Shown here in pieces: positions 1 through 64,000 of a DNA stretch of 64,000 nt. This DNA is from Phocaeicola coprocola DSM 17136 (GTDB lineage Bacteria > Bacteroidota > Bacteroidia > Bacteroidales > Bacteroidaceae): NCBI RefSeq assembly GCF_000154845.1, contig NZ_DS981484.1, positions 1 through 64,000 of the forward strand, written 5' to 3'. The notes beneath the pieces are model-generated. The model saw only the letters and a list, made by a program, of their open reading frames with translations, searched no databases and was not told the origin of the DNA. Made by a program: the position numbers and the translations under genes. Each line of letters opens with the position of its first letter. The stretch's first letter is position 1.

Positions 1-1537
1 AATTAAATACCTCTAACAATGTTTGAAGTACATTTTTATCTTTGCTTTTTGTTGTCAGCTCAATATGAGATGTTTTATAATCTACCGTTTCTATCGTCAT
101 ATAATCCAAAATGCGCAACGCACCTATAGCAGGAGCATATTGACTGTTATTACCCAAAAGCTGCTTCGCCTGATCTGAAGCAGATGTAAAATTCATCCCA
201 ACAAAACAACGCTTTCCCGACACTTTTTGTCCCCATGGACAATCCCGTAAAGTAAGTCCAGGAACACGAGTATCTACCAAATTATAATCATTGGTAAAAT
301 ACAAGCGATTATTTTTCACTCCAAACCAGAAACTGACATTTCCTGCACGAAGTCCCATCATACTGCCATTCCGCATACGGAATTCATAACTGTCAGCACC
401 ACGGTTTATCAGCTGCATTTGTCCGTTAGTCAACGCCAGCAAGGGCTTCAGATCTTCAAATGTTTGCAGAAACTGACTGTTCGTGACATCAGCATAAGCA
501 ATAAAACCATTCTGCAAAGGATTAGTTACCGCCACTGCCACATCGCCTTTTATAGAACCAAATATTGCCTCAAAATCGATAGGCATAATTGAGCTTTCGA
601 ACTGCTGACGTACAGTCGGGTTTTCACACAGCAACTGATAGATTTTATTTCCATCTACATTACCAGACATCCAGAAAAATGTATTTGCAGGGAAAGTATC
701 GAGATAAGTACCTTTGACCGGATTTGTAGCTTGCAACTGCTTTTCTACCAATGAAGTCATTACTTTATCCGTTGTTATATCCTGTACATCCATCACAATC
801 TTCCCTTTCTCAAAAGATATCGTAGAAAGCGCTTTTATATTCTTCAAATCCAGTGTAGCAGAAACTCCCATAGTAAGTGGAGTAACGTATTCTCCTGGAA
901 GCAAATCCAAAGAAGACAATAAAACAATATCTCCTTTCTGATTCTTCATCTGTTGAAAATCAGAAGTTGCCGTAAATCCATCCTTTTCAGTCTGGCGCAA
1001 AAGCATTGAAGCCATATGAAGCATATCTTTTGCCTCCCCTCCTTTCAAGTCAAGCAAAGCCAGGAATGCATCATCTGTATACGTTACCAGCACACGCCCC
1101 ATAGAGGTCCACATACACCCCTCTGCTTCAACAGGCTTCTCACATACCTGCTGGTTATGCAAAGCATTCAACAAGTCTTCCAGTTTATCTTGATCAGAAA
1201 CTCTTATAACCAGACCTGTAGATACGCCACCAGATTCAATAAAATAATAAATCTTTTCAGTTAAATCCAAGCCACTCTCCGAAGGATCTTTCGTGATCTT
1301 GTCTATAAGTTCACCTGCTCCTTCAGCCCCGCTTTTCAAAGCTTCATTCAGCCGTGCCACAACCGGAGCACCTTCATCTCCACTCAATCCACTCTTTTCA
1401 GCCATCGAAACCAGATCGACAGACACAACCATTGCAGCATCTTTGGGGAGCACGTTTTCATAATTGTTCTTCTTGCTGCATGACGCCAACAGTACAGCAA
1501 CCAGCAGTAAACAATATCCTAATATATTCTTTTTCAT
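1..1537 (-). CDS. DUF4836 family lipoprotein (partial, 3' end outside window)
   Basis: The reading frame is open from the ATG at 1537 to the window edge, so the C-terminus is missing or ends at the very edge; about 512 codons are visible. The N-terminus is a lipoprotein signal (MKKNILGYCLLLVAVLLASC) with lipobox LASC, so the protein should be exported and lipid-anchored. The body fits the Bacteroidales DUF4836 family, whose function is unknown; I recognise it from overall composition and segments such as VLPKDAAMVVSVDL near the N-terminus. It starts 11 bases after the rsmE stop and is probably the last gene of the nucleoside permease/BFN/rsmE operon. The family call is from memory, not a search. 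Confidence 0.75.
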   Translation of the reverse strand, partial: MKKNILGYCLLLVAVLLASCSKKNNYENVLPKDAAMVVSVDLVSMAEKSGLSGDEGAPVVARLNEALKSGAEGAGELIDKITKDPSESGLDLTEKIYYFIESGGVSTGLVIRVSDQDKLEDLLNALHNQQVCEKPVEAEGCMWTSMGRVLVTYTDDAFLALLDLKGGEAKDMLHMASMLLRQTEKDGFTATSDFQQMKNQKGDIVLLSSLDLLPGEYVTPLTMGVSATLDLKNIKALSTISFEKGKIVMDVQDITTDKVMTSLVEKQLQATNPVKGTYLDTFPANTFFWMSGNVDGNKIYQLLCENPTVRQQFESSIMPIDFEAIFGSIKGDVAVAVTNPLQNGFIAYADVTNSQFLQTFEDLKPLLALTNGQMQLINRGADSYEFRMRNGSMMGLRAGNVSFWFGVKNNRLYFTNDYNLVDTRVPGLTLRDCPWGQKVSGKRCFVGMNFTSASDQAKQLLGNNSQYAPAIGALRILDYMTIETVDYKTSHIELTTKSKDKNVLQTLLEVFN

Positions 1538-1548
1538 ATCTCCGTCCA

Positions 1549-2247
1549 TTAACTATTAAATAAATTCATGGTATGTACTGCCACCAAAGCAGCAGTTTCT
1601 GTACGTAAGCGCGATTTACCTAAACTGATTGAACGAAATCCCATCGCTTCAGCCTTTTCAACTTCCTCACGGCTGAAATCACCCTCGGGGCCAATTAATA
1701 CCACAGCATCTTCTCCAGGTTGCAAAACATCTTTCAGAAGAGGCTTCTCTCCTTCGTAACAATGAGCTATAAATTTTTGTCCCGCAAATTCACGTTGCAT
1801 GAACCGTCCAAAGTCTACCATTTCATTAACAACTGGTTTTCGCGCTTTGAGTGATTGTTTTATAGCCGAAACAACAATCTTCTCGATGCGCTCAGTCTTA
1901 ATCACCTTTCTCTCAGAAAACCGACAATTCAGAAAACTGAGTTCATCGAAACCAATTTCCGTAGCTTTCTCTACAAACCATTCTATACGGTCCATATTCT
2001 TGGTAGGTGCCATTGCCAGATGCAAATGGCCTTTCCAGAAAGGTTCTTGGGGAATAACCTCATTCACTTTTACCTGACAACGCTTACCGGTTGCCGCACT
2101 AATAGCGGCACGGTAAAAACAACCTTTCCCATCGGTCAGCATTATTTCATCACCCACCGTCAAACGCAACACTCGCAGGCAATGTCCAGCCTCTTCTTCG
2201 GGCAATTCCGGATTAACAGCTATATCCGGAGCATAAAATACATGCAT
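1549..2247 (-). CDS. rsmE: 16S rRNA (uracil1498-N3)-methyltransferase
   Basis: RsmE methylates N3 of U1498 in 16S rRNA using S-adenosylmethionine, acting on the assembled 30S subunit in the cytoplasm. The 232-residue length is typical. The N-terminal PUA-like part contains AGHCLRVLRL; the C-terminal SPOUT knot is marked by LIGPEGDFSREE and SLGKSRLRTETAA, which form the cofactor site. It lies 19 bases after the BFN gene and 11 bases before the DUF4836 gene, all on the minus strand, so it is probably co-transcribed from the promoter ahead of the nucleoside permease. Confidence 0.95.
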   Translation of the reverse strand: MHVFYAPDIAVNPELPEEEAGHCLRVLRLTVGDEIMLTDGKGCFYRAAISAATGKRCQVKVNEVIPQEPFWKGHLHLAMAPTKNMDRIEWFVEKATEIGFDELSFLNCRFSERKVIKTERIEKIVVSAIKQSLKARKPVVNEMVDFGRFMQREFAGQKFIAHCYEGEKPLLKDVLQPGEDAVVLIGPEGDFSREEVEKAEAMGFRSISLGKSRLRTETAALVAVHTMNLFNS

Positions 2248-2266
2248 ATTCTTTAAATATTATCGT

Positions 2267-2842
2267 TTACTTGTATTTATCTTCTTTTTTCTCACGTTTT
2301 CTTATTTCATCGCGCAACTGTAATGCTCGTTCATAGTCCTCATTCTCCACGGCTTCATCCATTGCTTTTTTCAGAGAATCAATATCTATAGTGTTTATTG
2401 AAACACAATATGTAGAGCCATCAGCTGAGATATTACGCAGCTGTTCTCTTTCTAAAATATCTTCATAAACATACAGAGGAAACTTTTTTCTGAGAGAAAG
2501 AGAGATAACATCTGTCGTACGAGCATCGGCCTGAAATATTGTTTCATCCGCACAGCGTACAAATAAAAAGGAACTGTAAATGCCATCTTTCACCTCATAA
2601 ATCACTCCTTTTACCGGCACTAATCCTCCCTTTTCCATCACGCTCAGCATCAGGTCATGAGTAAAAGGACGCGGAGGAGTATACGACATTTGTCCCATTT
2701 TTATGGCTTGTGCTTCCTGTTTCCCGATTATGAGAGCCAGTTTGCGGAAACCTCCTCCAAGCTCTTCCAGAACCAATGCAAAAGCATCCGAAGGCTTGAG
2801 CACAGCAGACATATCAAGAACTCTTATCTCTATCTCATTCAT
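2267..2842 (-). CDS. Bifunctional nuclease (BFN/DUF151) domain protein with C-terminal UVR motif
   Basis: A 191-residue protein with an N-terminal DUF151/BFN domain (residues about 5-135, including the conserved-looking stretch RPFTHDLM and FQADARTTDVISLSLR) followed by a UvrB/UvrC-type helical hairpin at about 155-185 (LKKAMDEAVENEDYERALQL). BFN proteins have been linked to DNase/RNase activity in plants; the bacterial role is not settled. The start codon overlaps the stop of the nucleoside permease by 4 bases, which implies translational coupling. The BFN plus UVR arrangement is the usual one in Bacteroidota. Confidence 0.85.
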   Translation of the reverse strand: MNEIEIRVLDMSAVLKPSDAFALVLEELGGGFRKLALIIGKQEAQAIKMGQMSYTPPRPFTHDLMLSVMEKGGLVPVKGVIYEVKDGIYSSFLFVRCADETIFQADARTTDVISLSLRKKFPLYVYEDILEREQLRNISADGSTYCVSINTIDIDSLKKAMDEAVENEDYERALQLRDEIRKREKKEDKYK

Positions 2843-4116
2843 ACTGTTTTAACTTCATGTTTATATTTAAACACAATACTGAACATAACAGCTACAATCA
2901 ACGCATAGGCAGCGAAAATAAACCAGGCATTTGTCCAGCCCTCAACTTGTGGTTCCGTGCTGCTGAAATCAACAAACTGGTTTACTACCCACTGCGCAGT
3001 CAACGTACCAATAGTAGCCCCAAGTCCGTTAGTCATTATAATGAAAAGTCCTTGAGCACTAGAGCGTACGGAAATATCTGTTTCTTTATCAACGAACAAG
3101 GAACCGGAAACATTAAAGAAGTCGAATGCCACTCCATATACAATCATGGAAAGAATAAACATCCATACTCCACTACCCGGATTACCAAGTCCAAATAAGC
3201 CGAAGCGTAAAACCCAGGCAATCATTGCAATCAGCATAACCTTCTTTATACCGAACCGTCCTAAGAAGAAAGGTATAAGCAATATACAGCATGTTTCACT
3301 GATTTGTGAAAGTGAAATCAGCAAATTAGCATGCTGCACACCAAAAGTATCAGCATATTCAGGAATTGCACTAAAGCTTGTGATAAACGGATTTGCAAAT
3401 CCGTTGGTTATCTGTAATGAAACGCCCAACAGCATTGAGAAGATAAAAAATATCGCCATTTTGCGCTGGCGGAACAGTAAAAAGGTCTTCAATCCCAAAG
3501 CCTCAACAAGCGACTTTCTCTGCCCGCCGGTATTTCTAGTCACCGGACACTGAGGCAATGTATTAGCATAAACAGCCAAAATCACTCCCCATACCGCACA
3601 AGTAAAGAATTGCATATAATTTGCCTGAAATCCTAACAAGTCTACCAGCCACATGGAACAAATAAAACCTATCGTGCCACAGGTACGGATAGGAGGAAAT
3701 GCTTTAATTGTATCCAGTCCCGCTTTATCAAGCACTGTATAAGCTACCGAATTTGACAATGCAAGTGTAGGCATATAAAAAGCCACACTCATTGAATAAA
3801 ATGAAAACAAGACAGTAAACGAAACATCATCACCCGCTGTCATTCCATAATATCCGGCTCCTACCATAAACAGGGCTGCAAGCAAATGACTCAATCCCAG
3901 CAATCGTTGTGCCGGAACCCATCTATCAGCTATAATACCTAATATAGCAGGCATGAACAACGAAACAATACCCTGCATGGCATAAAATATACCAATATGG
4001 CTTCCCAGCCCAATTTTAGTTAAATAAGTTCCCATGGAGGTCAGATAAGCTCCCCATACAGCAAACTGCAGGAAATTCATAATGATCAGTCGAATCTTGA
4101 TATTCATAGTTTTCAT
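2839..4116 (-). CDS. Nucleoside/H+ symporter-type MFS permease
   Basis: A 425-residue polytopic protein with about 12 hydrophobic segments, resembling the NupG/XapB nucleoside:H+ symporter branch of the major facilitator superfamily; the N-terminus (FLQFAVWGAYLTSMGTYL) is characteristic. It should import nucleosides across the inner membrane. A second Met (position 4) could also be the start. It is first in an operon with the BFN protein, rsmE and the DUF4836 lipoprotein. A TATATTTG element lies about 50 bases upstream, and a short hairpin sits between it and the start codon. Substrate specificity cannot be read from sequence. Confidence 0.85.
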   Translation of the reverse strand: MKTMNIKIRLIIMNFLQFAVWGAYLTSMGTYLTKIGLGSHIGIFYAMQGIVSLFMPAILGIIADRWVPAQRLLGLSHLLAALFMVGAGYYGMTAGDDVSFTVLFSFYSMSVAFYMPTLALSNSVAYTVLDKAGLDTIKAFPPIRTCGTIGFICSMWLVDLLGFQANYMQFFTCAVWGVILAVYANTLPQCPVTRNTGGQRKSLVEALGLKTFLLFRQRKMAIFFIFSMLLGVSLQITNGFANPFITSFSAIPEYADTFGVQHANLLISLSQISETCCILLIPFFLGRFGIKKVMLIAMIAWVLRFGLFGLGNPGSGVWMFILSMIVYGVAFDFFNVSGSLFVDKETDISVRSSAQGLFIIMTNGLGATIGTLTAQWVVNQFVDFSSTEPQVEGWTNAWFIFAAYALIVAVMFSIVFKYKHEVKTV

Positions 4117-4133
4117 ATATTAGTTATGTATAA

Positions 4134-4151
4134 AAGGGCTTTTTAGCCCTT
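4134..4151 (-). promoter_or_regulatory. Leader hairpin before nucleoside permease
   Basis: AAGGGCT and AGCCCTT form a 7-bp stem with a 4-base loop. On the minus strand it is followed by TTTATA, a weak T tract. It lies downstream of the candidate promoter at 4166-4173, so it is in the permease leader and could act as an attenuator, or it could simply terminate read-through from the ABC ATPase gene. Confidence 0.4.
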
Positions 4152-4165
4152 CCTTAAAAATTAAA

Positions 4166-4173
4166 CAAATATA
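4166..4173 (-). promoter_or_regulatory. Candidate -7 promoter element (TATATTTG) for permease operon
   Basis: Minus-strand TATATTTG matches the Bacteroides TAnnTTTG element and lies 49 bases ahead of the permease start. No clear -33 TTTG was found. Confidence 0.5.
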
Positions 4174-4271
4174 GGAAAAGAAACGAAAAACCAAAAATAT
4201 TTCCTCACAGATTTCATCAAAAGCAATTCAACAATCTCTTTCTGCCAATCAGGACACAAATAAAACAAGCC

Positions 4272-5723
4272 TTAACGGTTTCGTACAAGATACAAACTAT
4301 GATCTATACACGCAGGAAGTTCTTCCTTATAATGCGTCACCATAATAAGTGTTTTGTCTTTTCGCTGACAGAATGCCTCTATCACATCCTTTACCAGCCG
4401 TCGGTTATACATGTCCAATCCATGAAGAGGCTCATCCAGTATCAGCAGTTCCGGATCTTTCACAAAGGCACGGGCAAGTAACACCATACGCTGCTCACCA
4501 CTCGACAGTTGCAGGAAATTACGATCCTTCAGCTCTTTAATACCAAAGATATCCATCCACCACTCACAAATAGCAATATCTTCCTTATGGGTTTTCTTAT
4601 ACAAGCCGATAGAATCATGGAGTCCGCTTGCTACGATATCAACAGCCGGCAGATTTTTTAAATAGGCACGATGCATCTCCGGACTTACGTATCCAATATG
4701 TTTTTTTATTTCCCAAATGCTTTCTCCACTACCGCGCTTACGCCCGAACAAAGATATATCACAAGCATAGCTTTGGGGATTATCCGCACAGACCAGACTC
4801 AGCAGCGTTGACTTTCCAGAGCCGTTATCTCCGCTTAATGCCCATTTTTCGCCACAAAGCACAGTCCAGTCAAGTTCTTTCAGAATAGTACGTTCACCAT
4901 AACGTATACTTACTTTATTCAAGTCTACAATATGCTCGGTATGATACAAATTATCAGCATAAGGCAAAGTCAGGATACGCTGATATTTTTCTTCAGTCAG
5001 CACATGGGCAGGAACACCGGCATTTATCGACAAATACTCCTCTCGGGTTATTTTCTTTCCGCAAGAGCGGTTGGCAACAGGAATGACATGTGTTATAAAA
5101 GCTGGGATATCGTCCGTTTTCGATAGAACCAGAATAACCTGCAAAGGAGTTACTTCTGTAAGTTTCTGCAACAGTTCATGCAACAGGTCGCGAGTTTTGG
5201 CATCAAGACCGATAAACGGATTATCCATAATCAACACACGCGGATTGGAGAGTAAGGTCTTTGTAAGTTGAAACTTGCGCAACTCACCACTAGACAACAA
5301 GATAATATGCTTGTCAAGCATCGTGTCTACCCCAAATAAATCATACAATACGGTGCGAAGCTCCTGATTCTTACATTCAGGCAACAAATCACGAACAACT
5401 GGAGTTTCTTCCAGATCCTGAGAATTCCAGCGCTGCTGATAATAATACGTTCCGTCAGAATCACCGTACGAGTCACGGAAAGTTATATACTTTATATTAT
5501 CACATACCAAGTTCGACTCTGAAGGCGAAAAATCATATTCTACCTCGTTCATCAGTAGCGGATACCGTCCGATAATAGTATCCACCAACAAACTCTTACC
5601 TGCCCCGTTTGGACCTACGATAGCAACATGTTCTCCTTTTGCTATCTGTAAATTAATCGGCTCATTCAGTCGATATAAAGGATGTCTGGTCACCCCGTCT
5701 TTAATTGTAATGATATTCTGCAT
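4272..5723 (-). CDS. Tandem ABC ATPase, ModF/PhrA-like
   Basis: A 483-residue soluble protein with two ABC nucleotide-binding domains. Domain 1 has Walker A GPNGAGKSLL (about 37), signature LSSGELRKFQL and Walker B VLIMDNPFIGLD. Domain 2 has Walker A GDNGSGKSTL, signature LSSGEQRMVLL and Walker B LLILDEPLHGLD. There are no membrane segments and no transporter partner next door. This layout matches E. coli ModF (formerly called a photorepair protein), whose role is unclear. It lies 12 bases after the pullulanase stop, so it is probably the last gene of the DUF4286/ruvC/pullulanase transcript. Confidence 0.85.
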   Translation of the reverse strand: MQNIITIKDGVTRHPLYRLNEPINLQIAKGEHVAIVGPNGAGKSLLVDTIIGRYPLLMNEVEYDFSPSESNLVCDNIKYITFRDSYGDSDGTYYYQQRWNSQDLEETPVVRDLLPECKNQELRTVLYDLFGVDTMLDKHIILLSSGELRKFQLTKTLLSNPRVLIMDNPFIGLDAKTRDLLHELLQKLTEVTPLQVILVLSKTDDIPAFITHVIPVANRSCGKKITREEYLSINAGVPAHVLTEEKYQRILTLPYADNLYHTEHIVDLNKVSIRYGERTILKELDWTVLCGEKWALSGDNGSGKSTLLSLVCADNPQSYACDISLFGRKRGSGESIWEIKKHIGYVSPEMHRAYLKNLPAVDIVASGLHDSIGLYKKTHKEDIAICEWWMDIFGIKELKDRNFLQLSSGEQRMVLLARAFVKDPELLILDEPLHGLDMYNRRLVKDVIEAFCQRKDKTLIMVTHYKEELPACIDHSLYLVRNR

Positions 5724-5735
5724 TGTTCTTGTATA

Positions 5736-7736
5736 TTACTGATGGATAATCATGGCCGAACGCGGACTGACTGTGATCTGGTTTCCGGTAATCATGCCCA
5801 ATCCCAAAATCAAGTCAATCTTGCCGTCACGACATGCTATCCAATATTTACCTTCTGGAATATTAACCTTTATCGGTTCTGTACGAGCATTCAGTACTAC
5901 AATCGTATTCAACCACTTATCGCCACAAGGACTTCCCTTTATACGGAAAGCAACAACATTCGTAGCCGGCACATGAATAAACTCCAGATGCTTGCGAATC
6001 AGATCTGCATTTCCCATTCGAAAAGCAGGATGAGCCTTACGCATAGCAATCAGCCCCCTTACATAGTCGAACACTTCACGATAAGCTGTTTTATTGCGCC
6101 AGTCTATCGCATTTATTTCATCCGGTTTGTTGTAAGCATTTACAACACCTTTCCTGTCGCGCAATATTTCATCTCCGGCAAATATAAAAGGAACTCCCTG
6201 CGATGTAAACACAGCAGTTTCGGCCAATTTCTGCAAAGCCTTCAATTCCGGAACAGAAGCCCCCGGAAGAGTAACTTTCAGTCTGTCTGTCAGGCATAAG
6301 TCGTCATGACAACTTACATAACTGATAAATTGCGAAGGAGTATTCGCCCATATCTTAGGAACACGACGTACTGAATCGTTATTTATTTGCGGATGAGCAA
6401 TTCCACCTACAATACCGAACTTCACACCAGTTTCATGCCCCGGACGTCCTATAACGAAAGCTCCTTTCTCATCCTTGCCAAACGGACCTCGCAGACTGTC
6501 ACGGAATTCATCACTGAAAGCCGCAATACCAGGCATCTGATAAACATTATTCTTCATAGCAAGTTCAGAAGCAGGAAGCTGCGGAGTACCGGCAGCCCAT
6601 CCTTCTCCATAGATAAATATGGTAGGATCTATTCCATCAAGAGCTTTTCGGATTTCCTTCATCGTAACGATGTCGTGTATGCCCATTAGGTCGAAACGGA
6701 AACCATCTACATGATATTCATTCGCCCAGTAACAAACAGACTCTATGATAAATTTCCGAACCATGGCACGTTCACTCGCCGTTTCATTACCGCATCCCGA
6801 AGCATTGGCAAACTTTCCTTCACTATCCTGACGGTAAAAATAACCGGGAACTGTACGTTCAAAATTGCCTCCTTTTGTCAGAGCCGTATGATTATATACG
6901 ACATCCATTATTACCCTGATTCCAGCACGGTGCAAAGCCATCACCATTTGCTTAAATTCACGAATACGCACATCAGGCTTATAAGGATCTGTTGCATACG
7001 AACCTTCGGGAACATTGTAATTTTTCGGATCATATCCCCAGTTGTACTGAGGCTTATTCAGCTTTGTTTCATCGACTGACGAAAAATCGAATGAAGGCAA
7101 CAAATGCACATGAGTCACTCCCAGCTCCTTTAAATGCGCAATACCTGTCTTCTCACCCAGATAAGTATGGGTGCTGTCTTCCGTCAGAGCCAGAAATTTT
7201 CCTCTATGCTTGATGCCTGCAACCGTATCGATCGAAAAATCACGATGATGCATCTCGTAAATAATGATATCAGAAAAACTTTTTAAGGGCGGACGTACAT
7301 CCTTTTCCCATCCCTGAGGGTTAGTTTCTCTCATATCGATAATGGCAGCACGGTCGCCATTTACTCCCACCGCTTTTGCCATAACACCGGGAGTATCACC
7401 TTGCCAGATGCCATCTATTTTTACATTGAATGCATAAAAGCTACCTTTCAAATCACCTTCTGCCACAGCCTGCCACATTCCGTCGGCTGCCTGCTGCATG
7501 CTTATCATCCGCTGGACAGCTCCGCCCTGTCCCTTTTCGTATAACATGACACGTACTTCCTGAGCTGTAGGAGCCCACAAAGAAAAATGCGTTCCAGCCG
7601 GCGAGTAAGTCATTTCTTCCCATTTACCTTCATATACAGGGTATTCATCAAACGAATCGAATGAACTTCTCTGGATAGAATTGCAGCCAACTGCCGTTGC
7701 TAAGGTCAACATAGCTAAAAGGTGTTTTGCATTCAT
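5736..7736 (-). CDS. pulA: Type I pullulanase (GH13), lipoprotein
   Basis: Debranching enzyme that hydrolyses alpha-1,6 bonds in pullulan, glycogen or starch fragments. The 666 residues begin with a lipoprotein signal ending in AVGC (Cys18), so it is envelope-anchored. A CBM48-like domain (about 40-130, FSLWAPTAQEVRVML) precedes the GH13 barrel. Barrel motifs: DVVYNHT (about 277), GFRFDLMGIHD with the nucleophile Asp (about 344), IYGEGW with the acid/base Glu (about 374) and SCHDD (about 474). It sits 7 bases after ruvC and 12 bases before the ABC ATPase. No SusC/SusD pair is nearby, so it is not inside a typical starch locus. Confidence 0.93.
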   Translation of the reverse strand: MNAKHLLAMLTLATAVGCNSIQRSSFDSFDEYPVYEGKWEEMTYSPAGTHFSLWAPTAQEVRVMLYEKGQGGAVQRMISMQQAADGMWQAVAEGDLKGSFYAFNVKIDGIWQGDTPGVMAKAVGVNGDRAAIIDMRETNPQGWEKDVRPPLKSFSDIIIYEMHHRDFSIDTVAGIKHRGKFLALTEDSTHTYLGEKTGIAHLKELGVTHVHLLPSFDFSSVDETKLNKPQYNWGYDPKNYNVPEGSYATDPYKPDVRIREFKQMVMALHRAGIRVIMDVVYNHTALTKGGNFERTVPGYFYRQDSEGKFANASGCGNETASERAMVRKFIIESVCYWANEYHVDGFRFDLMGIHDIVTMKEIRKALDGIDPTIFIYGEGWAAGTPQLPASELAMKNNVYQMPGIAAFSDEFRDSLRGPFGKDEKGAFVIGRPGHETGVKFGIVGGIAHPQINNDSVRRVPKIWANTPSQFISYVSCHDDLCLTDRLKVTLPGASVPELKALQKLAETAVFTSQGVPFIFAGDEILRDRKGVVNAYNKPDEINAIDWRNKTAYREVFDYVRGLIAMRKAHPAFRMGNADLIRKHLEFIHVPATNVVAFRIKGSPCGDKWLNTIVVLNARTEPIKVNIPEGKYWIACRDGKIDLILGLGMITGNQITVSPRSAMIIHQ

Positions 7737-7743
7737 GATTTTT

Positions 7744-8313
7744 CTATTTTTTCACTTTATCGGGATTCTTTTGTATATAGTCTTTCCAACTTGAATACGC
7801 TTTCGGCATAGCCGGACGGCCCATTTGCAAATAATGACAATATGCAGCCCCCAATGCATCGGTAGCATCCATAAAGGGCCCCATTTCCGACTCGGGAATA
7901 TGCAGCATACGCTTCAGCATATCGGCCACCTGCTCTTTACTGGCCTGACCGTTTCCTGTTATCGCCATCTTTATTTTCAGAGGAGCATATTCCGTTACAG
8001 GAATATCCCGACATAAAGCAGCCACAATAGCCACACCCTGGGCACGTCCCAGTTTTAACATCGACTGTACATTTTTTCCAAAGAAAGGGGCTTCGATAGC
8101 CAGCTCATCAGGCAGATAAGAGGAAATCACTCCCTGCACCCGTTCGTAAATATGCTTCAATTTCAAGTACGGATCAGTACATTTTCTCAGGTCTATCACT
8201 CCCAAGGCCACGACTTGAGGTTTTACTCCTGTCACCTTCAGCACTCCATAGCCCATGATATTTGTACCGGGATCTATTCCCAAAATAATCTTTTCCTTTA
8301 CAGGCTGTATCAC
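7744..8313 (-). CDS. ruvC: Holliday junction resolvase RuvC
   Basis: Crossover junction endodeoxyribonuclease that resolves Holliday junctions as a dimer together with RuvAB. 189 residues. The RNase H-like acidic residues are visible: Asp14 in GIDPGTN, Glu in [12 protein letters not shown] (about 71) and the Asp pair in [14 protein letters not shown] (about 147). The start overlaps the end of DUF4286 by 4 bases. The ruvA and ruvB genes are not in the window, as is common in Bacteroides. Co-transcription with a pullulanase is odd functionally but fits the tight spacing. Confidence 0.95.
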
Positions 8314-8615
8314 TTGACCACCTCCATTAATGTGGGAAAGCCAATCACTTTATCCTTAAATATCTTCAGCATTTCTTCATTCAAGCGTGCACCCTGCTTG
8401 GTATGCCAGCGATGAAGCGCTGCACTATCTTCTACCTCCCATTGTAAAGAAAAACATTCGCTATCCTGCTCCTTATGGCTTAATATACGTAATATGCGAG
8501 GATTACGCAGTTCTCCCGACTGTTCGACTTCAGGAATATAGCATTCGTTCAACCAAATTACAAAATTTCTCGCATCGTTCATTTCCACATGAAAGGTTGT
8601 ATTATAAATCAGCAT
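8310..8615 (-). CDS. DUF4286 family protein
   Basis: A small (101-residue) cytoplasmic protein of unknown function beginning [11 protein letters not shown], typical of the Bacteroidota DUF4286 family, which may adopt a ferredoxin-like dimeric barrel. A longer reading from a TTG at 8657 is unlikely, because a TAACTTTG promoter element lies inside that extension (8646-8653); the ATG at 8615 follows it at a normal distance. It is first in the ruvC/pullulanase/ABC operon and overlaps ruvC by 4 bases. Confidence 0.85.
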
Positions 8616-8645
8616 AACTATATTTTGTTTATCTATTTTTATTGG

Positions 8646-8653
8646 CAAAGTTA
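8646..8653 (-). promoter_or_regulatory. -7 promoter element (TAACTTTG) for DUF4286-ruvC operon
   Basis: Minus-strand TAACTTTG, 30 bases upstream of the ATG at 8615, fits TAnnTTTG. It decides the start codon of DUF4286. No convincing -33 element. Confidence 0.6.
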
Positions 8654-8707
8654 GCAATTATTGGAGATTATCCCCTGTCTGACAGAAAATAATTCAGTGA
8701 ATATACC

Positions 8708-8723
8708 AGTTGTTCGGACAACT
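8708..8723 (+). promoter_or_regulatory. Operator-like palindrome in acyl-CoA ligase promoter
   Basis: AGTTGT-tcgg-ACAACT, two perfect 6-base arms with a 4-base centre, immediately upstream of the -7 element at 8729-8736. The position is that of a repressor site in the promoter spacer. The cognate regulator is unknown. Confidence 0.35.
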
Positions 8724-8728
8724 TTTAT

Positions 8729-8736
8729 TATTTTTG
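8729..8736 (+). promoter_or_regulatory. -7 promoter element (TATTTTTG) for acyl-CoA ligase
   Basis: TATTTTTG fits TAnnTTTG and lies 33 bases before the ATG at 8770. The surrounding sequence ttatttttgc-cac resembles the glnS promoter at 20019. Confidence 0.6.
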
Positions 8737-8769
8737 CGCACATTAACACGATTAGTGTGCAATGAAACA

Positions 8770-10434
8770 ATGGAAACAACAAGCAGTTTAATACAACTTA
8801 TTGAAGAAAGCATCCGTAAAAACTGGAATCTGGATGCAATGACAGACTACAAGGGAGCTACCTTACAATACAAAGATGTAGCGCGCAAAATAGAAAAGAT
8901 GCATATTCTATTCGAACATGCAGGTATAAAAAAAGGAGATAAAATCGCGCTCTGCGGTAGAAACAGCGCAAACTGGACTGCAACATTTCTCGGTGTTATC
9001 ACTTATGGAGCAGTAGCCGTCCCTATCCTTCACGAATTCAAAGCCGATAATGTACATAATATAGTAAACCATTCGGAAGCACGTATGCTGTTCGTGGGCG
9101 ATCAGGTGTGGGAAAATTTCAACGAAGCTGCCATGCCTCATCTGGAAGGTATCATCGAGCTGAAGAACTTCGATCTGGTTGTTTCACGCTCGCAACGTCT
9201 TACCTATGCCCGTGAACATCTGAATGAAGAATTCGGAAAACGTTATCCTTGCCGCTTCCGTGCGGAGAATGTATCTTATCGCCGCGAAGAACCGGAAGAG
9301 CTGGCTGTCATCAATTACACATCGGGTACAACCGGATATTCGAAAGGAGTAATGCTTCCTTATCGCAGCATTATCTCGAATGTAGTACACATTCATAAAA
9401 AAGTAGGTTTGAAACCTGGCGACAATGTGGTATCAATGTTGCCGTTAGGACACATTTTCGGCCTGGTTTTCGATTTTATTTATGGAGTAACCGTGGGCGC
9501 GCACTTATGGTTCCTTACACGCATGCCCTCACCTAAAATCATTGCCGAGTCATTTGCTGAAATACGTCCGCGTGTCATAGCATGTGTTCCTCTCATCGTC
9601 GAGAAGATTTTCAAGAAGAATATTCTGCCTAAAGTAGACAACAAACTGGGGAAACTCCTGCTGAAACTGCCTATCGTCAGTGATAAGATAAAAGAACAGA
9701 TCCGCACACAGGCTATGGAGGTATTTGGAGGTAACTTTATCGAAATAGTAATCGGAGGTGCACCTTTCAATCCTGAGGTAGAGGCATTTTTACGAAAAAT
9801 CAACTTCCCCTACACCATTGCCTACGGAATGACAGAAGCCGCTCCGCTTATCTGCCACAGTCGCTGGGATGAAATACAGTACACATCGTGTGGAAAAACA
9901 GTTTCGAATATGGAAACAAAGGTATTGTCATCCGATCCGGAACGTATCCCGGGAGAACTGGTATGCCGGGGAATGAATGTCATGCTGGGTTATTACAAGA
10001 ACGAGGAAGCCACAGCACAGGCTATCGATTGCAATGGCTGGCTTCATACAGGCGACATGGCCATCAAGGATGCCGAGGGAAATATTTTCATTAAGGGGCG
10101 CTGCAAGAACATGCTGCTTACAGCTTCCGGACAAAACATTTACCCTGAGGAAATTGAAGCCCGTTTGAACAACATGCCTTTCGTAAACGAATCGCTTGTC
10201 ATTCTGGCTGGAGACAAGCTTATCGCACTGGTTTATCCAGACAATGAAGAAGCCTTTGCACAAGGTATGGACAAAAAAGCGCTGGAAGCAGCCATCGAGG
10301 TCAACCGTACAGAGCTTAACAAAATGCTGCCGGCTTATTCACAAATTACCCGTATCAAACTCTATCCTGAAGAGTTCGAGAAAACAGCTAAAAAGAGCAT
10401 CAAACGTTTTCTTTATCAGGATATCAAAGAATAA
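8770..10434 (+). CDS. Long-chain acyl-CoA ligase (AMP-binding enzyme)
   Basis: Activates fatty acids to acyl-CoA through an acyl-adenylate, in the cytoplasm or at the inner membrane. 554 residues counted from METTSS. The frame could be extended 20 codons upstream, but the promoter element at 8729-8736 falls within that extension. Motifs: YTSGTTGYSKGVML (P-loop-like), YGMTEAAPLI and the LHTGDMA/GRCKNM hinge region near the C-terminus. It is a FadD/FACL-type member; substrate chain length cannot be told. The gene stands alone, and its apparent terminator (12407-12438) is now separated from it by a group II intron. Confidence 0.88.
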   Translation: METTSSLIQLIEESIRKNWNLDAMTDYKGATLQYKDVARKIEKMHILFEHAGIKKGDKIALCGRNSANWTATFLGVITYGAVAVPILHEFKADNVHNIVNHSEARMLFVGDQVWENFNEAAMPHLEGIIELKNFDLVVSRSQRLTYAREHLNEEFGKRYPCRFRAENVSYRREEPEELAVINYTSGTTGYSKGVMLPYRSIISNVVHIHKKVGLKPGDNVVSMLPLGHIFGLVFDFIYGVTVGAHLWFLTRMPSPKIIAESFAEIRPRVIACVPLIVEKIFKKNILPKVDNKLGKLLLKLPIVSDKIKEQIRTQAMEVFGGNFIEIVIGGAPFNPEVEAFLRKINFPYTIAYGMTEAAPLICHSRWDEIQYTSCGKTVSNMETKVLSSDPERIPGELVCRGMNVMLGYYKNEEATAQAIDCNGWLHTGDMAIKDAEGNIFIKGRCKNMLLTASGQNIYPEEIEARLNNMPFVNESLVILAGDKLIALVYPDNEEAFAQGMDKKALEAAIEVNRTELNKMLPAYSQITRIKLYPEEFEKTAKKSIKRFLYQDIKE

Positions 10435-10534
10435 TAAAAAACATTGTTGTCCGACAAAATCAATTTAAATCGAGTAGGAGGTAAACATTAATCATAGGTG
10501 TTTATCTCCTATTTTCATGTTCACCGACCTCTCA

Positions 10535-10569
10535 CACCACCGTACGTGCCGTTCGGCATACGGCGGTTC
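10535..10569 (-). ncRNA. Group II intron domain V
   Basis: Minus-strand ACCGCCGTA and TACGGTGGT arms pair fully (one G:U), with the two-base bulge and a GCC/GGC tip hairpin. The catalytic triad position reads CGC. This is the most conserved ribozyme segment, and its integrity suggests the intron is still splicing-competent. Confidence 0.85.
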
Positions 10570-11976
10570 CTATTTTGGGTACCATTCGAGATACGAGCCC
10601 ATTAAGGTAGGATATCCTGCTTTTCGCAGGCTATCATTATTTATCGCCACTTTCAATATAGGACTGTCAGCGATACGCCAATAACCTTTGCGAGTGTTTC
10701 CCCATTCACATGCCTTATATTTTTCTATACCGCATTTAATGAGGTTTGCCACCTTGGTCTTGGGTTTCTTCCAAGCTTTCCATATACACATACGTATTCT
10801 ACGTCTTAACCACTCATCTGTGTCAAGAAGAAAGCGTTTCATATCGGCAAGGTGATAGTATCCAATCCACCCACGTATGTAATCTTTCAGCTTCTGTTTC
10901 CTCTTGACGTATCCCCATCCATTGCTACGATTAGTCAGCTCTTTGAGGCTCAATTTCATCTTTGCTTTGGATTTAGGGTGTACTGTAAGGCGATATTTGC
11001 CTTTCATTACATAAAAGGAATAACCGAGATACTTCACTCCTCGAACATACGATACTACAGTCTTTTCCTTGTTGACTTTAAGGTATAGAGTTCCCTCTAT
11101 AAATCGGGTTATGGACTCTTTGACTCTTCTTGCTGCCCTTTTGGACTTACAGAATATCATCGAGTCATCGGCATACCGCACAAAAGGAAGTCCTCTGCGT
11201 TCGAGTTCCTTGTCCAGCTCATTGAGCATAATATTACTTAACAATGGACTTAGTGGTCCTCCTTGGGGAGTTCCTTCCTCGCTCACTTCGAACAGACCTT
11301 TGTTCATTACACCGCTTCGGAGATATTTGTGTATCAGACTGACAACTCTGCCGTCTTTAATAGTACGGCTGAGAATTTCTATGAGTTTGCTATGGTTCAC
11401 GGTATCGAAGAAGCGTTCAAGGTCAAGGTCTACAACGTACGTGTAGCCTGTATTGATTATCTCTTGGGCTCCTCTCACCGCGTCATGACAACCTCTTCTC
11501 GGACGGAAGCCATAACTTCTCCTGGAGAATTGTTTCTCATATATAGGACTCAGAACTTGGTTAATGGCTTGTTGCACCAAACGGTCTACCACAGTGGGGA
11601 TTCCTAATAGACGCATCTTGCCATTGTCCTTGGGGATTTCTACCCTTTTGACGGGGTTCGGACGGTAAGAACCGTCCATCAAGGAACGGATGAGCGCATC
11701 TTTGTTGGCTAATAGCCATAAAAACAATTGTTCACATGACATATTGTCGATACCGCCACAGCCCTTGTTTCCAATCACTGCCTTATAGGATCGGTTTAGG
11801 TTCGCAGGACTCAGGATTTGCTCGAAAAGGTGTTCCTTGTCGAATGGTACTTCCACGATGTTGTCTTCACATATCCACATGAAAGTCTGCACTCCCTCAT
11901 ACCATTCGGTTTCCGACCTATCTCTTTGAGGGCAGTCATTAACTTCGGATAATGTTTTCTGCATTCGTTCTTTCAT
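10570..11976 (-). CDS. ltrA: Group II intron reverse transcriptase/maturase
   Basis: Intron-encoded protein that assists splicing and copies the intron into DNA. 468 residues: RT palm and finger blocks from about 100 (LLGIPTVVDRLVQQAI, SYGFRPRRGCHDA, GTPQGGPLSPLLSN) with the catalytic YADD at 268-271, then a maturase (X) domain to the end (GYPTLMGSYLEWYPK). There is no HNH endonuclease, as expected for class C introns. LDKELERRG before the YADD box is typical of class C. The frame is intact, with no stop or frameshift. It lies wholly inside the intron RNA. Confidence 0.95.
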   Translation of the reverse strand: MKERMQKTLSEVNDCPQRDRSETEWYEGVQTFMWICEDNIVEVPFDKEHLFEQILSPANLNRSYKAVIGNKGCGGIDNMSCEQLFLWLLANKDALIRSLMDGSYRPNPVKRVEIPKDNGKMRLLGIPTVVDRLVQQAINQVLSPIYEKQFSRRSYGFRPRRGCHDAVRGAQEIINTGYTYVVDLDLERFFDTVNHSKLIEILSRTIKDGRVVSLIHKYLRSGVMNKGLFEVSEEGTPQGGPLSPLLSNIMLNELDKELERRGLPFVRYADDSMIFCKSKRAARRVKESITRFIEGTLYLKVNKEKTVVSYVRGVKYLGYSFYVMKGKYRLTVHPKSKAKMKLSLKELTNRSNGWGYVKRKQKLKDYIRGWIGYYHLADMKRFLLDTDEWLRRRIRMCIWKAWKKPKTKVANLIKCGIEKYKACEWGNTRKGYWRIADSPILKVAINNDSLRKAGYPTLMGSYLEWYPK

Positions 11977-12406
11977 TAGGTATGTTTCAATTACTATCGT
12001 TTAATTATTAGGTTCAGTCCTTCGCAAACCTATCGGCTCGTTTGCTACTATGACTTCTGCTGACTTCTCACGGCAAGCTTTACTCCGCTGATTTCGATTT
12101 TTTTCTATTTTCATGCGTCCGTGAGACCTCCTCGGATAAGGGTATTAACTTTCAATCTTATGTCTGCTTCATCTACATTAACCGTTCCGAATAGCTATAG
12201 GGCTTTGGTTTGGGTAGCAACCTTACCCACGGTTTTTATGCCTTATATGAAGTTTCTGTTCGTCAGACCAGATGTTTGCCGCCAGCTTCTTTCAGATTCC
12301 ACCTCACGATGGACACCCTTGCTATTGGCTGTATGATTCCCGCTATTAGGGCTCATTGGGGACTTGCACCCGTTAGCTAATACTCATACCGAGCATACTA
12401 TCAGGA

Positions 12407-12438
12407 AAAGGGATTGTGCTAAGCACAGTCCCTTTTTT
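12407..12438 (+). terminator. Terminator hairpin, probably original end of the acyl-CoA ligase unit
   Basis: GGGATTGTGC and GCACAGTCCC pair completely on the plus strand (one T:G wobble) and are followed by seven T. On the minus strand the same position would be a C:A mismatch, so the hairpin is better adapted to the plus strand. It lies just outside the intron 5' end, and without the intron it would fall about 40 bases after the ligase stop. Confidence 0.8.
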
Positions 12439-12527
12439 TATACCTTAAGCCTTGATTAACTCAATCGTATTCCCTCATTTTATTTAAAATCTTTCTACCC
12501 ATATTTTCGGTTCTCCATTAATATACC

Positions 12528-12535
12528 TATCTTTG
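12528..12535 (+). promoter_or_regulatory. -7 promoter element (TATCTTTG) for rnz
   Basis: TATCTTTG ends only five bases before the rnz ATG, so the mRNA would have almost no leader. Confidence 0.5.
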
Positions 12536-12540
12536 TTTAT

Positions 12541-13455
12541 ATGGAAAAATTCGAAGTAAACATATTAGGATGTGGATCGGCACTACCGACAACCCGGCAC
12601 ATGGCAACCTCACAAGTCATAAACATCCGGGAAAAGCTATTTATGATCGACTGCGGAGAAGGTACACAAATCCAGCTACGCCGCTCACGATTAAAATTCA
12701 GCAGGTTAAACCATATATTTATCTCTCACTTACATGGAGATCATTGTTTTGGACTAATTGGACTGATTTCTACATTCGGTATGCTGGAACGTACAGCCGA
12801 CTTACACATTTATTGTCATCCGGAGCTGGAAAAACTGCTTACACCGCATATAGACTTTTTCTGTAAAGGCATGCCATATAAAGTTATATTTCATACCTTT
12901 AACCCAAGCGAGCAAACAATCATATACGATGACCGTTCCGTTACGGTAGAAACAATTCCATTGCGCCACCGTCTGCCTACTTGTGGATTTATCTTCCGTG
13001 AAAAACCAACTCAAAACCACATCAAACGTGATATGATAGACTTCTATCATATTCCTGTGTGTATGATAAACCGAATAAAAAACGGAGAAGACTATGTAAC
13101 AGAAGAAGGAACGGTTATTCCCAATGAACGACTCACAACTCCTTCCGATCCCCCACGCTCTTATGCCTACTGCTCCGATACTGCATATCTTCCACGCATT
13201 ACAGAACAGATAAAAGGTATAGACTTACTGTTCCACGAAGCGACTTTCGCTAAAACAGAGGCAGCCCGAGCCAAACAAACCATGCACTCTACAGCCGAAC
13301 AAGCCGCAACGATTGCCCGCGATGCACAAGTCAAGCGGTTGATTATAGGACATTTCTCTGCAAGATATGAAGATGAGGCACATCTACTTCAAGAGGCACA
13401 GAGTATTTTTCCGGAAACAATACTGGCACAAGAAAACATGAACATTACTCTTTAA
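12541..13455 (+). CDS. rnz: Ribonuclease Z (tRNA 3' endonuclease)
   Basis: Zn-dependent endonuclease of the metallo-beta-lactamase fold that cleaves tRNA precursors after the discriminator base. 304 residues. N-terminal LGCGSALPTTRH is family-typical; the metal motif is HLHGDHCFGL (about 64), with further ligands in YCSDTAYL (Asp) and LIIGHFSARY (His) near the C-terminus. The ATG at 12541 gives the standard N-terminus, yet it is only five bases after a promoter element. It follows the terminator outside the group II intron and is transcribed alone. Confidence 0.95.
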   Translation: MEKFEVNILGCGSALPTTRHMATSQVINIREKLFMIDCGEGTQIQLRRSRLKFSRLNHIFISHLHGDHCFGLIGLISTFGMLERTADLHIYCHPELEKLLTPHIDFFCKGMPYKVIFHTFNPSEQTIIYDDRSVTVETIPLRHRLPTCGFIFREKPTQNHIKRDMIDFYHIPVCMINRIKNGEDYVTEEGTVIPNERLTTPSDPPRSYAYCSDTAYLPRITEQIKGIDLLFHEATFAKTEAARAKQTMHSTAEQAATIARDAQVKRLIIGHFSARYEDEAHLLQEAQSIFPETILAQENMNITL

Positions 13456-13538
13456 TGAGAATGTTAATAAAATCCAACCAACTTAAACCCTATTGCCTAG
13501 ACAACAATCCAAACAACTGAAATAAAGAATCGAACAAT

Positions 13539-14090
13539 ATGAATACATACAACGAGGAAGATGTAATCAATCGACTGCAATATCCGGAAACTCAACGTGC
13601 TGCTTTCGGAGAAGTAGTAAAAGCATACAGTGAGCAACTGTACTGGCAAATCAGGCGAATGGTTCTCTCCCATGATGATGCAAATGATTTATTACAAAAT
13701 ACCTTCATCAAAGCGTGGAGCAACTTAAATTATTTCCGGGGAGAAGCTAAACTTTCTACCTGGCTGTACCGTATTGCCCTAAACGAAAGCCTGAACTTTC
13801 TCAACAAGCAACGCGCACAGAATCAACTTTCGATTGATGATGAAGAAGCGATGGCCTTAAACAAGCTGGAAAGTGATCCCTATTTTGATGGTGACCATAC
13901 ACAGCTTCTATTTGAAAAAGCAATTCAAACGCTTCCAGAAAAACAACGCATGGTGTTCAACCTGAAATATTTCCAGGAAATGAAATATGAAGAGATATCC
14001 GAAATTCTGGGAACAAGTGTGGGAGCCCTTAAAGCTTCTTATCATCATGCCGTAAAAAAAATAGAAGAATTTTTAAGCCAAAACGATTAA
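13539..14090 (+). CDS. ECF-type RNA polymerase sigma factor
   Basis: 183 residues with sigma region 2 (about 20-95; DDANDLLQNTFIKAWSNL and KLSTWLYRIALNE) and region 4 (about 125-180; LPEKQRMVFNLKYFQEMKY with helix-turn-helix EISEILGTSVGALKASYHHA). There are no regions 1 or 3, so it belongs to the extracytoplasmic-function group. The next two genes, a one-pass membrane protein and a small exported protein, follow within 50 and 20 bases, suggesting a sigma/regulator/sensor operon. Target genes cannot be deduced. Confidence 0.92.
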   Translation: MNTYNEEDVINRLQYPETQRAAFGEVVKAYSEQLYWQIRRMVLSHDDANDLLQNTFIKAWSNLNYFRGEAKLSTWLYRIALNESLNFLNKQRAQNQLSIDDEEAMALNKLESDPYFDGDHTQLLFEKAIQTLPEKQRMVFNLKYFQEMKYEEISEILGTSVGALKASYHHAVKKIEEFLSQND

Positions 14091-14139
14091 TCCTTATGAG
14101 CAAACAGCTATCTAATATAATAAAGGAGGGTAACATACT

Positions 14140-14514
14140 ATGAAGGAAGATAAAGATTTACTGAAGAAATATGGAAAGAAGAATCCTTTCACTGTTCCAG
14201 AAGGATATTTCCAGGGTTTTAGCGAGAAACTGATGGAGCAACTTCCTGAAAAAGAAGTTATGCCTGAACCAGAAATCAGAATGTGGGATCGCATCAAGCC
14301 ATGGGTTTACATGGCTGCCATGTTTGTAGGTCTGATGTTCACTGTACGCGCTTTCGTAGGCGAACAACCTTCATCACAAAGCACAGATATGGAAATTGGA
14401 AATTACACAGAAATACCAGACGAATACCTCGATCCGATTGTCAATCAGACAATGATGGATGACTACGAATTATATCAATACTTAACCGAAGCTGACAACA
14501 ATATTTACAACTAA
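14140..14514 (+). CDS. Single-pass membrane protein, putative anti-sigma factor
   Basis: 124 residues. A cytoplasmic N-terminal part (about 1-50, with NPFTVPEGYFQGF) precedes one membrane segment (about 51-70, WVYMAAMFVGLMFTV) and an acidic extracytoplasmic tail (about 75-124). It lies between an ECF sigma gene and a gene for a small secreted protein. That topology and position suit a membrane-bound regulator of the sigma factor, but there is no recognisable zinc anti-sigma motif, so the role is inferred from context only. Confidence 0.65.
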   Translation: MKEDKDLLKKYGKKNPFTVPEGYFQGFSEKLMEQLPEKEVMPEPEIRMWDRIKPWVYMAAMFVGLMFTVRAFVGEQPSSQSTDMEIGNYTEIPDEYLDPIVNQTMMDDYELYQYLTEADNNIYN

Positions 14515-14532
14515 AGAAAAATTAAACCAGAC

Positions 14533-14961
14533 ATGAAAAAACTATTTTATATTTTGGCTCTTTTCATAGGCTTCTGCAGTAGTGTGTATGCGCAGAAGGC
14601 TAAACTGAGTAAAGAAGAGTTCCGTAATATACAAGAAAAATTCATTACCGAAAAGGCAAACCTTACAACCAAAGAGGCCAAACAGTTTTTCCCGCTTTAT
14701 TTTGAGCTACAGGATAGAAAAACTGCCTTAAACAAAGAAGCCTGGAAAAAGATAAGAAAAGTTAAAGAAGAAAATGTAAGTGAAAGTGAATACGGTCAGT
14801 TGATAGAAGATGTTATAGAAACACGTATCCAAATTGACAAGCTTGACTTAGAATATGTCCGTAAATACAAAAAAATTCTTTCTGCCAAGAAAATTTTTGA
14901 AATACAGCGAGCTGAAATGAAATTTCACCGAGAGCTCCTGAAACCTAAAAAGAAAAAATAA
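14533..14961 (+). CDS. Small exported Spy/CpxP-like helical protein
   Basis: 142 residues. A cleavable signal peptide (MKKLFYILALFIGFCSSVYA) is followed by a charged, wholly helical-looking chain rich in Lys/Glu, ending in a poly-Lys tail. Segments such as KLSKEEFRNIQEKFI and AKQFFPLYFELQDRK recall Bacteroidota periplasmic Spy/LTXXQ-type proteins that sense or buffer envelope stress. It is the third gene of the sigma operon, followed by a strong bidirectional terminator at 15007. The function is inferred. Confidence 0.65.
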   Translation: MKKLFYILALFIGFCSSVYAQKAKLSKEEFRNIQEKFITEKANLTTKEAKQFFPLYFELQDRKTALNKEAWKKIRKVKEENVSESEYGQLIEDVIETRIQIDKLDLEYVRKYKKILSAKKIFEIQRAEMKFHRELLKPKKKK

Positions 14962-15006
14962 AAAGACTCCATCAGAATTTTTATTGATATCGTACACTTA
15001 CACAAT

Positions 15007-15052
15007 AAAAGACCGGATGATGTACCCAACGAATACATATCCGGTCTTTTTA
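15007..15052. terminator. Bidirectional terminator between sigma operon and mazG
   Basis: AAAAGACCGGAT pairs with ATCCGGTCTTTT; it separates two convergent units and has A/T tracts on both sides. Confidence 0.85.
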
Positions 15053-15071
15053 TTATACAATGTACAGAATA

Positions 15072-15857
15072 TTACAAACCTTTTTTCTTTGCTTCGTTCC
15101 ACACTGCATCCATTTCCTCCAACGTCATGTCAGTGAGATTCCGCCCTTGTTTGATGGTATGCTCCTCCAAATAGTTGAAACGCCGGATAAATTTCTGATT
15201 GGTATGTTCCAGTGCATTATCGGGGTTAACCTTATATAGGCGTGCAGCATTAATCAAGCTAAACATGACATCTCCAAACTCAGCCTCAGCTTTTTCCTTA
15301 TCCATGGTTGCCACTTCCGATTCAAATTCACCGATTTCCTCTTTCACTTTCTCCCATACCTGTTCGCGATCTTCCCAGTCGAATCCCACATTACGAGCTT
15401 TATCCTGTATGCGATATGCCTTTATAAGAGAAGGTAGAGCATCCGGAACACCGCTTAAAACAGATTTATTACCATCTTTCTCCTTCATCTTTATCTGTTC
15501 CCAATTCTCAGAAACCTGCTCAGCCGTATCAGCTTTCACTTCACCAAAAACATGAGGGTGACGGAAAATAAGCTTCTCACACAATTTATCACATACATCT
15601 TTTATATCAAAAGCGCCAGTTTCGCTTCCTATCTTCGCATAAAAAACAACATGCAACAGTACATCTCCTAATTCCTTACAGATATTCTTCTGGTCATTTT
15701 TTACTAAAGCATCACACAGCTCATAAACTTCCTCAATGGTATTTGGACGTAAGCTTTCATTTGTCTGTTTTCTATCCCAAGGACATTTTACCCTCAGCTC
15801 ATCGAGTACATCGAGCAATCGCCCGAAAGCCTCCATTTGTTCTTTTCTTGTATACAT
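15072..15857 (-). CDS. mazG: Nucleoside triphosphate pyrophosphohydrolase MazG
   Basis: Hydrolyses (d)NTPs to NMP and pyrophosphate; in E. coli it also lowers (p)ppGpp-linked toxicity by removing aberrant nucleotides. 261 residues counted from MYTRKEQMEAF. A longer version would start 18 codons earlier but would begin in the promoter region (-7 element at 15882-15889). Two MazG helical domains are visible; the first has CPWDRKQTNESLRPNTIEE and ELGDVLLHVVFYAKI, the second EFGDVMFSLINAARL. It is divergent from the DUF2582 gene, sharing a promoter region. Confidence 0.93.
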   Translation of the reverse strand: MYTRKEQMEAFGRLLDVLDELRVKCPWDRKQTNESLRPNTIEEVYELCDALVKNDQKNICKELGDVLLHVVFYAKIGSETGAFDIKDVCDKLCEKLIFRHPHVFGEVKADTAEQVSENWEQIKMKEKDGNKSVLSGVPDALPSLIKAYRIQDKARNVGFDWEDREQVWEKVKEEIGEFESEVATMDKEKAEAEFGDVMFSLINAARLYKVNPDNALEHTNQKFIRRFNYLEEHTIKQGRNLTDMTLEEMDAVWNEAKKKGL

Positions 15858-15881
15858 ATACAGTTTTCTTTTTTTGAAAGA

Positions 15882-15914
15882 CAAAATTACAAAGAAATTG
15901 GATTTTCTCACAAA
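15882..15914 (-). promoter_or_regulatory. mazG promoter (TTTG-N21-TAATTTTG)
   Basis: The -7 element TAATTTTG is at 15882-15889 and the -33 TTTG at 15911-15914 on the minus strand, spacer 21. It overlaps the divergent promoter at 15898-15928. Confidence 0.6.
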
Positions 15915-15928
15915 AAATACTACATTTG
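15898..15928 (+). promoter_or_regulatory. Promoter (TTG-N20-TACATTTG) for the interrupted DUF2582 gene
   Basis: TTG at 15898-15900 and TACATTTG at 15921-15928, spacer 20, ideal Bacteroides geometry. It gives a leader of about 55 bases before the ATG at 15989. Confidence 0.65.
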
Positions 15929-15988
15929 TGAGAATTGATAACTAATTATCAAACAAACTTTGTAATAACCAATCAAAATTTAATAATT

Positions 15989-16216
15989 ATGAACGCGCAA
16001 AGTATTGGAGAATCAGCAAAGGCAATATGGCATCTGTTACATGGAGATAACAGAAAATGGGAATACCAAGAGCTTAAAAAAGCAACCGGTCTTCGCGACA
16101 GAGAACTAAATGCAGCTATCGGCTGACTGGCATGTGAAGGAAAAATCCAGTTCGACGAAAGTATGCAAGGACAAAATACTGCATTGTATATCGAACTGAG
16201 TTACTATATCGGATAA
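15989..16216 (+). pseudogene. DUF2582 winged-helix protein interrupted by an in-frame TGA
   Basis: The frame starts MNAQSIGESAKAIWHLL and stops at a TGA at 16124-16126 (codon 46), then continues in the same frame as LACEGKIQFDES... to TAA at 16216, 75 codons in all. The convergent neighbour at 16283-16486 reads GLGWLLREDKIE where this one reads AAIG-stop-LACEGKIQ, so the TGA replaces the conserved Trp (TGG to TGA). The rest is intact, with a good promoter and a terminator. It is either a recent nonsense mutation, a sequencing error, or a site of UGA read-through. The intact family is a small winged helix-turn-helix protein of unknown target. Confidence 0.8.
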
Positions 16217-16220
16217 AAAT

Positions 16221-16264
16221 AAAAATGCGTTGCATTTTCCATAAGGATATTGCAACGCATTTTT
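16221..16264. terminator. Bidirectional terminator between the two DUF2582 genes
   Basis: AAAATGCGTTGCA pairs with TGCAACGCATTTT around a 17-base loop; it serves convergent genes. Confidence 0.85.
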
Positions 16265-16282
16265 CAATACTCAAGACTCTAC

Positions 16283-16486
16283 TTATTTCAACTTAATAAA
16301 TAATTCACCTTCAACCTCGCTTGTTTCAATCTTGTCTTCTCTCAATAACCAACCCAATCCTAAGAACAAATCTTTATCTGCTTTCAATTTTGCAGCTTTT
16401 TTAAGTCCTTTCTGAGTCAAACCTTCATTTCCATTTAGTGCTTCCCAGATTTGTCCGGCAATAGCACCTGCTTTTTCTTGTAACAT
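16283..16486 (-). CDS. DUF2582 family winged helix-turn-helix protein
   Basis: 67 residues, intact. The N-terminal helix EKAGAIAGQIWEALNG, the recognition-type segment GLTQKGLKKAAKL and the wing GWLLREDKIETSEVEGELF match the small DUF2582 winged-helix family common in Bacteroidota, which is presumed to bind DNA. It is a paralogue of the broken gene at 15989-16216, facing it across a shared terminator. A TACATTTG element at 16553-16560 is its probable promoter. Confidence 0.85.
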   Translation of the reverse strand: MLQEKAGAIAGQIWEALNGNEGLTQKGLKKAAKLKADKDLFLGLGWLLREDKIETSEVEGELFIKLK

Positions 16487-16552
16487 AGTTCTCTACTTTA
16501 AAACTGTAATATTAACTTCCTTCACAAAAGAAGTTTTGTCTGTATTGCGGTG

Positions 16553-16560
16553 CAAATGTA
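16553..16560 (-). promoter_or_regulatory. -7 promoter element (TACATTTG) for DUF2582 gene
   Basis: Minus-strand TACATTTG 66 bases before the ATG at 16486; no clear -33. Confidence 0.5.
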
Positions 16561-16640
16561 ACGAAAAAAACAGGAAGACACTTTTTTATGGAAAAATATT
16601 TTGATTCTGCCCCAATTTTAGACTTGAAAATATCCGAAAA

Positions 16641-16675
16641 GACAATATTTGTGTCAAAAGTTCTACAAATGTAGA
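16641..16675. other. Two adjacent palindromes in a gene-free stretch (16487-16843)
   Basis: GACA-N7-TGTC (16641-16655) is followed by TCTACA-aa-TGTAGA (16662-16675). The second resembles TACA/TGTA operators bound by BlaI/MecI-type repressors, and on the minus strand it contains a TACATTTG element. No gene starts nearby in a position to use it. The rest of the 357-base gap is AT-rich and holds only the DUF2582 promoter. Confidence 0.4.
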
Positions 16676-16843
16676 CATTATACAGACCCAATATACAAAA
16701 AACAACACTAAAGGTACGTTGATTCTTGCTTGAAACCGATATTTCTTTGTACAAAAAATAGAAAAACATCATGAAGAATAGTCAGAAATATCAGCATAAA
16801 TTTCTTCTTTCTTCATGAATTTTTCTCCTTTGTGGGATATTTC

Positions 16844-17311
16844 TTAAATCTTACCTTCATTTTCCAGAAACTCACCAAATATGCGAGCTGCTGTTTCTAC
16901 CATCCGGGCGCAAGGACGTTTCGCATAATACTGAGGAGTGCGTGCTTCTGGAGTAGAGACAATGGGTTCCTTTTTAGACAAGCCAAGTAAATCAGCACAA
17001 CGTAATGCTCCGGTTTCTTTTCTAAACTTATCTGCCAATTCTTGAACTAGGGCATAATTGGCAGCTTTCGCACCTCTGTCAGCACCTTCTAGCGCACAAC
17101 GTTCCAAACCTGCAAGCAGAAACATTCCACATGCGGCTCCACACGTTTCACGCATTCGCCCGATTCCTCCACCAAACGAAGCTGCCATATGCAAAGCCTG
17201 CTCATGCGTAAAACCATATAAATCTGCATAAGCGGCTACAACCGATTGTGAGCAGTTATATCCTTCCTTAAAAAAGTTTACAGCTTTCTCTATACGTTCT
17301 TCTTTTGTCAT
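16844..17311 (-). CDS. C_GCAxxG_C_C family (putative redox) protein
   Basis: 155 residues with the spaced cysteines of the C_GCAxxG_C_C family: Cys20 in GYNCSQSVV, Cys57 and Cys61 in RETCGAACG, and later ones in LRCADLL and RPCARMV. The helical fold is thought to bind a redox centre or disulphide; the function is not established. Its start overlaps the end of the dehydrogenase by 4 bases, so it is the last gene of the rarA operon. No strong terminator was seen downstream. Confidence 0.88.
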   Translation of the reverse strand: MTKEERIEKAVNFFKEGYNCSQSVVAAYADLYGFTHEQALHMAASFGGGIGRMRETCGAACGMFLLAGLERCALEGADRGAKAANYALVQELADKFRKETGALRCADLLGLSKKEPIVSTPEARTPQYYAKRPCARMVETAARIFGEFLENEGKI

Positions 17312-18267
17312 ATTTCAAGTACATTATTAATTGTTCTTCCTTCCATCCACGCTTTCAGGTTTTCCACAGCCTGGTTCATCAAACGCATGCGCGACTCACG
17401 GGTAGCCCAAGCTATATGAGGAGTAATGAAGCAATTCTTCAGTTTAAGAAGCGGATTACCATTAGGCACAGGTTCCGAAGAGAGCACATCCAGTCCGGCT
17501 CCCAATAACTTGCCGCTCAGCAAAGCCTGTTCCAAAGCTTTTTCATCTATTAACCCTCCACGACTTGTATTGATTAGTATCGCACCTTGCTTCATTAGTG
17601 AAAGGCGAAATGAATTTACCATTTCTTTGTTTTCTGCCGTCAAAGGACAATGTAAACTAACGACATCACATGCAGAAAACAATTCATTAAGTGTCACTTT
17701 TTGGTATTTCTTAGGCAAACTTTTCTTTGGCTTGCTGGTATACACCCAAACTTCCATCCCCAAAGCTTCAGCTATTTGCGCAGTAGCCTGACCTGTATTT
17801 CCAAAACCAACAATCCCGATTTTCTTTCCGGCCAGTTCTATCAATGGTGTATTCCAGTAACAAAAATCGGGCTGTGCACTCCATACTCCATTATGCACTT
17901 CATGTGCATAATGAGCTACTCGTTGTGTAATATTCAACAAATGCGCAATAGCCATCTGGGCAACCGATTGTGTACTATATGCAGGAATATTGGTAACAAC
18001 GATTCCACGCTGGCGAGCCACATCCAGATCAACAACATTATATCCTGTTGCCAAAACTCCTATATACTTCAGCTTTGGCAATAAATTCAAAATAAATCCA
18101 TCAAGTATCGTTTTATTAGTCAACACAACTTCCGCATCTTTTGCACGCCGAACCACATCCAATTGAGCCGTCCTATCGTGCACTACGACTTCTCCCAGTT
18201 CTTCCAATTCCTCCCACCTTCTTTCTCCCGGATTCAGTGTATAAGCATCTAAAACAACTATTTTCAT
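17308..18267 (-). CDS. D-2-hydroxyacid dehydrogenase
   Basis: NAD(P)-dependent reductase/dehydrogenase of 2-oxo/2-hydroxy acids, glycerate/hydroxypyruvate reductase-like. 319 residues. The Rossmann motif GIVGFGNTGQATAQIAEAL is at about 146-164. Catalytic Arg is in NTSRGGLIDEKAL, Glu in the following helix and His in ITPHIAWATRES. It lies 15 bases after rarA and overlaps the next gene by 4. Substrate is not determinable from sequence. Confidence 0.88.
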   Translation of the reverse strand: MKIVVLDAYTLNPGERRWEELEELGEVVVHDRTAQLDVVRRAKDAEVVLTNKTILDGFILNLLPKLKYIGVLATGYNVVDLDVARQRGIVVTNIPAYSTQSVAQMAIAHLLNITQRVAHYAHEVHNGVWSAQPDFCYWNTPLIELAGKKIGIVGFGNTGQATAQIAEALGMEVWVYTSKPKKSLPKKYQKVTLNELFSACDVVSLHCPLTAENKEMVNSFRLSLMKQGAILINTSRGGLIDEKALEQALLSGKLLGAGLDVLSSEPVPNGNPLLKLKNCFITPHIAWATRESRMRLMNQAVENLKAWMEGRTINNVLEI

Positions 18268-18282
18268 AACTATATCTTAAAT

Positions 18283-19557
18283 TTATTCTTTAAAGCGATC
18301 GCCCCACAACTGTACCATACGATCTTTTAATTTAGCTTCTGAAGGATTTTCCTGTGCATGCCAAAGACGATTATGACATACTTCATCGGGTAAAAACTGT
18401 TGTTTCACAAAATTGCCCTTATAAGCATGAGCATACTTATATTCCTTTCCATATCCTAACTGCTTCATCAGCTTAGTCGGAGCATTACGTAAATGAAGCG
18501 GAACCGGAAGATTCCCTGTCTGACGAACCAGCTCAAGAGCAGAATTAATCCCTTCGTAGGCAGAGTTGCTTTTGGGACTTGTTGCCAGATAAACTGTAGC
18601 CTCAGCCAACGGAATTCTTCCTTCCGGCCAACCGATTTTCATCACGGCATCGAAAGCTGCGTTTGCAAGCAGCAATGCATTCGGATTAGCAAGACCGATA
18701 TCTTCGGAAGCAGAAATGACAAGACGGCGCGCAATAAAAGCAGGATCTTCCCCACCCTCTACCATACGTGCAAGCCAGTACAATGCCCCATCCGGATCGC
18801 TTCCTCGAATAGACTTAATAAAAGCAGAAATAATGTCGTAGTGCATTTCTCCATCTTTGTCATAAGCCAGCGGATTCTGCTGCAAACGCTCCACAACCTT
18901 ATCATCTGTTATCACAACAGGCACGTTATCGTCTGCTTCTACTACCAGCTCCAGTATATTCAACAGTTTTCGGGCATCTCCTCCCGAATAACGTAGCATA
19001 GCATCTGTTTCACGCAATTCCACTTGTTTCTCTTTCAGAATAACATCCGTAGTTATCGCATGATGCAACAGTTCAAGCAAGTCATCTTTTTCAAGAGATT
19101 TCAATACATAAAGCTGGCAACGGGAAAGCAAGGGACGGATTACCTCAAATGAAGGATTTTCAGTTGTTGCCCCTATCAAGGTAACTACTCCTGTTTCTAC
19201 TGCTCCCAGTAACGAATCTTGTTGCGATTTACTGAAACGATGTATTTCATCGATAAAAAGAATGGGACTCTGTTGCGAAAAAAAACGATTGCTCCGTGCC
19301 TTATCAATAACATCACGTACATCTTTCACTCCCGACGTAACTGCACTCAATGTATAAAAAGGAGTTTCCAGGCGGTTTGCAATAATCTGTGCCAACGTAG
19401 TCTTTCCCACGCCCGGAGGCCCCCATAAAATAAAAGAAGAGATGCGTCCGGAATCAATCATCCTTCTCAGCACCGCCCCTTCTCCTACCAAATGTTTTTG
19501 TCCTATATAGTCGTCCAGTGTCTTCGGACGCATGCGTTCAGCCAATGGTTGAGCCAT
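18283..19557 (-). CDS. rarA: Replication-associated recombination protein A (RarA/MgsA)
   Basis: AAA+ ATPase of the clamp-loader family that acts at stalled replication forks. 424 residues. Walker A GPPGVGKTTLAQ (about 46), Walker B ILFIDEIHRF and sensor 1 GATTENPSFE are clear. The C-terminal MgsA tetramerisation domain includes GSDPDGALYWLARM and ASEDIGLANP. It is first in an operon with the dehydrogenase and the C_GCAxxG protein. A TATTTTTG element at 19613-19620 is a likely promoter. Confidence 0.95.
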   Translation of the reverse strand: MAQPLAERMRPKTLDDYIGQKHLVGEGAVLRRMIDSGRISSFILWGPPGVGKTTLAQIIANRLETPFYTLSAVTSGVKDVRDVIDKARSNRFFSQQSPILFIDEIHRFSKSQQDSLLGAVETGVVTLIGATTENPSFEVIRPLLSRCQLYVLKSLEKDDLLELLHHAITTDVILKEKQVELRETDAMLRYSGGDARKLLNILELVVEADDNVPVVITDDKVVERLQQNPLAYDKDGEMHYDIISAFIKSIRGSDPDGALYWLARMVEGGEDPAFIARRLVISASEDIGLANPNALLLANAAFDAVMKIGWPEGRIPLAEATVYLATSPKSNSAYEGINSALELVRQTGNLPVPLHLRNAPTKLMKQLGYGKEYKYAHAYKGNFVKQQFLPDEVCHNRLWHAQENPSEAKLKDRMVQLWGDRFKE

Positions 19558-19612
19558 AATATTCTATTTTTTGGAATTTCCTGTATCTTGTATTATATTG
19601 AGAAAAGTTTTT

Positions 19613-19620
19613 CAAAAATA
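19613..19620 (-). promoter_or_regulatory. -7 promoter element (TATTTTTG) for rarA
   Basis: Minus-strand TATTTTTG lies between the small-RNA terminator (19658-19690) and rarA, so rarA need not depend on upstream transcription. No -33 at normal spacing. Confidence 0.45.
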
Positions 19621-19657
19621 AGAAATTATTCTTTTAGAAAGTTCACAAAAAGGCAAT

Positions 19658-19690
19658 AAAAAAAGCCTCTTTTCACAAAGAAGCTTTTTT
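19658..19690 (-). terminator. Minus-strand intrinsic terminator upstream of rarA
   Basis: On the minus strand AAAAAGCTTCTTT and AAAGAGGCTTTTT pair at all 13 positions (one T:G wobble) and end in a T run. On the plus strand one pair would be C:A. It must end a transcript starting in 19692-20018. Confidence 0.75.
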
Positions 19691-19856
19691 AAGTTTTCAA
19701 TAGGTATTAGTTTTTTTTAAGGTAAAAAGATTGTTTTCAGGATAACGCTACAAAGATGAGAGCTTTTTTTGAACTAAACAAATAAAAAACTATGTCTTAA
19801 AACACGTTTATCGTTTTTCTTTGTTTACATTCTGTCAAACTCCCCCTCCTCAATAG
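19658..19856 (-). ncRNA. Candidate rod-shaped small RNA, possibly 6S-like
   Basis: No protein frame fills this 520-base gap. On the minus strand a TATCTTTG element (19862-19869) is followed about 170 bases later by a terminator hairpin that is fully paired only on this strand. Between them, nested pairings form one long rod: 19851-54/19730-33, 19847-50/19739-42, 19840-42/19758-60, 19835-39/19768-73, 19820-27/19775-82, 19814-18/19784-89 and 19801-05/19793-96, with a large one-sided bulge at 19743-19757. Length (about 200 nt), rod shape and internal bulge recall 6S RNA. Many pairings are short and AT-rich and were found by hand, so identity is tentative. Confidence 0.4.
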
Positions 19857-19861
19857 TATGA

Positions 19862-19869
19862 CAAAGATA
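19862..19869 (-). promoter_or_regulatory. -7 promoter element (TATCTTTG) for the candidate small RNA
   Basis: Minus-strand TATCTTTG in the gene-free region between rarA and glnS; the predicted start is near 19856. Confidence 0.5.
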
Positions 19870-20018
19870 TAAAATCTTTCTTAAAATAAAGAGTTTGCAG
19901 CCTTTTTTCTCTCTTTTGTAAAAATAATACATATTTGCTACCTTATAAAAAAGAATTTATTTTATAGTTTAGTAAACAGTATCACCTCTCTTTTATAGGT
20001 AGTTCAGGAAAGAATCAT

Positions 20019-20026
20019 TATTTTTG
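20019..20026 (+). promoter_or_regulatory. -7 promoter element (TATTTTTG) for glnS
   Basis: TATTTTTG, 51 bases before the glnS ATG. The rest of 19870-20077 is AT-rich with nothing else recognised. Confidence 0.55.
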
Positions 20027-20077
20027 CACACAAAAGCGCGAAAACGCAAAAAAGTAAAAGTGTAAAACGAAAACGCT

Positions 20078-21817
20078 ATGACAGAAATGAACGTAACGGA
20101 AAGTTCTGAAAAGAAAAGCCTGAACTTTATTGAGCAGATTGTTGAAAAAGATTTAAAGGAGGGAAAAAACGGAGGAAGAATACAAACCCGATTCCCGCCT
20201 GAGCCAAACGGATATTTACACATTGGCCATGCTAAGGCTATTTGCATGGACTTCGGTATTGCCCAACGATATGGTGGAGTATGCAACTTGCGTTTTGACG
20301 ATACAAATCCTACAAAAGAAGATGTAGAATATGTAGAAGCGATAAAAGAAGATATTCAGTGGTTGGGATACCAGTGGGGAAATGAATATTATGCTTCCGA
20401 CTATTTCCAACAATTATGGGACTTTGCCATCCGTCTTATCAAGGAAGGTAAAGCATATATAGACGAACAAACTTCAGAAGAAATTGCAGCCCAAAAAGGA
20501 ACTCCTACACAACCGGGAGTAGAAAGTCCATACCGTAACCGACCGATAGAGGAAAGCCTTGAATTGTTCCAGAAAATGAACAACGGCGAAATAGAGGAAG
20601 GTAAAATGGTGCTCCGTGCCAAGATAGATATGGCCAATCCTAATATGCACTTCCGCGATCCTATTATCTACCGTGTAGTAAAAACTCCTCACCACCGTAC
20701 GGGTGATAAATGGAAAGCATATCCTATGTACGATTTCGCACACGGACAGAGCGATTTCTTCGAAGGAGTAACTCACTCATTGTGTACGTTGGAGTTTGTT
20801 GTACACCGTCCGTTGTATGACTTGTTCGTCGATTGGGTAAAAGACGGAAAAGATCTTGACGATAACCGTCCTCACCAGTATGAGTTCAACAAGCTGAATT
20901 TGAGCTACACGCTGATGAGTAAGCGTAACTTGCTGATTCTAGTAAAAGAAGGACTGGTAAACGGCTGGGACGATCCTCGTATGCCGACTATTTGCGCATT
21001 CCGCCGCAGAGGATATTCTCCGGAATCTATCCGCAAGTTTATCGATAAGATCGGTTATACCACCTACGATGCCTTGAACGATTTCGCATTGCTGGAAAGT
21101 GCTGTTCGTGAAGACTTGAATGCACGTTCTACACGAGTATCAGCTGTTTTGAATCCGGTAAAACTGATCTTGACTAACTATCCGGAAGGAAAAGTAGAAG
21201 AAATGGAAGCCATCAATAATCCGGAAGATCCGAACTCTCCTACTCATACTATTGAGTTCAGCCGTGAATTATGGATGGAACGTGAAGACTTTATGGAAGA
21301 TGCTCCAAAAAAATTCTTCCGTATGACTCCGGGACAGGAAGTTCGTCTGAAAAATGCATATATCGTAAAATGTACCGGATGCAAGAAAGACGAAAACGGA
21401 AACATCGTAGAAGTATACGCCGAATACGATCCGAATACCAAGAGCGGAATGCCAGAAGCTAACCGTAAAGTGAAAGGTACACTGCACTGGGTAAGCTGCA
21501 ATCATTGCTTGAAAGCAGAAGTACGCTTGTACGACCGCTTGTGGAAAGTAGAAAATCCTCGTGATGAAATGGCTGCTATCCGCGAAGCCAAGAACTGTTC
21601 AGCGTTGGAAGCTATGCAGGAAATGATAAATCCAGACTCGCTGAAAGTTTTGAAGGAATGTTATGTAGAAAAGTTCCTTGCAGATGCAAAACCGCTTGAC
21701 TACTTGCAGTTCCAGCGTATCGGATACTTTAATGTTGACAAAGATTCTACCCCTGAACACTTGGTATTTAACCGTACCGTATCACTTAAAGATACCTGGA
21801 GTAAGATCAACAAATAA
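20078..21817 (+). CDS. glnS: Glutaminyl-tRNA synthetase
   Basis: Class I aminoacyl-tRNA synthetase that charges tRNA-Gln. 579 residues. The HIGH signature is in PPEPNGYLHIGHAKA (about 47) and the KMSKS-type loop in LMSKR (about 288). FDDTNPTKEDVEYVEAI is typical of GlnRS rather than GluRS. Near the C-terminus, CTGCKK (about 429) and SCNHC (about 474) form two CxxC pairs that might bind zinc. Transcribed alone, and followed by an unusually long layered hairpin at 21848-21938. Confidence 0.96.
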   Translation: MTEMNVTESSEKKSLNFIEQIVEKDLKEGKNGGRIQTRFPPEPNGYLHIGHAKAICMDFGIAQRYGGVCNLRFDDTNPTKEDVEYVEAIKEDIQWLGYQWGNEYYASDYFQQLWDFAIRLIKEGKAYIDEQTSEEIAAQKGTPTQPGVESPYRNRPIEESLELFQKMNNGEIEEGKMVLRAKIDMANPNMHFRDPIIYRVVKTPHHRTGDKWKAYPMYDFAHGQSDFFEGVTHSLCTLEFVVHRPLYDLFVDWVKDGKDLDDNRPHQYEFNKLNLSYTLMSKRNLLILVKEGLVNGWDDPRMPTICAFRRRGYSPESIRKFIDKIGYTTYDALNDFALLESAVREDLNARSTRVSAVLNPVKLILTNYPEGKVEEMEAINNPEDPNSPTHTIEFSRELWMEREDFMEDAPKKFFRMTPGQEVRLKNAYIVKCTGCKKDENGNIVEVYAEYDPNTKSGMPEANRKVKGTLHWVSCNHCLKAEVRLYDRLWKVENPRDEMAAIREAKNCSALEAMQEMINPDSLKVLKECYVEKFLADAKPLDYLQFQRIGYFNVDKDSTPEHLVFNRTVSLKDTWSKINK

Positions 21818-21847
21818 AATATAGACATATTCATAAAACCGGAAACA

Positions 21848-21938
21848 CAGATTATGCAAAGCACTACGTAGAAGGGCGTATTTTTCTGACAAAATACATT
21901 CCTCCTGACTACGGAACAATTTGCATAATCTGCGTTTT
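21848..21938 (+). terminator. Long layered hairpin and T run after glnS
   Basis: Four nested helices stack: 21848-60/21920-32 (13 bp), 21868-71/21909-12, 21873-75/21904-06 and 21878-84/21891-97 (7 bp, 6-base loop), followed by CG and six T. It is much longer than an ordinary terminator and occupies most of the gap between glnS and the TPR gene. Confidence 0.65.
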
Positions 21939-21967
21939 TTATTTTACCTTTTAAATAAATAACAACC

Positions 21968-23425
21968 ATGAAAGATGACTTGTCTTCTATTTTCCACAAA
22001 CCAGAATTTAAAGAACTTCTGGCTAAATATGCAGATATGCTGGACAATCATACCAGTGTTTATTTTGAAGCCGACGAAATCACCCTATTGGCAGAATTCT
22101 ATGCAAGCATGGGAAATATAAAGGCTTCGGAAGAAGTAGTGGACTATGGGCTGTCACTTCATCCCGATAATTTAGATATACTGATATTTAAATGTCATAA
22201 TCTTATAGCAAAAGGTAATACCAACGATGCTCAATGCATATTAAATACTATAACCGACCAAAACGACTACGAAGTCAGGTTGCTACAGGCTGAACTTTAT
22301 CTGGCACAAAAGCGTACTCAAGAAGCTGATGCACTGCTAGATCAGCTTTACCAAGACGAAAAAGACATAGACACAATGCTCGACATTGCACATGTGTATA
22401 TGGACGACCACCAGAAGAAAAAAGCCCATTACTGGCTGGAAAAGGCATACAGCGAAGCTCCGGAAAACATAGGAGTATTGGAAGAAATGGCTTCATACCA
22501 CTTCAGTTTCGGCAATCCGGAAGAAGCCGTGAAACTATATAACCAGCTACTTGACGAAGCTCCCTATACACTCGATTTCTGGCACAATCTGATACGTTGC
22601 TATATCCGTATGTACCAATCAGAAAAAGCGATGGAAGCAATAGATTTTGCTATGGCCATAGATGACACCAATCTGATAACCTGGGAACTGAAAAGCAATT
22701 GTCTTTTGTTGGAAAACGAAATAGACCAGGCACTTGAATGTCTGTTTTATATAGAAAAACATACTACCGAAAAGCCATATATTCAAAATATTATCATGTC
22801 AATATACTTTATCGTACAAGATTATCAGAAAGTATTGGAGTATTCTGACAAGATAATAGCCAGCGGCAAACTTCCTTATTTTGAAATGGCGTCCTTGTAT
22901 CATAAAAGAGGAATTTCTCATTTACGACTCGAGAATCAATCTGCCTGCAAGGAAGATGTAGAACAAGGTCTGGCTTACGACAATCACAGCAGTGAATTAT
23001 ATCTACTGAAAGGTGAATCACATCTGGATGAAAAAAAGCTAGAAGATGCACAAACAGCCTTTCACTATGGTGAGTTGTTTGCCGAGGACGAAGCAGAAGC
23101 GGCAGCTTATATAGGTACAGCCTATTTCCATAATGAATATTGGGAACAGGCATTGGAGTATCTGAGAAAAGAAGAAGAATTAAATCCAGATACCATGCAC
23201 AGTAACTATTATCTGATAGCATACTGTTATTATCGTATGAAAGAAGAAAAACTGACTTTTACCTATCTTGTACGAGGGGCCGTCTTTTCTTCCAGTTCAT
23301 TGAAGAAAGAAGAACCGATATTATCTCCTTTCGAAACCGACGAACATTTCTACGAGCTGGCAAAAGACATTTTTCTGAAAATAAAAAGTGGAGAAATCAA
23401 TCCAATGGAATACCTCAACGAATAA
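21968..23425 (+). CDS. Tetratricopeptide repeat protein
   Basis: 485 residues, acidic, without signal peptide or membrane segment, so probably cytoplasmic. Multiple TPR-like helical pairs run along the whole chain, for example PENIGVLEEMASYHFSFGNP, AMEAIDFAMAIDDTNLITWE and AAAYIGTAYFHNEYWEQALE, spaced roughly 34 residues apart. TPRs mediate protein-protein contacts; no catalytic domain is seen and the partner is unknown. It lies between the glnS terminator and the his promoter, apparently as a single gene. Confidence 0.88.
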   Translation: MKDDLSSIFHKPEFKELLAKYADMLDNHTSVYFEADEITLLAEFYASMGNIKASEEVVDYGLSLHPDNLDILIFKCHNLIAKGNTNDAQCILNTITDQNDYEVRLLQAELYLAQKRTQEADALLDQLYQDEKDIDTMLDIAHVYMDDHQKKKAHYWLEKAYSEAPENIGVLEEMASYHFSFGNPEEAVKLYNQLLDEAPYTLDFWHNLIRCYIRMYQSEKAMEAIDFAMAIDDTNLITWELKSNCLLLENEIDQALECLFYIEKHTTEKPYIQNIIMSIYFIVQDYQKVLEYSDKIIASGKLPYFEMASLYHKRGISHLRLENQSACKEDVEQGLAYDNHSSELYLLKGESHLDEKKLEDAQTAFHYGELFAEDEAEAAAYIGTAYFHNEYWEQALEYLRKEEELNPDTMHSNYYLIAYCYYRMKEEKLTFTYLVRGAVFSSSSLKKEEPILSPFETDEHFYELAKDIFLKIKSGEINPMEYLNE

Positions 23426-23471
23426 AGCAATAATAAAATTGAAAGTAAAAGTAAAGTTTTTCTGATAAATA

Positions 23472-23503
23472 TTTGGATTTTATATTTAAACAGTTTACAT
23501 TTG
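23472..23503 (+). promoter_or_regulatory. his operon promoter (TTTG-N20-TACATTTG)
   Basis: TTTG at 23472-23475 and TACATTTG at 23496-23503 give the textbook Bacteroides spacing; the start should be near 23510, just ahead of the leader peptide. Confidence 0.8.
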
Positions 23504-23528
23504 CCATACACAAATAAAAGAAATATTT

Positions 23529-23585
23529 ATGAACAATAATCTAACTATTCGCCATCATCATTCTCCTGACGTTAACATACGGTAG
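23529..23585 (+). CDS. hisL: his operon leader peptide
   Basis: An 18-codon frame, MNNNLTIRHHHSPDVNIR, with three consecutive His codons (CAT CAT CAT, 23553-23561) between the his promoter and an intrinsic terminator. This is the classic arrangement for histidine attenuation: scarcity of charged tRNA-His stalls the ribosome at these codons. The stop codon (23583-23585) lies inside the segment that can form the anti-terminator, so a ribosome finishing the peptide would mask it and allow termination. Confidence 0.85.
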   Translation: MNNNLTIRHHHSPDVNIR

Positions 23586-23646
23586 GCTGAGGTGTCGTAT
23601 AGCTACAAAAATATCAAAGGCTTGCCGTTTCGGTAAGCCTTTTTTT
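23580..23646 (+). promoter_or_regulatory. his attenuator (anti-terminator/terminator pair)
   Basis: Terminator: AGGCTTGCCG (23618-23627) pairs with CGGTAAGCCT (23631-23640), followed by six T. Alternative: CGGTAGGCT (23580-23588) can pair over nine positions, using G:U pairs, with GGCTTGCCG of the same left arm, so the two structures exclude each other. This anti-terminator overlaps the leader stop codon. Confidence 0.75.
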
Positions 23647-23673
23647 GTTTGATAACTTAAAACTTTACAGAAT

Positions 23674-24525
23674 ATGCTTAGAATTGCCGTACAATCAAAA
23701 GGCCGTTTATTTGAAGACACAATGGCCTTATTTGCAGAAGCAGACATCAAACTTTCTACGTCCAAACGCACGTTGCTCACACAATCGTCCAATTTTCCGA
23801 TAGAGGTCTTGTTCCTGCGTGACGATGATATTCCACAAAGTGTAGCAAGCGGAGTGGCCGATTTAGGTATTGTAGGAGAAAATGAATTTGTAGAACGTAA
23901 GGAAAAAGCTGATATCATTTACCGACTGGGATTCAGTAAATGCAGATTGTCGCTGGCAGTCCATAAAGAAGAAGAATATAACGGACCATCATGGTTCAAC
24001 GGGAAGAAAATTGCCACATCATATCCCGGCATTCTACAAACTTATCTCGACAAACAAGGGATAAATGCAGATATTCATGTAATTAACGGATCTGTAGAAA
24101 TAGCTCCCGGAATAGGTCTTTCTGATGCCATATTTGATATTGTAAGTTCCGGATCCACTTTGATAAGTAACAACCTGAAAGAGGTGGAAATTGTTATGAA
24201 AAGTGAAGCCTTGCTTATCGGCAATCCCAATCTGACACCGGAAAAGAAAGAAATTCTGGAAGAGCTCTTGTTCCGTATTGAGGCAGTAAAAGCAGCAGAA
24301 GACAAGAAATATGTGCTGATGAATGCACCAACCGATAAAGTAAAAGATATAATCGAAGTCCTTCCTGGAGTAAAAAGTCCTACCATCATGCCACTTGCAA
24401 CCGAAGGATGGAGCAGTGTACATACGGTAATAGATCAGAAATGTTTTTGGGAAATTATCGGAAAGCTGAAAGCGCTTGGAGCACAAGGCATTTTGGTTCT
24501 CCCCATTGAGAAAATGATTTTATAA
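23674..24525 (+). CDS. hisG: ATP phosphoribosyltransferase (long form)
   Basis: First enzyme of histidine synthesis: condenses ATP and PRPP. 283 residues, the long HisG form with a C-terminal ACT-like regulatory domain (about 210-283) through which histidine normally inhibits the enzyme. The N-terminus LRIAVQSKGRLFEDT and the PRPP-binding loop DIVSSGSTLISNNL (about 152-165) are clear. First structural gene after the attenuator; hisD follows after 29 bases. Confidence 0.96.
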   Translation: MLRIAVQSKGRLFEDTMALFAEADIKLSTSKRTLLTQSSNFPIEVLFLRDDDIPQSVASGVADLGIVGENEFVERKEKADIIYRLGFSKCRLSLAVHKEEEYNGPSWFNGKKIATSYPGILQTYLDKQGINADIHVINGSVEIAPGIGLSDAIFDIVSSGSTLISNNLKEVEIVMKSEALLIGNPNLTPEKKEILEELLFRIEAVKAAEDKKYVLMNAPTDKVKDIIEVLPGVKSPTIMPLATEGWSSVHTVIDQKCFWEIIGKLKALGAQGILVLPIEKMIL

Positions 24526-24554
24526 TTAAAGTATCACAGAAAACCAACAACATC

Positions 24555-25838
24555 ATGAATATCATACGCTATCCAGAACGTCTGGAATGGAATTTCCTGC
24601 TGAAACGATCTGCCCTACAGACAGAATCTCTTCGTGAAACTGTCTGCGAAATATTAGAAAAAGTACGGACACAAGGTGATCGTGCTGTAATCAGTTATGA
24701 AGAGCAGTTCGATAAAGTAAAATTAAACTCACTGGAAGTGACAGAAAAAGAATTCGAAGAAGCTGAAAAAGAAGTAGATATTAAACTTAAAGCAGCCATC
24801 ATGCTGGCATTAAATAATATACAGACATTTCACTCTTCACAAAAGTTTGCAAGCAAAAAAATAGAAACACTTCCAGGAGTAACCTGTTGGCAGAAAGCCG
24901 TTGCCATAGAAAAAGTAGGACTCTACGTACCAGGAGGCACGGCTCCCCTATTTTCAACAGTACTGATGCTTGCCTCTCCGGCACAAATAGCCGGCTGCAA
25001 GGAAATCATTTTATGCACCCCTCCCAACCGTGAAGGAAAAATCCATCCTGCAATTCTATATGCAGCACGGGTAGCAGGAGTAAAAAGAGTATTCAAGACC
25101 GGTGGTGTACAAGCTATCGGAGCAATGGCATACGGAACCAGCAGTATTCCGAAAGTATATAAAATATTCGGCCCCGGGAACCAATATGTTACAGTAGCCA
25201 AACAGCAAGTTGCTTTACGTGATGTTGCGATAGATATGCCTGCAGGTCCTTCGGAAGTAGCCGTTCTTGCTGATGAAACAGCCAACCCGACATTTGTTGC
25301 TTCCGACCTTCTTTCTCAAGCAGAACACGGTGCAGACAGTCAGGCTATACTTATTACAACATCCGAAACTCTGATTGACAAAGTAGCAGAAGAAGTCGAT
25401 CGTCAGTTATCTGAATTACCTCGTAAATCTCTCGCGAAGAAATCCCTCCAGTCGAGCAAACTTATCCTCGTAAGAAATATGCAAGAGGCTATTGACATGA
25501 TAAACGAATATGCCCCTGAACACTTGATTATCGAAACAAAAGATTACACAGATATAGCCGAAAAAATCATCAATGCAGGTTCTGTATTCTTAGGATCATA
25601 CTCTCCTGAAAGTGCAGGCGATTATGCTTCGGGAACCAATCATACACTTCCGACCAACGGATATGCCAAAGCATATAGTGGAGTTAGCCTGGATAGCTTT
25701 ATCCGCAAAATTACTTTCCAGGAAATTACCCGGGAAGGAATCGCTACTATCGGACCTGCTATTCAGGTAATGGCAGCCAACGAGCATCTCGATGCCCATA
25801 AGAATGCTATTACAGTACGACTTAATGAAAAACTTTAA
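24555..25838 (+). CDS. hisD: Histidinol dehydrogenase
   Basis: Zn/NAD-dependent enzyme that oxidises histidinol to histidine in the last two steps of the pathway. 427 residues, standard length. Family motifs include [19 protein letters not shown] (about 120), [27 protein letters not shown] and the zinc/catalytic region [14 protein letters not shown]-terminal PEHLIIET and [15 protein letters not shown] are also conserved. Second gene of the his operon, 11 bases ahead of hisC. Confidence 0.96.
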
Positions 25839-25849
25839 CCGAAACGCTT

Positions 25850-26890
25850 ATGAAATCGCTGAAAGAGCTGACACGACCGAATATATGGGCTCTAAAACCT
25901 TATTCATCGGCACGTGACGAATATAGCGGAAAAGAGGCTTCAGTATTTCTGGATGCCAATGAGAATCCGTATAACACTCCCAATAACCGATATCCTGACC
26001 CACTTCAACGCGAGCTGAAAGATATGATTGCTCTCGTAAAAAAGGTCACCCCTGAACAAATATTTCTAGGCAACGGAAGTGATGAGGCTATAGATCTGGT
26101 ATTTCGTGCTTTTTGCCGTCCGGGCATCGATAATGTTGTTGCCATAGATCCGACATACGGTATGTATCAGGTATGTGCTGATGTGAACGATGTAGAATAC
26201 CGCAAGGTTCTGCTTGACGATACTTTTCAGTTCAAAGCAGATGAACTGCTTGCGGCTTCAGACGAAAATACGAAACTCATCTTCCTCTGCTCTCCCAATA
26301 ACCCCACAGGCAACAATCTGTGCCGCAAAGAAATACTTACTTTACTTGAAAAGTTTCAGGGACTTGTCATAGTAGATGAAGCTTATATAGATTTTTCTGA
26401 CGAACCTTCCCTTACAGGAGATTTAAAACAATATCCAAACCTGATCGTCTTTCAGACTTTCTCGAAAGCCTGGGGATGTGCAGCAATCCGTCTGGGCATG
26501 GCATTCGCTTCACCTGACATTATCGGTATACTGAGTAAAATCAAATATCCGTATAATGTCAACCGACTGACACAACAGGAAGCTATTCAGATGATGCACA
26601 AACATTATGAAGTGCAAAGATGGGTACAGTCATTACTTAATGAACGTGAGCGCATGATAAAAGAATTTGCCAAACTTTCATGTTGTACGCATATCTACCC
26701 GACTGATGCCAACTTCTTCCTGACAAAAGTATGTAATGCTAAGGCAATTTACGATTACCTGGTAGATAAAGGCATTATCGTACGTAACCGTTCTAGCATA
26801 ACTCTCTGTCAGGATTGCCTGCGAATAACTATTGGTACTCGTCCTGAAAACGATGCTCTGCTTGAGGCTCTGAGAAAATATAAACCCTGA
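25850..26890 (+). CDS. hisC: Histidinol-phosphate aminotransferase
   Basis: PLP-dependent class II fold enzyme converting imidazole acetol phosphate to histidinol phosphate. 346 residues. [12 protein letters not shown] near the N-terminus, [18 protein letters not shown] (about 149), VDEAYIDF, and the PLP lysine in [14 protein letters not shown] (about 203-216) are all present. Third in the his operon, 7 bases before hisB. Confidence 0.96.
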
Positions 26891-26897
26891 TTACCCT

Positions 26898-28022
26898 ATG
26901 AAAAAGAAAGTTTTATTTATAGACCGTGACGGAACATTGGTTATCGAACCTCCAATAGATTACCAGCTGGATTCTTTTGAAAAACTGGAATTCTATCCGA
27001 AGGTATTCCGCAACCTGTTTTTTATCCGACAGAAGCTTGATTTCGACTTTGTAATGGTAACCAATCAGGACGGGCTGGGTACCTCATCTTTTCCTGAAGA
27101 AACATTCTGGCCTGTACATAATCTGGTAATGAAAACGTTCGAAAACGAAGGAATTATTTTCGATGATGTACAGATAGACCGAAGCTTTCCGGAAGATAAT
27201 GCTCCCACCCGTAAACCCCGGACAGGTATGCTTACCCGGTACATCGATAATGATGCATACGATTTGGAAAACAGTTTCGTGATAGGCGACCGAGCTACGG
27301 ATGTGGAACTGGCATATAACCTGGGCTGTAAGGCCATTCTCTTACAAAAAGACGACTCTATACTAAAAGATAAAAAACTGCAAGACACCTGCGTACTTGC
27401 AACAGCCGATTGGGATAAAGTAGCTGAGTTTCTGTTTGCCGGAGAACGTATAGCCGAAGTACGCCGCACGACTAAAGAAACTGATATTTATATCCGTCTG
27501 AATCTGGACGGCAGCGGAAGATGTAAAATAAATACCGGATTAGGCTTTTTCGACCATATGCTGGAACAAATAGGCAAGCATGGAGGTCTGGATCTTACAA
27601 TTCAGGTAAAAGGAGATCTTGAAGTAGACGAACATCATACCATCGAAGATACTGCTATTGCTTTGGGAGAATGTCTATATCAGGCACTTGGCAACAAACG
27701 AGGTATTGAGCGCTATGGATATTGCCTTCCTATGGACGATTGCCTGTGTCAGGTAACTCTTGACTTTGGAGGACGCGCCTGGCTGGTATGGGATGCAGAA
27801 TTCAAACGTGAAAAGATAGGCGAAATGCCGACAGAGATGTTCCTTCATTTCTTCAAGTCACTGAGTGACGCCGCACGCATGAATCTGAACATCAAGGCAG
27901 AAGGTCAGAACGAACATCACAAGATAGAAGGGATATTCAAGGCGCTGGCACGAAGCATCAAAATGGCTGTCAAAAGGGATATCTACCACTATGAAGTTCC
28001 CTCCAGTAAAGGATGTATCTAA
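26898..28022 (+). CDS. hisB: Bifunctional histidinol-phosphatase / imidazoleglycerol-phosphate dehydratase
   Basis: 374 residues with two fused enzymes. The N-terminal HAD phosphatase (about 1-165) has the nucleophile motif DRDGTLV, and [12 protein letters not shown] as its C-terminal acidic motif. The C-terminal IGP dehydratase (about 190-374) has [32 protein letters not shown] and [16 protein letters not shown], the histidine-rich Mn sites. The fusion is the enterobacterial-type arrangement also usual in Bacteroides. The other his genes (hisA, F, H, I) are not in the window. Confidence 0.96.
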
Positions 28023-28062
28023 CTTTCATCATTGTTTGAATATTCAGTAAAAAAACAGAACC

Positions 28063-28590
28063 ATGAGAAAATTGCTTGTTGTAATCATCATACTCATTGG
28101 CTTCACGATAGGAATAAACCTGTCGAGGGATCAAAAAGGATTCCGCACCTATCAGGAAGTATTGACCGAGTTAATCAACGATGCTCCAATGAAAACCTAT
28201 CGCGACAGTTTCTACGGATACAGCATCCGTTATCCGGAGTTTTTCTCTCAGGAAATAACCGACAAAGGTTTTGTACGTTTAGGATATTGGGACAATGAGC
28301 GATTCGTTATTGAATGCTCTGTACTGAAAGCTCCGGACTTAAGTCCGGTAAAGATAAAAATGAAAGAATTGGCAACACAACTACATGCCGAAAAGCAAGA
28401 GTTATTACGTGACTCGTTTATTCTCAGCGGTCCACATTATGAAAATGGAAAGCGGATAGAAGGATACCGTTATTACGCCAAATACGTACGCAACCGAAAA
28501 TTATGGTTTTCGTATACACTTTTTTATCCGGAATCATGCCACTCCTCTCTTACACGCATTTTCCGCCAAATAGACCAATGGGAAGTATAA
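28063..28590 (+). CDS. Membrane-anchored protein of unknown function, PsbP/Mog1-like features
   Basis: 175 residues. An N-terminal hydrophobic signal or anchor (LLVVIIILIGFTIGINL) is followed by a soluble domain with YGYSIRYPEFF and a closing Arg/aromatic-rich strand region (FSYTLFYPE). Phrases of the YGYSIRYP type are common in PsbP/Mog1-fold proteins, so that fold is my guess. It follows hisB by 40 bases without a terminator between them and may ride on the his transcript, but nothing ties it to histidine synthesis. I do not recognise the family. Confidence 0.6.
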   Translation: MRKLLVVIIILIGFTIGINLSRDQKGFRTYQEVLTELINDAPMKTYRDSFYGYSIRYPEFFSQEITDKGFVRLGYWDNERFVIECSVLKAPDLSPVKIKMKELATQLHAEKQELLRDSFILSGPHYENGKRIEGYRYYAKYVRNRKLWFSYTLFYPESCHSSLTRIFRQIDQWEV

Positions 28591-28597
28591 TAAAAAA

Positions 28598-28652
28598 CAT
28601 CCGGCATAAAGCTTTAAACGTATATTGCTTTTATGCCGGATGTAATATTTTT
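28598..28652. terminator. Terminator after his operon, shared with DUF4301
   Basis: ACATCCGGCATAAA pairs with TTTATGCCGGATGT across convergent genes, with T/A tracts at the ends. Confidence 0.85.
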
Positions 28653-28688
28653 AGGAAAAGAGATGTCTTTCTCTAGCTTTCCATTAGC

Positions 28689-30209
28689 TTATTGATGTTG
28701 TTCGCGTAACAAATCGTTTACAGTCTTTACCGGATTGAATGTGCTCAATGGAACTTCTACAAAGATTGTACTCCAGTCGCTCATAGAACCATTCCACAAT
28801 CCCGGCAATTCCAAAGCTTTCAAATCTTTACCATTCTTCGATTTATAAGAGATAAATCCTGTAGCCTTATCTACATACTGTAACAAATTGAATTTATTTC
28901 CCTTATAGTCGCGTACAGCACAAACCAAATCTACCGGATTGAAGTGTGTACCCTTTTCGAACATAGCCTTCTTTTCCGGATCATTCATATCAATCTGAGA
29001 ACTTTCCAAAATCTGAAGCGAAACAGTTCCGTCAGGATTATAAGCAAGGAACGGACCACCGCCCGGCTCACCTACATTCTTCACCATACCGCAAACACGC
29101 ATCGGACGGTTCAGTTTCTTACGCAGGTAAATAACCAAATCGGCATCCTCCAAATCCTTGATATCGCTCTTGCGACAACGTAACTGCTGCTGAACGAAAC
29201 GGATAATTGTTTCCAGCTGATCATGGCTGTAATGACCACTATCCAGCAATTCCAAATAATCGAAAGCCTGTTTCTGCAAAGTAACCAGCACACCGGCAAG
29301 CAGTTTTTTATAAGTTACAGTATCGTCTTTCAAACGGTCGGGTACGACATTATCAATATTCTTGATAAATACGATATCAGCATCCAAATCGTTCAGATTT
29401 TCAATCAAAGCACCATGACCTCCCGGACGGAAAAGCAATTTGCCATTATCACGGAACGGCTTGTTTTCCATATCAGCGGCAATGGTATCAGTACTTGCCT
29501 TTTGTTCGGAGAAGCTGATATTATATTCCACACCATATTTCTGGGTATATTCGGCAGCTTTAGCATCTACCAGTTTCTGGAATAAAGCACGATGTTCACC
29601 CGATACAGTAAAGTGCACATTCACTTTTCCGGTCTTTCCGGCAGCATACAATGCTCCTTCTACCAGATGTTCTTCCAACGGAGTACGTACGCCATCAGCA
29701 TAACGGTGGAATTTCAGCAAACCTTTCGGCAGAGAACCATAATTCAATCCTGCAGATTCCAGCAAGTTAGCTACTACAGCCTTATAATTATGTTCCGACA
29801 AAAGAGCCTCAATATCCTTACCTGTATTATCCAGGCAAGCAGCATTCAAATCATTATAAAAAGCAAAACTATGAATATGATCGAAAAATTTCTTTTCAAA
29901 ACTTGTAGTAGGCACGTCATAATCAGCACCCAAGAATTCGAACAAGTTTTTAAACATACGGCTTGCCGCTCCAGAAGCTGGCACAAACTTCACGATTTTC
30001 TTATCAGAGTCTTTATAAGCATCCCATGCTGCCAGATATTTTTTCTGGGCATCAGCATCGGCAATCATAATACCATTATTGTCTACAGATGCAGCCGCAG
30101 CCAGTTGCAAATAAGGGAATCCCTTTTCAAAGCAAGCCAGTTGCTCTTCAATCTGCTTCTCAGTAATACCTTTCTTTGCCAGTAATTCTTTGTCTTCGTG
30201 TGTTAACAT
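28689..30209 (-). CDS. DUF4301 family protein
   Basis: 506 residues, no signal peptide or membrane segment. The sequence (KFVPASGAASRMFKNLFEFL, LLFRPGGHGALIENLNDLDAD, VKNVGEPGGGPFLAYN) matches the Bacteroidota DUF4301 family as I recall it. Gly-rich loops such as PASGAASRM and RPGGHGALIENL hint at a nucleotide- or sugar-nucleotide-binding enzyme, but no reaction is established. Transcribed alone; a TACTTTTG element lies at 30260-30267. Confidence 0.85.
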   Translation of the reverse strand: MLTHEDKELLAKKGITEKQIEEQLACFEKGFPYLQLAAAASVDNNGIMIADADAQKKYLAAWDAYKDSDKKIVKFVPASGAASRMFKNLFEFLGADYDVPTTSFEKKFFDHIHSFAFYNDLNAACLDNTGKDIEALLSEHNYKAVVANLLESAGLNYGSLPKGLLKFHRYADGVRTPLEEHLVEGALYAAGKTGKVNVHFTVSGEHRALFQKLVDAKAAEYTQKYGVEYNISFSEQKASTDTIAADMENKPFRDNGKLLFRPGGHGALIENLNDLDADIVFIKNIDNVVPDRLKDDTVTYKKLLAGVLVTLQKQAFDYLELLDSGHYSHDQLETIIRFVQQQLRCRKSDIKDLEDADLVIYLRKKLNRPMRVCGMVKNVGEPGGGPFLAYNPDGTVSLQILESSQIDMNDPEKKAMFEKGTHFNPVDLVCAVRDYKGNKFNLLQYVDKATGFISYKSKNGKDLKALELPGLWNGSMSDWSTIFVEVPLSTFNPVKTVNDLLREQHQ

Positions 30210-30259
30210 ATTGTGATAAATTTAAGTGATAAATATTCGTTTACAAATTGAATCCACCT

Positions 30260-30267
30260 CAAAAGTA
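30260..30267 (-). promoter_or_regulatory. -7 promoter element (TACTTTTG) for DUF4301 gene
   Basis: Minus-strand TACTTTTG 50 bases before the ATG at 30209. Confidence 0.45.
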
Positions 30268-30416
30268 TAAAAAAACCATCAAGTTTGTAACAATAAAGGA
30301 AGAAAAAAACTATCTTTACCCACAGAAGCTGGCTGGAATACTTCTTTTTTACCCATTTAAATTAAAAAAGGATTTCAATTTGCAACAAACAGGTTCTCAA
30401 CAAAACTAGAAAGACT

Positions 30417-32633
30417 ATGGATGAACAAGTTTTTTTTACACCGGACGAACATAAACAGCTAATAGCGCTATACAAAAGACTACTGCAACTATCAGGAGAC
30501 ACTCTGCAAAAAAACGACTGCTGCAATCTGAAAAAACATTTGGTTAAAGTCATGTCGGCGGGAAGCATACCTCGTAATGCCTTTGGTATGAATCCGATTA
30601 TAAAAGACATGCAGACAGCTGTTATTGTGGCAGAAGAGATCGGTATGAGACGTGCCTCTATCCTAGGCATCATGTTGCATGAATCCGTAAAATATAATCT
30701 GTGTACATTAGAGTCAGTCAAACAAATGTATGGCGAGGATGTAGCTGGAATCATACACGGGCTGGTAAAGATAAATGAACTTTATGCCAAAAGTCCGACC
30801 ATAGAATCAGAGAACTTCCGCAATCTGCTGCTCTCGTTTGCCGAAGACATGCGAGTTATCCTTATTATGATAGCCGACCGTGTAAACTTGATGCGCCAAA
30901 TCAAAGACTGTTCAAATGAAGAGGCCAGATTACAAGTTTCGAACGAAGCCGCTTACCTGTATGCCCCACTGGCTCATAAACTGGGACTATACAAACTGAA
31001 ATCGGAACTGGAAGACTTGTCACTGAAATATACTCAACATGATGTATATTACCACATTAAGGATAAGCTGAATGCCACAAAGGCTGCCCGCGACCGATAT
31101 ATTGATGCTTTTATCGAACCGGTAAAAAAGAAACTGGAAGAGACAGGACTGAAATTCCATATCAAGGGGCGTACCAAATCCATACATTCCATTTATCAGA
31201 AAATGAAAAAGCAGGGATGCCCGTTCGAAGGCGTGTATGATTTGTTTGCTATCCGAATCATACTTGACTCTCCGATTGATAAGGAAAAACAAGAATGCTG
31301 GCAGGCCTATTCTATCGTAACAGATATGTATCTGCCCAATCCGAAACGTTTGCGCGACTGGCTGTCTGTGCCTAAAAGTAATGGCTACGAATCATTACAT
31401 ATAACTGTCATGGGGCCTGAAGGTAAATGGGTAGAAGTACAGATTCGTACCGAACGTATGGATGAGATAGCCGAAAAAGGACTTGCTGCTCACTGGAGAT
31501 ATAAGGGTATCAAAGGGGAAAGTGGTCTGGACGAATGGCTGAACTCTATTCGCGAAACACTGGAAAATGCAGACAGTGACGTGGAGGCTATGGATCAGTT
31601 CAAACTGGATTTATATAAAGATGAAGTTTTTGTTTTCACTCCTAAAGGGGATTTATATAAACTGCCGCAAGGTGCTACTGTGCTCGACTTTGCTTTTGCT
31701 ATCCATACCAATTTGGGATGCCGATGCATCGGTGCCAGAGTGAATGGAAGGAATGTGCAGCTGAAACAAACGCTCAACAGTGGCGACCAGGTAGAAATAA
31801 CTACTTCAAGCACACAAACTCCGAAGCGTGACTGGCTGAACTTTGTAACTACGTCGAAAGCAAAGACTAAAATCCGGCAGGCACTGAAAGAACTAGTAGC
31901 ACGGCAGACTGAATTTGCCAAGGAAACACTGGAACGTAAATTCAAGAACCGCAAACTGGAATATGATGAAGCTATCCTGATGCGCCTTATCAAGAAACTG
32001 GGATTTAAGACTGTGACAGACTTTTACCAGAGCATTGCCAACGAAACGATGGAAATAAACGGCATTATCGACCGATATGTCGAAATGCAACGTAAGGAAA
32101 CCGAACAACGGGAAGAAATAAGCTACCGAAGTGCTGAAGGTTTCAACATACAACAGACAACTGAAGGAAAAGATTACTACAAAGATGATGTATTGGTTAT
32201 AGACCAGAATCTGAAAGGACTTGACTTCAACTTAGCTAAATGTTGTAATCCGATTTACGGAGATGATGTATTTGGTTTCGTGACAATATCAGGAGGAATC
32301 AAGATACACCGTTGCGACTGTCCGAATGCAAAAGAGATGAAAGCTCGTTTCCCCTACCGCATAGTCCGTGCACGATGGGCAGGAAAAAGCCAGGGCAAGC
32401 AATATCCCATCACACTCCGTATTGTGGGACACGATGATATAGGTATCGTAACAAACATTACTTCCATCATCAATAAAGAGGATAATATTCTGTTACGTTC
32501 TATCAGCATCGACTCACACGACGGACTCTTTTCGGGAATGCTTACAGTCATGGTAGATGATACCTCAAAACTGGAATCACTCATCAAAAAAATAAAGACT
32601 GTAAAAGGGGTGAAACAAGTAAACCGTGGATAA
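30417..32633 (+). CDS. relA: RelA/SpoT-family (p)ppGpp synthetase with degenerate hydrolase domain
   Basis: Long RSH protein, 738 residues, that makes the alarmone (p)ppGpp in the stringent response. Order: HD-type hydrolase region (about 45-165), synthetase (about 230-370; RTKSIHSIYQKM, KSNGYESLHITV and EVQIRTERMDEIAEKG), TGS (about 400-460; DEVFVFTPKGDLYKLPQG), helical/zinc-finger region with CCNPI and HRCDCPNA, and a C-terminal ACT domain. In the hydrolase the usual HDxxED reads HESVKY (88-93) and the first metal His is Asn59, so hydrolysis is probably lost, as in E. coli RelA. A bifunctional partner should exist elsewhere. Confidence 0.93.
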   Translation: MDEQVFFTPDEHKQLIALYKRLLQLSGDTLQKNDCCNLKKHLVKVMSAGSIPRNAFGMNPIIKDMQTAVIVAEEIGMRRASILGIMLHESVKYNLCTLESVKQMYGEDVAGIIHGLVKINELYAKSPTIESENFRNLLLSFAEDMRVILIMIADRVNLMRQIKDCSNEEARLQVSNEAAYLYAPLAHKLGLYKLKSELEDLSLKYTQHDVYYHIKDKLNATKAARDRYIDAFIEPVKKKLEETGLKFHIKGRTKSIHSIYQKMKKQGCPFEGVYDLFAIRIILDSPIDKEKQECWQAYSIVTDMYLPNPKRLRDWLSVPKSNGYESLHITVMGPEGKWVEVQIRTERMDEIAEKGLAAHWRYKGIKGESGLDEWLNSIRETLENADSDVEAMDQFKLDLYKDEVFVFTPKGDLYKLPQGATVLDFAFAIHTNLGCRCIGARVNGRNVQLKQTLNSGDQVEITTSSTQTPKRDWLNFVTTSKAKTKIRQALKELVARQTEFAKETLERKFKNRKLEYDEAILMRLIKKLGFKTVTDFYQSIANETMEINGIIDRYVEMQRKETEQREEISYRSAEGFNIQQTTEGKDYYKDDVLVIDQNLKGLDFNLAKCCNPIYGDDVFGFVTISGGIKIHRCDCPNAKEMKARFPYRIVRARWAGKSQGKQYPITLRIVGHDDIGIVTNITSIINKEDNILLRSISIDSHDGLFSGMLTVMVDDTSKLESLIKKIKTVKGVKQVNRG

Positions 32634-32660
32634 TCATTTCTGCCTCCTTTTCAGCCTTTA

Positions 32661-32702
32661 AAAAACATGCCCAAGTTATGCACAAAACTTGGGCATGTTT
32701 TC
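32661..32702 (+). terminator. Terminator after relA-type gene
   Basis: AAACATGCCCAAGTT pairs with AACTTGGGCATGTTT around a short loop, followed by T. Confidence 0.85.
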
Positions 32703-32911
32703 ATAAATTTATCGAGATTTTTTTTTATTTTCTGTACAAACTTTCTGAACATGTATACAACTATTTTTAGTTCATCAGCATACAAGTCCAGAATTCCACT
32801 CTTCTTTTCTTCATTACCCAGGCGTAACAAATGTTAATAAACCTAATTATGACATATGAAATACAAAGAAAATCAATATCTTTAGGGCGTTTTTTTAAAA
32901 TCTGAAGAAAA

Positions 32912-33319
32912 ATGAAAAAAACTATCTTAACCACATTATTTTTAGTTGTGGCAGTACTGATGGTCATCGCTCAGGGTACAGCCGAAATCAAGTTCGAAAA
33001 GACAACACATAACTTTGGAGCTTTTTCAGAAAATAACCCTAAAGTCACTTGCAAATTCAAATTCACCAATACAGGAAATGGTCCGCTGGTAATTCATCAA
33101 GCTATCGCATCATGCGGATGTACAGTACCACAATATCCTAAAGAACCAATCAAGGCTGGTGAAAGCGGAGAAATAACAGTTACTTACAACGGAGCCGGAA
33201 AATTTCCCGGTCATTTCCGCAAGTCGATTACATTACGTACCAATGCCAAACAAGAGGTGGTACGTCTTTACATCGAAGGTGATATGACACCTAAAGGTTC
33301 AGAACCTCAACGGAACTAA
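32912..33319 (+). CDS. DUF1573 domain exported protein
   Basis: 135 residues. A signal peptide (about 1-20, TILTTLFLVVAVLMVIAQG) precedes a single DUF1573 immunoglobulin-like domain: FEKTTHNFGAFSE, CKFKFTNTGNGPLVIHQA, SCGCTVPQYPKEPIKAGE and VTYNGAGKFPGHFRKSI. Such domains resemble ASH/MSP beta-sandwiches; function unknown, probably periplasmic. Monocistronic, between two strong terminators. A near-consensus TATCTTTA lies about 30 bases upstream. Confidence 0.9.
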   Translation: MKKTILTTLFLVVAVLMVIAQGTAEIKFEKTTHNFGAFSENNPKVTCKFKFTNTGNGPLVIHQAIASCGCTVPQYPKEPIKAGESGEITVTYNGAGKFPGHFRKSITLRTNAKQEVVRLYIEGDMTPKGSEPQRN

Positions 33320-33340
33320 AAGACAATAAACGCACAATAA

Positions 33341-33389
33341 AAAACATCCGGCTAGATTTTGTACACATAGATTTAGCCGGATGTTTTTT
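33341..33389 (+). terminator. Terminator after DUF1573 gene
   Basis: AAACATCCGGCTA pairs with TAGCCGGATGTTT, followed by a T run. Confidence 0.85.
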
Positions 33390-33396
33390 ATTTACA

Positions 33397-33427
33397 CTTG
33401 CACAATCCGATGGATTTAGTACTTTTG
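33397..33427 (+). promoter_or_regulatory. Pectate lyase promoter (CTTG-N19-TACTTTTG)
   Basis: The -33 element is at 33397-33400 and the -7 element at 33420-33427. It shows that the start is the ATG at 33473, not one further upstream. Confidence 0.65.
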
Positions 33428-33472
33428 TATACACATTTAAAACAAACGACAATTCTAAAAACACACAAATCT

Positions 33473-34540
33473 ATGAAAAATCTAATTCTCACAGCCATTG
33501 CTGTATGCAGTCTCAATACCATACAGGCACAAGAAATAAGTTACAAAAAGTGGGTAAAAGAAGCTCCTCGGCTGGAAGACTCTTTTTTCACTACTCCCAA
33601 AGCAAAAGAAGTGGCAGAAACTGTTCTTTTATACCAGCAACCTACAGGCGGATGGCCCAAAAACATTAATTTTTTTCAGACACCCGACAACAAAGAAAAA
33701 GCTTTGGAAATCAAAAATGACGTCAATGCCAGTACGATTGACAATGGAGCCACCACAACAGAAATAATCTATCTTTCCAGATTATACAACGCCACTCACG
33801 ACGAAACATATAAAGAAGCGGCTATACGCGGACTGGACTATCTGTTCGAAGCTCAATACGAAAACGGTGGGTGGCCTCAGTTTTATCCGCGTCCTAAAGG
33901 ATACTATGTCCAAATAACTTACAACGATAACGCCATGATAAATGTAATGAATCTGCTTCGCGATGTAAGTAACGGAAAATCCCCTTTCACCTACCTGCCA
34001 GAATCAACCCGCCAAAAAGCTCAGAAAGCAATAGATAAAGGAGTAGAATGTATACTCAAAACACAGGTTAAACAGCATGGTAAACTTACCGTTTGGTGCG
34101 CACAGCACGACCGTGAAACATTTGCTCCGGCAAAAGCGCGAGCTTATGAGCTTCCGTCACTGAGCGGAGCAGAATCGGCTAATATCGTAATTTATTTAAT
34201 GCAGCTTACTAATCCTTCAGCAGAGGTTATTCAAAGTATAGAATCAGCAGTACAATGGTTCAAAGATTCAGAGATAAAAGGCATTAAAATAGAATCCTTC
34301 ATCAATAAGGATGGAAAGAAAGACCGCCGTGTAGCACCATGTGAAGACTGTAAGCCAATGTGGGCAAGATTTTATGAACTAGAAACTAACCGTCCTTTTT
34401 TCTGCGACCGGGATGGTATAAAGCGCTATCATCTGTCCGAAATCGGCTATGAGCGTCGTAATGGATACAGCTGGCTGAACCGATCTGGAGAAAATGTTTA
34501 TAAAGAATATGCTCAATGGCAAAAAAGAATAAGAAAATAA
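33473..34540 (+). CDS. Pectate lyase, polysaccharide lyase family 10
   Basis: Cleaves polygalacturonate by beta-elimination. 355 residues from MKNLILT, with a signal peptide ending near IQAQ (about 20), so exported. Family motifs: QQPTGGWPKNINFF, DNGATTTEI, YENGGWPQFYP, YNDNAM, WCAQHDRETFAPAKARAYE and PCEDCKPMWARFYEL, close to the PL10 enzymes of saprophytic bacteria. It stands alone between terminators, without SusC/SusD genes or a pectin locus nearby. Confidence 0.88.
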   Translation: MKNLILTAIAVCSLNTIQAQEISYKKWVKEAPRLEDSFFTTPKAKEVAETVLLYQQPTGGWPKNINFFQTPDNKEKALEIKNDVNASTIDNGATTTEIIYLSRLYNATHDETYKEAAIRGLDYLFEAQYENGGWPQFYPRPKGYYVQITYNDNAMINVMNLLRDVSNGKSPFTYLPESTRQKAQKAIDKGVECILKTQVKQHGKLTVWCAQHDRETFAPAKARAYELPSLSGAESANIVIYLMQLTNPSAEVIQSIESAVQWFKDSEIKGIKIESFINKDGKKDRRVAPCEDCKPMWARFYELETNRPFFCDRDGIKRYHLSEIGYERRNGYSWLNRSGENVYKEYAQWQKRIRK

Positions 34541-34602
34541 GACAGTCTGAAATATAACACACATAGAAATAAACTGAGTATTTTCTGAAATTACAGAAAG
34601 CC

Positions 34603-34649
34603 AAAAGGCTCTATCAGTTCCCCACTTGTTGGAATGATAGAGCCTTTTA
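34603..34649. terminator. Bidirectional terminator
   Basis: AAAAGGCTCTATCA pairs with TGATAGAGCCTTTT between the convergent pectate lyase and beta-barrel genes. Confidence 0.85.
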
Positions 34650-34672
34650 TAAAAACGTGTAAATCTCAGGAA

Positions 34673-35305
34673 TTAAAAGATTACACCCAAACGAAAACCG
34701 ACATTACTTTGTCCTGTCACATCTCCAGTAAGCGTTGACATTTCATTAGTCATATAATTATAATATCCTGCTATGTGGAAACCAAAGCGGCGATAAGGAG
34801 AAGGATATATTTTTAAGCCAAGTTCTGGAGAGGCATAAAATCCCCATCCGTCATCGTATACTCCTCCTGTACCGTAGTATGTAGTATAACGAGTAAAAGC
34901 AGCTCCCAGTTTTACACCAACATACGGTTTCACATATCTGCCGTTATACAAATTATAGGAAACACTTGCACCAAAAGGTAACTGATAGGCTGAGCGCTGC
35001 TGATCTGTTGTCAACGCCTCAGTTGGAGATAGCTGAAGTGTCTGTCTGCCTATATATTTATGATTGGTATGAAAATTAATAAAGGCTCCTACCGACCAAC
35101 GAGGTGTCAACTCATACAGCCCTTCAAAATTCATTCCCCATCCGCTTATCTTATCGGCAAAATCTGTAGAAACCGGTGCATTCATCTGCCAATCAACAAT
35201 AAGATGTGCCTTTTGAGAATCCCACTGAGCGTAGCTTTGCGTTGCAAACATAGCCAAAGCACAGAATGCCAAGGCCAGTTTTTTGAATATACTATTTGTT
35301 TTCAT
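34673..35305 (-). CDS. Outer-membrane beta-barrel protein
   Basis: 210 residues from MKTNS. A signal peptide (about 1-26, ending SYAQ) is followed by a chain of alternating hydrophobic and polar residues with many aromatic strand ends (WSVGAFINFHTNHKY, GVKLGAAFTRYTTYY, LGLKIYPSPYRRFGFHI, SNVGFRLGVIF), ending in Phe as outer-membrane barrels do. Probably an 8-stranded OmpA/OmpW-like barrel; no specific family recognised. Third gene of the DUF4251/DUF4136 operon. Confidence 0.8.
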   Translation of the reverse strand: MKTNSIFKKLALAFCALAMFATQSYAQWDSQKAHLIVDWQMNAPVSTDFADKISGWGMNFEGLYELTPRWSVGAFINFHTNHKYIGRQTLQLSPTEALTTDQQRSAYQLPFGASVSYNLYNGRYVKPYVGVKLGAAFTRYTTYYGTGGVYDDGWGFYASPELGLKIYPSPYRRFGFHIAGYYNYMTNEMSTLTGDVTGQSNVGFRLGVIF

Positions 35306-35320
35306 TATTACCATCCTCCA

Positions 35321-35974
35321 TTATTTTTCAGTATTGATATAAGTAGACTGATTGAAAGCCTGATCAACTCCATTCAGTAATAGCTGCATGTTTATTTTAC
35401 TATTGTTATACTGGAAGCCGGATGCACTGGCATACCATACAACCGGAAGCTTTTTCTGAGTGCCATCTTCACTTTTATCAGTCAAGTCGACTATTTCCAT
35501 AACCAGCGTATTAGTATCATAGCTATAAGTTACAGGATATGAATAATACCATCCACTCCACCAGGGTCCCCAAAAGCCACTGCTCCACCAGCCGCCAAAC
35601 GGATCGCCCCAATAGCCACCACCAGTTATCACCTGATTGGTTTGTGAAACATATGAGAGCTGCAAACCTATATTTGCCTGATCTTTTAATTCCGGGTCAG
35701 TAATACGTTCATATCCCCGACGATTCATCTGACTTTCTACCGCGCTGATAATCATTTTAGCATTCTCATCCTTCCAGTATGAAGCATGTACTCCACTTGC
35801 TTCCAAAATACTATCCGGCAAGAAATAAGTCTGAAAACTACTGAAGTCTGTATTACTGTCATGGTCTGTATATACCACCAGATCTGCATCCAGTTCTCCC
35901 ATATCTGGATCTTTTTCGCACGACGCCATAAATACTCCCGTCATGCAAGCCATAATAAATAAAATCTTTTTCAT
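35321..35974 (-). CDS. DUF4136 domain lipoprotein
   Basis: 217 residues from MKKILFIMAC. The lipobox FMASC shows an exported lipoprotein. The DUF4136 region (about 45-205; TDFSSFQTYFLPDS, MNRRGYERIT, ANIGLQLSYVSQ) includes a Gly/Trp/Tyr-rich stretch (GGYWGDPFGGWWSSGFWG). DUF4136 proteins are envelope lipoproteins of unknown role. Middle gene of the operon. The frame could extend upstream 11 codons, but the signal peptide fixes the start. Confidence 0.85.
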   Translation of the reverse strand: MKKILFIMACMTGVFMASCEKDPDMGELDADLVVYTDHDSNTDFSSFQTYFLPDSILEASGVHASYWKDENAKMIISAVESQMNRRGYERITDPELKDQANIGLQLSYVSQTNQVITGGGYWGDPFGGWWSSGFWGPWWSGWYYSYPVTYSYDTNTLVMEIVDLTDKSEDGTQKKLPVVWYASASGFQYNNSKINMQLLLNGVDQAFNQSTYINTEK

Positions 35975-36003
35975 AAGTCTTAAATTCATTATATTTACAA
36001 ATA

Positions 36004-36561
36004 TCACAATGAACGTCCCTTAAAGACACTGCTTTTCTGTATAGGCAAAACCACTCCGTTCAACGTCATTCGGTTGGAATTGAAATTAGGATTGATTTCC
36101 ACCGTAGCTTTGTTTGTTCCCTTCGGCATACTGATATTTACCCGGGCAGAAATACCTGTTCCCATTACATTCATCGAAAGTGAAAGATTTCCTTTTTTAT
36201 CAGTCTTTACTTCATAATCGGAAACACTGCCATCAACAGTTACGCCACCTATTCCGTTCGGACCACTGACAGGTATATTGAATGCCACCTGCACTACAGC
36301 TTTATCGCCTTTTACAGAAACAAAATTGGTATTCGAATTAACGTAAGCCATATTGCCGTATTTAAATACAACCTGGTCGGCTTCCAATGTAAAAGCCTTT
36401 TCATTAATAGCCTGTATAGCTTCGACAGCAAACAAGCTATCCAACTGTTCTTGCAAAGCTTTTTTCTCTTCACGAGACAACTTCTTCTCTGTGTCTTGTG
36501 CCTGAATATGCCCCGCCAATAAGGTCAAGGTCATTATCATAAATAATACAATCTTTTTCAT
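36004..36561 (-). CDS. DUF4251 domain exported protein
   Basis: 185 residues from MKKIVLFMIM, with a signal peptide ending near IQAQ. Then comes a charged segment (KLSREEKKALQEQ) and a beta-rich DUF4251 domain (about 60-185; GNMAYVNSNTNFVSVKGDKA, GGVTVDGSVSDYEV). Function unknown, periplasmic or envelope-located. The longer frame to 36699 has no promoter in the right place, whereas TATATTTG at 36596-36603 precedes this ATG. First gene of the envelope operon with the DUF4136 lipoprotein and the barrel. Confidence 0.85.
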   Translation of the reverse strand: MKKIVLFMIMTLTLLAGHIQAQDTEKKLSREEKKALQEQLDSLFAVEAIQAINEKAFTLEADQVVFKYGNMAYVNSNTNFVSVKGDKAVVQVAFNIPVSGPNGIGGVTVDGSVSDYEVKTDKKGNLSLSMNVMGTGISARVNISMPKGTNKATVEINPNFNSNRMTLNGVVLPIQKSSVFKGRSL

Positions 36562-36595
36562 AAGCTTCTTCTTTTTAAAAGTTTCAATTATAAAA

Positions 36596-36603
36596 CAAAT
36601 ATA
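36596..36603 (-). promoter_or_regulatory. -7 promoter element (TATATTTG) for DUF4251 operon
   Basis: Minus-strand TATATTTG 34 bases before the ATG at 36561; it supports the shorter start. Confidence 0.5.
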
Positions 36604-36735
36604 TTGCTCTTTTGCTGCATACATATCATTTAAAAAAGTATAAAAGCCTGATAAAAAATTCTTTTCACATTTATAATTAGTATCTTTAGAGAAACACAAA
36701 GCAATCTTTTATGTGTAACCTAAAAATCTCTAATT

Positions 36736-37389
36736 ATGAATAACATAACAGACATCACCATCCTGATAGCCGTCATCGCACTGACCATGTGGCCCGTAGT
36801 CCTGCTCGTATTGAAAACAATGAACATCCGGAAGAAACGTCTGGAACATTTAGAACGTATGACAAAGACAGAGCTAGAGAGCATAAGCACACAAGAACTT
36901 GTTATCAGCGTGCTGAAAAAAATCGGCTGTCAGCCTGAAATAAACAATGAAGGACATGTTACATTTAAATATCAGGGAGATGATTTTTATATCGCCGCCG
37001 AAGAGGAAAACCGTTTCATCATGATATGGAATCCTTGGTGGGGATCAATCAATACTGACAACGAGGCTTTTCCTTACCTGAAAGAAATCATCAATCTGGT
37101 CAATGTCAATTCATTGGTTACAACAGTTTTTATGGTAGATGAAGATGAAAAGACCGTAGGAATCCATTCACACTGCCACACTTTTTTCTCACCCAACGAA
37201 GGTGAACTGGAAGACCACTTAAAAATGTTGCTCGACTATTTCTTCGACACCCACAATGCTATAAAAGAATACATGAACCAACTGGGCAATACTGCCGTAG
37301 CAGAAGAAGAAAAGAAAGAACGGGTAAAGGTAAAAGGATTTGCCGCATACAAAGAAAATACAGTTCCTATCGAGACAAAAACAGAATAA
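36736..37389 (+). CDS. Membrane-anchored protein with YbjN-like domain
   Basis: 217 residues. One N-terminal membrane segment (about 5-28, TDITILIAVIALTMWPVVLLVL), a basic coiled stretch, then a domain (about 50-180) with the look of YbjN/T3SS-chaperone folds (GCQPEINNEGHVTFKYQGDDF, LVNVNSLVTTVFMVDEDEK, HSHCHTFFSPNE), and an acidic/basic tail. No enzymatic motif. Transcribed divergently from the DUF4251 operon. Family assignment is tentative. Confidence 0.65.
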   Translation: MNNITDITILIAVIALTMWPVVLLVLKTMNIRKKRLEHLERMTKTELESISTQELVISVLKKIGCQPEINNEGHVTFKYQGDDFYIAAEEENRFIMIWNPWWGSINTDNEAFPYLKEIINLVNVNSLVTTVFMVDEDEKTVGIHSHCHTFFSPNEGELEDHLKMLLDYFFDTHNAIKEYMNQLGNTAVAEEEKKERVKVKGFAAYKENTVPIETKTE

Positions 37390-37405
37390 GCTCGCAAAAA
37401 ATACG

Positions 37406-37413
37406 TAAATTTG
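37406..37413 (+). promoter_or_regulatory. -7 promoter element (TAAATTTG) for MFS transporter
   Basis: Ends four bases before the MFS ATG; the transcript may be leaderless. Confidence 0.45.
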
Positions 37414-37417
37414 CGGC

Positions 37418-38593
37418 ATGAAACGAGTTTTAGAAGAAAATAAAGGAATCCCAGCATCACTATTGTGGATGCTGGCTATTATTGCAGGAATATCCGTTGC
37501 CAATCTGTATTATAACCAACCATTGCTAAATAAAATAAGTGAGGACTTACGGGTTTCTGAGTTTACAGCGAACCTGATTCCAATGACTACCCAAATCGGT
37601 TATGCGCTTGGATTGTTATTCATTATTCCCCTTGGAGATTTATATAAACGCCGTAACATCATTGTTATCAACTTCCTGTTACTTTCCGTAAGCATGTCGG
37701 GATTTGCTGTAGCCCAAAACATTTATTTTGTTTTACTGGCTTCGCTGATTACGGGCATCTGCTCTGTCATGCCACAGATTTTCATTCCGATAGCAGCACA
37801 GTTTTCACAGCCGGAAAAGAAAGCACAAAATGTAGGAGTTCTGGTAAGCGGACTGCTGACAGGAATCCTTGGCTCGCGGGTTGTAAGTGGTATTGTGGGA
37901 GAATACTGGGGATGGAGAACCATTTTTTACATTGCTTCTGTATTAATGCTTATCTGCATATTCGTTATTGTCCGCATATTGCCTGACATGCCTTCTAACT
38001 ATAAAGGTACTTACACCGGACTAATGAAATCTGTATTTACTTTGGTAAAGGAAAATGCTACACTGCGACTGGTTTCTCTACGTGCCGGAATCTGTTTTGG
38101 ATGTTTTCTTACTTTATGGGCATGCCTGGCCTTTAAAATGAGCGGAGCTCCTTTCTACGCCGGAAACAATGTCATCGGTATGCTTGGTTTATGTGGTATT
38201 GCCGGAGCTATGACTGCTTCCTTTGTCGGTAAGTTTGTACGTATACTGGGAATTAGAATGTTCAATTACATAGGTTGCAGCATCATGATTCTCTCATGGC
38301 TTATCCTCTATTTTTTTCAGGACAGCTATATCGGAATCATAGCCGGTATTATTCTGATTGATATCGGTATGCAGTGTGTACAGATAAGCAATCAGACTTG
38401 TGCATTGTCGCTCGTTCCACAAGCCTCGAACAGAGTCAATACTATTTTCATGACAACATATTTTCTGGGAGGATCACTTGGAACATTCCTTGCCGGTACA
38501 TTCTGGCACCAGTTTGGATGGGCTGGAGTTACAGGTGTAGGTATCTGTCTGGCAAGTTGTTCATTACTGATCACTGCCTTTTCTAAACATTAA
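37418..38593 (+). CDS. MFS transporter, drug/sugar efflux type
   Basis: 391 residues with about 12 membrane segments. The N-terminal ISVANLYYNQPLLNKIS and loop GDLYKRRNIIVINF are typical of the MFS group that contains E. coli YgaY- and arabinose-efflux-like exporters. Substrate unknown. The ATG lies directly behind a TAAATTTG promoter element. The DUF3843 gene follows after 15 bases and is probably co-transcribed. Confidence 0.88.
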   Translation: MKRVLEENKGIPASLLWMLAIIAGISVANLYYNQPLLNKISEDLRVSEFTANLIPMTTQIGYALGLLFIIPLGDLYKRRNIIVINFLLLSVSMSGFAVAQNIYFVLLASLITGICSVMPQIFIPIAAQFSQPEKKAQNVGVLVSGLLTGILGSRVVSGIVGEYWGWRTIFYIASVLMLICIFVIVRILPDMPSNYKGTYTGLMKSVFTLVKENATLRLVSLRAGICFGCFLTLWACLAFKMSGAPFYAGNNVIGMLGLCGIAGAMTASFVGKFVRILGIRMFNYIGCSIMILSWLILYFFQDSYIGIIAGIILIDIGMQCVQISNQTCALSLVPQASNRVNTIFMTTYFLGGSLGTFLAGTFWHQFGWAGVTGVGICLASCSLLITAFSKH

Positions 38594-38608
38594 TTCATTT
38601 TCACTACC

Positions 38609-39778
38609 ATGAATAAGCTTCAGATTTATACCAACGACTGGCTGAAAATACATCCATATACAGCCGTACAACCTTCAGACAGCTATTTTGTAAACCTGTC
38701 GAACAAACTATATGGTGCTTGTACATTAACCACACTACCGGATATTTTCCGTAAAAAATTAAGTATGTACATTGCTGCCTATCTGGAAGATCAGATATCA
38801 GAATTAGGATTATGGCAAAGTTTTACAGCCGAACACAAACGTTTGTACGGCAAGTATCTTCCCTTTTACCCTACAAACTCCAATTACGTAGCTGATGAAA
38901 TAAACGAGGAAGATATCCGTTTTATCATTTGGAATACATGGCAGAAAGCAGCTTCTCTGCACGAAAAGACATATATAAACCCCAATGAACACGCTATTGA
39001 AGAACAGGCAAGAATCTTTTACGGAATCTTGGAGGAAGCTTATGAAAATGCTCCCGAAAATGAATCCTTAAATCATTATTTCGACCATCCGGGCACCGCT
39101 GTAGAAGCAGACCGTAAACTGACATGGCTATTCGGACATAGTTACCTGACAGAGCCTTCGATGCTGCCTTATATCGAACAAATTGCTCCAAATGACCGTT
39201 TTATTGTACCTGTCGGACCACTGGCATTGTTTCTGCATGAATGGATTTCCCTGCTTACAACGTCAGATGCCTGGAAACAAATAAACGGACTCTTTACCGG
39301 TAATCCTGAAATACCACAAGAAATTCAGGACAAGAATCGGGAAATATACCGTAATTTTATTGAAGGCACAAATGGCAAGAGAATTGTTTATCTGAACGGT
39401 TACACCGAACTACGCCGCTTTCTGGTAAATGTCCTCAAATGGCAGGATGATGACAACCATACTCTCCCTCAAATGAAAGAATATAAAAATTTCATTTTAA
39501 TGACAGAACCAGAAAAAGGGGTATTGCTTGCGAAAGATATCTGTGAATATATTGCTGATCGGGAAAACCCACTTTATGACAGCGAAAAAGCACAAGCAAA
39601 TGCTTTCCGGATGCTTACAGAAGAAATGCTTTGTCCACCCGACCTATTGATACACTGCATAAACAACAAACTTATTCCCGACGCACAACTACCCGACGGA
39701 ACAGAAAAAGAACTGGTACAGCAGAACGCAGACTTCATAGCCAGACATTCTTTATTATATTATTATCGGGGAGATTAA
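38609..39778 (+). CDS. DUF3843 family protein
   Basis: 389 residues, soluble, no signal peptide. The start IYTNDWLKIHPY with many aromatic and acidic residues fits the Bacteroidales family DUF3843 as I remember it. No catalytic motif is apparent; function unknown. Second gene behind the MFS transporter, ended by a strong terminator. Confidence 0.75.
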   Translation: MNKLQIYTNDWLKIHPYTAVQPSDSYFVNLSNKLYGACTLTTLPDIFRKKLSMYIAAYLEDQISELGLWQSFTAEHKRLYGKYLPFYPTNSNYVADEINEEDIRFIIWNTWQKAASLHEKTYINPNEHAIEEQARIFYGILEEAYENAPENESLNHYFDHPGTAVEADRKLTWLFGHSYLTEPSMLPYIEQIAPNDRFIVPVGPLALFLHEWISLLTTSDAWKQINGLFTGNPEIPQEIQDKNREIYRNFIEGTNGKRIVYLNGYTELRRFLVNVLKWQDDDNHTLPQMKEYKNFILMTEPEKGVLLAKDICEYIADRENPLYDSEKAQANAFRMLTEEMLCPPDLLIHCINNKLIPDAQLPDGTEKELVQQNADFIARHSLLYYYRGD

Positions 39779-39794
39779 TCTCAATTGTATAATA

Positions 39795-39847
39795 AAAACA
39801 GAGAGGTGAAAATATCTTTTTCAAGATTCTTTTCACCTCTCTGTTTT
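39795..39847. terminator. Bidirectional terminator
   Basis: AAAACAGAGAGGTGAAAA pairs with TTTTCACCTCTCTGTTTT; it separates convergent genes. Confidence 0.88.
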
Positions 39848-39868
39848 ATATAAATCTAATCAGTCTTA

Positions 39869-40120
39869 TTAAAATTCGATTACCAATGACTGACGAGCAG
39901 ACAAAGTAAGATTCTCTGTAAAATCAATTTTCTTACCTGTTGAAACAATCTTTCCTTCCTTAGATTCTTTTGTCAAAGCTTGATAATGACTACTTGGCAG
40001 AACTTGCTCTCTATCCGTACTGTTCAAGACAATCATTTCTGTTTTACCTTCACTTGTACGAGCATACAAATATATTCCTTGTTCCGGAATATGATACTTT
40101 ACAGTTTTGTTTTCTGACAT
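39869..40120 (-). CDS. Free-standing cyclomaltodextrinase C-terminal-like domain
   Basis: 83 residues from MSENKTVKYHIPEQGIY. The sequence GIYLYARTSEGKTEMIVLNSTDREQ...LTLSARQSLVIEF resembles the C-terminal beta-sandwich of GH13 cyclomaltodextrinases/neopullulanases (Cyc-maltodext_C), here without any catalytic domain. No signal peptide, so cytoplasmic. The promoter element TATCTTTG at 40148-40155 lies over the alternative upstream start, which rules that start out. It could be an independent small protein family or the relic of a lost amylase; the intact frame, promoter and terminator favour a real gene. Confidence 0.65.
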   Translation of the reverse strand: MSENKTVKYHIPEQGIYLYARTSEGKTEMIVLNSTDREQVLPSSHYQALTKESKEGKIVSTGKKIDFTENLTLSARQSLVIEF

Positions 40121-40147
40121 CTTGTTAAGTTTTTTAGTTTTGCGCCG

Positions 40148-40155
40148 CAAAGATA
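40148..40155 (-). promoter_or_regulatory. -7 promoter element (TATCTTTG) for small GH13-tail protein
   Basis: Minus-strand TATCTTTG 28 bases before the ATG at 40120. The rest of 40156-40468 is AT-rich and holds only the prfC terminator and a weak ATCAAGT/ACTTGAT hairpin near 40196-40220. Confidence 0.55.
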
Positions 40156-40328
40156 AAATTTAATGAAGCATTTATAAAAATAGAAATAGTTAAAAATCAA
40201 GTATTAGCATATTTTACTTGATTTATATCAAGAATATATTCTGTAAAAATACTCTATTTAAAGTCTTTTGATCTTCTACATATAGAGAATGCGAAAACAA
40301 CAATGTATAAAAATATTTATACATAAAA

Positions 40329-40371
40329 AGAAACCGGATACATATTGCAATGAAACATGCATCCGGTTTTC
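40329..40371 (-). terminator. Terminator after prfC
   Basis: AAACCGGAT and ATCCGGTTT pair; on the minus strand a T-rich tract follows. Confidence 0.75.
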
Positions 40372-40468
40372 ATATCATTTCAGAATCAAATCAGAACATA
40401 CTATTTTAATATTTTATTTTGAAAAGTCTTTCTTCCTGAAGTGATTCTTCTAACTATAACAGATTCCT

Positions 40469-42037
40469 TTAAAACTCACTCGTAAAATGGAATTTGATAT
40501 GTTTAAAGTCCATCTGAGCCATCTGAAGAACATAACCGCTATCGGCCAGGAATACATCACGTCCCTCACGGTCTTTCGCCATATACTGGTATTTACGTTT
40601 CTTGAAAGCTTCCAATTCTGCCGGATCATCACTTTCTATCCAGCATGCTTTATACAGACTGATAGGTTCCCAACGGCACTTAGCATTGTATTCATTCTCC
40701 AGACGATACTGAATAACTTCAAACTGCAACTGACCTACTGTTCCGATAATCTTTCGACCATTAAACTGATTGACAAACAACTGAGCAACACCTTCGTCCA
40801 TCAGCTGATCAATACCCTTATTCAACTGCTTGGTTTTCATCGGGTCAGCATTTTCTATATACTTGAACATTTCAGGAGAGAAGCTAGGCAAGCCTTTAAA
40901 ATGAAGCACTTCTCCTTCGGTCAATGTATCTCCGATCTTAAATGTTCCGTTATCAGGTAATCCAATAATATCACCGGCCCAAGCCTCATCGACCGTAGTC
41001 TTACGCTGCGCCATAAACTGAGTAGGCGAAGAAAAACGCATCGTCTTGTTATGGCGTACATGTAAATAAGGCGTATTACGAGTAAACTTACCCGAACAAA
41101 CCTTACAGAAAGCAACACATGAACGATGGTTCGGGTCGATATTTGCCGTAATCTTAAAGACAAAACCTGTAAACTTTGGCTCATCTGGCATTACAGCACG
41201 CTCTTCTGCTTGTACTGGACGAGGACTAGGTGCAATTTCGACGAAACAATCCAACAATTCCTGCACACCGAAGTTATTTAATGCAGAACCGAAAAATACA
41301 GGTGCTAATTCGCCTTTCAGGTATTCGTCTACATTGAAAGCCGGATATACTCCGTCAATCAGTTCCAGCTCACCACGCAATTTATCAGCAAGTGGTGTAC
41401 CAATATGATTATCCAGGTCTTCTGTATGGATATCAACTTCTACCTTTTCAGTTACTACCTGCTTGGAAGGCTGAAACAAATTCAACTTCTGTTCGTAGAT
41501 GTTATATACCCCCTTAAAACGAGGACCGCTTTCAATAGGCCATGTCAGAGGACGAACATTGATAACCAGTTCTTCTTCCAGTTCATCCAACAAGTCGAAC
41601 GGATCTTTTGCTTCACGGTCCATCTTGTTGACGAAAATAATAACAGGAGTGTTACGCATACGACATACTTCCATCAGCTTACGTGTCTGCGTTTCCACAC
41701 CCTTTGCACCATCCACAACAATAATAACACTATCTACAGCAGTAAGTGTACGGTAAGTATCTTCCGCAAAGTCCTGGTGTCCCGGAGTATCTAGAATGTT
41801 GATTTTATAGTCGTGATAATCAAACTCCATCACAGAAGTTGTTACAGATATACCACGTTGCTTTTCGATGTCCATCCAGTCGGATGTCGCAGTTTTCTTA
41901 ATCTTATTCGACTTAACAGCTCCAGCCACCTGAATCTGTCCACCGAAAAGCAATAACTTTTCAGTCAACGAAGTCTTACCGGCATCCGGATGCGCAATAA
42001 TCGCAAATGTACGTCTTCTTTCTATTTCAGCGTTCAT
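40469..42037 (-). CDS. prfC: Peptide chain release factor 3
   Basis: GTPase that recycles RF1/RF2 from the terminating ribosome. 522 residues. G1 [12 protein letters not shown] (about 16), G2/switch region [14 protein letters not shown]3 DTPGHQDF, G4 NKMDRE, then the beta-barrel and RF3 C-terminal domains ([33 protein letters not shown]). Last gene of the LysE-type/DUF4924/rfbD operon, 26 bases after rfbD. Confidence 0.96.
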
Positions 42038-42063
42038 TCTTATTTATCTATTTACCTTTTTAT

Positions 42064-42924
42064 TTATCTTGATAACAGTTTATCGATACATTCTTTCAGG
42101 CTGTCTACCCAATAAGGAATTTCTATGCCATACGTTTCCTTAATTTTCGTTTTATCGAGTACGGAATAATGAGGACGGTTCGCCTTTGTAGGATATTCTT
42201 CCGTATGAAGAGGTCTAAGTTTACAAGTTCCAATACCAGCCAGATGATGAATCATCTGAGTAAAATCGTACCACGAACAAACTCCTTCATTACTATAATG
42301 ATATATACCTGGAACAATACCTTTATTGATAGCTGCAAAAATAGCAACAGCCAGATCACGCGCATAAGTAGGAGTTCCAATCTGATCGAATATTACTCCT
42401 AATGCTTCTTTTTCCTTACCCAAACGAATCATAGTCTTCACGAAGTTATTTCCGAAAGTAGAATATAACCACGCAGTACGGATAATCATCGTATTGGAAC
42501 AATATTTCATAGCCTCCTGTTCACCGGCAAGTTTAGTCGTTCCATAAACAGAGTCAGGACAAGTAGCCTGTTCTTCCTTATAAGGAATATGCGCAGTACC
42601 ATCGAAAACATAATCGGTAGAAACCTGTACCAGATATCCTCCACGGCTTTGAATAGCCTTTGCCAAATATCCCGGAGCAAAATGATTCAGCTTGTCACAA
42701 AGTTCTCTATCATCTTCCGCTTTATCAACAGCAGTATATGCTGCGCAATTCACAATAATATCTATTTGATGATCAGTTACGAAATTCATCACAGCCTGCT
42801 CATCACATATATCCAGTTCAGCAACATCTGTAAAAAAGTATGTATACTCTTTATTAACCTCTGCAAGCAAACGCATTTCATTACCCAATTGTCCGTTTGC
42901 TCCTGTAATCAAAATATTCTTCAT
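42064..42924 (-). CDS. rfbD: dTDP-4-dehydrorhamnose reductase
   Basis: Last enzyme of dTDP-L-rhamnose synthesis for surface polysaccharide. 286 residues of the extended SDR type. NAD(P) motif ITGANGQLGNEM (about 6-17), catalytic VSTDYVFDG with YGTTKLAGE (Tyr-x3-Lys), and a C-terminal RPHYSVLDKTKI. rfbA-C are not adjacent, so the pathway genes are scattered. It sits between DUF4924 and prfC. Confidence 0.95.
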   Translation of the reverse strand: MKNILITGANGQLGNEMRLLAEVNKEYTYFFTDVAELDICDEQAVMNFVTDHQIDIIVNCAAYTAVDKAEDDRELCDKLNHFAPGYLAKAIQSRGGYLVQVSTDYVFDGTAHIPYKEEQATCPDSVYGTTKLAGEQEAMKYCSNTMIIRTAWLYSTFGNNFVKTMIRLGKEKEALGVIFDQIGTPTYARDLAVAIFAAINKGIVPGIYHYSNEGVCSWYDFTQMIHHLAGIGTCKLRPLHTEEYPTKANRPHYSVLDKTKIKETYGIEIPYWVDSLKECIDKLLSR

Positions 42925-42937
42925 CTCACTATTTGAT

Positions 42938-43486
42938 TTATTCCAGATCCAGTTCTCCCTGTTTATCCTTTATATAATATCCGGCAAGCATAGCCAGTAA
43001 ATCTCCTATTACTTTCAATGCTTTCTGTGTGCCTTCGGTAATTTCCTTTTTCTGAAGCTTCAACATCAGGACACCATACATGGCATCAAAACAAGTTTCA
43101 AGTTCAGGCACATCTTTATCGGCTCCTTTTGAGCGTAATTCCACAATAAAAGGCAAGGCTTTATAATAAGCTGCGCTATAATACGGAAATTTAGGAGAAG
43201 CCAGCAAACGCAAATGCAAATCAGTCAACCAGACGATTATATTTTTATTAATCTGGATATGCCCTTTTTCCATCACACCCTCATCATGCATCATATTAAT
43301 AAGATCGGCATACCATTGTATCAATGCTTTTTTCTGCTCTTCAGACAATGAAGGATAAGGCTCTACAATATTTTTTTTAATCCGCTCTATATCAAAACCG
43401 TTAGCACGAATCAAATCTTCCACCTGCCACATATACAGCAGGTATTCGGCAATATTCTGTTGTTTTAATTGTTGAGAAATATACAT
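42938..43486 (-). CDS. DUF4924 family protein
   Basis: 182 residues from MYISQQLKQQNIAEYLL. Helical, soluble, with AEYLLYMWQVEDLIRAN and DLLAMLAGYYIKDKQGEL at the ends. Fits the Bacteroidota DUF4924 family from memory; function unknown. The frame could run further upstream, but that would overlap the LysE-type gene by 53 bases, whereas this ATG starts one base after its stop. Confidence 0.75.
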   Translation of the reverse strand: MYISQQLKQQNIAEYLLYMWQVEDLIRANGFDIERIKKNIVEPYPSLSEEQKKALIQWYADLINMMHDEGVMEKGHIQINKNIIVWLTDLHLRLLASPKFPYYSAAYYKALPFIVELRSKGADKDVPELETCFDAMYGVLMLKLQKKEITEGTQKALKVIGDLLAMLAGYYIKDKQGELDLE

Positions 43487-43487
43487 A

Positions 43488-44147
43488 TCAAGATAAAGAT
43501 TTTCCTGCAATAGCCAATACGATACCAATAATCGAAGCAATTATCACTACCACGCCGATAATACGATTCAAGACCCAAATACCTCGTACATTAAAGCGTG
43601 TACGTACCTTATTTACAAAATAGGTAATGCCAAACCACCATGTCAAGGCTCCTATGATAATAGCGAGATATCCCACCAATTGAAATCCCAACGGACTACC
43701 CGGCATTACAAACGAAAAGCGGGCAAACAAACCAATAAAAAGAAAGATTATCAATGGGTTGGAGAATGTAACAAAAAAAGCAGTAATAAAATTATGAAGA
43801 TAAGTACCACGATTGGCAGAAGTGGGGCGAAGAGATTTTACCGGATTACTGCGAAAAGTATATATACCGAAAGCCAGCAACATTATACTACCAACAATCT
43901 GAAGAAAAATCTGGTGTTTAAGAATCAGTTCATCCATAAAGCTCATGCCGTACCCTGTTATCAAGGCGTAACATATATCGCTTAAGGCAGCTCCCAAACC
44001 TGTTACAAAACCAAACCAGCGTCCCTTGTTCAGTGTCCGCTGAATACAAAGTACGCCCACAGGTCCAAGAGGAGCTGAAACCACTACCCCAACAATAAAC
44101 CCTTTCACCAATAAATCCAGTATAGTAACCTGTTCTATCCAATTCAT
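43488..44147 (-). CDS. LysE-family amino-acid exporter
   Basis: 219 residues with six hydrophobic segments. The N-terminal VSAPLGPVGVLCIQRTLNKGR is the LysE/RhtB signature, with GLGAALSDICYALITGYG and FSNPLIIFLFIGLFARF further on. It should export amino acids or similar small metabolites across the inner membrane. First gene of the operon leading to prfC. A CATCTTTG sequence (one base off the promoter consensus) ends four bases before its ATG. Confidence 0.85.
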   Translation of the reverse strand: MNWIEQVTILDLLVKGFIVGVVVSAPLGPVGVLCIQRTLNKGRWFGFVTGLGAALSDICYALITGYGMSFMDELILKHQIFLQIVGSIMLLAFGIYTFRSNPVKSLRPTSANRGTYLHNFITAFFVTFSNPLIIFLFIGLFARFSFVMPGSPLGFQLVGYLAIIIGALTWWFGITYFVNKVRTRFNVRGIWVLNRIIGVVVIIASIIGIVLAIAGKSLS

Positions 44148-44223
44148 AGTGCAAAGATGCTACTTTTTTTATAAAGTACCTATATTTCGTTTCGTTTTTC
44201 TTTCGTACAAAAAGGAGTTTATG

Positions 44224-44231
44224 TAACTTTG
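44224..44231 (+). promoter_or_regulatory. -7 promoter element (TAACTTTG) for purL
   Basis: TAACTTTG 54 bases before the purL ATG; a TTTC about 19-20 bases upstream may serve as -33. Confidence 0.6.
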
Positions 44232-44285
44232 CACTGCATTATTCCGATAATAAGATTATCATTTTAACAAACATAAACAAGTGCT

Positions 44286-47200
44286 ATGATTCTATTTTTC
44301 AGAACACCCACTAACAGTGTAATTGCTACCGAATGTAGTAAAGAACTGAACTCTGAAGACATCAAGAAATTATGTTGGCTGTACAGCGACGCTACTGTAG
44401 AAGTGGAAGAAAACCTTAAAGGCTGGTTCATCGGTCCACGACGTGAAATGATTACTCCGTGGAGTACAAATGCCGTCGAAATTACTCAAAACATGGGTCT
44501 GGAAGGCATCCGCCGTATCGAGGAATATTTTCCGGTAAAAGATGAAAACGCAGATCATGACCCGATGCTGCAACGTATGTATCACGGGCTGGATCAAAAA
44601 ATATTCGATGTAAACATTAAGCCTCAGCCAATCGTTTACATTGAGAACCTAGAAGAATATAACGAACAGGAAGGTCTTGCACTTTCACGTGAAGAAATGG
44701 ACTATCTGCTGAAAGTAGAAAAAGACCTGGGTAGAAAACTGACAGACTCTGAAGTTTTCGGATTTGCACAAATCAACTCAGAACACTGCCGCCACAAAAT
44801 ATTTGGTGGAACATTTATCATCGACGGACAGGAAATGGAATCATCACTTTTCCAGATGATCAAAAAAACCACTCAAGAAAATCCTAACAAAATCATTTCT
44901 GCCTACAAAGATAATGTGGCATTTGCTGAAGGTCCGGTAGTAGAACAATTTGCTCCAAAGGATCACTCAACTTCCGATTATTTCATCATCAAAGATATAA
45001 AAACAGTTATCTCTCTGAAAGCAGAGACACACAACTTCCCGACAACCGTAGAACCATTTAATGGTGCTTCTACAGGTACAGGAGGAGAAATCCGTGACCG
45101 TATGGGCGGTGGTAAAGGTTCATGGCCTATTGCGGGAACTGCTGTTTATATGACTTCATACCCACGTACAGACGAAGGCCGTGAATGGGAAAATATCCTT
45201 CCTGTACGCAAATGGCTGTATCAGACTCCTGAACAAATCCTGATTAAAGCGTCGAATGGTGCTTCTGACTTCGGTAACAAATTTGGTCAGCCACTTATTT
45301 GTGGTTCTGTACTTACTTTCGAACACCAGGAAAACAATGAAAAATATGCTTACGATAAAGTAATCATGCTTGCCGGAGGTGTTGGATACGGTACACAACG
45401 CGACTGCTTGAAGGGTTCTCCCGAAGCTGGTAATAAAGTAGTTGTGATGGGTGGTGATAACTACCGCATCGGTTTAGGTGGTGGTTCTGTATCATCTGTA
45501 GAAACAGGACGTTATTCTTCAGGTATCGAGTTGAACGCTGTACAGCGTGCCAATGCAGAAATGCAGAAACGTGCTTATAACGTAGTACGCGCATTGTGTG
45601 AAGAAGATGAAAATCCGATTGTTTCTATCCACGACCACGGATCGGCCGGACACGTTAACTGTTTGTCTGAGTTAGTAGAAGATTGTGGTGGTCTGATTCA
45701 CATGGACAAGCTTCCTATCGGCGACGAAACATTGTCTGCAAAAGAAATTATTGCCAACGAATCTCAAGAACGTATGGGATTGCTGATTGATGAAAAAGCA
45801 ATCGAACATGTACAGAAGATTGCCGACCGCGAACGTTCTCCTATGTACGTTGTTGGAGAAACAACAGGCGATCACCGTTTTGCATTCGAACAAGCTGATG
45901 GCGTACGTCCGTTCGACTTGGCAGTAGACCAGATGTTTGGTTCTTCTCCTAAAACATACATGGTAGACAAGACTGTAGAACGTCATTATGAAAATGTATC
46001 ATACGATACTGCAAAATTAAATGAATATATCCGTCAGGTACTGCAATTGGAAGCAGTAGCTTGTAAAGACTGGTTAACCAACAAGGTAGACCGTTCAGTT
46101 ACAGGTAAGATTGCACGCCAGCAGTGCCAGGGTGAACTCCAGTTGCCGTTGAGCGACTGTGGTGTTGTAGCTCTTGATTATCGTGGAGAAAAGGGTATTG
46201 CAACAGCATTAGGTCATGCACCTCAGGCTGCATTGGCAAATCCTGCTGCAGGTTCTGTACTTGCTGTTTCAGAAGCTCTGACCAATATTGTATGGGCTCC
46301 TATGGCAGAAGGACTCGACAGTATTTCTTTATCAGCCAACTGGATGTGGCCTTGCCGCTCACAGGAAGGTGAAGATGCACGTTTGTATACAGCAGTAAAA
46401 GCTCTGTCTGATTTCTGCTGCGCATTACAAATCAATGTGCCTACTGGTAAAGACTCTTTGTCAATGACTCAGAAATATCCGAACGGAGAAAAAATCATCA
46501 GCCCGGGAACTGTTATAGTTTCTGCAGGAGGAGAAGTTTCGGATGTCAAGAAGGTTGTTTCTCCAGTTATGGTCAACAAAGACAAGTCAACTTTCTACCA
46601 CATCGACTTCAGTTTTGACGAACTTCGTTTAGGTGGTTCTGCATTCGCTCAGTCACTGAATAAAGTTGGTGACGACGTACCAACCGTACAGAATCCGGAA
46701 TACTTCCGCGATGCCTTCCTTGCTATTCAAGAACTGGTAGACAAACAACTGATTCTTGCCGGACACGATATTTCAGCCGGAGGTATGATTACTACTTTAC
46801 TTGAAATGTGTTTCGCTAACACAGAAGGTGGTATGGAAATCAACCTCGACAAAATTAAGTGCGATGATATCGTCAAGATTTTGTTTGCTGAAAACCCAGG
46901 TGTTATCATTCAGGTAGCAGACAAACACAAATCTGAAGTAAAGAAGATTCTGGACGAAGCCGGTGTAGGTTATGTCAAGATTGGTGTTCCTACAGAAGAA
47001 CGTCATATCTTAGTAACTAAACACGATGCAACTTATCAGTTCGGCATTGATTATCTGCGCGATGTATGGTATTCTACTTCATATCTGCTCGACCGCAAAC
47101 AGAGTATGAACGGATGTGCCAAGAAACGTTTCGAAAACTATAAGCAACAACCTTTGGAAGTTGTATTCGATAAATCATTCACTGGTAAATTATCACAGTT

Positions 47201-47990
47201 CGGCCTTAATCCCGACCGTCGTACACCAAGTGGAATCAAAGCTGCCATTATCCGTGAAAAAGGAACCAACGGTGAACGCGAAATGGCATACATGCTCTAC
47301 TTGGCTGGATTCGATGTGAAAGATGTTACCATGACTGACCTGGTAAGCGGACGAGAAACTTTGGAAGACATCAACATGGTAGTTTACTGTGGTGGTTTCT
47401 CCAACTCAGACGTATTAGGATCTGCAAAAGGTTGGGCAGGAAGCTTCTTGTTTAATCCGAAAGCTAAAGCAGCCCTCGACAATTTCTACGCTCGTGAAGA
47501 TACACTGTCACTGGGTGTTTGCAACGGTTGCCAGTTGATGATGGAACTTGGTCTGATTACTCCGGAAGACAAGAAAAAAGGCAAGATGCTGCACAACGAC
47601 TCTCACAAATTCGAATCAGCATTCTTGGGTGTAACAGTACCGATGAACCGCAGTGTAATGTTCGGATCTTTGAGTGGTTCAAAACTGGGTATCTGGGTAG
47701 CTCATGGAGAAGGTAAGTTCTCATTACCTTATCCGGAAGATCACTACAACGTGGTATTGAAATATTCATATGACGAATATCCAGGTAATCCGAACGGCTC
47801 AGACTACAGCGTAGCTGGTATCGCTTCTCAGGATGGACGTCATCTGGCAATGATGCCACACTTGGAACGTGCATGCTTCCCATGGGAAAACGCTTATTAT
47901 CCATTAGACCGTAAAGACAACGACCAGATCACTCCGTGGATGGAAGCCTTTGTCAATGCACGCAAATGGGTAGAAGCTCATAAGAAATAA
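44286..47990 (+). CDS. purL: Phosphoribosylformylglycinamidine synthase
   Basis: Fourth step of purine synthesis: FGAR + Gln + ATP to FGAM. 1234 residues, the large single-chain form. An N-terminal PurS-like part, the ATP-grasp-like synthetase core (INSEHCRHKIFGG, THNFPTTVEPFNGASTGTGG, VGGGSVSSVETGR-like loop), and a C-terminal class I glutaminase (nucleophile Cys in GVCNGCQLMM, His/Glu near PHLERACFPWENAYYP). The codons favour GGT, GCT and CGT more than neighbouring genes do, as expected for high expression. Monocistronic. Confidence 0.97.
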   Translation: MILFFRTPTNSVIATECSKELNSEDIKKLCWLYSDATVEVEENLKGWFIGPRREMITPWSTNAVEITQNMGLEGIRRIEEYFPVKDENADHDPMLQRMYHGLDQKIFDVNIKPQPIVYIENLEEYNEQEGLALSREEMDYLLKVEKDLGRKLTDSEVFGFAQINSEHCRHKIFGGTFIIDGQEMESSLFQMIKKTTQENPNKIISAYKDNVAFAEGPVVEQFAPKDHSTSDYFIIKDIKTVISLKAETHNFPTTVEPFNGASTGTGGEIRDRMGGGKGSWPIAGTAVYMTSYPRTDEGREWENILPVRKWLYQTPEQILIKASNGASDFGNKFGQPLICGSVLTFEHQENNEKYAYDKVIMLAGGVGYGTQRDCLKGSPEAGNKVVVMGGDNYRIGLGGGSVSSVETGRYSSGIELNAVQRANAEMQKRAYNVVRALCEEDENPIVSIHDHGSAGHVNCLSELVEDCGGLIHMDKLPIGDETLSAKEIIANESQERMGLLIDEKAIEHVQKIADRERSPMYVVGETTGDHRFAFEQADGVRPFDLAVDQMFGSSPKTYMVDKTVERHYENVSYDTAKLNEYIRQVLQLEAVACKDWLTNKVDRSVTGKIARQQCQGELQLPLSDCGVVALDYRGEKGIATALGHAPQAALANPAAGSVLAVSEALTNIVWAPMAEGLDSISLSANWMWPCRSQEGEDARLYTAVKALSDFCCALQINVPTGKDSLSMTQKYPNGEKIISPGTVIVSAGGEVSDVKKVVSPVMVNKDKSTFYHIDFSFDELRLGGSAFAQSLNKVGDDVPTVQNPEYFRDAFLAIQELVDKQLILAGHDISAGGMITTLLEMCFANTEGGMEINLDKIKCDDIVKILFAENPGVIIQVADKHKSEVKKILDEAGVGYVKIGVPTEERHILVTKHDATYQFGIDYLRDVWYSTSYLLDRKQSMNGCAKKRFENYKQQPLEVVFDKSFTGKLSQFGLNPDRRTPSGIKAAIIREKGTNGEREMAYMLYLAGFDVKDVTMTDLVSGRETLEDINMVVYCGGFSNSDVLGSAKGWAGSFLFNPKAKAALDNFYAREDTLSLGVCNGCQLMMELGLITPEDKKKGKMLHNDSHKFESAFLGVTVPMNRSVMFGSLSGSKLGIWVAHGEGKFSLPYPEDHYNVVLKYSYDEYPGNPNGSDYSVAGIASQDGRHLAMMPHLERACFPWENAYYPLDRKDNDQITPWMEAFVNARKWVEAHKK

Positions 47991-48008
47991 AAATATCACT
48001 TGATTTAT

Positions 48009-48050
48009 AAAAAGGTGCTGTTCTTTTACCAGAAGAAACAGCACCTTTTA
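48009..48050 (+). terminator. Terminator after purL
   Basis: AAAAGGTGCTGTT and AACAGCACCTTTT pair, followed by a T-rich tract. Confidence 0.85.
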
Positions 48051-48066
48051 TTTTTCTTCGTTTTGT

Positions 48067-48097
48067 TTTGAGAAATCAGCCTTTTTCCCGACATTTG
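48067..48097 (+). promoter_or_regulatory. Promoter-like TTTG-N19-GACATTTG ahead of hybrid sensor
   Basis: The -33 TTTG is at 48067-48070; the -7 element GACATTTG at 48090-48097 has one mismatch. It implies that translation starts at the ATG at 48131. Confidence 0.5.
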
Positions 48098-48130
48098 CAT
48101 AATTTCATTCTCGGAACAAAACAAATAATA

Positions 48131-51100
48131 ATGAAACGAACGACTCTAATTATAACGTGCTTATTACTATCGTTTTTCCTTCCGCTACAAGCCCAGATTT
48201 TTGAATATATCGATATGGATAATGGACTCAGCAGCCGAAGAGTTTTATCTATCCAGCAAGATAAACAAAATTATATATGGATTCTTACTCACAAAGGTCT
48301 TGACCGGTATAATGGAAAGCAATTCAAGCACTACCAACTCCACCGATGCAACAATCCTCTCAGCTTCTATCCCAATCTGAATTTTCTTTATACAGATAAA
48401 GACAGTACTATTTGGGAAGTCGGCAAAGATGGATTCGTTTTTCGTTACGACGAACAAAGAGATTCCTTCCAGCTAGCGTTCGACTTACGGGCAACATTTC
48501 CCGCACTGAAAAAAGCTCCTATATCCAGTGTTTACATGGATTCTGAAGCAAATATTTGGTTTTGCACAAACCAAAGCCAATACATATATAATTATCATCA
48601 AAGCAAAAATTATCAGTTGTCACCTGTTATTTCAGATAAAATTATCTGCATAACTCAGGCTGAGAAAAACAAATATTATCTCGCATCCGAACATTTGTTA
48701 TACGAAGTACAACTGAAAGGAGAACAACTCACTGAAATAAAGAAGATACAACTTCCCAATGTTCATCTGATAGACCACATATATTACCATAGCCCGACCA
48801 AGCAATTGATAATAAATACGTTGCTAGACAAATTGTTTATATACGATATCAAGGAAAAACAACTGGAAAGCATAGGCAACTCCATGAAAGACATCGGAGT
48901 AAACAAGATTATTCCAAGCAAGAAAGAGAAAGATGTCCTCCTCATTGCAACAGACGGTGACGGAGTATATAAACTGAACTTGAAACAATTAACGTTAAAT
49001 CACTTTCTGAAAGAAGATACCCGTAAGCCTAATAAGATGAACGGAAGTATCATCAAAGATATTTATATGGATAGTGCCAACCGAATCTGGAATGTTATCT
49101 ATCCAACAGGTATCACCATATACACCGAAAAATATCCTGCTTACGAATGGTTCATGCACTCAGCCAATTACACTAATTCGCTGGCAAACAACTGTATAAA
49201 CGGAGTTATGGAAGATTCGGAAGGTGATTCCTGGTATGCAACGAGCAACGGTATATGTTATTTTGATGTAAGTGAAAACAAATGGATAAACTTCTCACCA
49301 TCACATTCACCAAATGGAGAACGAAGTGAGAATCACATATTTACGTCACTATGCGAAAGCAGTCCTGGTATCATCCTGGCAGGAGGATACATGTCCAGCA
49401 TTTATAAAATAGACAAAAGAACAAAAGAAGTAACCTTTTTCCAGCAACAAAACATCCGGCAAGGAGAAGGGCCAGATAAGTATATCCGCAGCATTTACCG
49501 CGACAATGAAAGACTTATCTGGATTGGAGGATTTTACCGACTAAAATCATATAGCCTGACGACAAAGGAGGTTTGTGAATACAACATTGGTTATCCTATT
49601 ACATGTATTACTCAAAAAGATGAGCATTCTTTATGGATAGGAACAATCAATGGAGTCTTTGTATTCGATAAATTAAAAAAACAAGCAATACCTCTGGATA
49701 CGGAATTTGATATTCAATGTATCAACATGATATACAATGATCCGTCAGGAAACTATACATATTTCGGTACGTACGGTGACGGATTATTTATTTTCGAAAA
49801 GAAGACAAGAAAAGTAACCCGATATTACGACGAAAACTGTGGACTAATCAGTAACAACATATACAGTATCGTACCAGACAGAAACGGAGATCTTTATCTT
49901 GGAACAGAAAATGGACTGTCCTTTTTCGACATAAAGGCCAACAAGTTTATCAACTGGACCAAAGAACAAGGATTGCTGGCTGCCAGCTTTAATCCTAACG
50001 CGGCCATACATTCGCGCGACGGTTACATGATATTCGGAAGCAATGAAGGAGTCATCGTATTACCCGATAGTATTCAGCTTCCGGAAACATTTTCCAGCCA
50101 CATGATATTCTCTGATCTGAGTATCATGTATCGTACCGTACATCCGGGAGAAAAAAATTCCCCCCTTACTCAGGCGTTGGACAAAACTTCATGCATTGAG
50201 CTGGACTACGATCAGAATACATTTTCGATGAACGTATCGTCTATCAACTTCGACAATCCTTCCAACATCATGTACAGCTGGAAGCTGGAAGGATTTTATG
50301 ATCGCTGGTCACCACCTTCAAGCGATAACCTGATAAGATATACCAACCTGTCACCGGGAAATTATACATTACGCGTGCGTGCTATACTGATGGACAACCA
50401 TCAGATTCTGGAGGAACGTGAAATACAAATTTTAATCGGACGCCCTATCTGGATGACATTCTGGGCATTCCTATTGTACGCCCTGATTATTATCGGAATT
50501 AGCTATGCTATTATCCGTTACCAGATGATACGCCGCGACAAGCAGATTTCACAAGCCAAAATCAACTTTTTCATGCAAACGGCACACGACATACGTACGC
50601 CGCTGACGTTGATAAAAGCACCGTTAGGAGAAATCCTGAAGAATGAACAACTTACAGAACAAGGTACAACCAACCTGAACCTTGCCATACAAAGCACGGA
50701 TAATCTTTCGGAGCTGGCAAACAACCTGATGGACTTTCAGAAGGAAGAATTATATAGCTCCAAGATATCAGTAGTACGCTATGAACTGAATCAATATATA
50801 CAAAATTATATGCAACAGTTCAAAGCATATGCAGAACAAAAAGGAATAGACTTCCAGTATAAAAGTAGCTTTACCAGTCTGGAAGTCTGGATAGACCAGA
50901 ACAAGATAGATTCCATTTTGCAAAATCTGCTGAGCAACGCATTAAAATATACACCAAAAGGAGGAAGTGTCACCATAGAAACGGACCATAATAAGAACCG
51001 GTGGATATTGACTATAAAAGATACCGGAATAGGAATTCCTAAAGAGGACCAGAAAAAATTATTCAAATTCTTATTCAGGGGAAAAAATGCAACCAATCAG

Positions 51101-52114
51101 CTTATCACCGGATCTGGAGTTGGCATGCTACTTACTTACAGACTTATCAAAAACCATGAAGGAAAAATAAGTTTCAGCAGTACAGAAAATGTAGGAACAA
51201 CATTCCAGTTAAGCTTCCCGATTCAGAGCGAACATTATCAATACAGGAATGAAGGTGTTGATCAGAATCTCAGAACCGTTTTGTTGCAAGATGGTATAGT
51301 TGCCCCTATGCCCGAAGCAGAACAGACACAAATTACGGCTCATCCTGACAGTCCTCGAATCATGATAGTAGAAGATAATGCCAGCCTTCGTTTATTCCTG
51401 ATGAAAAGCTTGTCGGATATCTATCAGGTAGATGGAGCCGAGAACGGTCAAGAGGCAATAGACAAGATAAAAGTTCAGCAACCCGACTTGATTATATCGG
51501 ATGTTATGATGTCGGTTATGGACGGGGAAACGATGTGCCGTACACTGAAGTCGGATATCGAAACCAGCCACATACCTATCATCCTGCTGACAGCTTTAGG
51601 CGATAAGAAAGATATTCTCCGCGGACTGGAAACAAAGGCTGATATGTACATTACCAAGCCTTTCGACCTGATGGTGCTGAGAGCCAATATCAGCAACATA
51701 TTGGAGAACGGAGAAATCATACGCAAGAAACTTCAGCAAGCGTCGGTCAATATCGAGTCTAAAACAGAAGATATACCGATGCCGACCAACCTGGACAACG
51801 AATTCATGCAAAAGGTTACCGTACTGGTAAAAGAAAATTTAGGCAAAGACCTCACGGTAGATACCCTTTGTGCTGGAATGAATATGAGCCGTACCAGTTT
51901 CTATAACAAAATAAAAGCACTTACAGGAATGGCTCCAAATGATTTTATAAGAAATATACGTATGCAAGAGGCAGCTGCTCTTCTCAAAAGCCAGCGGTAT
52001 ACTGTAGCCGAAGTAGCCGACATGATGGGATTTGCAGATCCTAAATATTTTACCGATACGTTCAAGAAATTTTATGGCGTACCACCTAGCATATACAAGA
52101 AAAATGAAGAATAA
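48131..52114 (+). CDS. Hybrid two-component system sensor/regulator
   Basis: 1327 residues from MKRTTLIITC. Order: signal peptide (1-22), periplasmic ligand-sensing propeller repeats (about 25-680), Y_Y_Y domain (about 700-765), membrane helix (about 774-796), HisKA with phospho-accepting His819 in AHDIRTPL, HATPase (LLSNALKYTPKGG; DTGIGIP; GSGVGMLL), receiver domain with Asp1124 in LIISDVMMS, and an AraC helix-turn-helix at the end. Such single-chain systems usually switch on an adjacent polysaccharide locus. Here no SusC/SusD or glycoside hydrolase genes adjoin, so it is an orphan in this window. The downstream genes are chromate-type transporters. Confidence 0.92.
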   Translation: MKRTTLIITCLLLSFFLPLQAQIFEYIDMDNGLSSRRVLSIQQDKQNYIWILTHKGLDRYNGKQFKHYQLHRCNNPLSFYPNLNFLYTDKDSTIWEVGKDGFVFRYDEQRDSFQLAFDLRATFPALKKAPISSVYMDSEANIWFCTNQSQYIYNYHQSKNYQLSPVISDKIICITQAEKNKYYLASEHLLYEVQLKGEQLTEIKKIQLPNVHLIDHIYYHSPTKQLIINTLLDKLFIYDIKEKQLESIGNSMKDIGVNKIIPSKKEKDVLLIATDGDGVYKLNLKQLTLNHFLKEDTRKPNKMNGSIIKDIYMDSANRIWNVIYPTGITIYTEKYPAYEWFMHSANYTNSLANNCINGVMEDSEGDSWYATSNGICYFDVSENKWINFSPSHSPNGERSENHIFTSLCESSPGIILAGGYMSSIYKIDKRTKEVTFFQQQNIRQGEGPDKYIRSIYRDNERLIWIGGFYRLKSYSLTTKEVCEYNIGYPITCITQKDEHSLWIGTINGVFVFDKLKKQAIPLDTEFDIQCINMIYNDPSGNYTYFGTYGDGLFIFEKKTRKVTRYYDENCGLISNNIYSIVPDRNGDLYLGTENGLSFFDIKANKFINWTKEQGLLAASFNPNAAIHSRDGYMIFGSNEGVIVLPDSIQLPETFSSHMIFSDLSIMYRTVHPGEKNSPLTQALDKTSCIELDYDQNTFSMNVSSINFDNPSNIMYSWKLEGFYDRWSPPSSDNLIRYTNLSPGNYTLRVRAILMDNHQILEEREIQILIGRPIWMTFWAFLLYALIIIGISYAIIRYQMIRRDKQISQAKINFFMQTAHDIRTPLTLIKAPLGEILKNEQLTEQGTTNLNLAIQSTDNLSELANNLMDFQKEELYSSKISVVRYELNQYIQNYMQQFKAYAEQKGIDFQYKSSFTSLEVWIDQNKIDSILQNLLSNALKYTPKGGSVTIETDHNKNRWILTIKDTGIGIPKEDQKKLFKFLFRGKNATNQLITGSGVGMLLTYRLIKNHEGKISFSSTENVGTTFQLSFPIQSEHYQYRNEGVDQNLRTVLLQDGIVAPMPEAEQTQITAHPDSPRIMIVEDNASLRLFLMKSLSDIYQVDGAENGQEAIDKIKVQQPDLIISDVMMSVMDGETMCRTLKSDIETSHIPIILLTALGDKKDILRGLETKADMYITKPFDLMVLRANISNILENGEIIRKKLQQASVNIESKTEDIPMPTNLDNEFMQKVTVLVKENLGKDLTVDTLCAGMNMSRTSFYNKIKALTGMAPNDFIRNIRMQEAAALLKSQRYTVAEVADMMGFADPKYFTDTFKKFYGVPPSIYKKNEE

Positions 52115-52131
52115 ACAATAAGTATAAGACA

Positions 52132-52683
52132 ATGATTTTTTACATCAAATCGTTTCTGATTTTTACCCGTATCGGAGCATTTACCATAGGAGGCGGATAT
52201 GCTATGGTTCCTTTGATAGAGAACGAACTGGTAGACAAACGAAAATGGATATCAAGAGAAGATTTTCTCGACCTGATGGCATTGGCACAGACCGTACCGG
52301 GTATTTTTGCTGTCAATATAGCTATTTTCATCGGATACAAACTGAAAAAGTTCTGGGGCGCTTTCTGGATGGCACTGGGAACGATCCTTCCTTCTTTTAT
52401 CATCATGCTTGCCATTGCACTGTTTTTCCAGCAGTTCAAGCATATTCCGGCAGTAGAAAATATCTTTAAAGGCATCCGTCCCGCAGTTGTAGCACTCATT
52501 GCTGCTCCAACATTTAAAATGGCCAAATCGGCAAAGATCAGCCGGTATAATATCTGGATTCCCTGTGTTTCTGCCCTGCTGATCTGGCTGCTCGATTTCT
52601 CTCCTATCTACGTTATCATACTAAGTGGACTAGGAGGATATCTGTACGGACGATACAAGAATAAACAAAACCAACAGAAGTAA
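52132..52683 (+). CDS. Chromate transporter family protein, short form (subunit A)
   Basis: 183 residues, about five to six membrane segments. FTIGGGYAMVPLIENELV and the following KWISREDFLDLMALAQTVPG are the CHR family signature. Short, single-domain CHR proteins normally occur as pairs that act together, unlike the fused long ChrA. It lies 17 bases after the hybrid sensor and 11 bases before its partner. Substrate may be chromate/sulphate or another anion; resistance is not proven. Confidence 0.85.
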   Translation: MIFYIKSFLIFTRIGAFTIGGGYAMVPLIENELVDKRKWISREDFLDLMALAQTVPGIFAVNIAIFIGYKLKKFWGAFWMALGTILPSFIIMLAIALFFQQFKHIPAVENIFKGIRPAVVALIAAPTFKMAKSAKISRYNIWIPCVSALLIWLLDFSPIYVIILSGLGGYLYGRYKNKQNQQK

Positions 52684-52694
52684 AATAAACAGCT

Positions 52695-53279
52695 ATGATA
52701 TTTTTACAATTATTCTATACATTTTTCAAGATAGGGCTCTTCGGATTCGGAGGCGGATATGCCATGATTTCGATGATCCAAGGCGAGGTAGTGACACGCC
52801 ACGAATGGCTCAGTTCTAATGAATTTACCGACATCATAGCTATCAGCCAGATGACTCCCGGTCCGATCGGAATCAACTCCGCTACCTATGTGGGTTATTC
52901 AGCTGTTGTCAATGCTGGATATTCTCATGCAGTAGGCATCTTAGGTTCTACTATCGCCACAGTTTCTGTAGTGCTGCCGTCATTCATTCTGATGGTACTG
53001 ATAAGCAAGTTTTTTCTGAAATATCAGAAACATCCGATTATTGCTTCCGTATTCGAAGGATTACGCCCGGGTGTTGTCGGATTGCTGGCAGCTGCAGCAC
53101 TGGTTTTGATGAACAGAGAAAACTTTGGAACATACAACTGGCAGATTCTCACAAGTATCATACTGTTTGCCGGCACATTCATAGCATCGTATCGCTATAA
53201 AGTAAATCCGATTCTGCTGATAGTAATTTGCGGTATTATCGGTTATGTAACTTTCGGATATATTCTCACCCCTCAATAA
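52695..53279 (+). CDS. Chromate transporter family protein, short form (subunit B)
   Basis: 194 residues. FGFGGGYAMISMIQGEVV and FTDIIAISQMTPGPIGINSATYVG repeat the CHR signature seen in the preceding gene, and the two are evidently homologous halves of one transporter. About six membrane segments. Last gene of this transcript, followed by a strong terminator. Confidence 0.85.
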   Translation: MIFLQLFYTFFKIGLFGFGGGYAMISMIQGEVVTRHEWLSSNEFTDIIAISQMTPGPIGINSATYVGYSAVVNAGYSHAVGILGSTIATVSVVLPSFILMVLISKFFLKYQKHPIIASVFEGLRPGVVGLLAAAALVLMNRENFGTYNWQILTSIILFAGTFIASYRYKVNPILLIVICGIIGYVTFGYILTPQ

Positions 53280-53304
53280 CACAATCAGAAATTGCTGAAA
53301 TTAA

Positions 53305-53350
53305 TAAAAAAACATCAGCATGTTTTCCTAAAAACATGCTGATGTTTTTT
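53305..53350. terminator. Bidirectional terminator
   Basis: AAAACATCAGCATGTTTT pairs with AAAACATGCTGATGTTTT with a very short loop, between convergent operons. Confidence 0.88.
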
Positions 53351-53424
53351 ATTTTTTCGTACAAACTTTTCGTACGATTTCAGCTTCTTTTAAGACATCT
53401 GGATGCAGTAACCCGATACCTCCC

Positions 53425-54456
53425 TCACAATTCACAGACAAGTTGAGAAGAAGCAAACAAGGCTTCGAATGAACAATAAACCTCGGAATTCCTTTCTGTA
53501 CTTAATATCAGATGATTAGCAGATTTCACTTCGAGCAAGGGCAAACATTCCTTTCTGTCCGCTCCCGGCAATTCAAGACATAAAAAGCCATTACGGTTCA
53601 TCGCATTCTGCGCCCAATGGCGGAGAATTTCATCGGAAGCCGACAAATAAATAGATTTTCCTCCCTTTACTTCTGGAGAATAAATGCCATGCATCGAATC
53701 AAAACGAATGTCTTCGTGAGGAAACAGTGTATCCATTCTGTGAGCCAGTATCAAGTCTTCGGTTACCCCACATTCCAGTCCTTTCCCTTTTTTCAGCAGC
53801 CAGAGTTTATCACCAAGCACCAGCGCCTGTTCTATATCGTGAGTAGACATTAAGATAGCACACTGTTCTTCCGATGCCAGGCGATGGAGCAATGTCATTA
53901 TCTCAATGCGACTTACCACATCAAGAAAGGCAGTCGGCTCATCAAGCAAGATCAACGGACATTCCTGAACCAGTGCTTTGGCTATCATCACTTTCTGACG
54001 CTCTCCATCCGACAGTTCCGCTGTATATTTTGAAGCTTTTTCCGCCATGCCGACTGCTTCCAGCGCATGGTCGATGATTTCATGATCTTCTTTTCCCAAA
54101 TGTCCGAAGAATCCGGTATGAGGCTGACGTCCCAAGGCAACCAGTTCACGTACGGATAATCCTCCAGCCTGTGTCTTATCCGTCAGAACAATACCAATTT
54201 CCCGAGAACGCTCTTTAGGAGAATAACTGGCCAACGGCTTACCTAGTAAAGTAATATCCCCCGACAAAGGAGGCTGGACAGCAGCCAACGTACGAAGAAG
54301 TGTCGACTTTCCCGCACCGTTTGATCCAAGCAAACAAGTCAGCTCACCACGGCACAAAGCAAAATTTAAATGACTATGAACTACTTCTCCCCGCTTACCA
54401 TGCCGATAACCGATAGTTAAATCCTTGGCCTCTATGACAACAGACTGTACTTTCAT
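53425..54456 (-). CDS. btuD: Cobalamin ABC transporter ATP-binding protein
   Basis: 343 residues. The ABC ATPase domain (about 1-240) has Walker A GSNGAGKSTLL, signature LSDGERQKVMIAKAL and Walker B LILLDEPTAFLDV. A C-terminal extension of about 90 residues (after HEDIRFDSMHGIY) is not part of the usual 250-residue BtuD/FecE proteins. It energises import of vitamin B12 through the BtuC channel. Last in btuF-C-D, with 2 bases to btuC. Cobalamin specificity is inferred from the riboswitch ahead of the operon. Confidence 0.9.
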   Translation of the reverse strand: MKVQSVVIEAKDLTIGYRHGKRGEVVHSHLNFALCRGELTCLLGSNGAGKSTLLRTLAAVQPPLSGDITLLGKPLASYSPKERSREIGIVLTDKTQAGGLSVRELVALGRQPHTGFFGHLGKEDHEIIDHALEAVGMAEKASKYTAELSDGERQKVMIAKALVQECPLILLDEPTAFLDVVSRIEIMTLLHRLASEEQCAILMSTHDIEQALVLGDKLWLLKKGKGLECGVTEDLILAHRMDTLFPHEDIRFDSMHGIYSPEVKGGKSIYLSASDEILRHWAQNAMNRNGFLCLELPGADRKECLPLLEVKSANHLILSTERNSEVYCSFEALFASSQLVCEL

Positions 54457-54458
54457 TT

Positions 54459-55493
54459 TTAATTAAAATACTGAATCTTACGCTGATTGATAATAACATA
54501 AATAATGACCGGAGCTCCCAGAAGAGGAGTCACGGCATTGAGTGGAATAATGCCTGCTTCTCCGGGTAAAATACAAATCAGGTTACACAACAGTGCGACA
54601 GCACTTCCCGTAAGCAACGTTACCGGCATAAGCATATTATGATTGGATGTGCCCAACATTAGTCGCGCCATATGAGGAACAGCCAGTCCGATAAAGGCAA
54701 TCGGACCACAAAAGGCTGTAGTTACCGCAGTCAGCAATCCGGTAGCAATCAGCAGCCAGTTGCGTACCCTGCGTATATTTACACCCAGATTTTCTGCATA
54801 GCGAATGCCAAGCAACAGAGCATTAAGAGGTTTTATCATCAACACCGCGATAAGCAATCCCAACAGCGTTATGATGGAAAAGCCGGGAAGCTGCTTCATC
54901 GATACGCCACCAAAGTTTCCCATTCCCCAAAGTACAAACGAGTGTACCCCTTCGGCTGTAGAAAAGAAGTTTAATAATGAGATGATGGAAGAAACTACAT
55001 AACCTATCATAATACCGGCAATAAGCAACATCACCGTATTTTTAATTATGGCAGACAGAGATAAAATGATTGCCATCACCAAAGCCGCACCGGCAAATGC
55101 CCCAGCTACTACAGAAAGAAAACCTGAAAGTACAAACTCTCCGGCAATGATACTTCCTCCACCTGCCAGCAGAACAAGTGCAACTCCCAGACTTGCTCCC
55201 GAACTGATACCTAAAATAGAAGAATCGGCAAGCGGATTACTAAATACGGTTTGCAGCATCAAGCCCGACGCAGAAAGAGCCGTTCCACAAAGCAGAGCTG
55301 TGATACACTGAGGAACACGCGACTCCCATACGATAAACTGCCAGCTGTCTTTTTCTACTTCTCCGCCAAAAAGGATGTTTGCTACGGCTTTCATCGGAAT
55401 ATCTACCGAACCGAAAACCAGATTGGCTGCCATAAGCAGCACAATCATTACAGCAAGTACACAACCATATATATATCCTCTATTTGTCTTCAT
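54459..55493 (-). CDS. btuC: Cobalamin ABC transporter permease (FecCD family)
   Basis: 344 residues from MKTNRGYIYG, about 10 membrane helices, typical FecCD/BtuC length. MARLMLGTSNHNMLMP, VPQCITALLCGTALSASGLM and GSGASL-like loop SSGASLGVALV are family features. Inner-membrane channel for vitamin B12 by operon context (riboswitch, BtuF, BtuD). It lies 2 bases ahead of btuD and about 20 bases behind btuF. Confidence 0.92.
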   Translation of the reverse strand: MKTNRGYIYGCVLAVMIVLLMAANLVFGSVDIPMKAVANILFGGEVEKDSWQFIVWESRVPQCITALLCGTALSASGLMLQTVFSNPLADSSILGISSGASLGVALVLLAGGGSIIAGEFVLSGFLSVVAGAFAGAALVMAIILSLSAIIKNTVMLLIAGIMIGYVVSSIISLLNFFSTAEGVHSFVLWGMGNFGGVSMKQLPGFSIITLLGLLIAVLMIKPLNALLLGIRYAENLGVNIRRVRNWLLIATGLLTAVTTAFCGPIAFIGLAVPHMARLMLGTSNHNMLMPVTLLTGSAVALLCNLICILPGEAGIIPLNAVTPLLGAPVIIYVIINQRKIQYFN

Positions 55494-55512
55494 GCACACA
55501 CTTTCTGAGATA

Positions 55513-56661
55513 TCACTCCGCTAAATTAGTAAAATATCTTGGAGTATAATCTTTCAAGATATCAGGATGAAATACTTTTACCAAATCCTTGAGCAACAAT
55601 TCTGGATGAAAAGGTACTTCCTCATAAAAAGAAATGCGGCTGGTATTACATCCATATACCCGACGATTGCGGAACGCATCAAAATTGGCATATGGCGCAT
55701 AGTCACTCTTCAGTTCTCTATAAGTTTTATCCACCTGCTGATTGTATTTTATCAGCCAGAAATCGGCGTGCTGTCCTTTATCGAATACTGTTTCAAAAGC
55801 CAAAGAAGCAGAACCGCTTTGAGGAATATCGGCAAATATATACCGTGCCCCCGCATCGGCATACAGTTTTGCCATTGTACTGTTTCCCCCCGGCACATAC
55901 CATGTACCACCGGTTTTCAGTTCTGTAATGACAGTCGGTTTCGGTGTTATGTCTTTCACTTGATTCCGGAGTGAAAGATAGGCCTCCTCTACCCCAGCAA
56001 ACAAAGAGTCTGCCTCAGCCTCTTTTCCAAACAGCAACCCATAAAAACGTACCCATTCGGCACGCCCCAATGCTGAAGTTTCCATATAGTCGGCACATTC
56101 AAGAATCGGTATATTCAGCTTTTCTATACGTCCGTAACCACCACTGTTTTCGTAAGGTGAAAGCAAGATACCGTCGGGATGCATGTCTATCACTTTCTCT
56201 ATGTCCGGATTCATACTGCTCCCCGCATCGGTTATTTCTTTTTTCCGACAACTTTCCAATATAGCAGGAACACGGATGTACTGCAAATCACATACTCCTT
56301 TTATTTTATCCAGTGCGCCCAACTCCTGTAAAAGTCCGCAGTGCACAGACGAGAATATCAGGGAGTTTGATAAAGGAACCCGAACAATTGTACCCTCCGG
56401 CAAGGATGAAGGACACGAATCCTGTTTATTGACCAACAAATATGTATGCAACGTTTTCAGTGTGTCCCAGGGATTACGCAGGGTAACCTGAGTATAATGC
56501 TGGTATTTTACAATTTGCAGATTCTCTGCATAGCGTAAATTCAGTGTATCACCTCCTTCTTGCATAAAAGAGGTCTTGCTCTTTCCGTTACAAGCGGAAA
56601 ACAGCAAGACCATAAGTACTATATGGGCAGATAGTATGTATTTCTTCAGTTCATTTGCCAT
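55513..56661 (-). CDS. btuF: Cobalamin-binding lipoprotein of the ABC transporter
   Basis: 382 residues. Lipoprotein signal with lipobox FSAC (about residue 24). Two-lobed periplasmic-binding fold of the BtuF/FhuD type: VHCGLLQELGALDKIKGVCD, MHPDGILLSPYENSG, and a middle long helix. It delivers B12 to BtuCD. First gene of the operon, directly behind the cobalamin riboswitch at 56795-56990, which should switch expression off when B12 is plentiful. Confidence 0.9.
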   Translation of the reverse strand: MANELKKYILSAHIVLMVLLFSACNGKSKTSFMQEGGDTLNLRYAENLQIVKYQHYTQVTLRNPWDTLKTLHTYLLVNKQDSCPSSLPEGTIVRVPLSNSLIFSSVHCGLLQELGALDKIKGVCDLQYIRVPAILESCRKKEITDAGSSMNPDIEKVIDMHPDGILLSPYENSGGYGRIEKLNIPILECADYMETSALGRAEWVRFYGLLFGKEAEADSLFAGVEEAYLSLRNQVKDITPKPTVITELKTGGTWYVPGGNSTMAKLYADAGARYIFADIPQSGSASLAFETVFDKGQHADFWLIKYNQQVDKTYRELKSDYAPYANFDAFRNRRVYGCNTSRISFYEEVPFHPELLLKDLVKVFHPDILKDYTPRYFTNLAE

Positions 56662-56794
56662 GATTATAATAATTTATCGGTCTACAATAAACAAAGCAAT
56701 ATGAGAAATAATCATTCTCACATCAGCTTCCTCAATATTAACATAGTAAAAACATAGTTCTTGCTACTCTTTCCTCGAGAGCACAAGCATGATT

Positions 56795-56990
56795 TCGTTT
56801 TGCAGGTCTTCTGACTTACTCCGGTTTGTTATGCCTTCCCACTTTCTCAAACAGAAGAAAGCAGTGGCCTGAAGTAGTAAACAAACCTTTACAAAGGAGC
56901 TTACAGCAGCGGGACTGTCCGGGACTTTCACCCGATTCCCTTTTCATCCGTGGCCTCGCATATACCAATCGGAAGCCCGACGGAACAAAA
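56795..56990 (-). promoter_or_regulatory. Cobalamin riboswitch
   Basis: Minus-strand conserved blocks in order: GGCCACGG-type P3 segment, GGGAATCGGGTGAAAGTCCC, GACAGTCCCGCTGCTGTAA, GGCCACTG and GGGAAGGC peripheral helix, and the B12 box AGTCAGAAGACCTGC (plus-strand 56802-56816). This is the AdoCbl-type aptamer. It lies about 130 bases ahead of btuF in the same direction. The 56662-56794 stretch between box and gene is the expression platform region; I saw no clear terminator in it. Confidence 0.95.
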
Positions 56991-56996
56991 CTGTGA

Positions 56997-57027
56997 CAAA
57001 TATATGCAATAAGTACTTATAATGCAA
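56997..57027 (-). promoter_or_regulatory. Promoter of the riboswitch operon (TTG-N20-TATATTTG)
   Basis: The -7 element TATATTTG is at 56997-57004 and the -33 TTG at 57025-57027, both minus strand, just ahead of the riboswitch 5' end. Confidence 0.65.
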
Positions 57028-57094
57028 TAAAAGGTGAACCAAAATCCAATTTTATTTGTTTACTTTGTGTTTATATTAAAAGTTGATATCATCT

Positions 57095-58537
57095 ATGATT
57101 ACTGCAGAAAATATTTTACTAGTCGGGTCTATTTTAATCTTTACAAGTATTCTAATCAGCAAAACCGGATATCGTTTCGGTATCCCTACCCTGCTGTTAT
57201 TCCTGCTGGTAGGTATGGCTTTCGGCAGTGACGGTCTCGGCATTCAGTTCAACAGTGCTTCAGACGCTCAGTTTATCGGCATGATGGCACTCAGCATCAT
57301 CTTGTTCTCGGGAGGAATGGATACCCGATACTCCGATATCAAACCAGTCTTAAAACAAGGTATACTGCTCTCTACTGTGGGAGTATTGGTCACCACACTG
57401 CTTACCGGATTGTTTATTTTCTTCCTTTCGTATTACACGCATGCCAACATAGAACTTACTCTGATGGTTTCTTTGCTGCTTGCTGCAACCATGTCGTCTA
57501 CAGACTCGGCTTCGGTATTCAGCTTGTTGCGCTCACAACGCATGAACCTTAAATACAATCTCCGCCCCATGCTGGAGCTGGAAAGTGGAAGTAACGACCC
57601 GATGGCATATATGCTTACCATTGTACTGATTCAGGTTATCGGCAGCGGAAGCAATTTCGACGTAACAGTCATACTGAAAGACTTATTTATACAGTTCCTG
57701 TTCGGAGGAGTCATAGGATACGCCTTCGGTAAGTTCGCTGTCTGGCTTGTCAATAAAATAGAACTTTCCAACAGTGCTCTCTACCCGATTCTTCTGCTTA
57801 GTCTGGTCTTCATCACATTTACTCTTACCGACCTGGTTAAAGGAAACGGCTATCTGGCAGTATATATCGCCGGAATGATTGTTGGAAATGCTCGACTGGC
57901 TTACCGGAAAGAAACCAATACGTTCATGAACGGACTGACATGGCTGTTCCAGATAATCATGTTCCTGACTTTGGGACTTTTGGTCAATCCTCATGAAATG
58001 CTCGATATCTCTGTAACAGCTCTGCTTATCGGCGTCTTTATGATTCTGATAGCACGCCCGGTCAGTGTATTTTTGTGCCTGCTTCCATTTAAAGGAATCA
58101 CTAATAAGGCACGAGTTTTTATTTCCTGGGTAGGACTAAGAGGAGCCGTTCCTATTATTTTTGCAACTTATCCGGTAATAGCACAAATTCCCGGCTCAAA
58201 CCAGTTGTTCAATATCGTATTCTTCATTACTCTGTTATCGCTTACTATACAGGGAATGACTATTTCGAAAATGGCACGCTGGCTCAAGCTTGACTTGCCT
58301 GAAGAAAAAGAAGGTAATGAATTTGGTGTAGAACTTCCGGAGGAAATCGACACCCACCTGGATGATATCACGCTTACAGAAGACATGCTCTCAACCGGAA
58401 ACCGGCTAGCCGACATGAATATTCCTAAAGGCACACTCGTGATGCTTATCAAACGAGGAAACGAATTTATTATTCCTAACGGACAGATAGAACTTCATGC
58501 CGGAGATAAACTGCTGGTAATGTCTGAAAAGAAATAA
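57095..58537 (+). CDS. Potassium/proton antiporter (NhaP2/CvrA type)
   Basis: 480 residues from MITAENILLVG. About 12 membrane helices of the CPA1 family, with ESGSNDPMAYMLTI and LRGAVPIIFATYPV as ion-pathway motifs, then a cytosolic TrkA-C domain (about 400-480; NIPKGTLVMLIKRGNEF, LHAGDKLLVMSEKK) that likely senses nucleotides. It should exchange K+ (or Na+) for H+ to control cell K+ and pH. A TTG four codons upstream is less likely as the start than this ATG. Confidence 0.88.
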   Translation: MITAENILLVGSILIFTSILISKTGYRFGIPTLLLFLLVGMAFGSDGLGIQFNSASDAQFIGMMALSIILFSGGMDTRYSDIKPVLKQGILLSTVGVLVTTLLTGLFIFFLSYYTHANIELTLMVSLLLAATMSSTDSASVFSLLRSQRMNLKYNLRPMLELESGSNDPMAYMLTIVLIQVIGSGSNFDVTVILKDLFIQFLFGGVIGYAFGKFAVWLVNKIELSNSALYPILLLSLVFITFTLTDLVKGNGYLAVYIAGMIVGNARLAYRKETNTFMNGLTWLFQIIMFLTLGLLVNPHEMLDISVTALLIGVFMILIARPVSVFLCLLPFKGITNKARVFISWVGLRGAVPIIFATYPVIAQIPGSNQLFNIVFFITLLSLTIQGMTISKMARWLKLDLPEEKEGNEFGVELPEEIDTHLDDITLTEDMLSTGNRLADMNIPKGTLVMLIKRGNEFIIPNGQIELHAGDKLLVMSEKK

Positions 58538-58575
58538 AAGTAAGGTTTACAGCTGTTTATTTCCATTTTATTTAT

Positions 58576-58583
58576 TACATTTG
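58576..58583 (+). promoter_or_regulatory. -7 promoter element (TACATTTG) for hppA
   Basis: TACATTTG 25 bases before the ATG; a TTTA at about -33 is weak. Confidence 0.55.
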
Positions 58584-58608
58584 GGAAACAACTTTAAAAT
58601 CAAATCTT

Positions 58609-60813
58609 ATGGAAACATATCTTTTTTGGTTGGTTCCCATTGCATCAATTCTGGCATTAGCTTTTGCCGGATATTTCTACAAGCAAATGATGCGGGAAAG
58701 CGAAGGCAGTCCTGAAATGCAGAAAATAGCTGCCCATGTTCGCAAAGGAGCCATGTCGTACTTAAAACAACAATACAAAGTTGTTACGCTTGTTTTTATC
58801 GGACTCGTTATTTTGTTTGCCATCATGGCATACGGATTCAATCTGCAAAATCACTGGGTTCCGATTGCTTTCCTTACAGGAGGATTCTTCTCGGGACTGT
58901 CGGGCTATCTGGGAATGAAAACTGCGACCTATGCTTCGGCACGTACTGCCAATGCTGCACGCAATTCATTGAACGGCGGGCTACGAATTGCTTTCCGAAG
59001 CGGAGCAGTAATGGGACTCGTAGTAGTCGGACTAGGGTTGTTCGACATTTCCTTCTGGTATATTCTTCTGGACAAATGTATTCCGGCAGATGCCATGAAT
59101 CCGACTGCTAAATTATGTGTCATCACCACTACAATGCTTACATTCGGAATGGGAGCTTCTACACAAGCCCTATTCGCCAGAGTTGGAGGAGGTATTTATA
59201 CGAAAGCTGCCGATGTAGGAGCTGATTTGGTTGGTAAAGTGGAAGCCGGAATTCCCGAAGACGACCCACGCAATCCGGCAACAATAGCCGACAATGTAGG
59301 TGACAATGTCGGTGATGTAGCTGGCATGGGAGCCGACTTGTATGAATCGTATTGCGGATCAATACTTGCAACAGCCGCACTAGGAGCAGCAGCCTTCATC
59401 GGAACAGGCAATACAGAAATGCAATTTAAGGCTGTTATTGCTCCGATGTTGATAGCAGCAGTAGGAATTATCCTTTCCATTATTGGCATATTCGGTGTAC
59501 GTACAAAGGAAAACGCTGGCATGAAAGAATTGCTCAAAGCGCTCTCTACCGGAACAAACCTCAGTTCTGTTCTCATCGTAATAGGTACATTCCTTATTCT
59601 TTGGATGCTAAACATAACCAATTGGGTTAATATTGCCTTTGCTGTAGTAGTAGGACTATTGGTAGGAATCATTATCGGACAGTCTACCGAATATTATACA
59701 TCCCAATCGTACAGACCGACTCAAAAGCTTTCGGAAAGTGGAAAAACGGGGCCTGCTACTGTTATTATCTCCGGAATCGGGCTGGGAATGATCTCTACAA
59801 CAATACCTGTCATTGCAGTTGTAGCTGGAATCATCCTTTCTTACTGGCTGGCATCGGGCTTCGATTTCACCAATATCGGTATGGGACTATACGGTATAGG
59901 TATAGCCGCTGTAGGAATGCTCTCGACATTAGGCATCACCTTAGCAACCGACGCTTATGGTCCGATAGCTGACAATGCAGGAGGAAATGCCGAAATGAGC
60001 GGATTGGGCGAAGAAGTACGTCACCGTACCGATGCACTCGACTCTTTGGGAAATACAACAGCTGCTACTGGAAAAGGATTCGCCATCGGTTCGGCTGCAC
60101 TGACAGGGCTTGCTTTGCTGGCTTCCTATATTGAAGAAATACGTATCGGTTTGGAACGTATCGGAACAACACTTCTCGAACTACCAGGTGGTATCAGCAT
60201 AACGATCCGCGAGGCTAGTTTCACAGATTTCATGATGTATTACGACGTAACACTGATGAACCCAAAGGTTCTATCGGGTATGTTCATCGGAAGCATGATG
60301 GCCTTTCTGTTTTGTGGTCTGACTATGAATGCCGTAGGACGTGCTGCTGCCAGCATGGTAGAAGAAGTTCGCCGGCAATTCCGTGAAATCAAGGGTATAC
60401 TGGAAGGCAAGGCAGAGCCGGATTACGCACGCTGTGTACAAATCTCTACCCAAGGAGCCCAGCGCGAAATGGTCTTTCCATCACTTCTGGCTATAATAGC
60501 TCCTATTGTCACTGGATTATTATTCGGGGTCCCTGGAGTAATCGGACTGCTTATCGGAGGATTGTCTTCTGGATTTGTTCTGGCTATTTTTATGGCAAAC
60601 GCCGGCGGTGCATGGGATAATGCCAAGAAGTATGTAGAAGAAGGTAACTTCGGAGGTAAAGGCAGCGAAGTACATCGTGCAGCAGTAGTAGGAGATACAG
60701 TAGGCGATCCATTCAAAGACACGTCAGGCCCCAGCTTGAATATTCTTATTAAATTGATGAGCATGGTAGCTATTGTCATGGCAGGACTGACTGTATCCTG
60801 GAGCTTATTCTAA
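58609..60813 (+). CDS. hppA: Membrane-bound cation-pumping pyrophosphatase
   Basis: 734 residues, about 16 membrane helices. Couples pyrophosphate hydrolysis to Na+ and/or H+ export. Pyrophosphate-binding motifs: [20 protein letters not shown] (about 200), [29 protein letters not shown] and [17 protein letters not shown]. In [10 protein letters not shown] the position diagnostic for K+ dependence is Ala, pointing to the K+-stimulated class. Membrane pyrophosphatases of gut Bacteroides are known that pump both Na+ and H+; which ion this one pumps was not decided here. Monocistronic. Confidence 0.95.
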
Positions 60814-61008
60814 AAAGAATAATACTCACATTGATAATTTTTATCCCCAATATCCTTCACTATCTTTATTTTCTTTACTGTCAGTAATAAAAGGTAGTGA
60901 AGGATTATTTTTATAGAATCGATGTGCTTTTCTTTCATTACTTCTCAACGCACCACACATATTAGTTTCTTTTAAAACTATTTCTTTTACAAATAAAATC
61001 ACCAAAAG

Positions 61009-61040
61009 TTTGTGAAGCAGATAAAATAAAGCTACCTTTG
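61009..61040 (+). promoter_or_regulatory. FadL-type gene promoter (TTTG-N20-TACCTTTG)
   Basis: TTTG at 61009-61012 and TACCTTTG at 61033-61040; consensus in both parts. Confidence 0.75.
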
Positions 61041-61069
61041 CGGCTTTAATTTATCAAAAATATATTTTA

Positions 61070-62410
61070 ATGAAGAAATTTTTACTTATCTGCGCAGCGA
61101 CACTAATTGTTTCAAACTCAACTTTCGCAGGAGATTATTTAACTAATACAAATCAACATGCCGCCTTTTTACGTATGGCAGCGCGTGGTGCCTCTATTGA
61201 TGTAGACGGTGTATATAGCAACCCAGCCGGACTAGCCTTTTTACAAAAAGATGGTTTTCACCTCTCACTAACCGGACAAAGTGCATATCAAACTCGTGAA
61301 ATTGCTGCCACTACAGGATTATGGACATTAGATGGCAAAGAAACAACACAAAATTATAAAGGTACAGCATCAGCACCGTTCATCCCTTCTTTCCATGGTG
61401 TATATAAAGATGGGAACTGGGCTGTTTCTGCAAGTTTTGCTATAACAGGAGGAGGAGGAAAAGCTTCCTTCGACAACGGTCTGCCAATGTTTAACTCTCT
61501 GGCAATTGGGGGAATTTATAAAAACGAACAACTGGCTGGTTTAATAGGAAAACCTGTTACTCCTAATATGTATGATATCAATACCGCAATGGATGGTAAA
61601 CAATATATTTATGGTGTACAGCTAGGATTAAGCTATAGAATCAACGACTGGCTGAGTGTATACGCCGGAGGACGTATGAACTATGTAAAAAGCGGCTATG
61701 AAGGATATCTGAAAGCACAGTTAAAACAAGATTTCGGAGGAACGCAATTAATGAATCTGGCACTCGACTGCGAGCAGACAGGTTGGGGAGTTACTCCGAT
61801 AATCGGTGCCGACGTAAAACTTGGAAAATGGAACTTGGCTGCCAAATATGAAATCAAAACAAACTTAAATATCGAAAACAAGACTAATACTTTAGATGCT
61901 CCAGGGGTACCGGAAGAAGTTCTTAAACCTTATGCTGATGGAGAACAGACTCCCAGCGATATTCCTGCATTTCTGAGTGTAGCTGCCGGATACGAAATTT
62001 TGCACAACCTGCGTGCTTCGGTAGAATACCACTTCTTTGATGACAAACATGCCGGTATGTTGAATGACCGTCAGAAGACATTGAAGCACGGAACACACGA
62101 ATACCTTGCCGGAATAGAATGGGATATCATCAAGGAATTAACTATCAGTGGAGGTTTCCAGAAAACGAACTATGGATTAAGCAATGATTTCCAAACAGAT
62201 ACAAGTTTCTACTGTAGTTCATACTCACTAGGATTCGGAGCAAGAGTCAACTTCAATGAATCATGGAGTATTGATGTTGCATATTTCTGGACTAACTATG
62301 ATGATTATACAAAGACTACAGAAAGTTATAATAATACCGGAGTAAAAGGTACAGATGTATATAGCCGTACGAATAAAATATTCGGTCTGAGTCTGAATTA
62401 TCATTTCTAA
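61070..62410 (+). CDS. OmpP1/FadL-family outer-membrane transporter
   Basis: 446 residues. A signal peptide (about 1-20, ending TFAGD) is followed by NTNQHAAFLRMAARGASID and VYSNPAGLAFL, the FadL/TodX N-terminal hatch features, then a beta-barrel of about 14 strands ending NKIFGLSLNYHF with terminal Phe. It should pass hydrophobic compounds such as fatty acids across the outer membrane. Single gene with a consensus promoter and a strong terminator. Confidence 0.88.
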   Translation: MKKFLLICAATLIVSNSTFAGDYLTNTNQHAAFLRMAARGASIDVDGVYSNPAGLAFLQKDGFHLSLTGQSAYQTREIAATTGLWTLDGKETTQNYKGTASAPFIPSFHGVYKDGNWAVSASFAITGGGGKASFDNGLPMFNSLAIGGIYKNEQLAGLIGKPVTPNMYDINTAMDGKQYIYGVQLGLSYRINDWLSVYAGGRMNYVKSGYEGYLKAQLKQDFGGTQLMNLALDCEQTGWGVTPIIGADVKLGKWNLAAKYEIKTNLNIENKTNTLDAPGVPEEVLKPYADGEQTPSDIPAFLSVAAGYEILHNLRASVEYHFFDDKHAGMLNDRQKTLKHGTHEYLAGIEWDIIKELTISGGFQKTNYGLSNDFQTDTSFYCSSYSLGFGARVNFNESWSIDVAYFWTNYDDYTKTTESYNNTGVKGTDVYSRTNKIFGLSLNYHF

Positions 62411-62455
62411 AAAGTAAGATATATTTTCGGGGAAACTAAATATTCTCTCCTCTTC

Positions 62456-62509
62456 GCCTGTCATTGATTTTATCATCTGTTTGTCGATAAAATTAATGAC
62501 AGGCTTTTT
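62456..62509 (+). terminator. Terminator after FadL-type gene
   Basis: GCCTGTCATTGATTTTATC pairs with GATAAAATTAATGACAGGC (one mismatch), followed by five T. The remainder of 62510-62651 is AT-rich with nothing recognised. Confidence 0.9.
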
Positions 62510-62651
62510 GTTTTTTACCATAAAGAAAACGAATACTGCTCCCTAAAAGTTTTACATATAACTTTGAAGGTGCAGTTCATTTTTTTAATAGAAAATAACA
62601 CCCCCCAATGAATTTAGCTGAAAGAGATTGAACTTCGTAATTTTTTTTTCT

Positions 62652-62659
62652 TAACTTTG
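62652..62659 (+). promoter_or_regulatory. -7 promoter element (TAACTTTG) for pgk
   Basis: TAACTTTG preceded by a long T tract (62641-62649), 52 bases before the ATG. Confidence 0.6.
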
Positions 62660-62711
62660 CGCTGCATCTTAAAGAGATTACAAACAACTTTAAACAAAAA
62701 ATATTGAGATT

Positions 62712-63968
62712 ATGATGACTATTGACAAATTCAACTTTGCCGGAAAAAAGGCAATCGTTCGCGTTGACTTCAACGTACCTTTGAACGAAGAAGGTAAAAT
62801 TACTGACGATACTCGTATCCGTGGTGCTCTGCCTACTTTGAAAAAAGTATTGGCTGATGGTGGTGCTCTCATTATTATGTCACACATGGGTAAACCAAAA
62901 GGCAAAGTAAACGCTAAATATTCTCTGAGCCAGATTGTAGACGCTGTTGCTGCTGCTTTGGGTACTCCAGTTCAGTTTGCTCCAGATTGCGCTAAAGCTC
63001 AGGAAGCTGCTGCTGCTTTGAAACCAGGTGAAGTTCTGTTGCTCGAAAACTTGCGTTTCTATCCTGAAGAAGAAGGAAAACCTGTAGGTATCGAAAAAGA
63101 AGATCCTGCTTACGAAGATGCAAAGAAAGCTATGAAAGCTTCTCAGAAAGAATTTGCTAAAACTTTGGCATCTTACGCAGACTGCTATGTAATGGATGCA
63201 TTCGGTACAGCTCACCGTAAACACGCTTCTACTGCAGTTATCGCTGACTACTTCGATGCTGATCACAAGATGTTGGGTTACCTGATGGAAAAAGAAGTTC
63301 AGGCTGTAGACAACGTTTTGAAAGATATCAAACGTCCGTTTACTGCTATCATGGGTGGTTCTAAAGTTTCTACTAAGATCGGTATCATCGAAAACTTGAT
63401 GGACAAAGTAGATAACTTGATCCTTTGCGGTGGTATGGCATTTACTTTTGCAAAAGCTCAGGGTGGTAAGATCGGTAACTCATTGGTTGAAGATGACAAA
63501 CTTGACTTAGCTCTTGACATCATGGCTAAAGCTAAAGCTAAAGGTGTTAACTTGGTTTTGGGTTGCGACTGTGTAGCTGCTGATGCATTTGCAAACGACG
63601 CACACACTCAGGTTTGCGACGACAAGAACATTCCTGACGGATGGATGGGATTGGATGCAGGTCCTAAGACTCGTGAAGAATTCAAAGCAGCTATCAAGGG
63701 TGCAAAGACTATTTTGTGGAATGGTCCTGCCGGTGTATTCGAAATGGACAACTTCGCAGGTGGTTCTAAAGTAATTGCAGAAGCTATTGCTGAAGCTACA
63801 AAAGAAGGTGCATTCTCATTGATCGGTGGTGGTGACTCTGTAGCTTGTATCAACAAGTTTGGTATGGCTGATCAGGTTTCTTACATCTCTACTGGTGGTG
63901 GTGCTTTGTTGGAAGCTATCGAAGGTAAAATCCTTCCGGGTATCGCAGCTATCCGTGGCGACAAATAA
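62712..63968 (+). CDS. pgk: Phosphoglycerate kinase
   Basis: Glycolytic enzyme making ATP from 1,3-bisphosphoglycerate. 418 residues, typical. [19 protein letters not shown] and [16 protein letters not shown] at the N-terminus, [20 protein letters not shown], the hinge [15 protein letters not shown], and the C-terminal nucleotide loop [15 protein letters not shown] are all present. A second ATG directly follows the first; either may be used. Codon choice is strongly biased (GCT, GGT, AAC, TTC), as expected for one of the most highly expressed genes in the cell. Confidence 0.97.
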
Positions 63969-64000
63969 TTTAGACTAACACTCTATACCTAAGAGTTATA

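Follow-up and report, generated by a model that had tools for sequence, protein, structure and literature searches.

Results

A small RNA gene in the gap between rarA and glnS

We analysed the first 64,000 nt of contig NZ_DS981484.1 of Phocaeicola coprocola DSM 17136 (hereafter the window). As read from the sequence, the 520 bp that separate rarA (18283-19557, minus strand) from the divergent glnS (20078-21817, plus strand) carry a small RNA gene on the minus strand, with rarA as its downstream neighbour. The rarA open reading frame was named from NCBIfam AAA family ATPase and RarA models (the best 25 of 62, all under their cutoffs) together with the label in an earlier note on this DNA, and glnS was assigned by NCBIfam TIGR00440, which scored above its cutoff.

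When the gap was scanned against all Rfam families, the single strong match was RF04184 (BTnc060), which covered 19658-19862 on the minus strand and the complete model (1-213 of 213) at 121.5 bits (E 3.4e-21). Because the gathering score of RF04184 is 228.9, the locus is a BTnc060 homologue and not a threshold member of the family. In the alignment of the RF04184 consensus structure with the window, the terminator was retained and the outer helix contained many non-standard pairs. Judged by this homology, a real, dedicated and terminated small RNA gene lies on the minus strand upstream of rarA, so that this part of the earlier proposal of a short non-coding transcript of about 200 nt stands. 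As for the length, a form of about 205 nt would fit the Rfam boundaries (19658-19862, minus strand), with a distal promoter box next to them. The TTTG box, the conserved core and the fold predict in addition a short RNA of about 90-94 nt (19655-19748, minus strand), starting at about 19744-19748 and ending at the T run of the terminator. Folded alone, the 95-nt RNA had an open 5' part up to the terminator (z -2.35).

The intrinsic terminator (19659-19690, minus strand) consists of a 14-pair stem capped by a GTGA loop and followed by a T run, and its stem carries a mismatch when read on the plus strand, which agrees with the strand specificity claimed in the earlier note. The separate rarA promoter placed after the terminator in that note was also traceable, as a possible -7 box TATTTTTG at 19613-19620 (minus strand) that matches the consensus and nothing further.

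Conservation of the core, the terminator and the rod

The most conserved part of the RNA is an unpaired core of about 55 nt with the layout GTTATCCTGAAAACAATCTTTTTACCTT, A-rich linker, CTAATACCTATTGAAAACT. Its first part, M1 (GTTATCCTGAAAACAATCTTTTTACCTT, 19719-19746, minus strand), is unpaired; its second part, M2 (CTAATACCTATTGAAAACT, 19692-19710, minus strand), is by complement searches the predicted seed for mRNA leaders. Within the core, 48 of the 57 columns were invariant in 23 copies and 49 of 57 in 11, compared with 9/20 columns in the dyad region and 14/45 in the promoter region among the 23 sequences; of the columns lying 100-150 nt upstream of CAATC, none was invariant in these 23. 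The exact core 26-mer occurred in 60 of the 395 loci examined, repeats of the window copy included, and a search for it in viral contigs gave no match. M2 differs in some genera, for instance in copies ending ACCTAAAAAACT. One small RNA copy (L114, on G097:C4) contained a tandem duplication of the 28-nt M1 unit.

The earlier note had also described a series of nested pairings that form one rod. The 211-nt fold had a z of -1.39, and 19 of 200 shuffles folded equally well. In 23 aligned sequences, the window included, the 36 rod pairs were formed in 52.5% of cells, compared with 50.1% after shuffling (7/500 shuffles reached 52.5%) and 42-47% when one side was slid by 1-3 columns. Changes on both sides were found at 21 pairs compared with 20.3 in shuffles (227/500 as high), and the covariation score was 0.170 compared with 0.145 (12/500 as high), one slid version giving 0.167. 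A separate script counted 49% of cells as paired for 22 relatives and 54% for 10, with 41-51% for slid versions, and both-side changes at 21/36 rod pairs (22 relatives) and 8/36 (10 relatives). According to the counting tool's own note, the small excess is of a size that relatedness and the taking of the fold from one row can explain. These counts are not good evidence for the rod. RNAalifold, run on 11 and on 23 sequences, returned only a 5-pair hairpin and the terminator, without the rod; this hairpin is the operator dyad treated in a later section, and the rod spans promoter and operator DNA. Given the small pair excess, the long form may keep some structure.

The terminator behaved differently in the same counts: its pairs were formed in 98.1% of cells compared with 83.2% in shuffles, no shuffle of 500 equalled its score, and 7 of its 14 pairs were altered on both sides among the 23 sequences. 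The refuting condition named in the earlier note, a lack of conserved pairing in relatives, thus applies to the rod, which is not clearly kept, and does not apply to the terminator. Conservation of the core rules out that the region is only an AT-rich rarA leader.

Proximal and distal promoters

Inside the rod lies a second promoter (19751-19782, minus strand), which, like the near-invariant core of about 55 nt, was absent from the earlier note. Its -7 box CATCTTTG occupies 19751-19758 and its -33 element TTTG, recognised by the spacing across copies, occupies 19779-19782 (both minus strand). The reported consensus of the primary sigma factor in Bacteroides is TAnnTTTG / TTTG (PMC7366714). Promoter and dyad were counted from 95 loci, of which three without the anchor were left out: L104 and L112, both with a variant core, and L178, where the only match was inside glnS. 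A TTTG box was located at most 32 nt from CAATC in 91 of the remaining 92 copies, and in 80 it preceded CAATC by 17 or 18 nt; the 92nd copy, L114, had no box within reach, hence 91 copies were scored. The full TAnnTTTG was present in 58/91 copies, and A at position 2 in 88/91. For the -33 element, TTTG was found at a spacing of 19-21 in 65/91 copies and TTG at 17-22 in 85/91.

The promoter box reported in the earlier note is the distal -7 box TATCTTTG (19862-19869, minus strand), and it was borne out among close relatives: of 19 testable copies from the two nearest genus groups, 16 had TAnnTTTG 136-174 nt before CAATC, namely 10/10 in the genus group of the window and 6/9 in the other. Over all copies, TAnnTTTG anywhere from -220 to -95 was present in 24/88, compared with 7.7% in shuffles. 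Long and short forms may therefore both exist in the two nearest groups, and only the short form would be general. As the BTnc060 boundaries in Rfam start at the distal promoter, the long form may nevertheless be the main one.

A Cur-type operator at a fixed distance from the proximal promoter

Upstream of the proximal promoter, a dyad CGTGTTTTAAGACATA (19791-19806, minus strand) agrees at 11 of the 14 specified positions with the published BT4338/Cur consensus, wwwTATGTTnTAnAACATAwww (PMC3878776, PMC6989115). A dyad scoring at least 10/14 was located at -51 to -53 from the -7 TTTG in 75/91 copies, and four copies (L122, L127, L176 and L177) carried perfect dyads (14/14). In composition-shuffled flanks a score of 10 was reached anywhere in the stretch in 14.8%. 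Most of the dyad-bearing copies were found by the Rfam model, which itself spans the promoter region; the five copies found without that model, two via rarA (L010 and L021) and three via the M2 complement (L285, L307 and L350), all carry the dyad at the usual place with a score of 12 or 13.

The dyad was absent in some copies, for example L123, L126, L128, L129 and L155. These five belong to one genus group (g6), glnS is likewise absent from their flanks, and they have a CACA-rich stretch in common, which suggests that the two copies are differently controlled. In another genus group, four RF04184 matches were obtained per genome (L147-L154, from G049 and G023), with most cores diverged; four of these eight copies (L148, L149, L151 and L154) had no Cur-type dyad at the usual place.

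Neighbours and distribution of the small RNA copies

Among 88 copies (L285, L307 and L350 were left out of this count), glnS was in the flank of 43 and rarA in the flank of 13, which makes glnS the broader synteny partner. The association with rarA is not general: in a strict scan with a flank of up to 1.5 kb, the core was found at 2 of the 80 named rarA loci, upstream of rarA in L010, which was placed in the window's genus group on the basis of 91% RarA identity, and downstream of rarA on the opposite strand in L021.

RF04184 matched 112 of the 151 family genomes at E≤1e-3, none over the gathering score. Several genus groups have two copies per genome and one group has four; the genus group with the highest RF04184 scores (g3) gave one match in each of nine genomes.

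Complementary sites in mRNA leaders

The M2-complement pattern TTTTCAATAGGTATTAG was searched with at most 2 mismatches in 60 same-genus genomes and gave 149 places, 56 of them exact. The 93 inexact places and one exact place (the second in G180), 94 altogether, were classified, 3 being set aside as small RNA copies by an automatic rule. The remaining 91 non-self places comprised 40 in leaders (within 150 nt upstream of the start of a sense open reading frame), 16 inside sense frames, 12 antisense and 23 elsewhere. One of the 40 (L254) is really a second RNA with a doubtful open reading frame, so that the stricter count is 39, and L333, a small RNA copy at a contig end, remained among the other places. 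With the reversed pattern as a control of the same composition in the same genomes, none of 30 places, taken from the 88 listed, fell in a leader, and this leader result was unchanged when the control loci were trimmed to about 1.9 kb. The total number of places with at most 2 mismatches was not raised (91 non-self compared with 88 for the control), whereas 17 non-self places had 1 mismatch compared with 1 for the reversed pattern. Where the 15-mer TTTTCAATAGGTATT was intact, 27 of 32 places were in leaders; the other five were the contig-end copy L333, three sites inside probably over-long reading frames (L241, the second site of L245, and L246) and a leader overlapped by an antisense frame (L249). 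Leader complementarity thus exceeds chance, and the excess lies in leaders and among the 1-mismatch places.

The genes behind these leaders include SusC/RagA receptors, ClpB, GH32 and GH29 enzymes, a sugar transporter, a phosphodiesterase and glutamine synthetase III; the sites reach 17-nt exact complements to M2 in several unrelated gene families. Over 21 leaders, drawn from 33 loci inspected by eye, the mean duplex z was -3.5, a value that is partly built in since the leaders were selected by the seed. The best sites in the window's own genome precede a GH32 gene (L214, duplex z -3.2), a SusC gene (L257, -2.3) and an HU-like gene (L200, -4.0), the last with complements to both M2 and M1. Enrichment of M1 complements was modest: a match of at least 13/15, no more than 120 nt upstream of the M2 site, was found in 9/32 leaders compared with 3.2% in shuffles.

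Within the own genome, the M2 12-mer was rarer than its control (26 compared with 55 places). The M2 17-mer with at most 3 mismatches occurred at 42 places compared with 22, but many of the 42 belong to an IS-like repeat AGCTTTCAAAAGGTATG. A search for M1 complements in the same genome gave 37 places, the small RNA gene included, compared with 24 for the control; many were inside genes and one, the HU-like gene (L200), was a strong leader candidate. Another M1 complement with 1 mismatch (L181) was rejected as a leader site as it sits inside a coding frame.

A second RNA with multiple complementary boxes

Some of the M2-complement places lie in a second predicted RNA, of about 170-300 nt, instead of a leader. 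This RNA was present in 11 genomes including that of the window (L229, contig C64). It comprises a 5' hairpin GTGGTTGTGAAACC, an array of up to 16 boxes (AGGTATTAG, AGGTAA, AGGAT and GTTTTCA) and a terminator-like hairpin (GAACCC-GGGGTTC or GAATCCC-GGGGATTC). A TTTG box usually stands just before the 5' hairpin and is absent in L385. The copy in the window's genome (G000, contig C64, about 9,500-9,800) contains five AGGTATT boxes, four of which are AGGTATTAG within 114 nt, and the frame upstream of it reads like NrdG; the nrdD/nrdG labels at L229 and L254 were read from the protein letters only. Leaders with M2 sites bear the same sense boxes as this RNA. Rfam searches assigned no family to L252 and L254 (E≤0.01) or to L229, L385, L386 and L394 (E≤0.1). 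In the window's genome as a whole, AGGTATTAG is under-represented, with 22 places compared with 93 for the reversed word.

Duplexes between the small RNA and the second RNA were predicted for 11 pairs, of which seven were from the same genome and four combined the window's small RNA with the second RNA of another same-genus genome. All 11 were more stable than expected: when the second RNA was dinucleotide-shuffled, z ranged from -3.4 to -7.4, and when the small RNA was shuffled, from -3.3 to -5.9. Single shuffles came close and one went below the real value (a shuffled small RNA of G041, -35.5 compared with -34.9). In 9 of the 11 pairs, the best duplex includes a stretch ending GGATAAC or GGTAAC opposite the 5' end of the small RNA; for the other two, L252 and L286, it involves a stretch lying further upstream.

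Five of the second-RNA loci (L385, L386, L393, L394 and L395) were found via the 5' hairpin, independently of complementarity to the small RNA; L394 comes from the same genome (G041) as L295. The hairpin pattern was found in 12 of 121 family genomes. The five loci just named had box arrays, and six others (L384, L387, L388 and L390-L392) had 0-3 scattered boxes, L389 being left out. Since at least 6 of the hairpin-pattern loci have no array, the multi-box partner is documented in 11 genomes only.

Discussion

Considering these results together, we think it fairly probable that the locus encodes a trans-acting base-pairing small RNA, linked to Cur, which acts on glycan-uptake mRNAs and is opposed by a sponge-like RNA. 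Under this proposal, Cur, the Crp-type carbon-starvation regulator, would bind the dyad, whose start is some 52 bp upstream of the -7 TTTG. This would most likely activate the proximal promoter and yield an RNA of about 90 nt that ends at the terminator; the distal promoter may also yield a form of about 205 nt in the two nearest genus groups. The open 5' core would then pair via M2, and partly via M1, with boxes in the 5' leaders of mRNAs for SusC-type receptors, glycan enzymes, clpB and the HU-like gene, and translation would most likely be lowered. The second RNA, encoded here downstream of an apparent nrdG, joins an array of AGGTATTAG, AGGTAA and AGGAT boxes to a complement of the whole core; it would pair with the small RNA and most likely sponge it.

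The proposal builds on features read from the sequence, namely the conserved core, the terminator, the promoter and dyad at fixed spacing, the leader-enriched complementarity and the complementary second RNA. From them we infer that the RNA is transcribed in P. coprocola, that Cur binds the dyad and activates, that the targets are repressed and that the second RNA acts as a sponge. We favour repression since, within this clade, a SusC mRNA is repressed by FopS (PMC11697453), and since the sites are close to translation starts; activation of the leaders may occur instead.

Two readings that start from the gap itself have very little in their favour. The likeness to 6S RNA drawn in the earlier note would make the locus the Bacteroides 6S RNA, a rod whose central bulge traps RNA polymerase. 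That note placed 6S genes near rarA in some Firmicutes, and this is true of lactic acid bacteria as well as B. subtilis (PMC8414754); the long form of about 205 nt, its rod-like lowest-energy fold and the small excess of retained pairs would suit such an RNA. However, RF00013 matched nowhere in the genome at E≤10, RF01685 matched elsewhere only (23.1 bits), and no 6S family was among the 27 Rfam matches at E≤10 in 19550-20080, from which the suggested Bacteroidales-1 model (RF01693) was also absent; the 6S, 6S-Flavo and Bacteroidales-1 identities were rejected by these covariance-model searches. RNAalifold did not recover the rod from 23 sequences, the most conserved part is single-stranded, rarA is in the flank of so few copies, and a B. 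theta 6S RNA with pRNAs has been reported separately (PMC7366714), so that we regard the 6S reading as hardly credible. Equally implausible is that no independent RNA exists and that the gap holds just the AT-rich leader of rarA, equipped with a promoter and an attenuator-like terminator: the region does lie directly upstream of rarA in this genome, but core and terminator are kept in copies without rarA in the flank and in further copies at other places of the same genomes, and the homologue is catalogued as a small RNA in Rfam.

The other two readings accept the RNA and assign it another role. An RRM protein (RbpB, for instance) could use the core as a platform, or be trapped by it as a decoy, the leader complementarity being secondary. 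A long, near-invariant and unpaired core with repeated ACCU-like boxes is what such a protein might require, and RbpB is reported to bind the multicopy FopS small RNAs in B. theta (PMC11697453). This is nevertheless unlikely in view of the concentration of complementary sites in leaders (40/91 compared with 0/30) and of the second RNA that complements the core, which would be superfluous if the core were purely a protein platform. We give a similarly low chance to the possibility that the multi-box RNA itself does the regulating, perhaps as an activator or by mimicking a leader, with the window's RNA mainly its antisense inhibitor and the leaders sharing boxes through the same partner. Up to 16 boxes with core-long complementarity, and mRNA leaders carrying the same sense boxes, would be accounted for in this way, but for M2 complements of up to 17 exact nucleotides in unrelated gene families direct pairing is the simpler explanation.

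The reading as a Cur-linked base-pairing RNA has a parallel in MasB (BTnc201), a B. theta small RNA activated by Cur that has a base-pairing mRNA target (PMC10994844). Membership of the Cur regulon together with a base-pairing target is what we predict for the window's RNA as well; the published target of MasB differs, being the mRNA of a tetratricopeptide protein. FopS and GibS resemble it as multicopy small RNAs of Bacteroidaceae with an open 5' seed and a terminator (PMC11697453). However, the FopS family (RF04319) matches the window on the plus strand only, at 21.9 bits with a gathering score of 56, and has 12-15 copies compared with one to four per matching genome for the window's RNA. 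BTnc060 itself shares a full-length match, the core and the terminator with the window's RNA, whereas the Rfam output is silent on the proximal promoter, the Cur-type dyad, the leader sites and the complementary RNA.

In other bacteria, small RNA sponges are second RNAs with multiple sites complementary to a small RNA. The multi-box RNA described here differs in its array of up to 16 boxes with a core-long complement, in its own terminator and in its absence from Rfam. A comparative paper is probably the source of the BTnc060 entry; the name BTnc060 was not found in the papers searched. A literature search of titles and abstract openings yielded no description of the small RNA, its Cur-type site or the multi-box RNA. 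Relative to the literature searched, the putative Cur-type site, leader sites and multi-box RNA therefore appear to be new, and BTnc060 as a catalogued small RNA was already known.

More tentatively, and with the balance of probability against it, the system could be a Bacteroidaceae-wide RNA switch for glycan uptake, in which the ACCU boxes of a Cur-driven small RNA match an AGGTA-box code common to the leaders of SusC, glycan-enzyme and clpB mRNAs. A sponge RNA dedicated to this role and transcribed on its own, with as many as 16 of these boxes besides a complement of the whole core, would then keep the small RNA in balance. SusC-type importers and their enzymes define the diet of gut Bacteroidaceae. 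If true, the proposal would add a conserved post-transcriptional arm to the Cur carbon-starvation response, with targets predicted down to the pairing bases and a sponge RNA predicted at a known place, and it would correct the likely 5' end of BTnc060, a catalogued small RNA on which the literature searched contained no study.

Elsewhere in the window, pieces of a group II intron (RF02001, RF01998 and RF00029) were recognised above their gathering scores at 10469-12313 (minus strand), and a cobalamin riboswitch was located at 56784-57004 (minus strand) with 90.8 bits.
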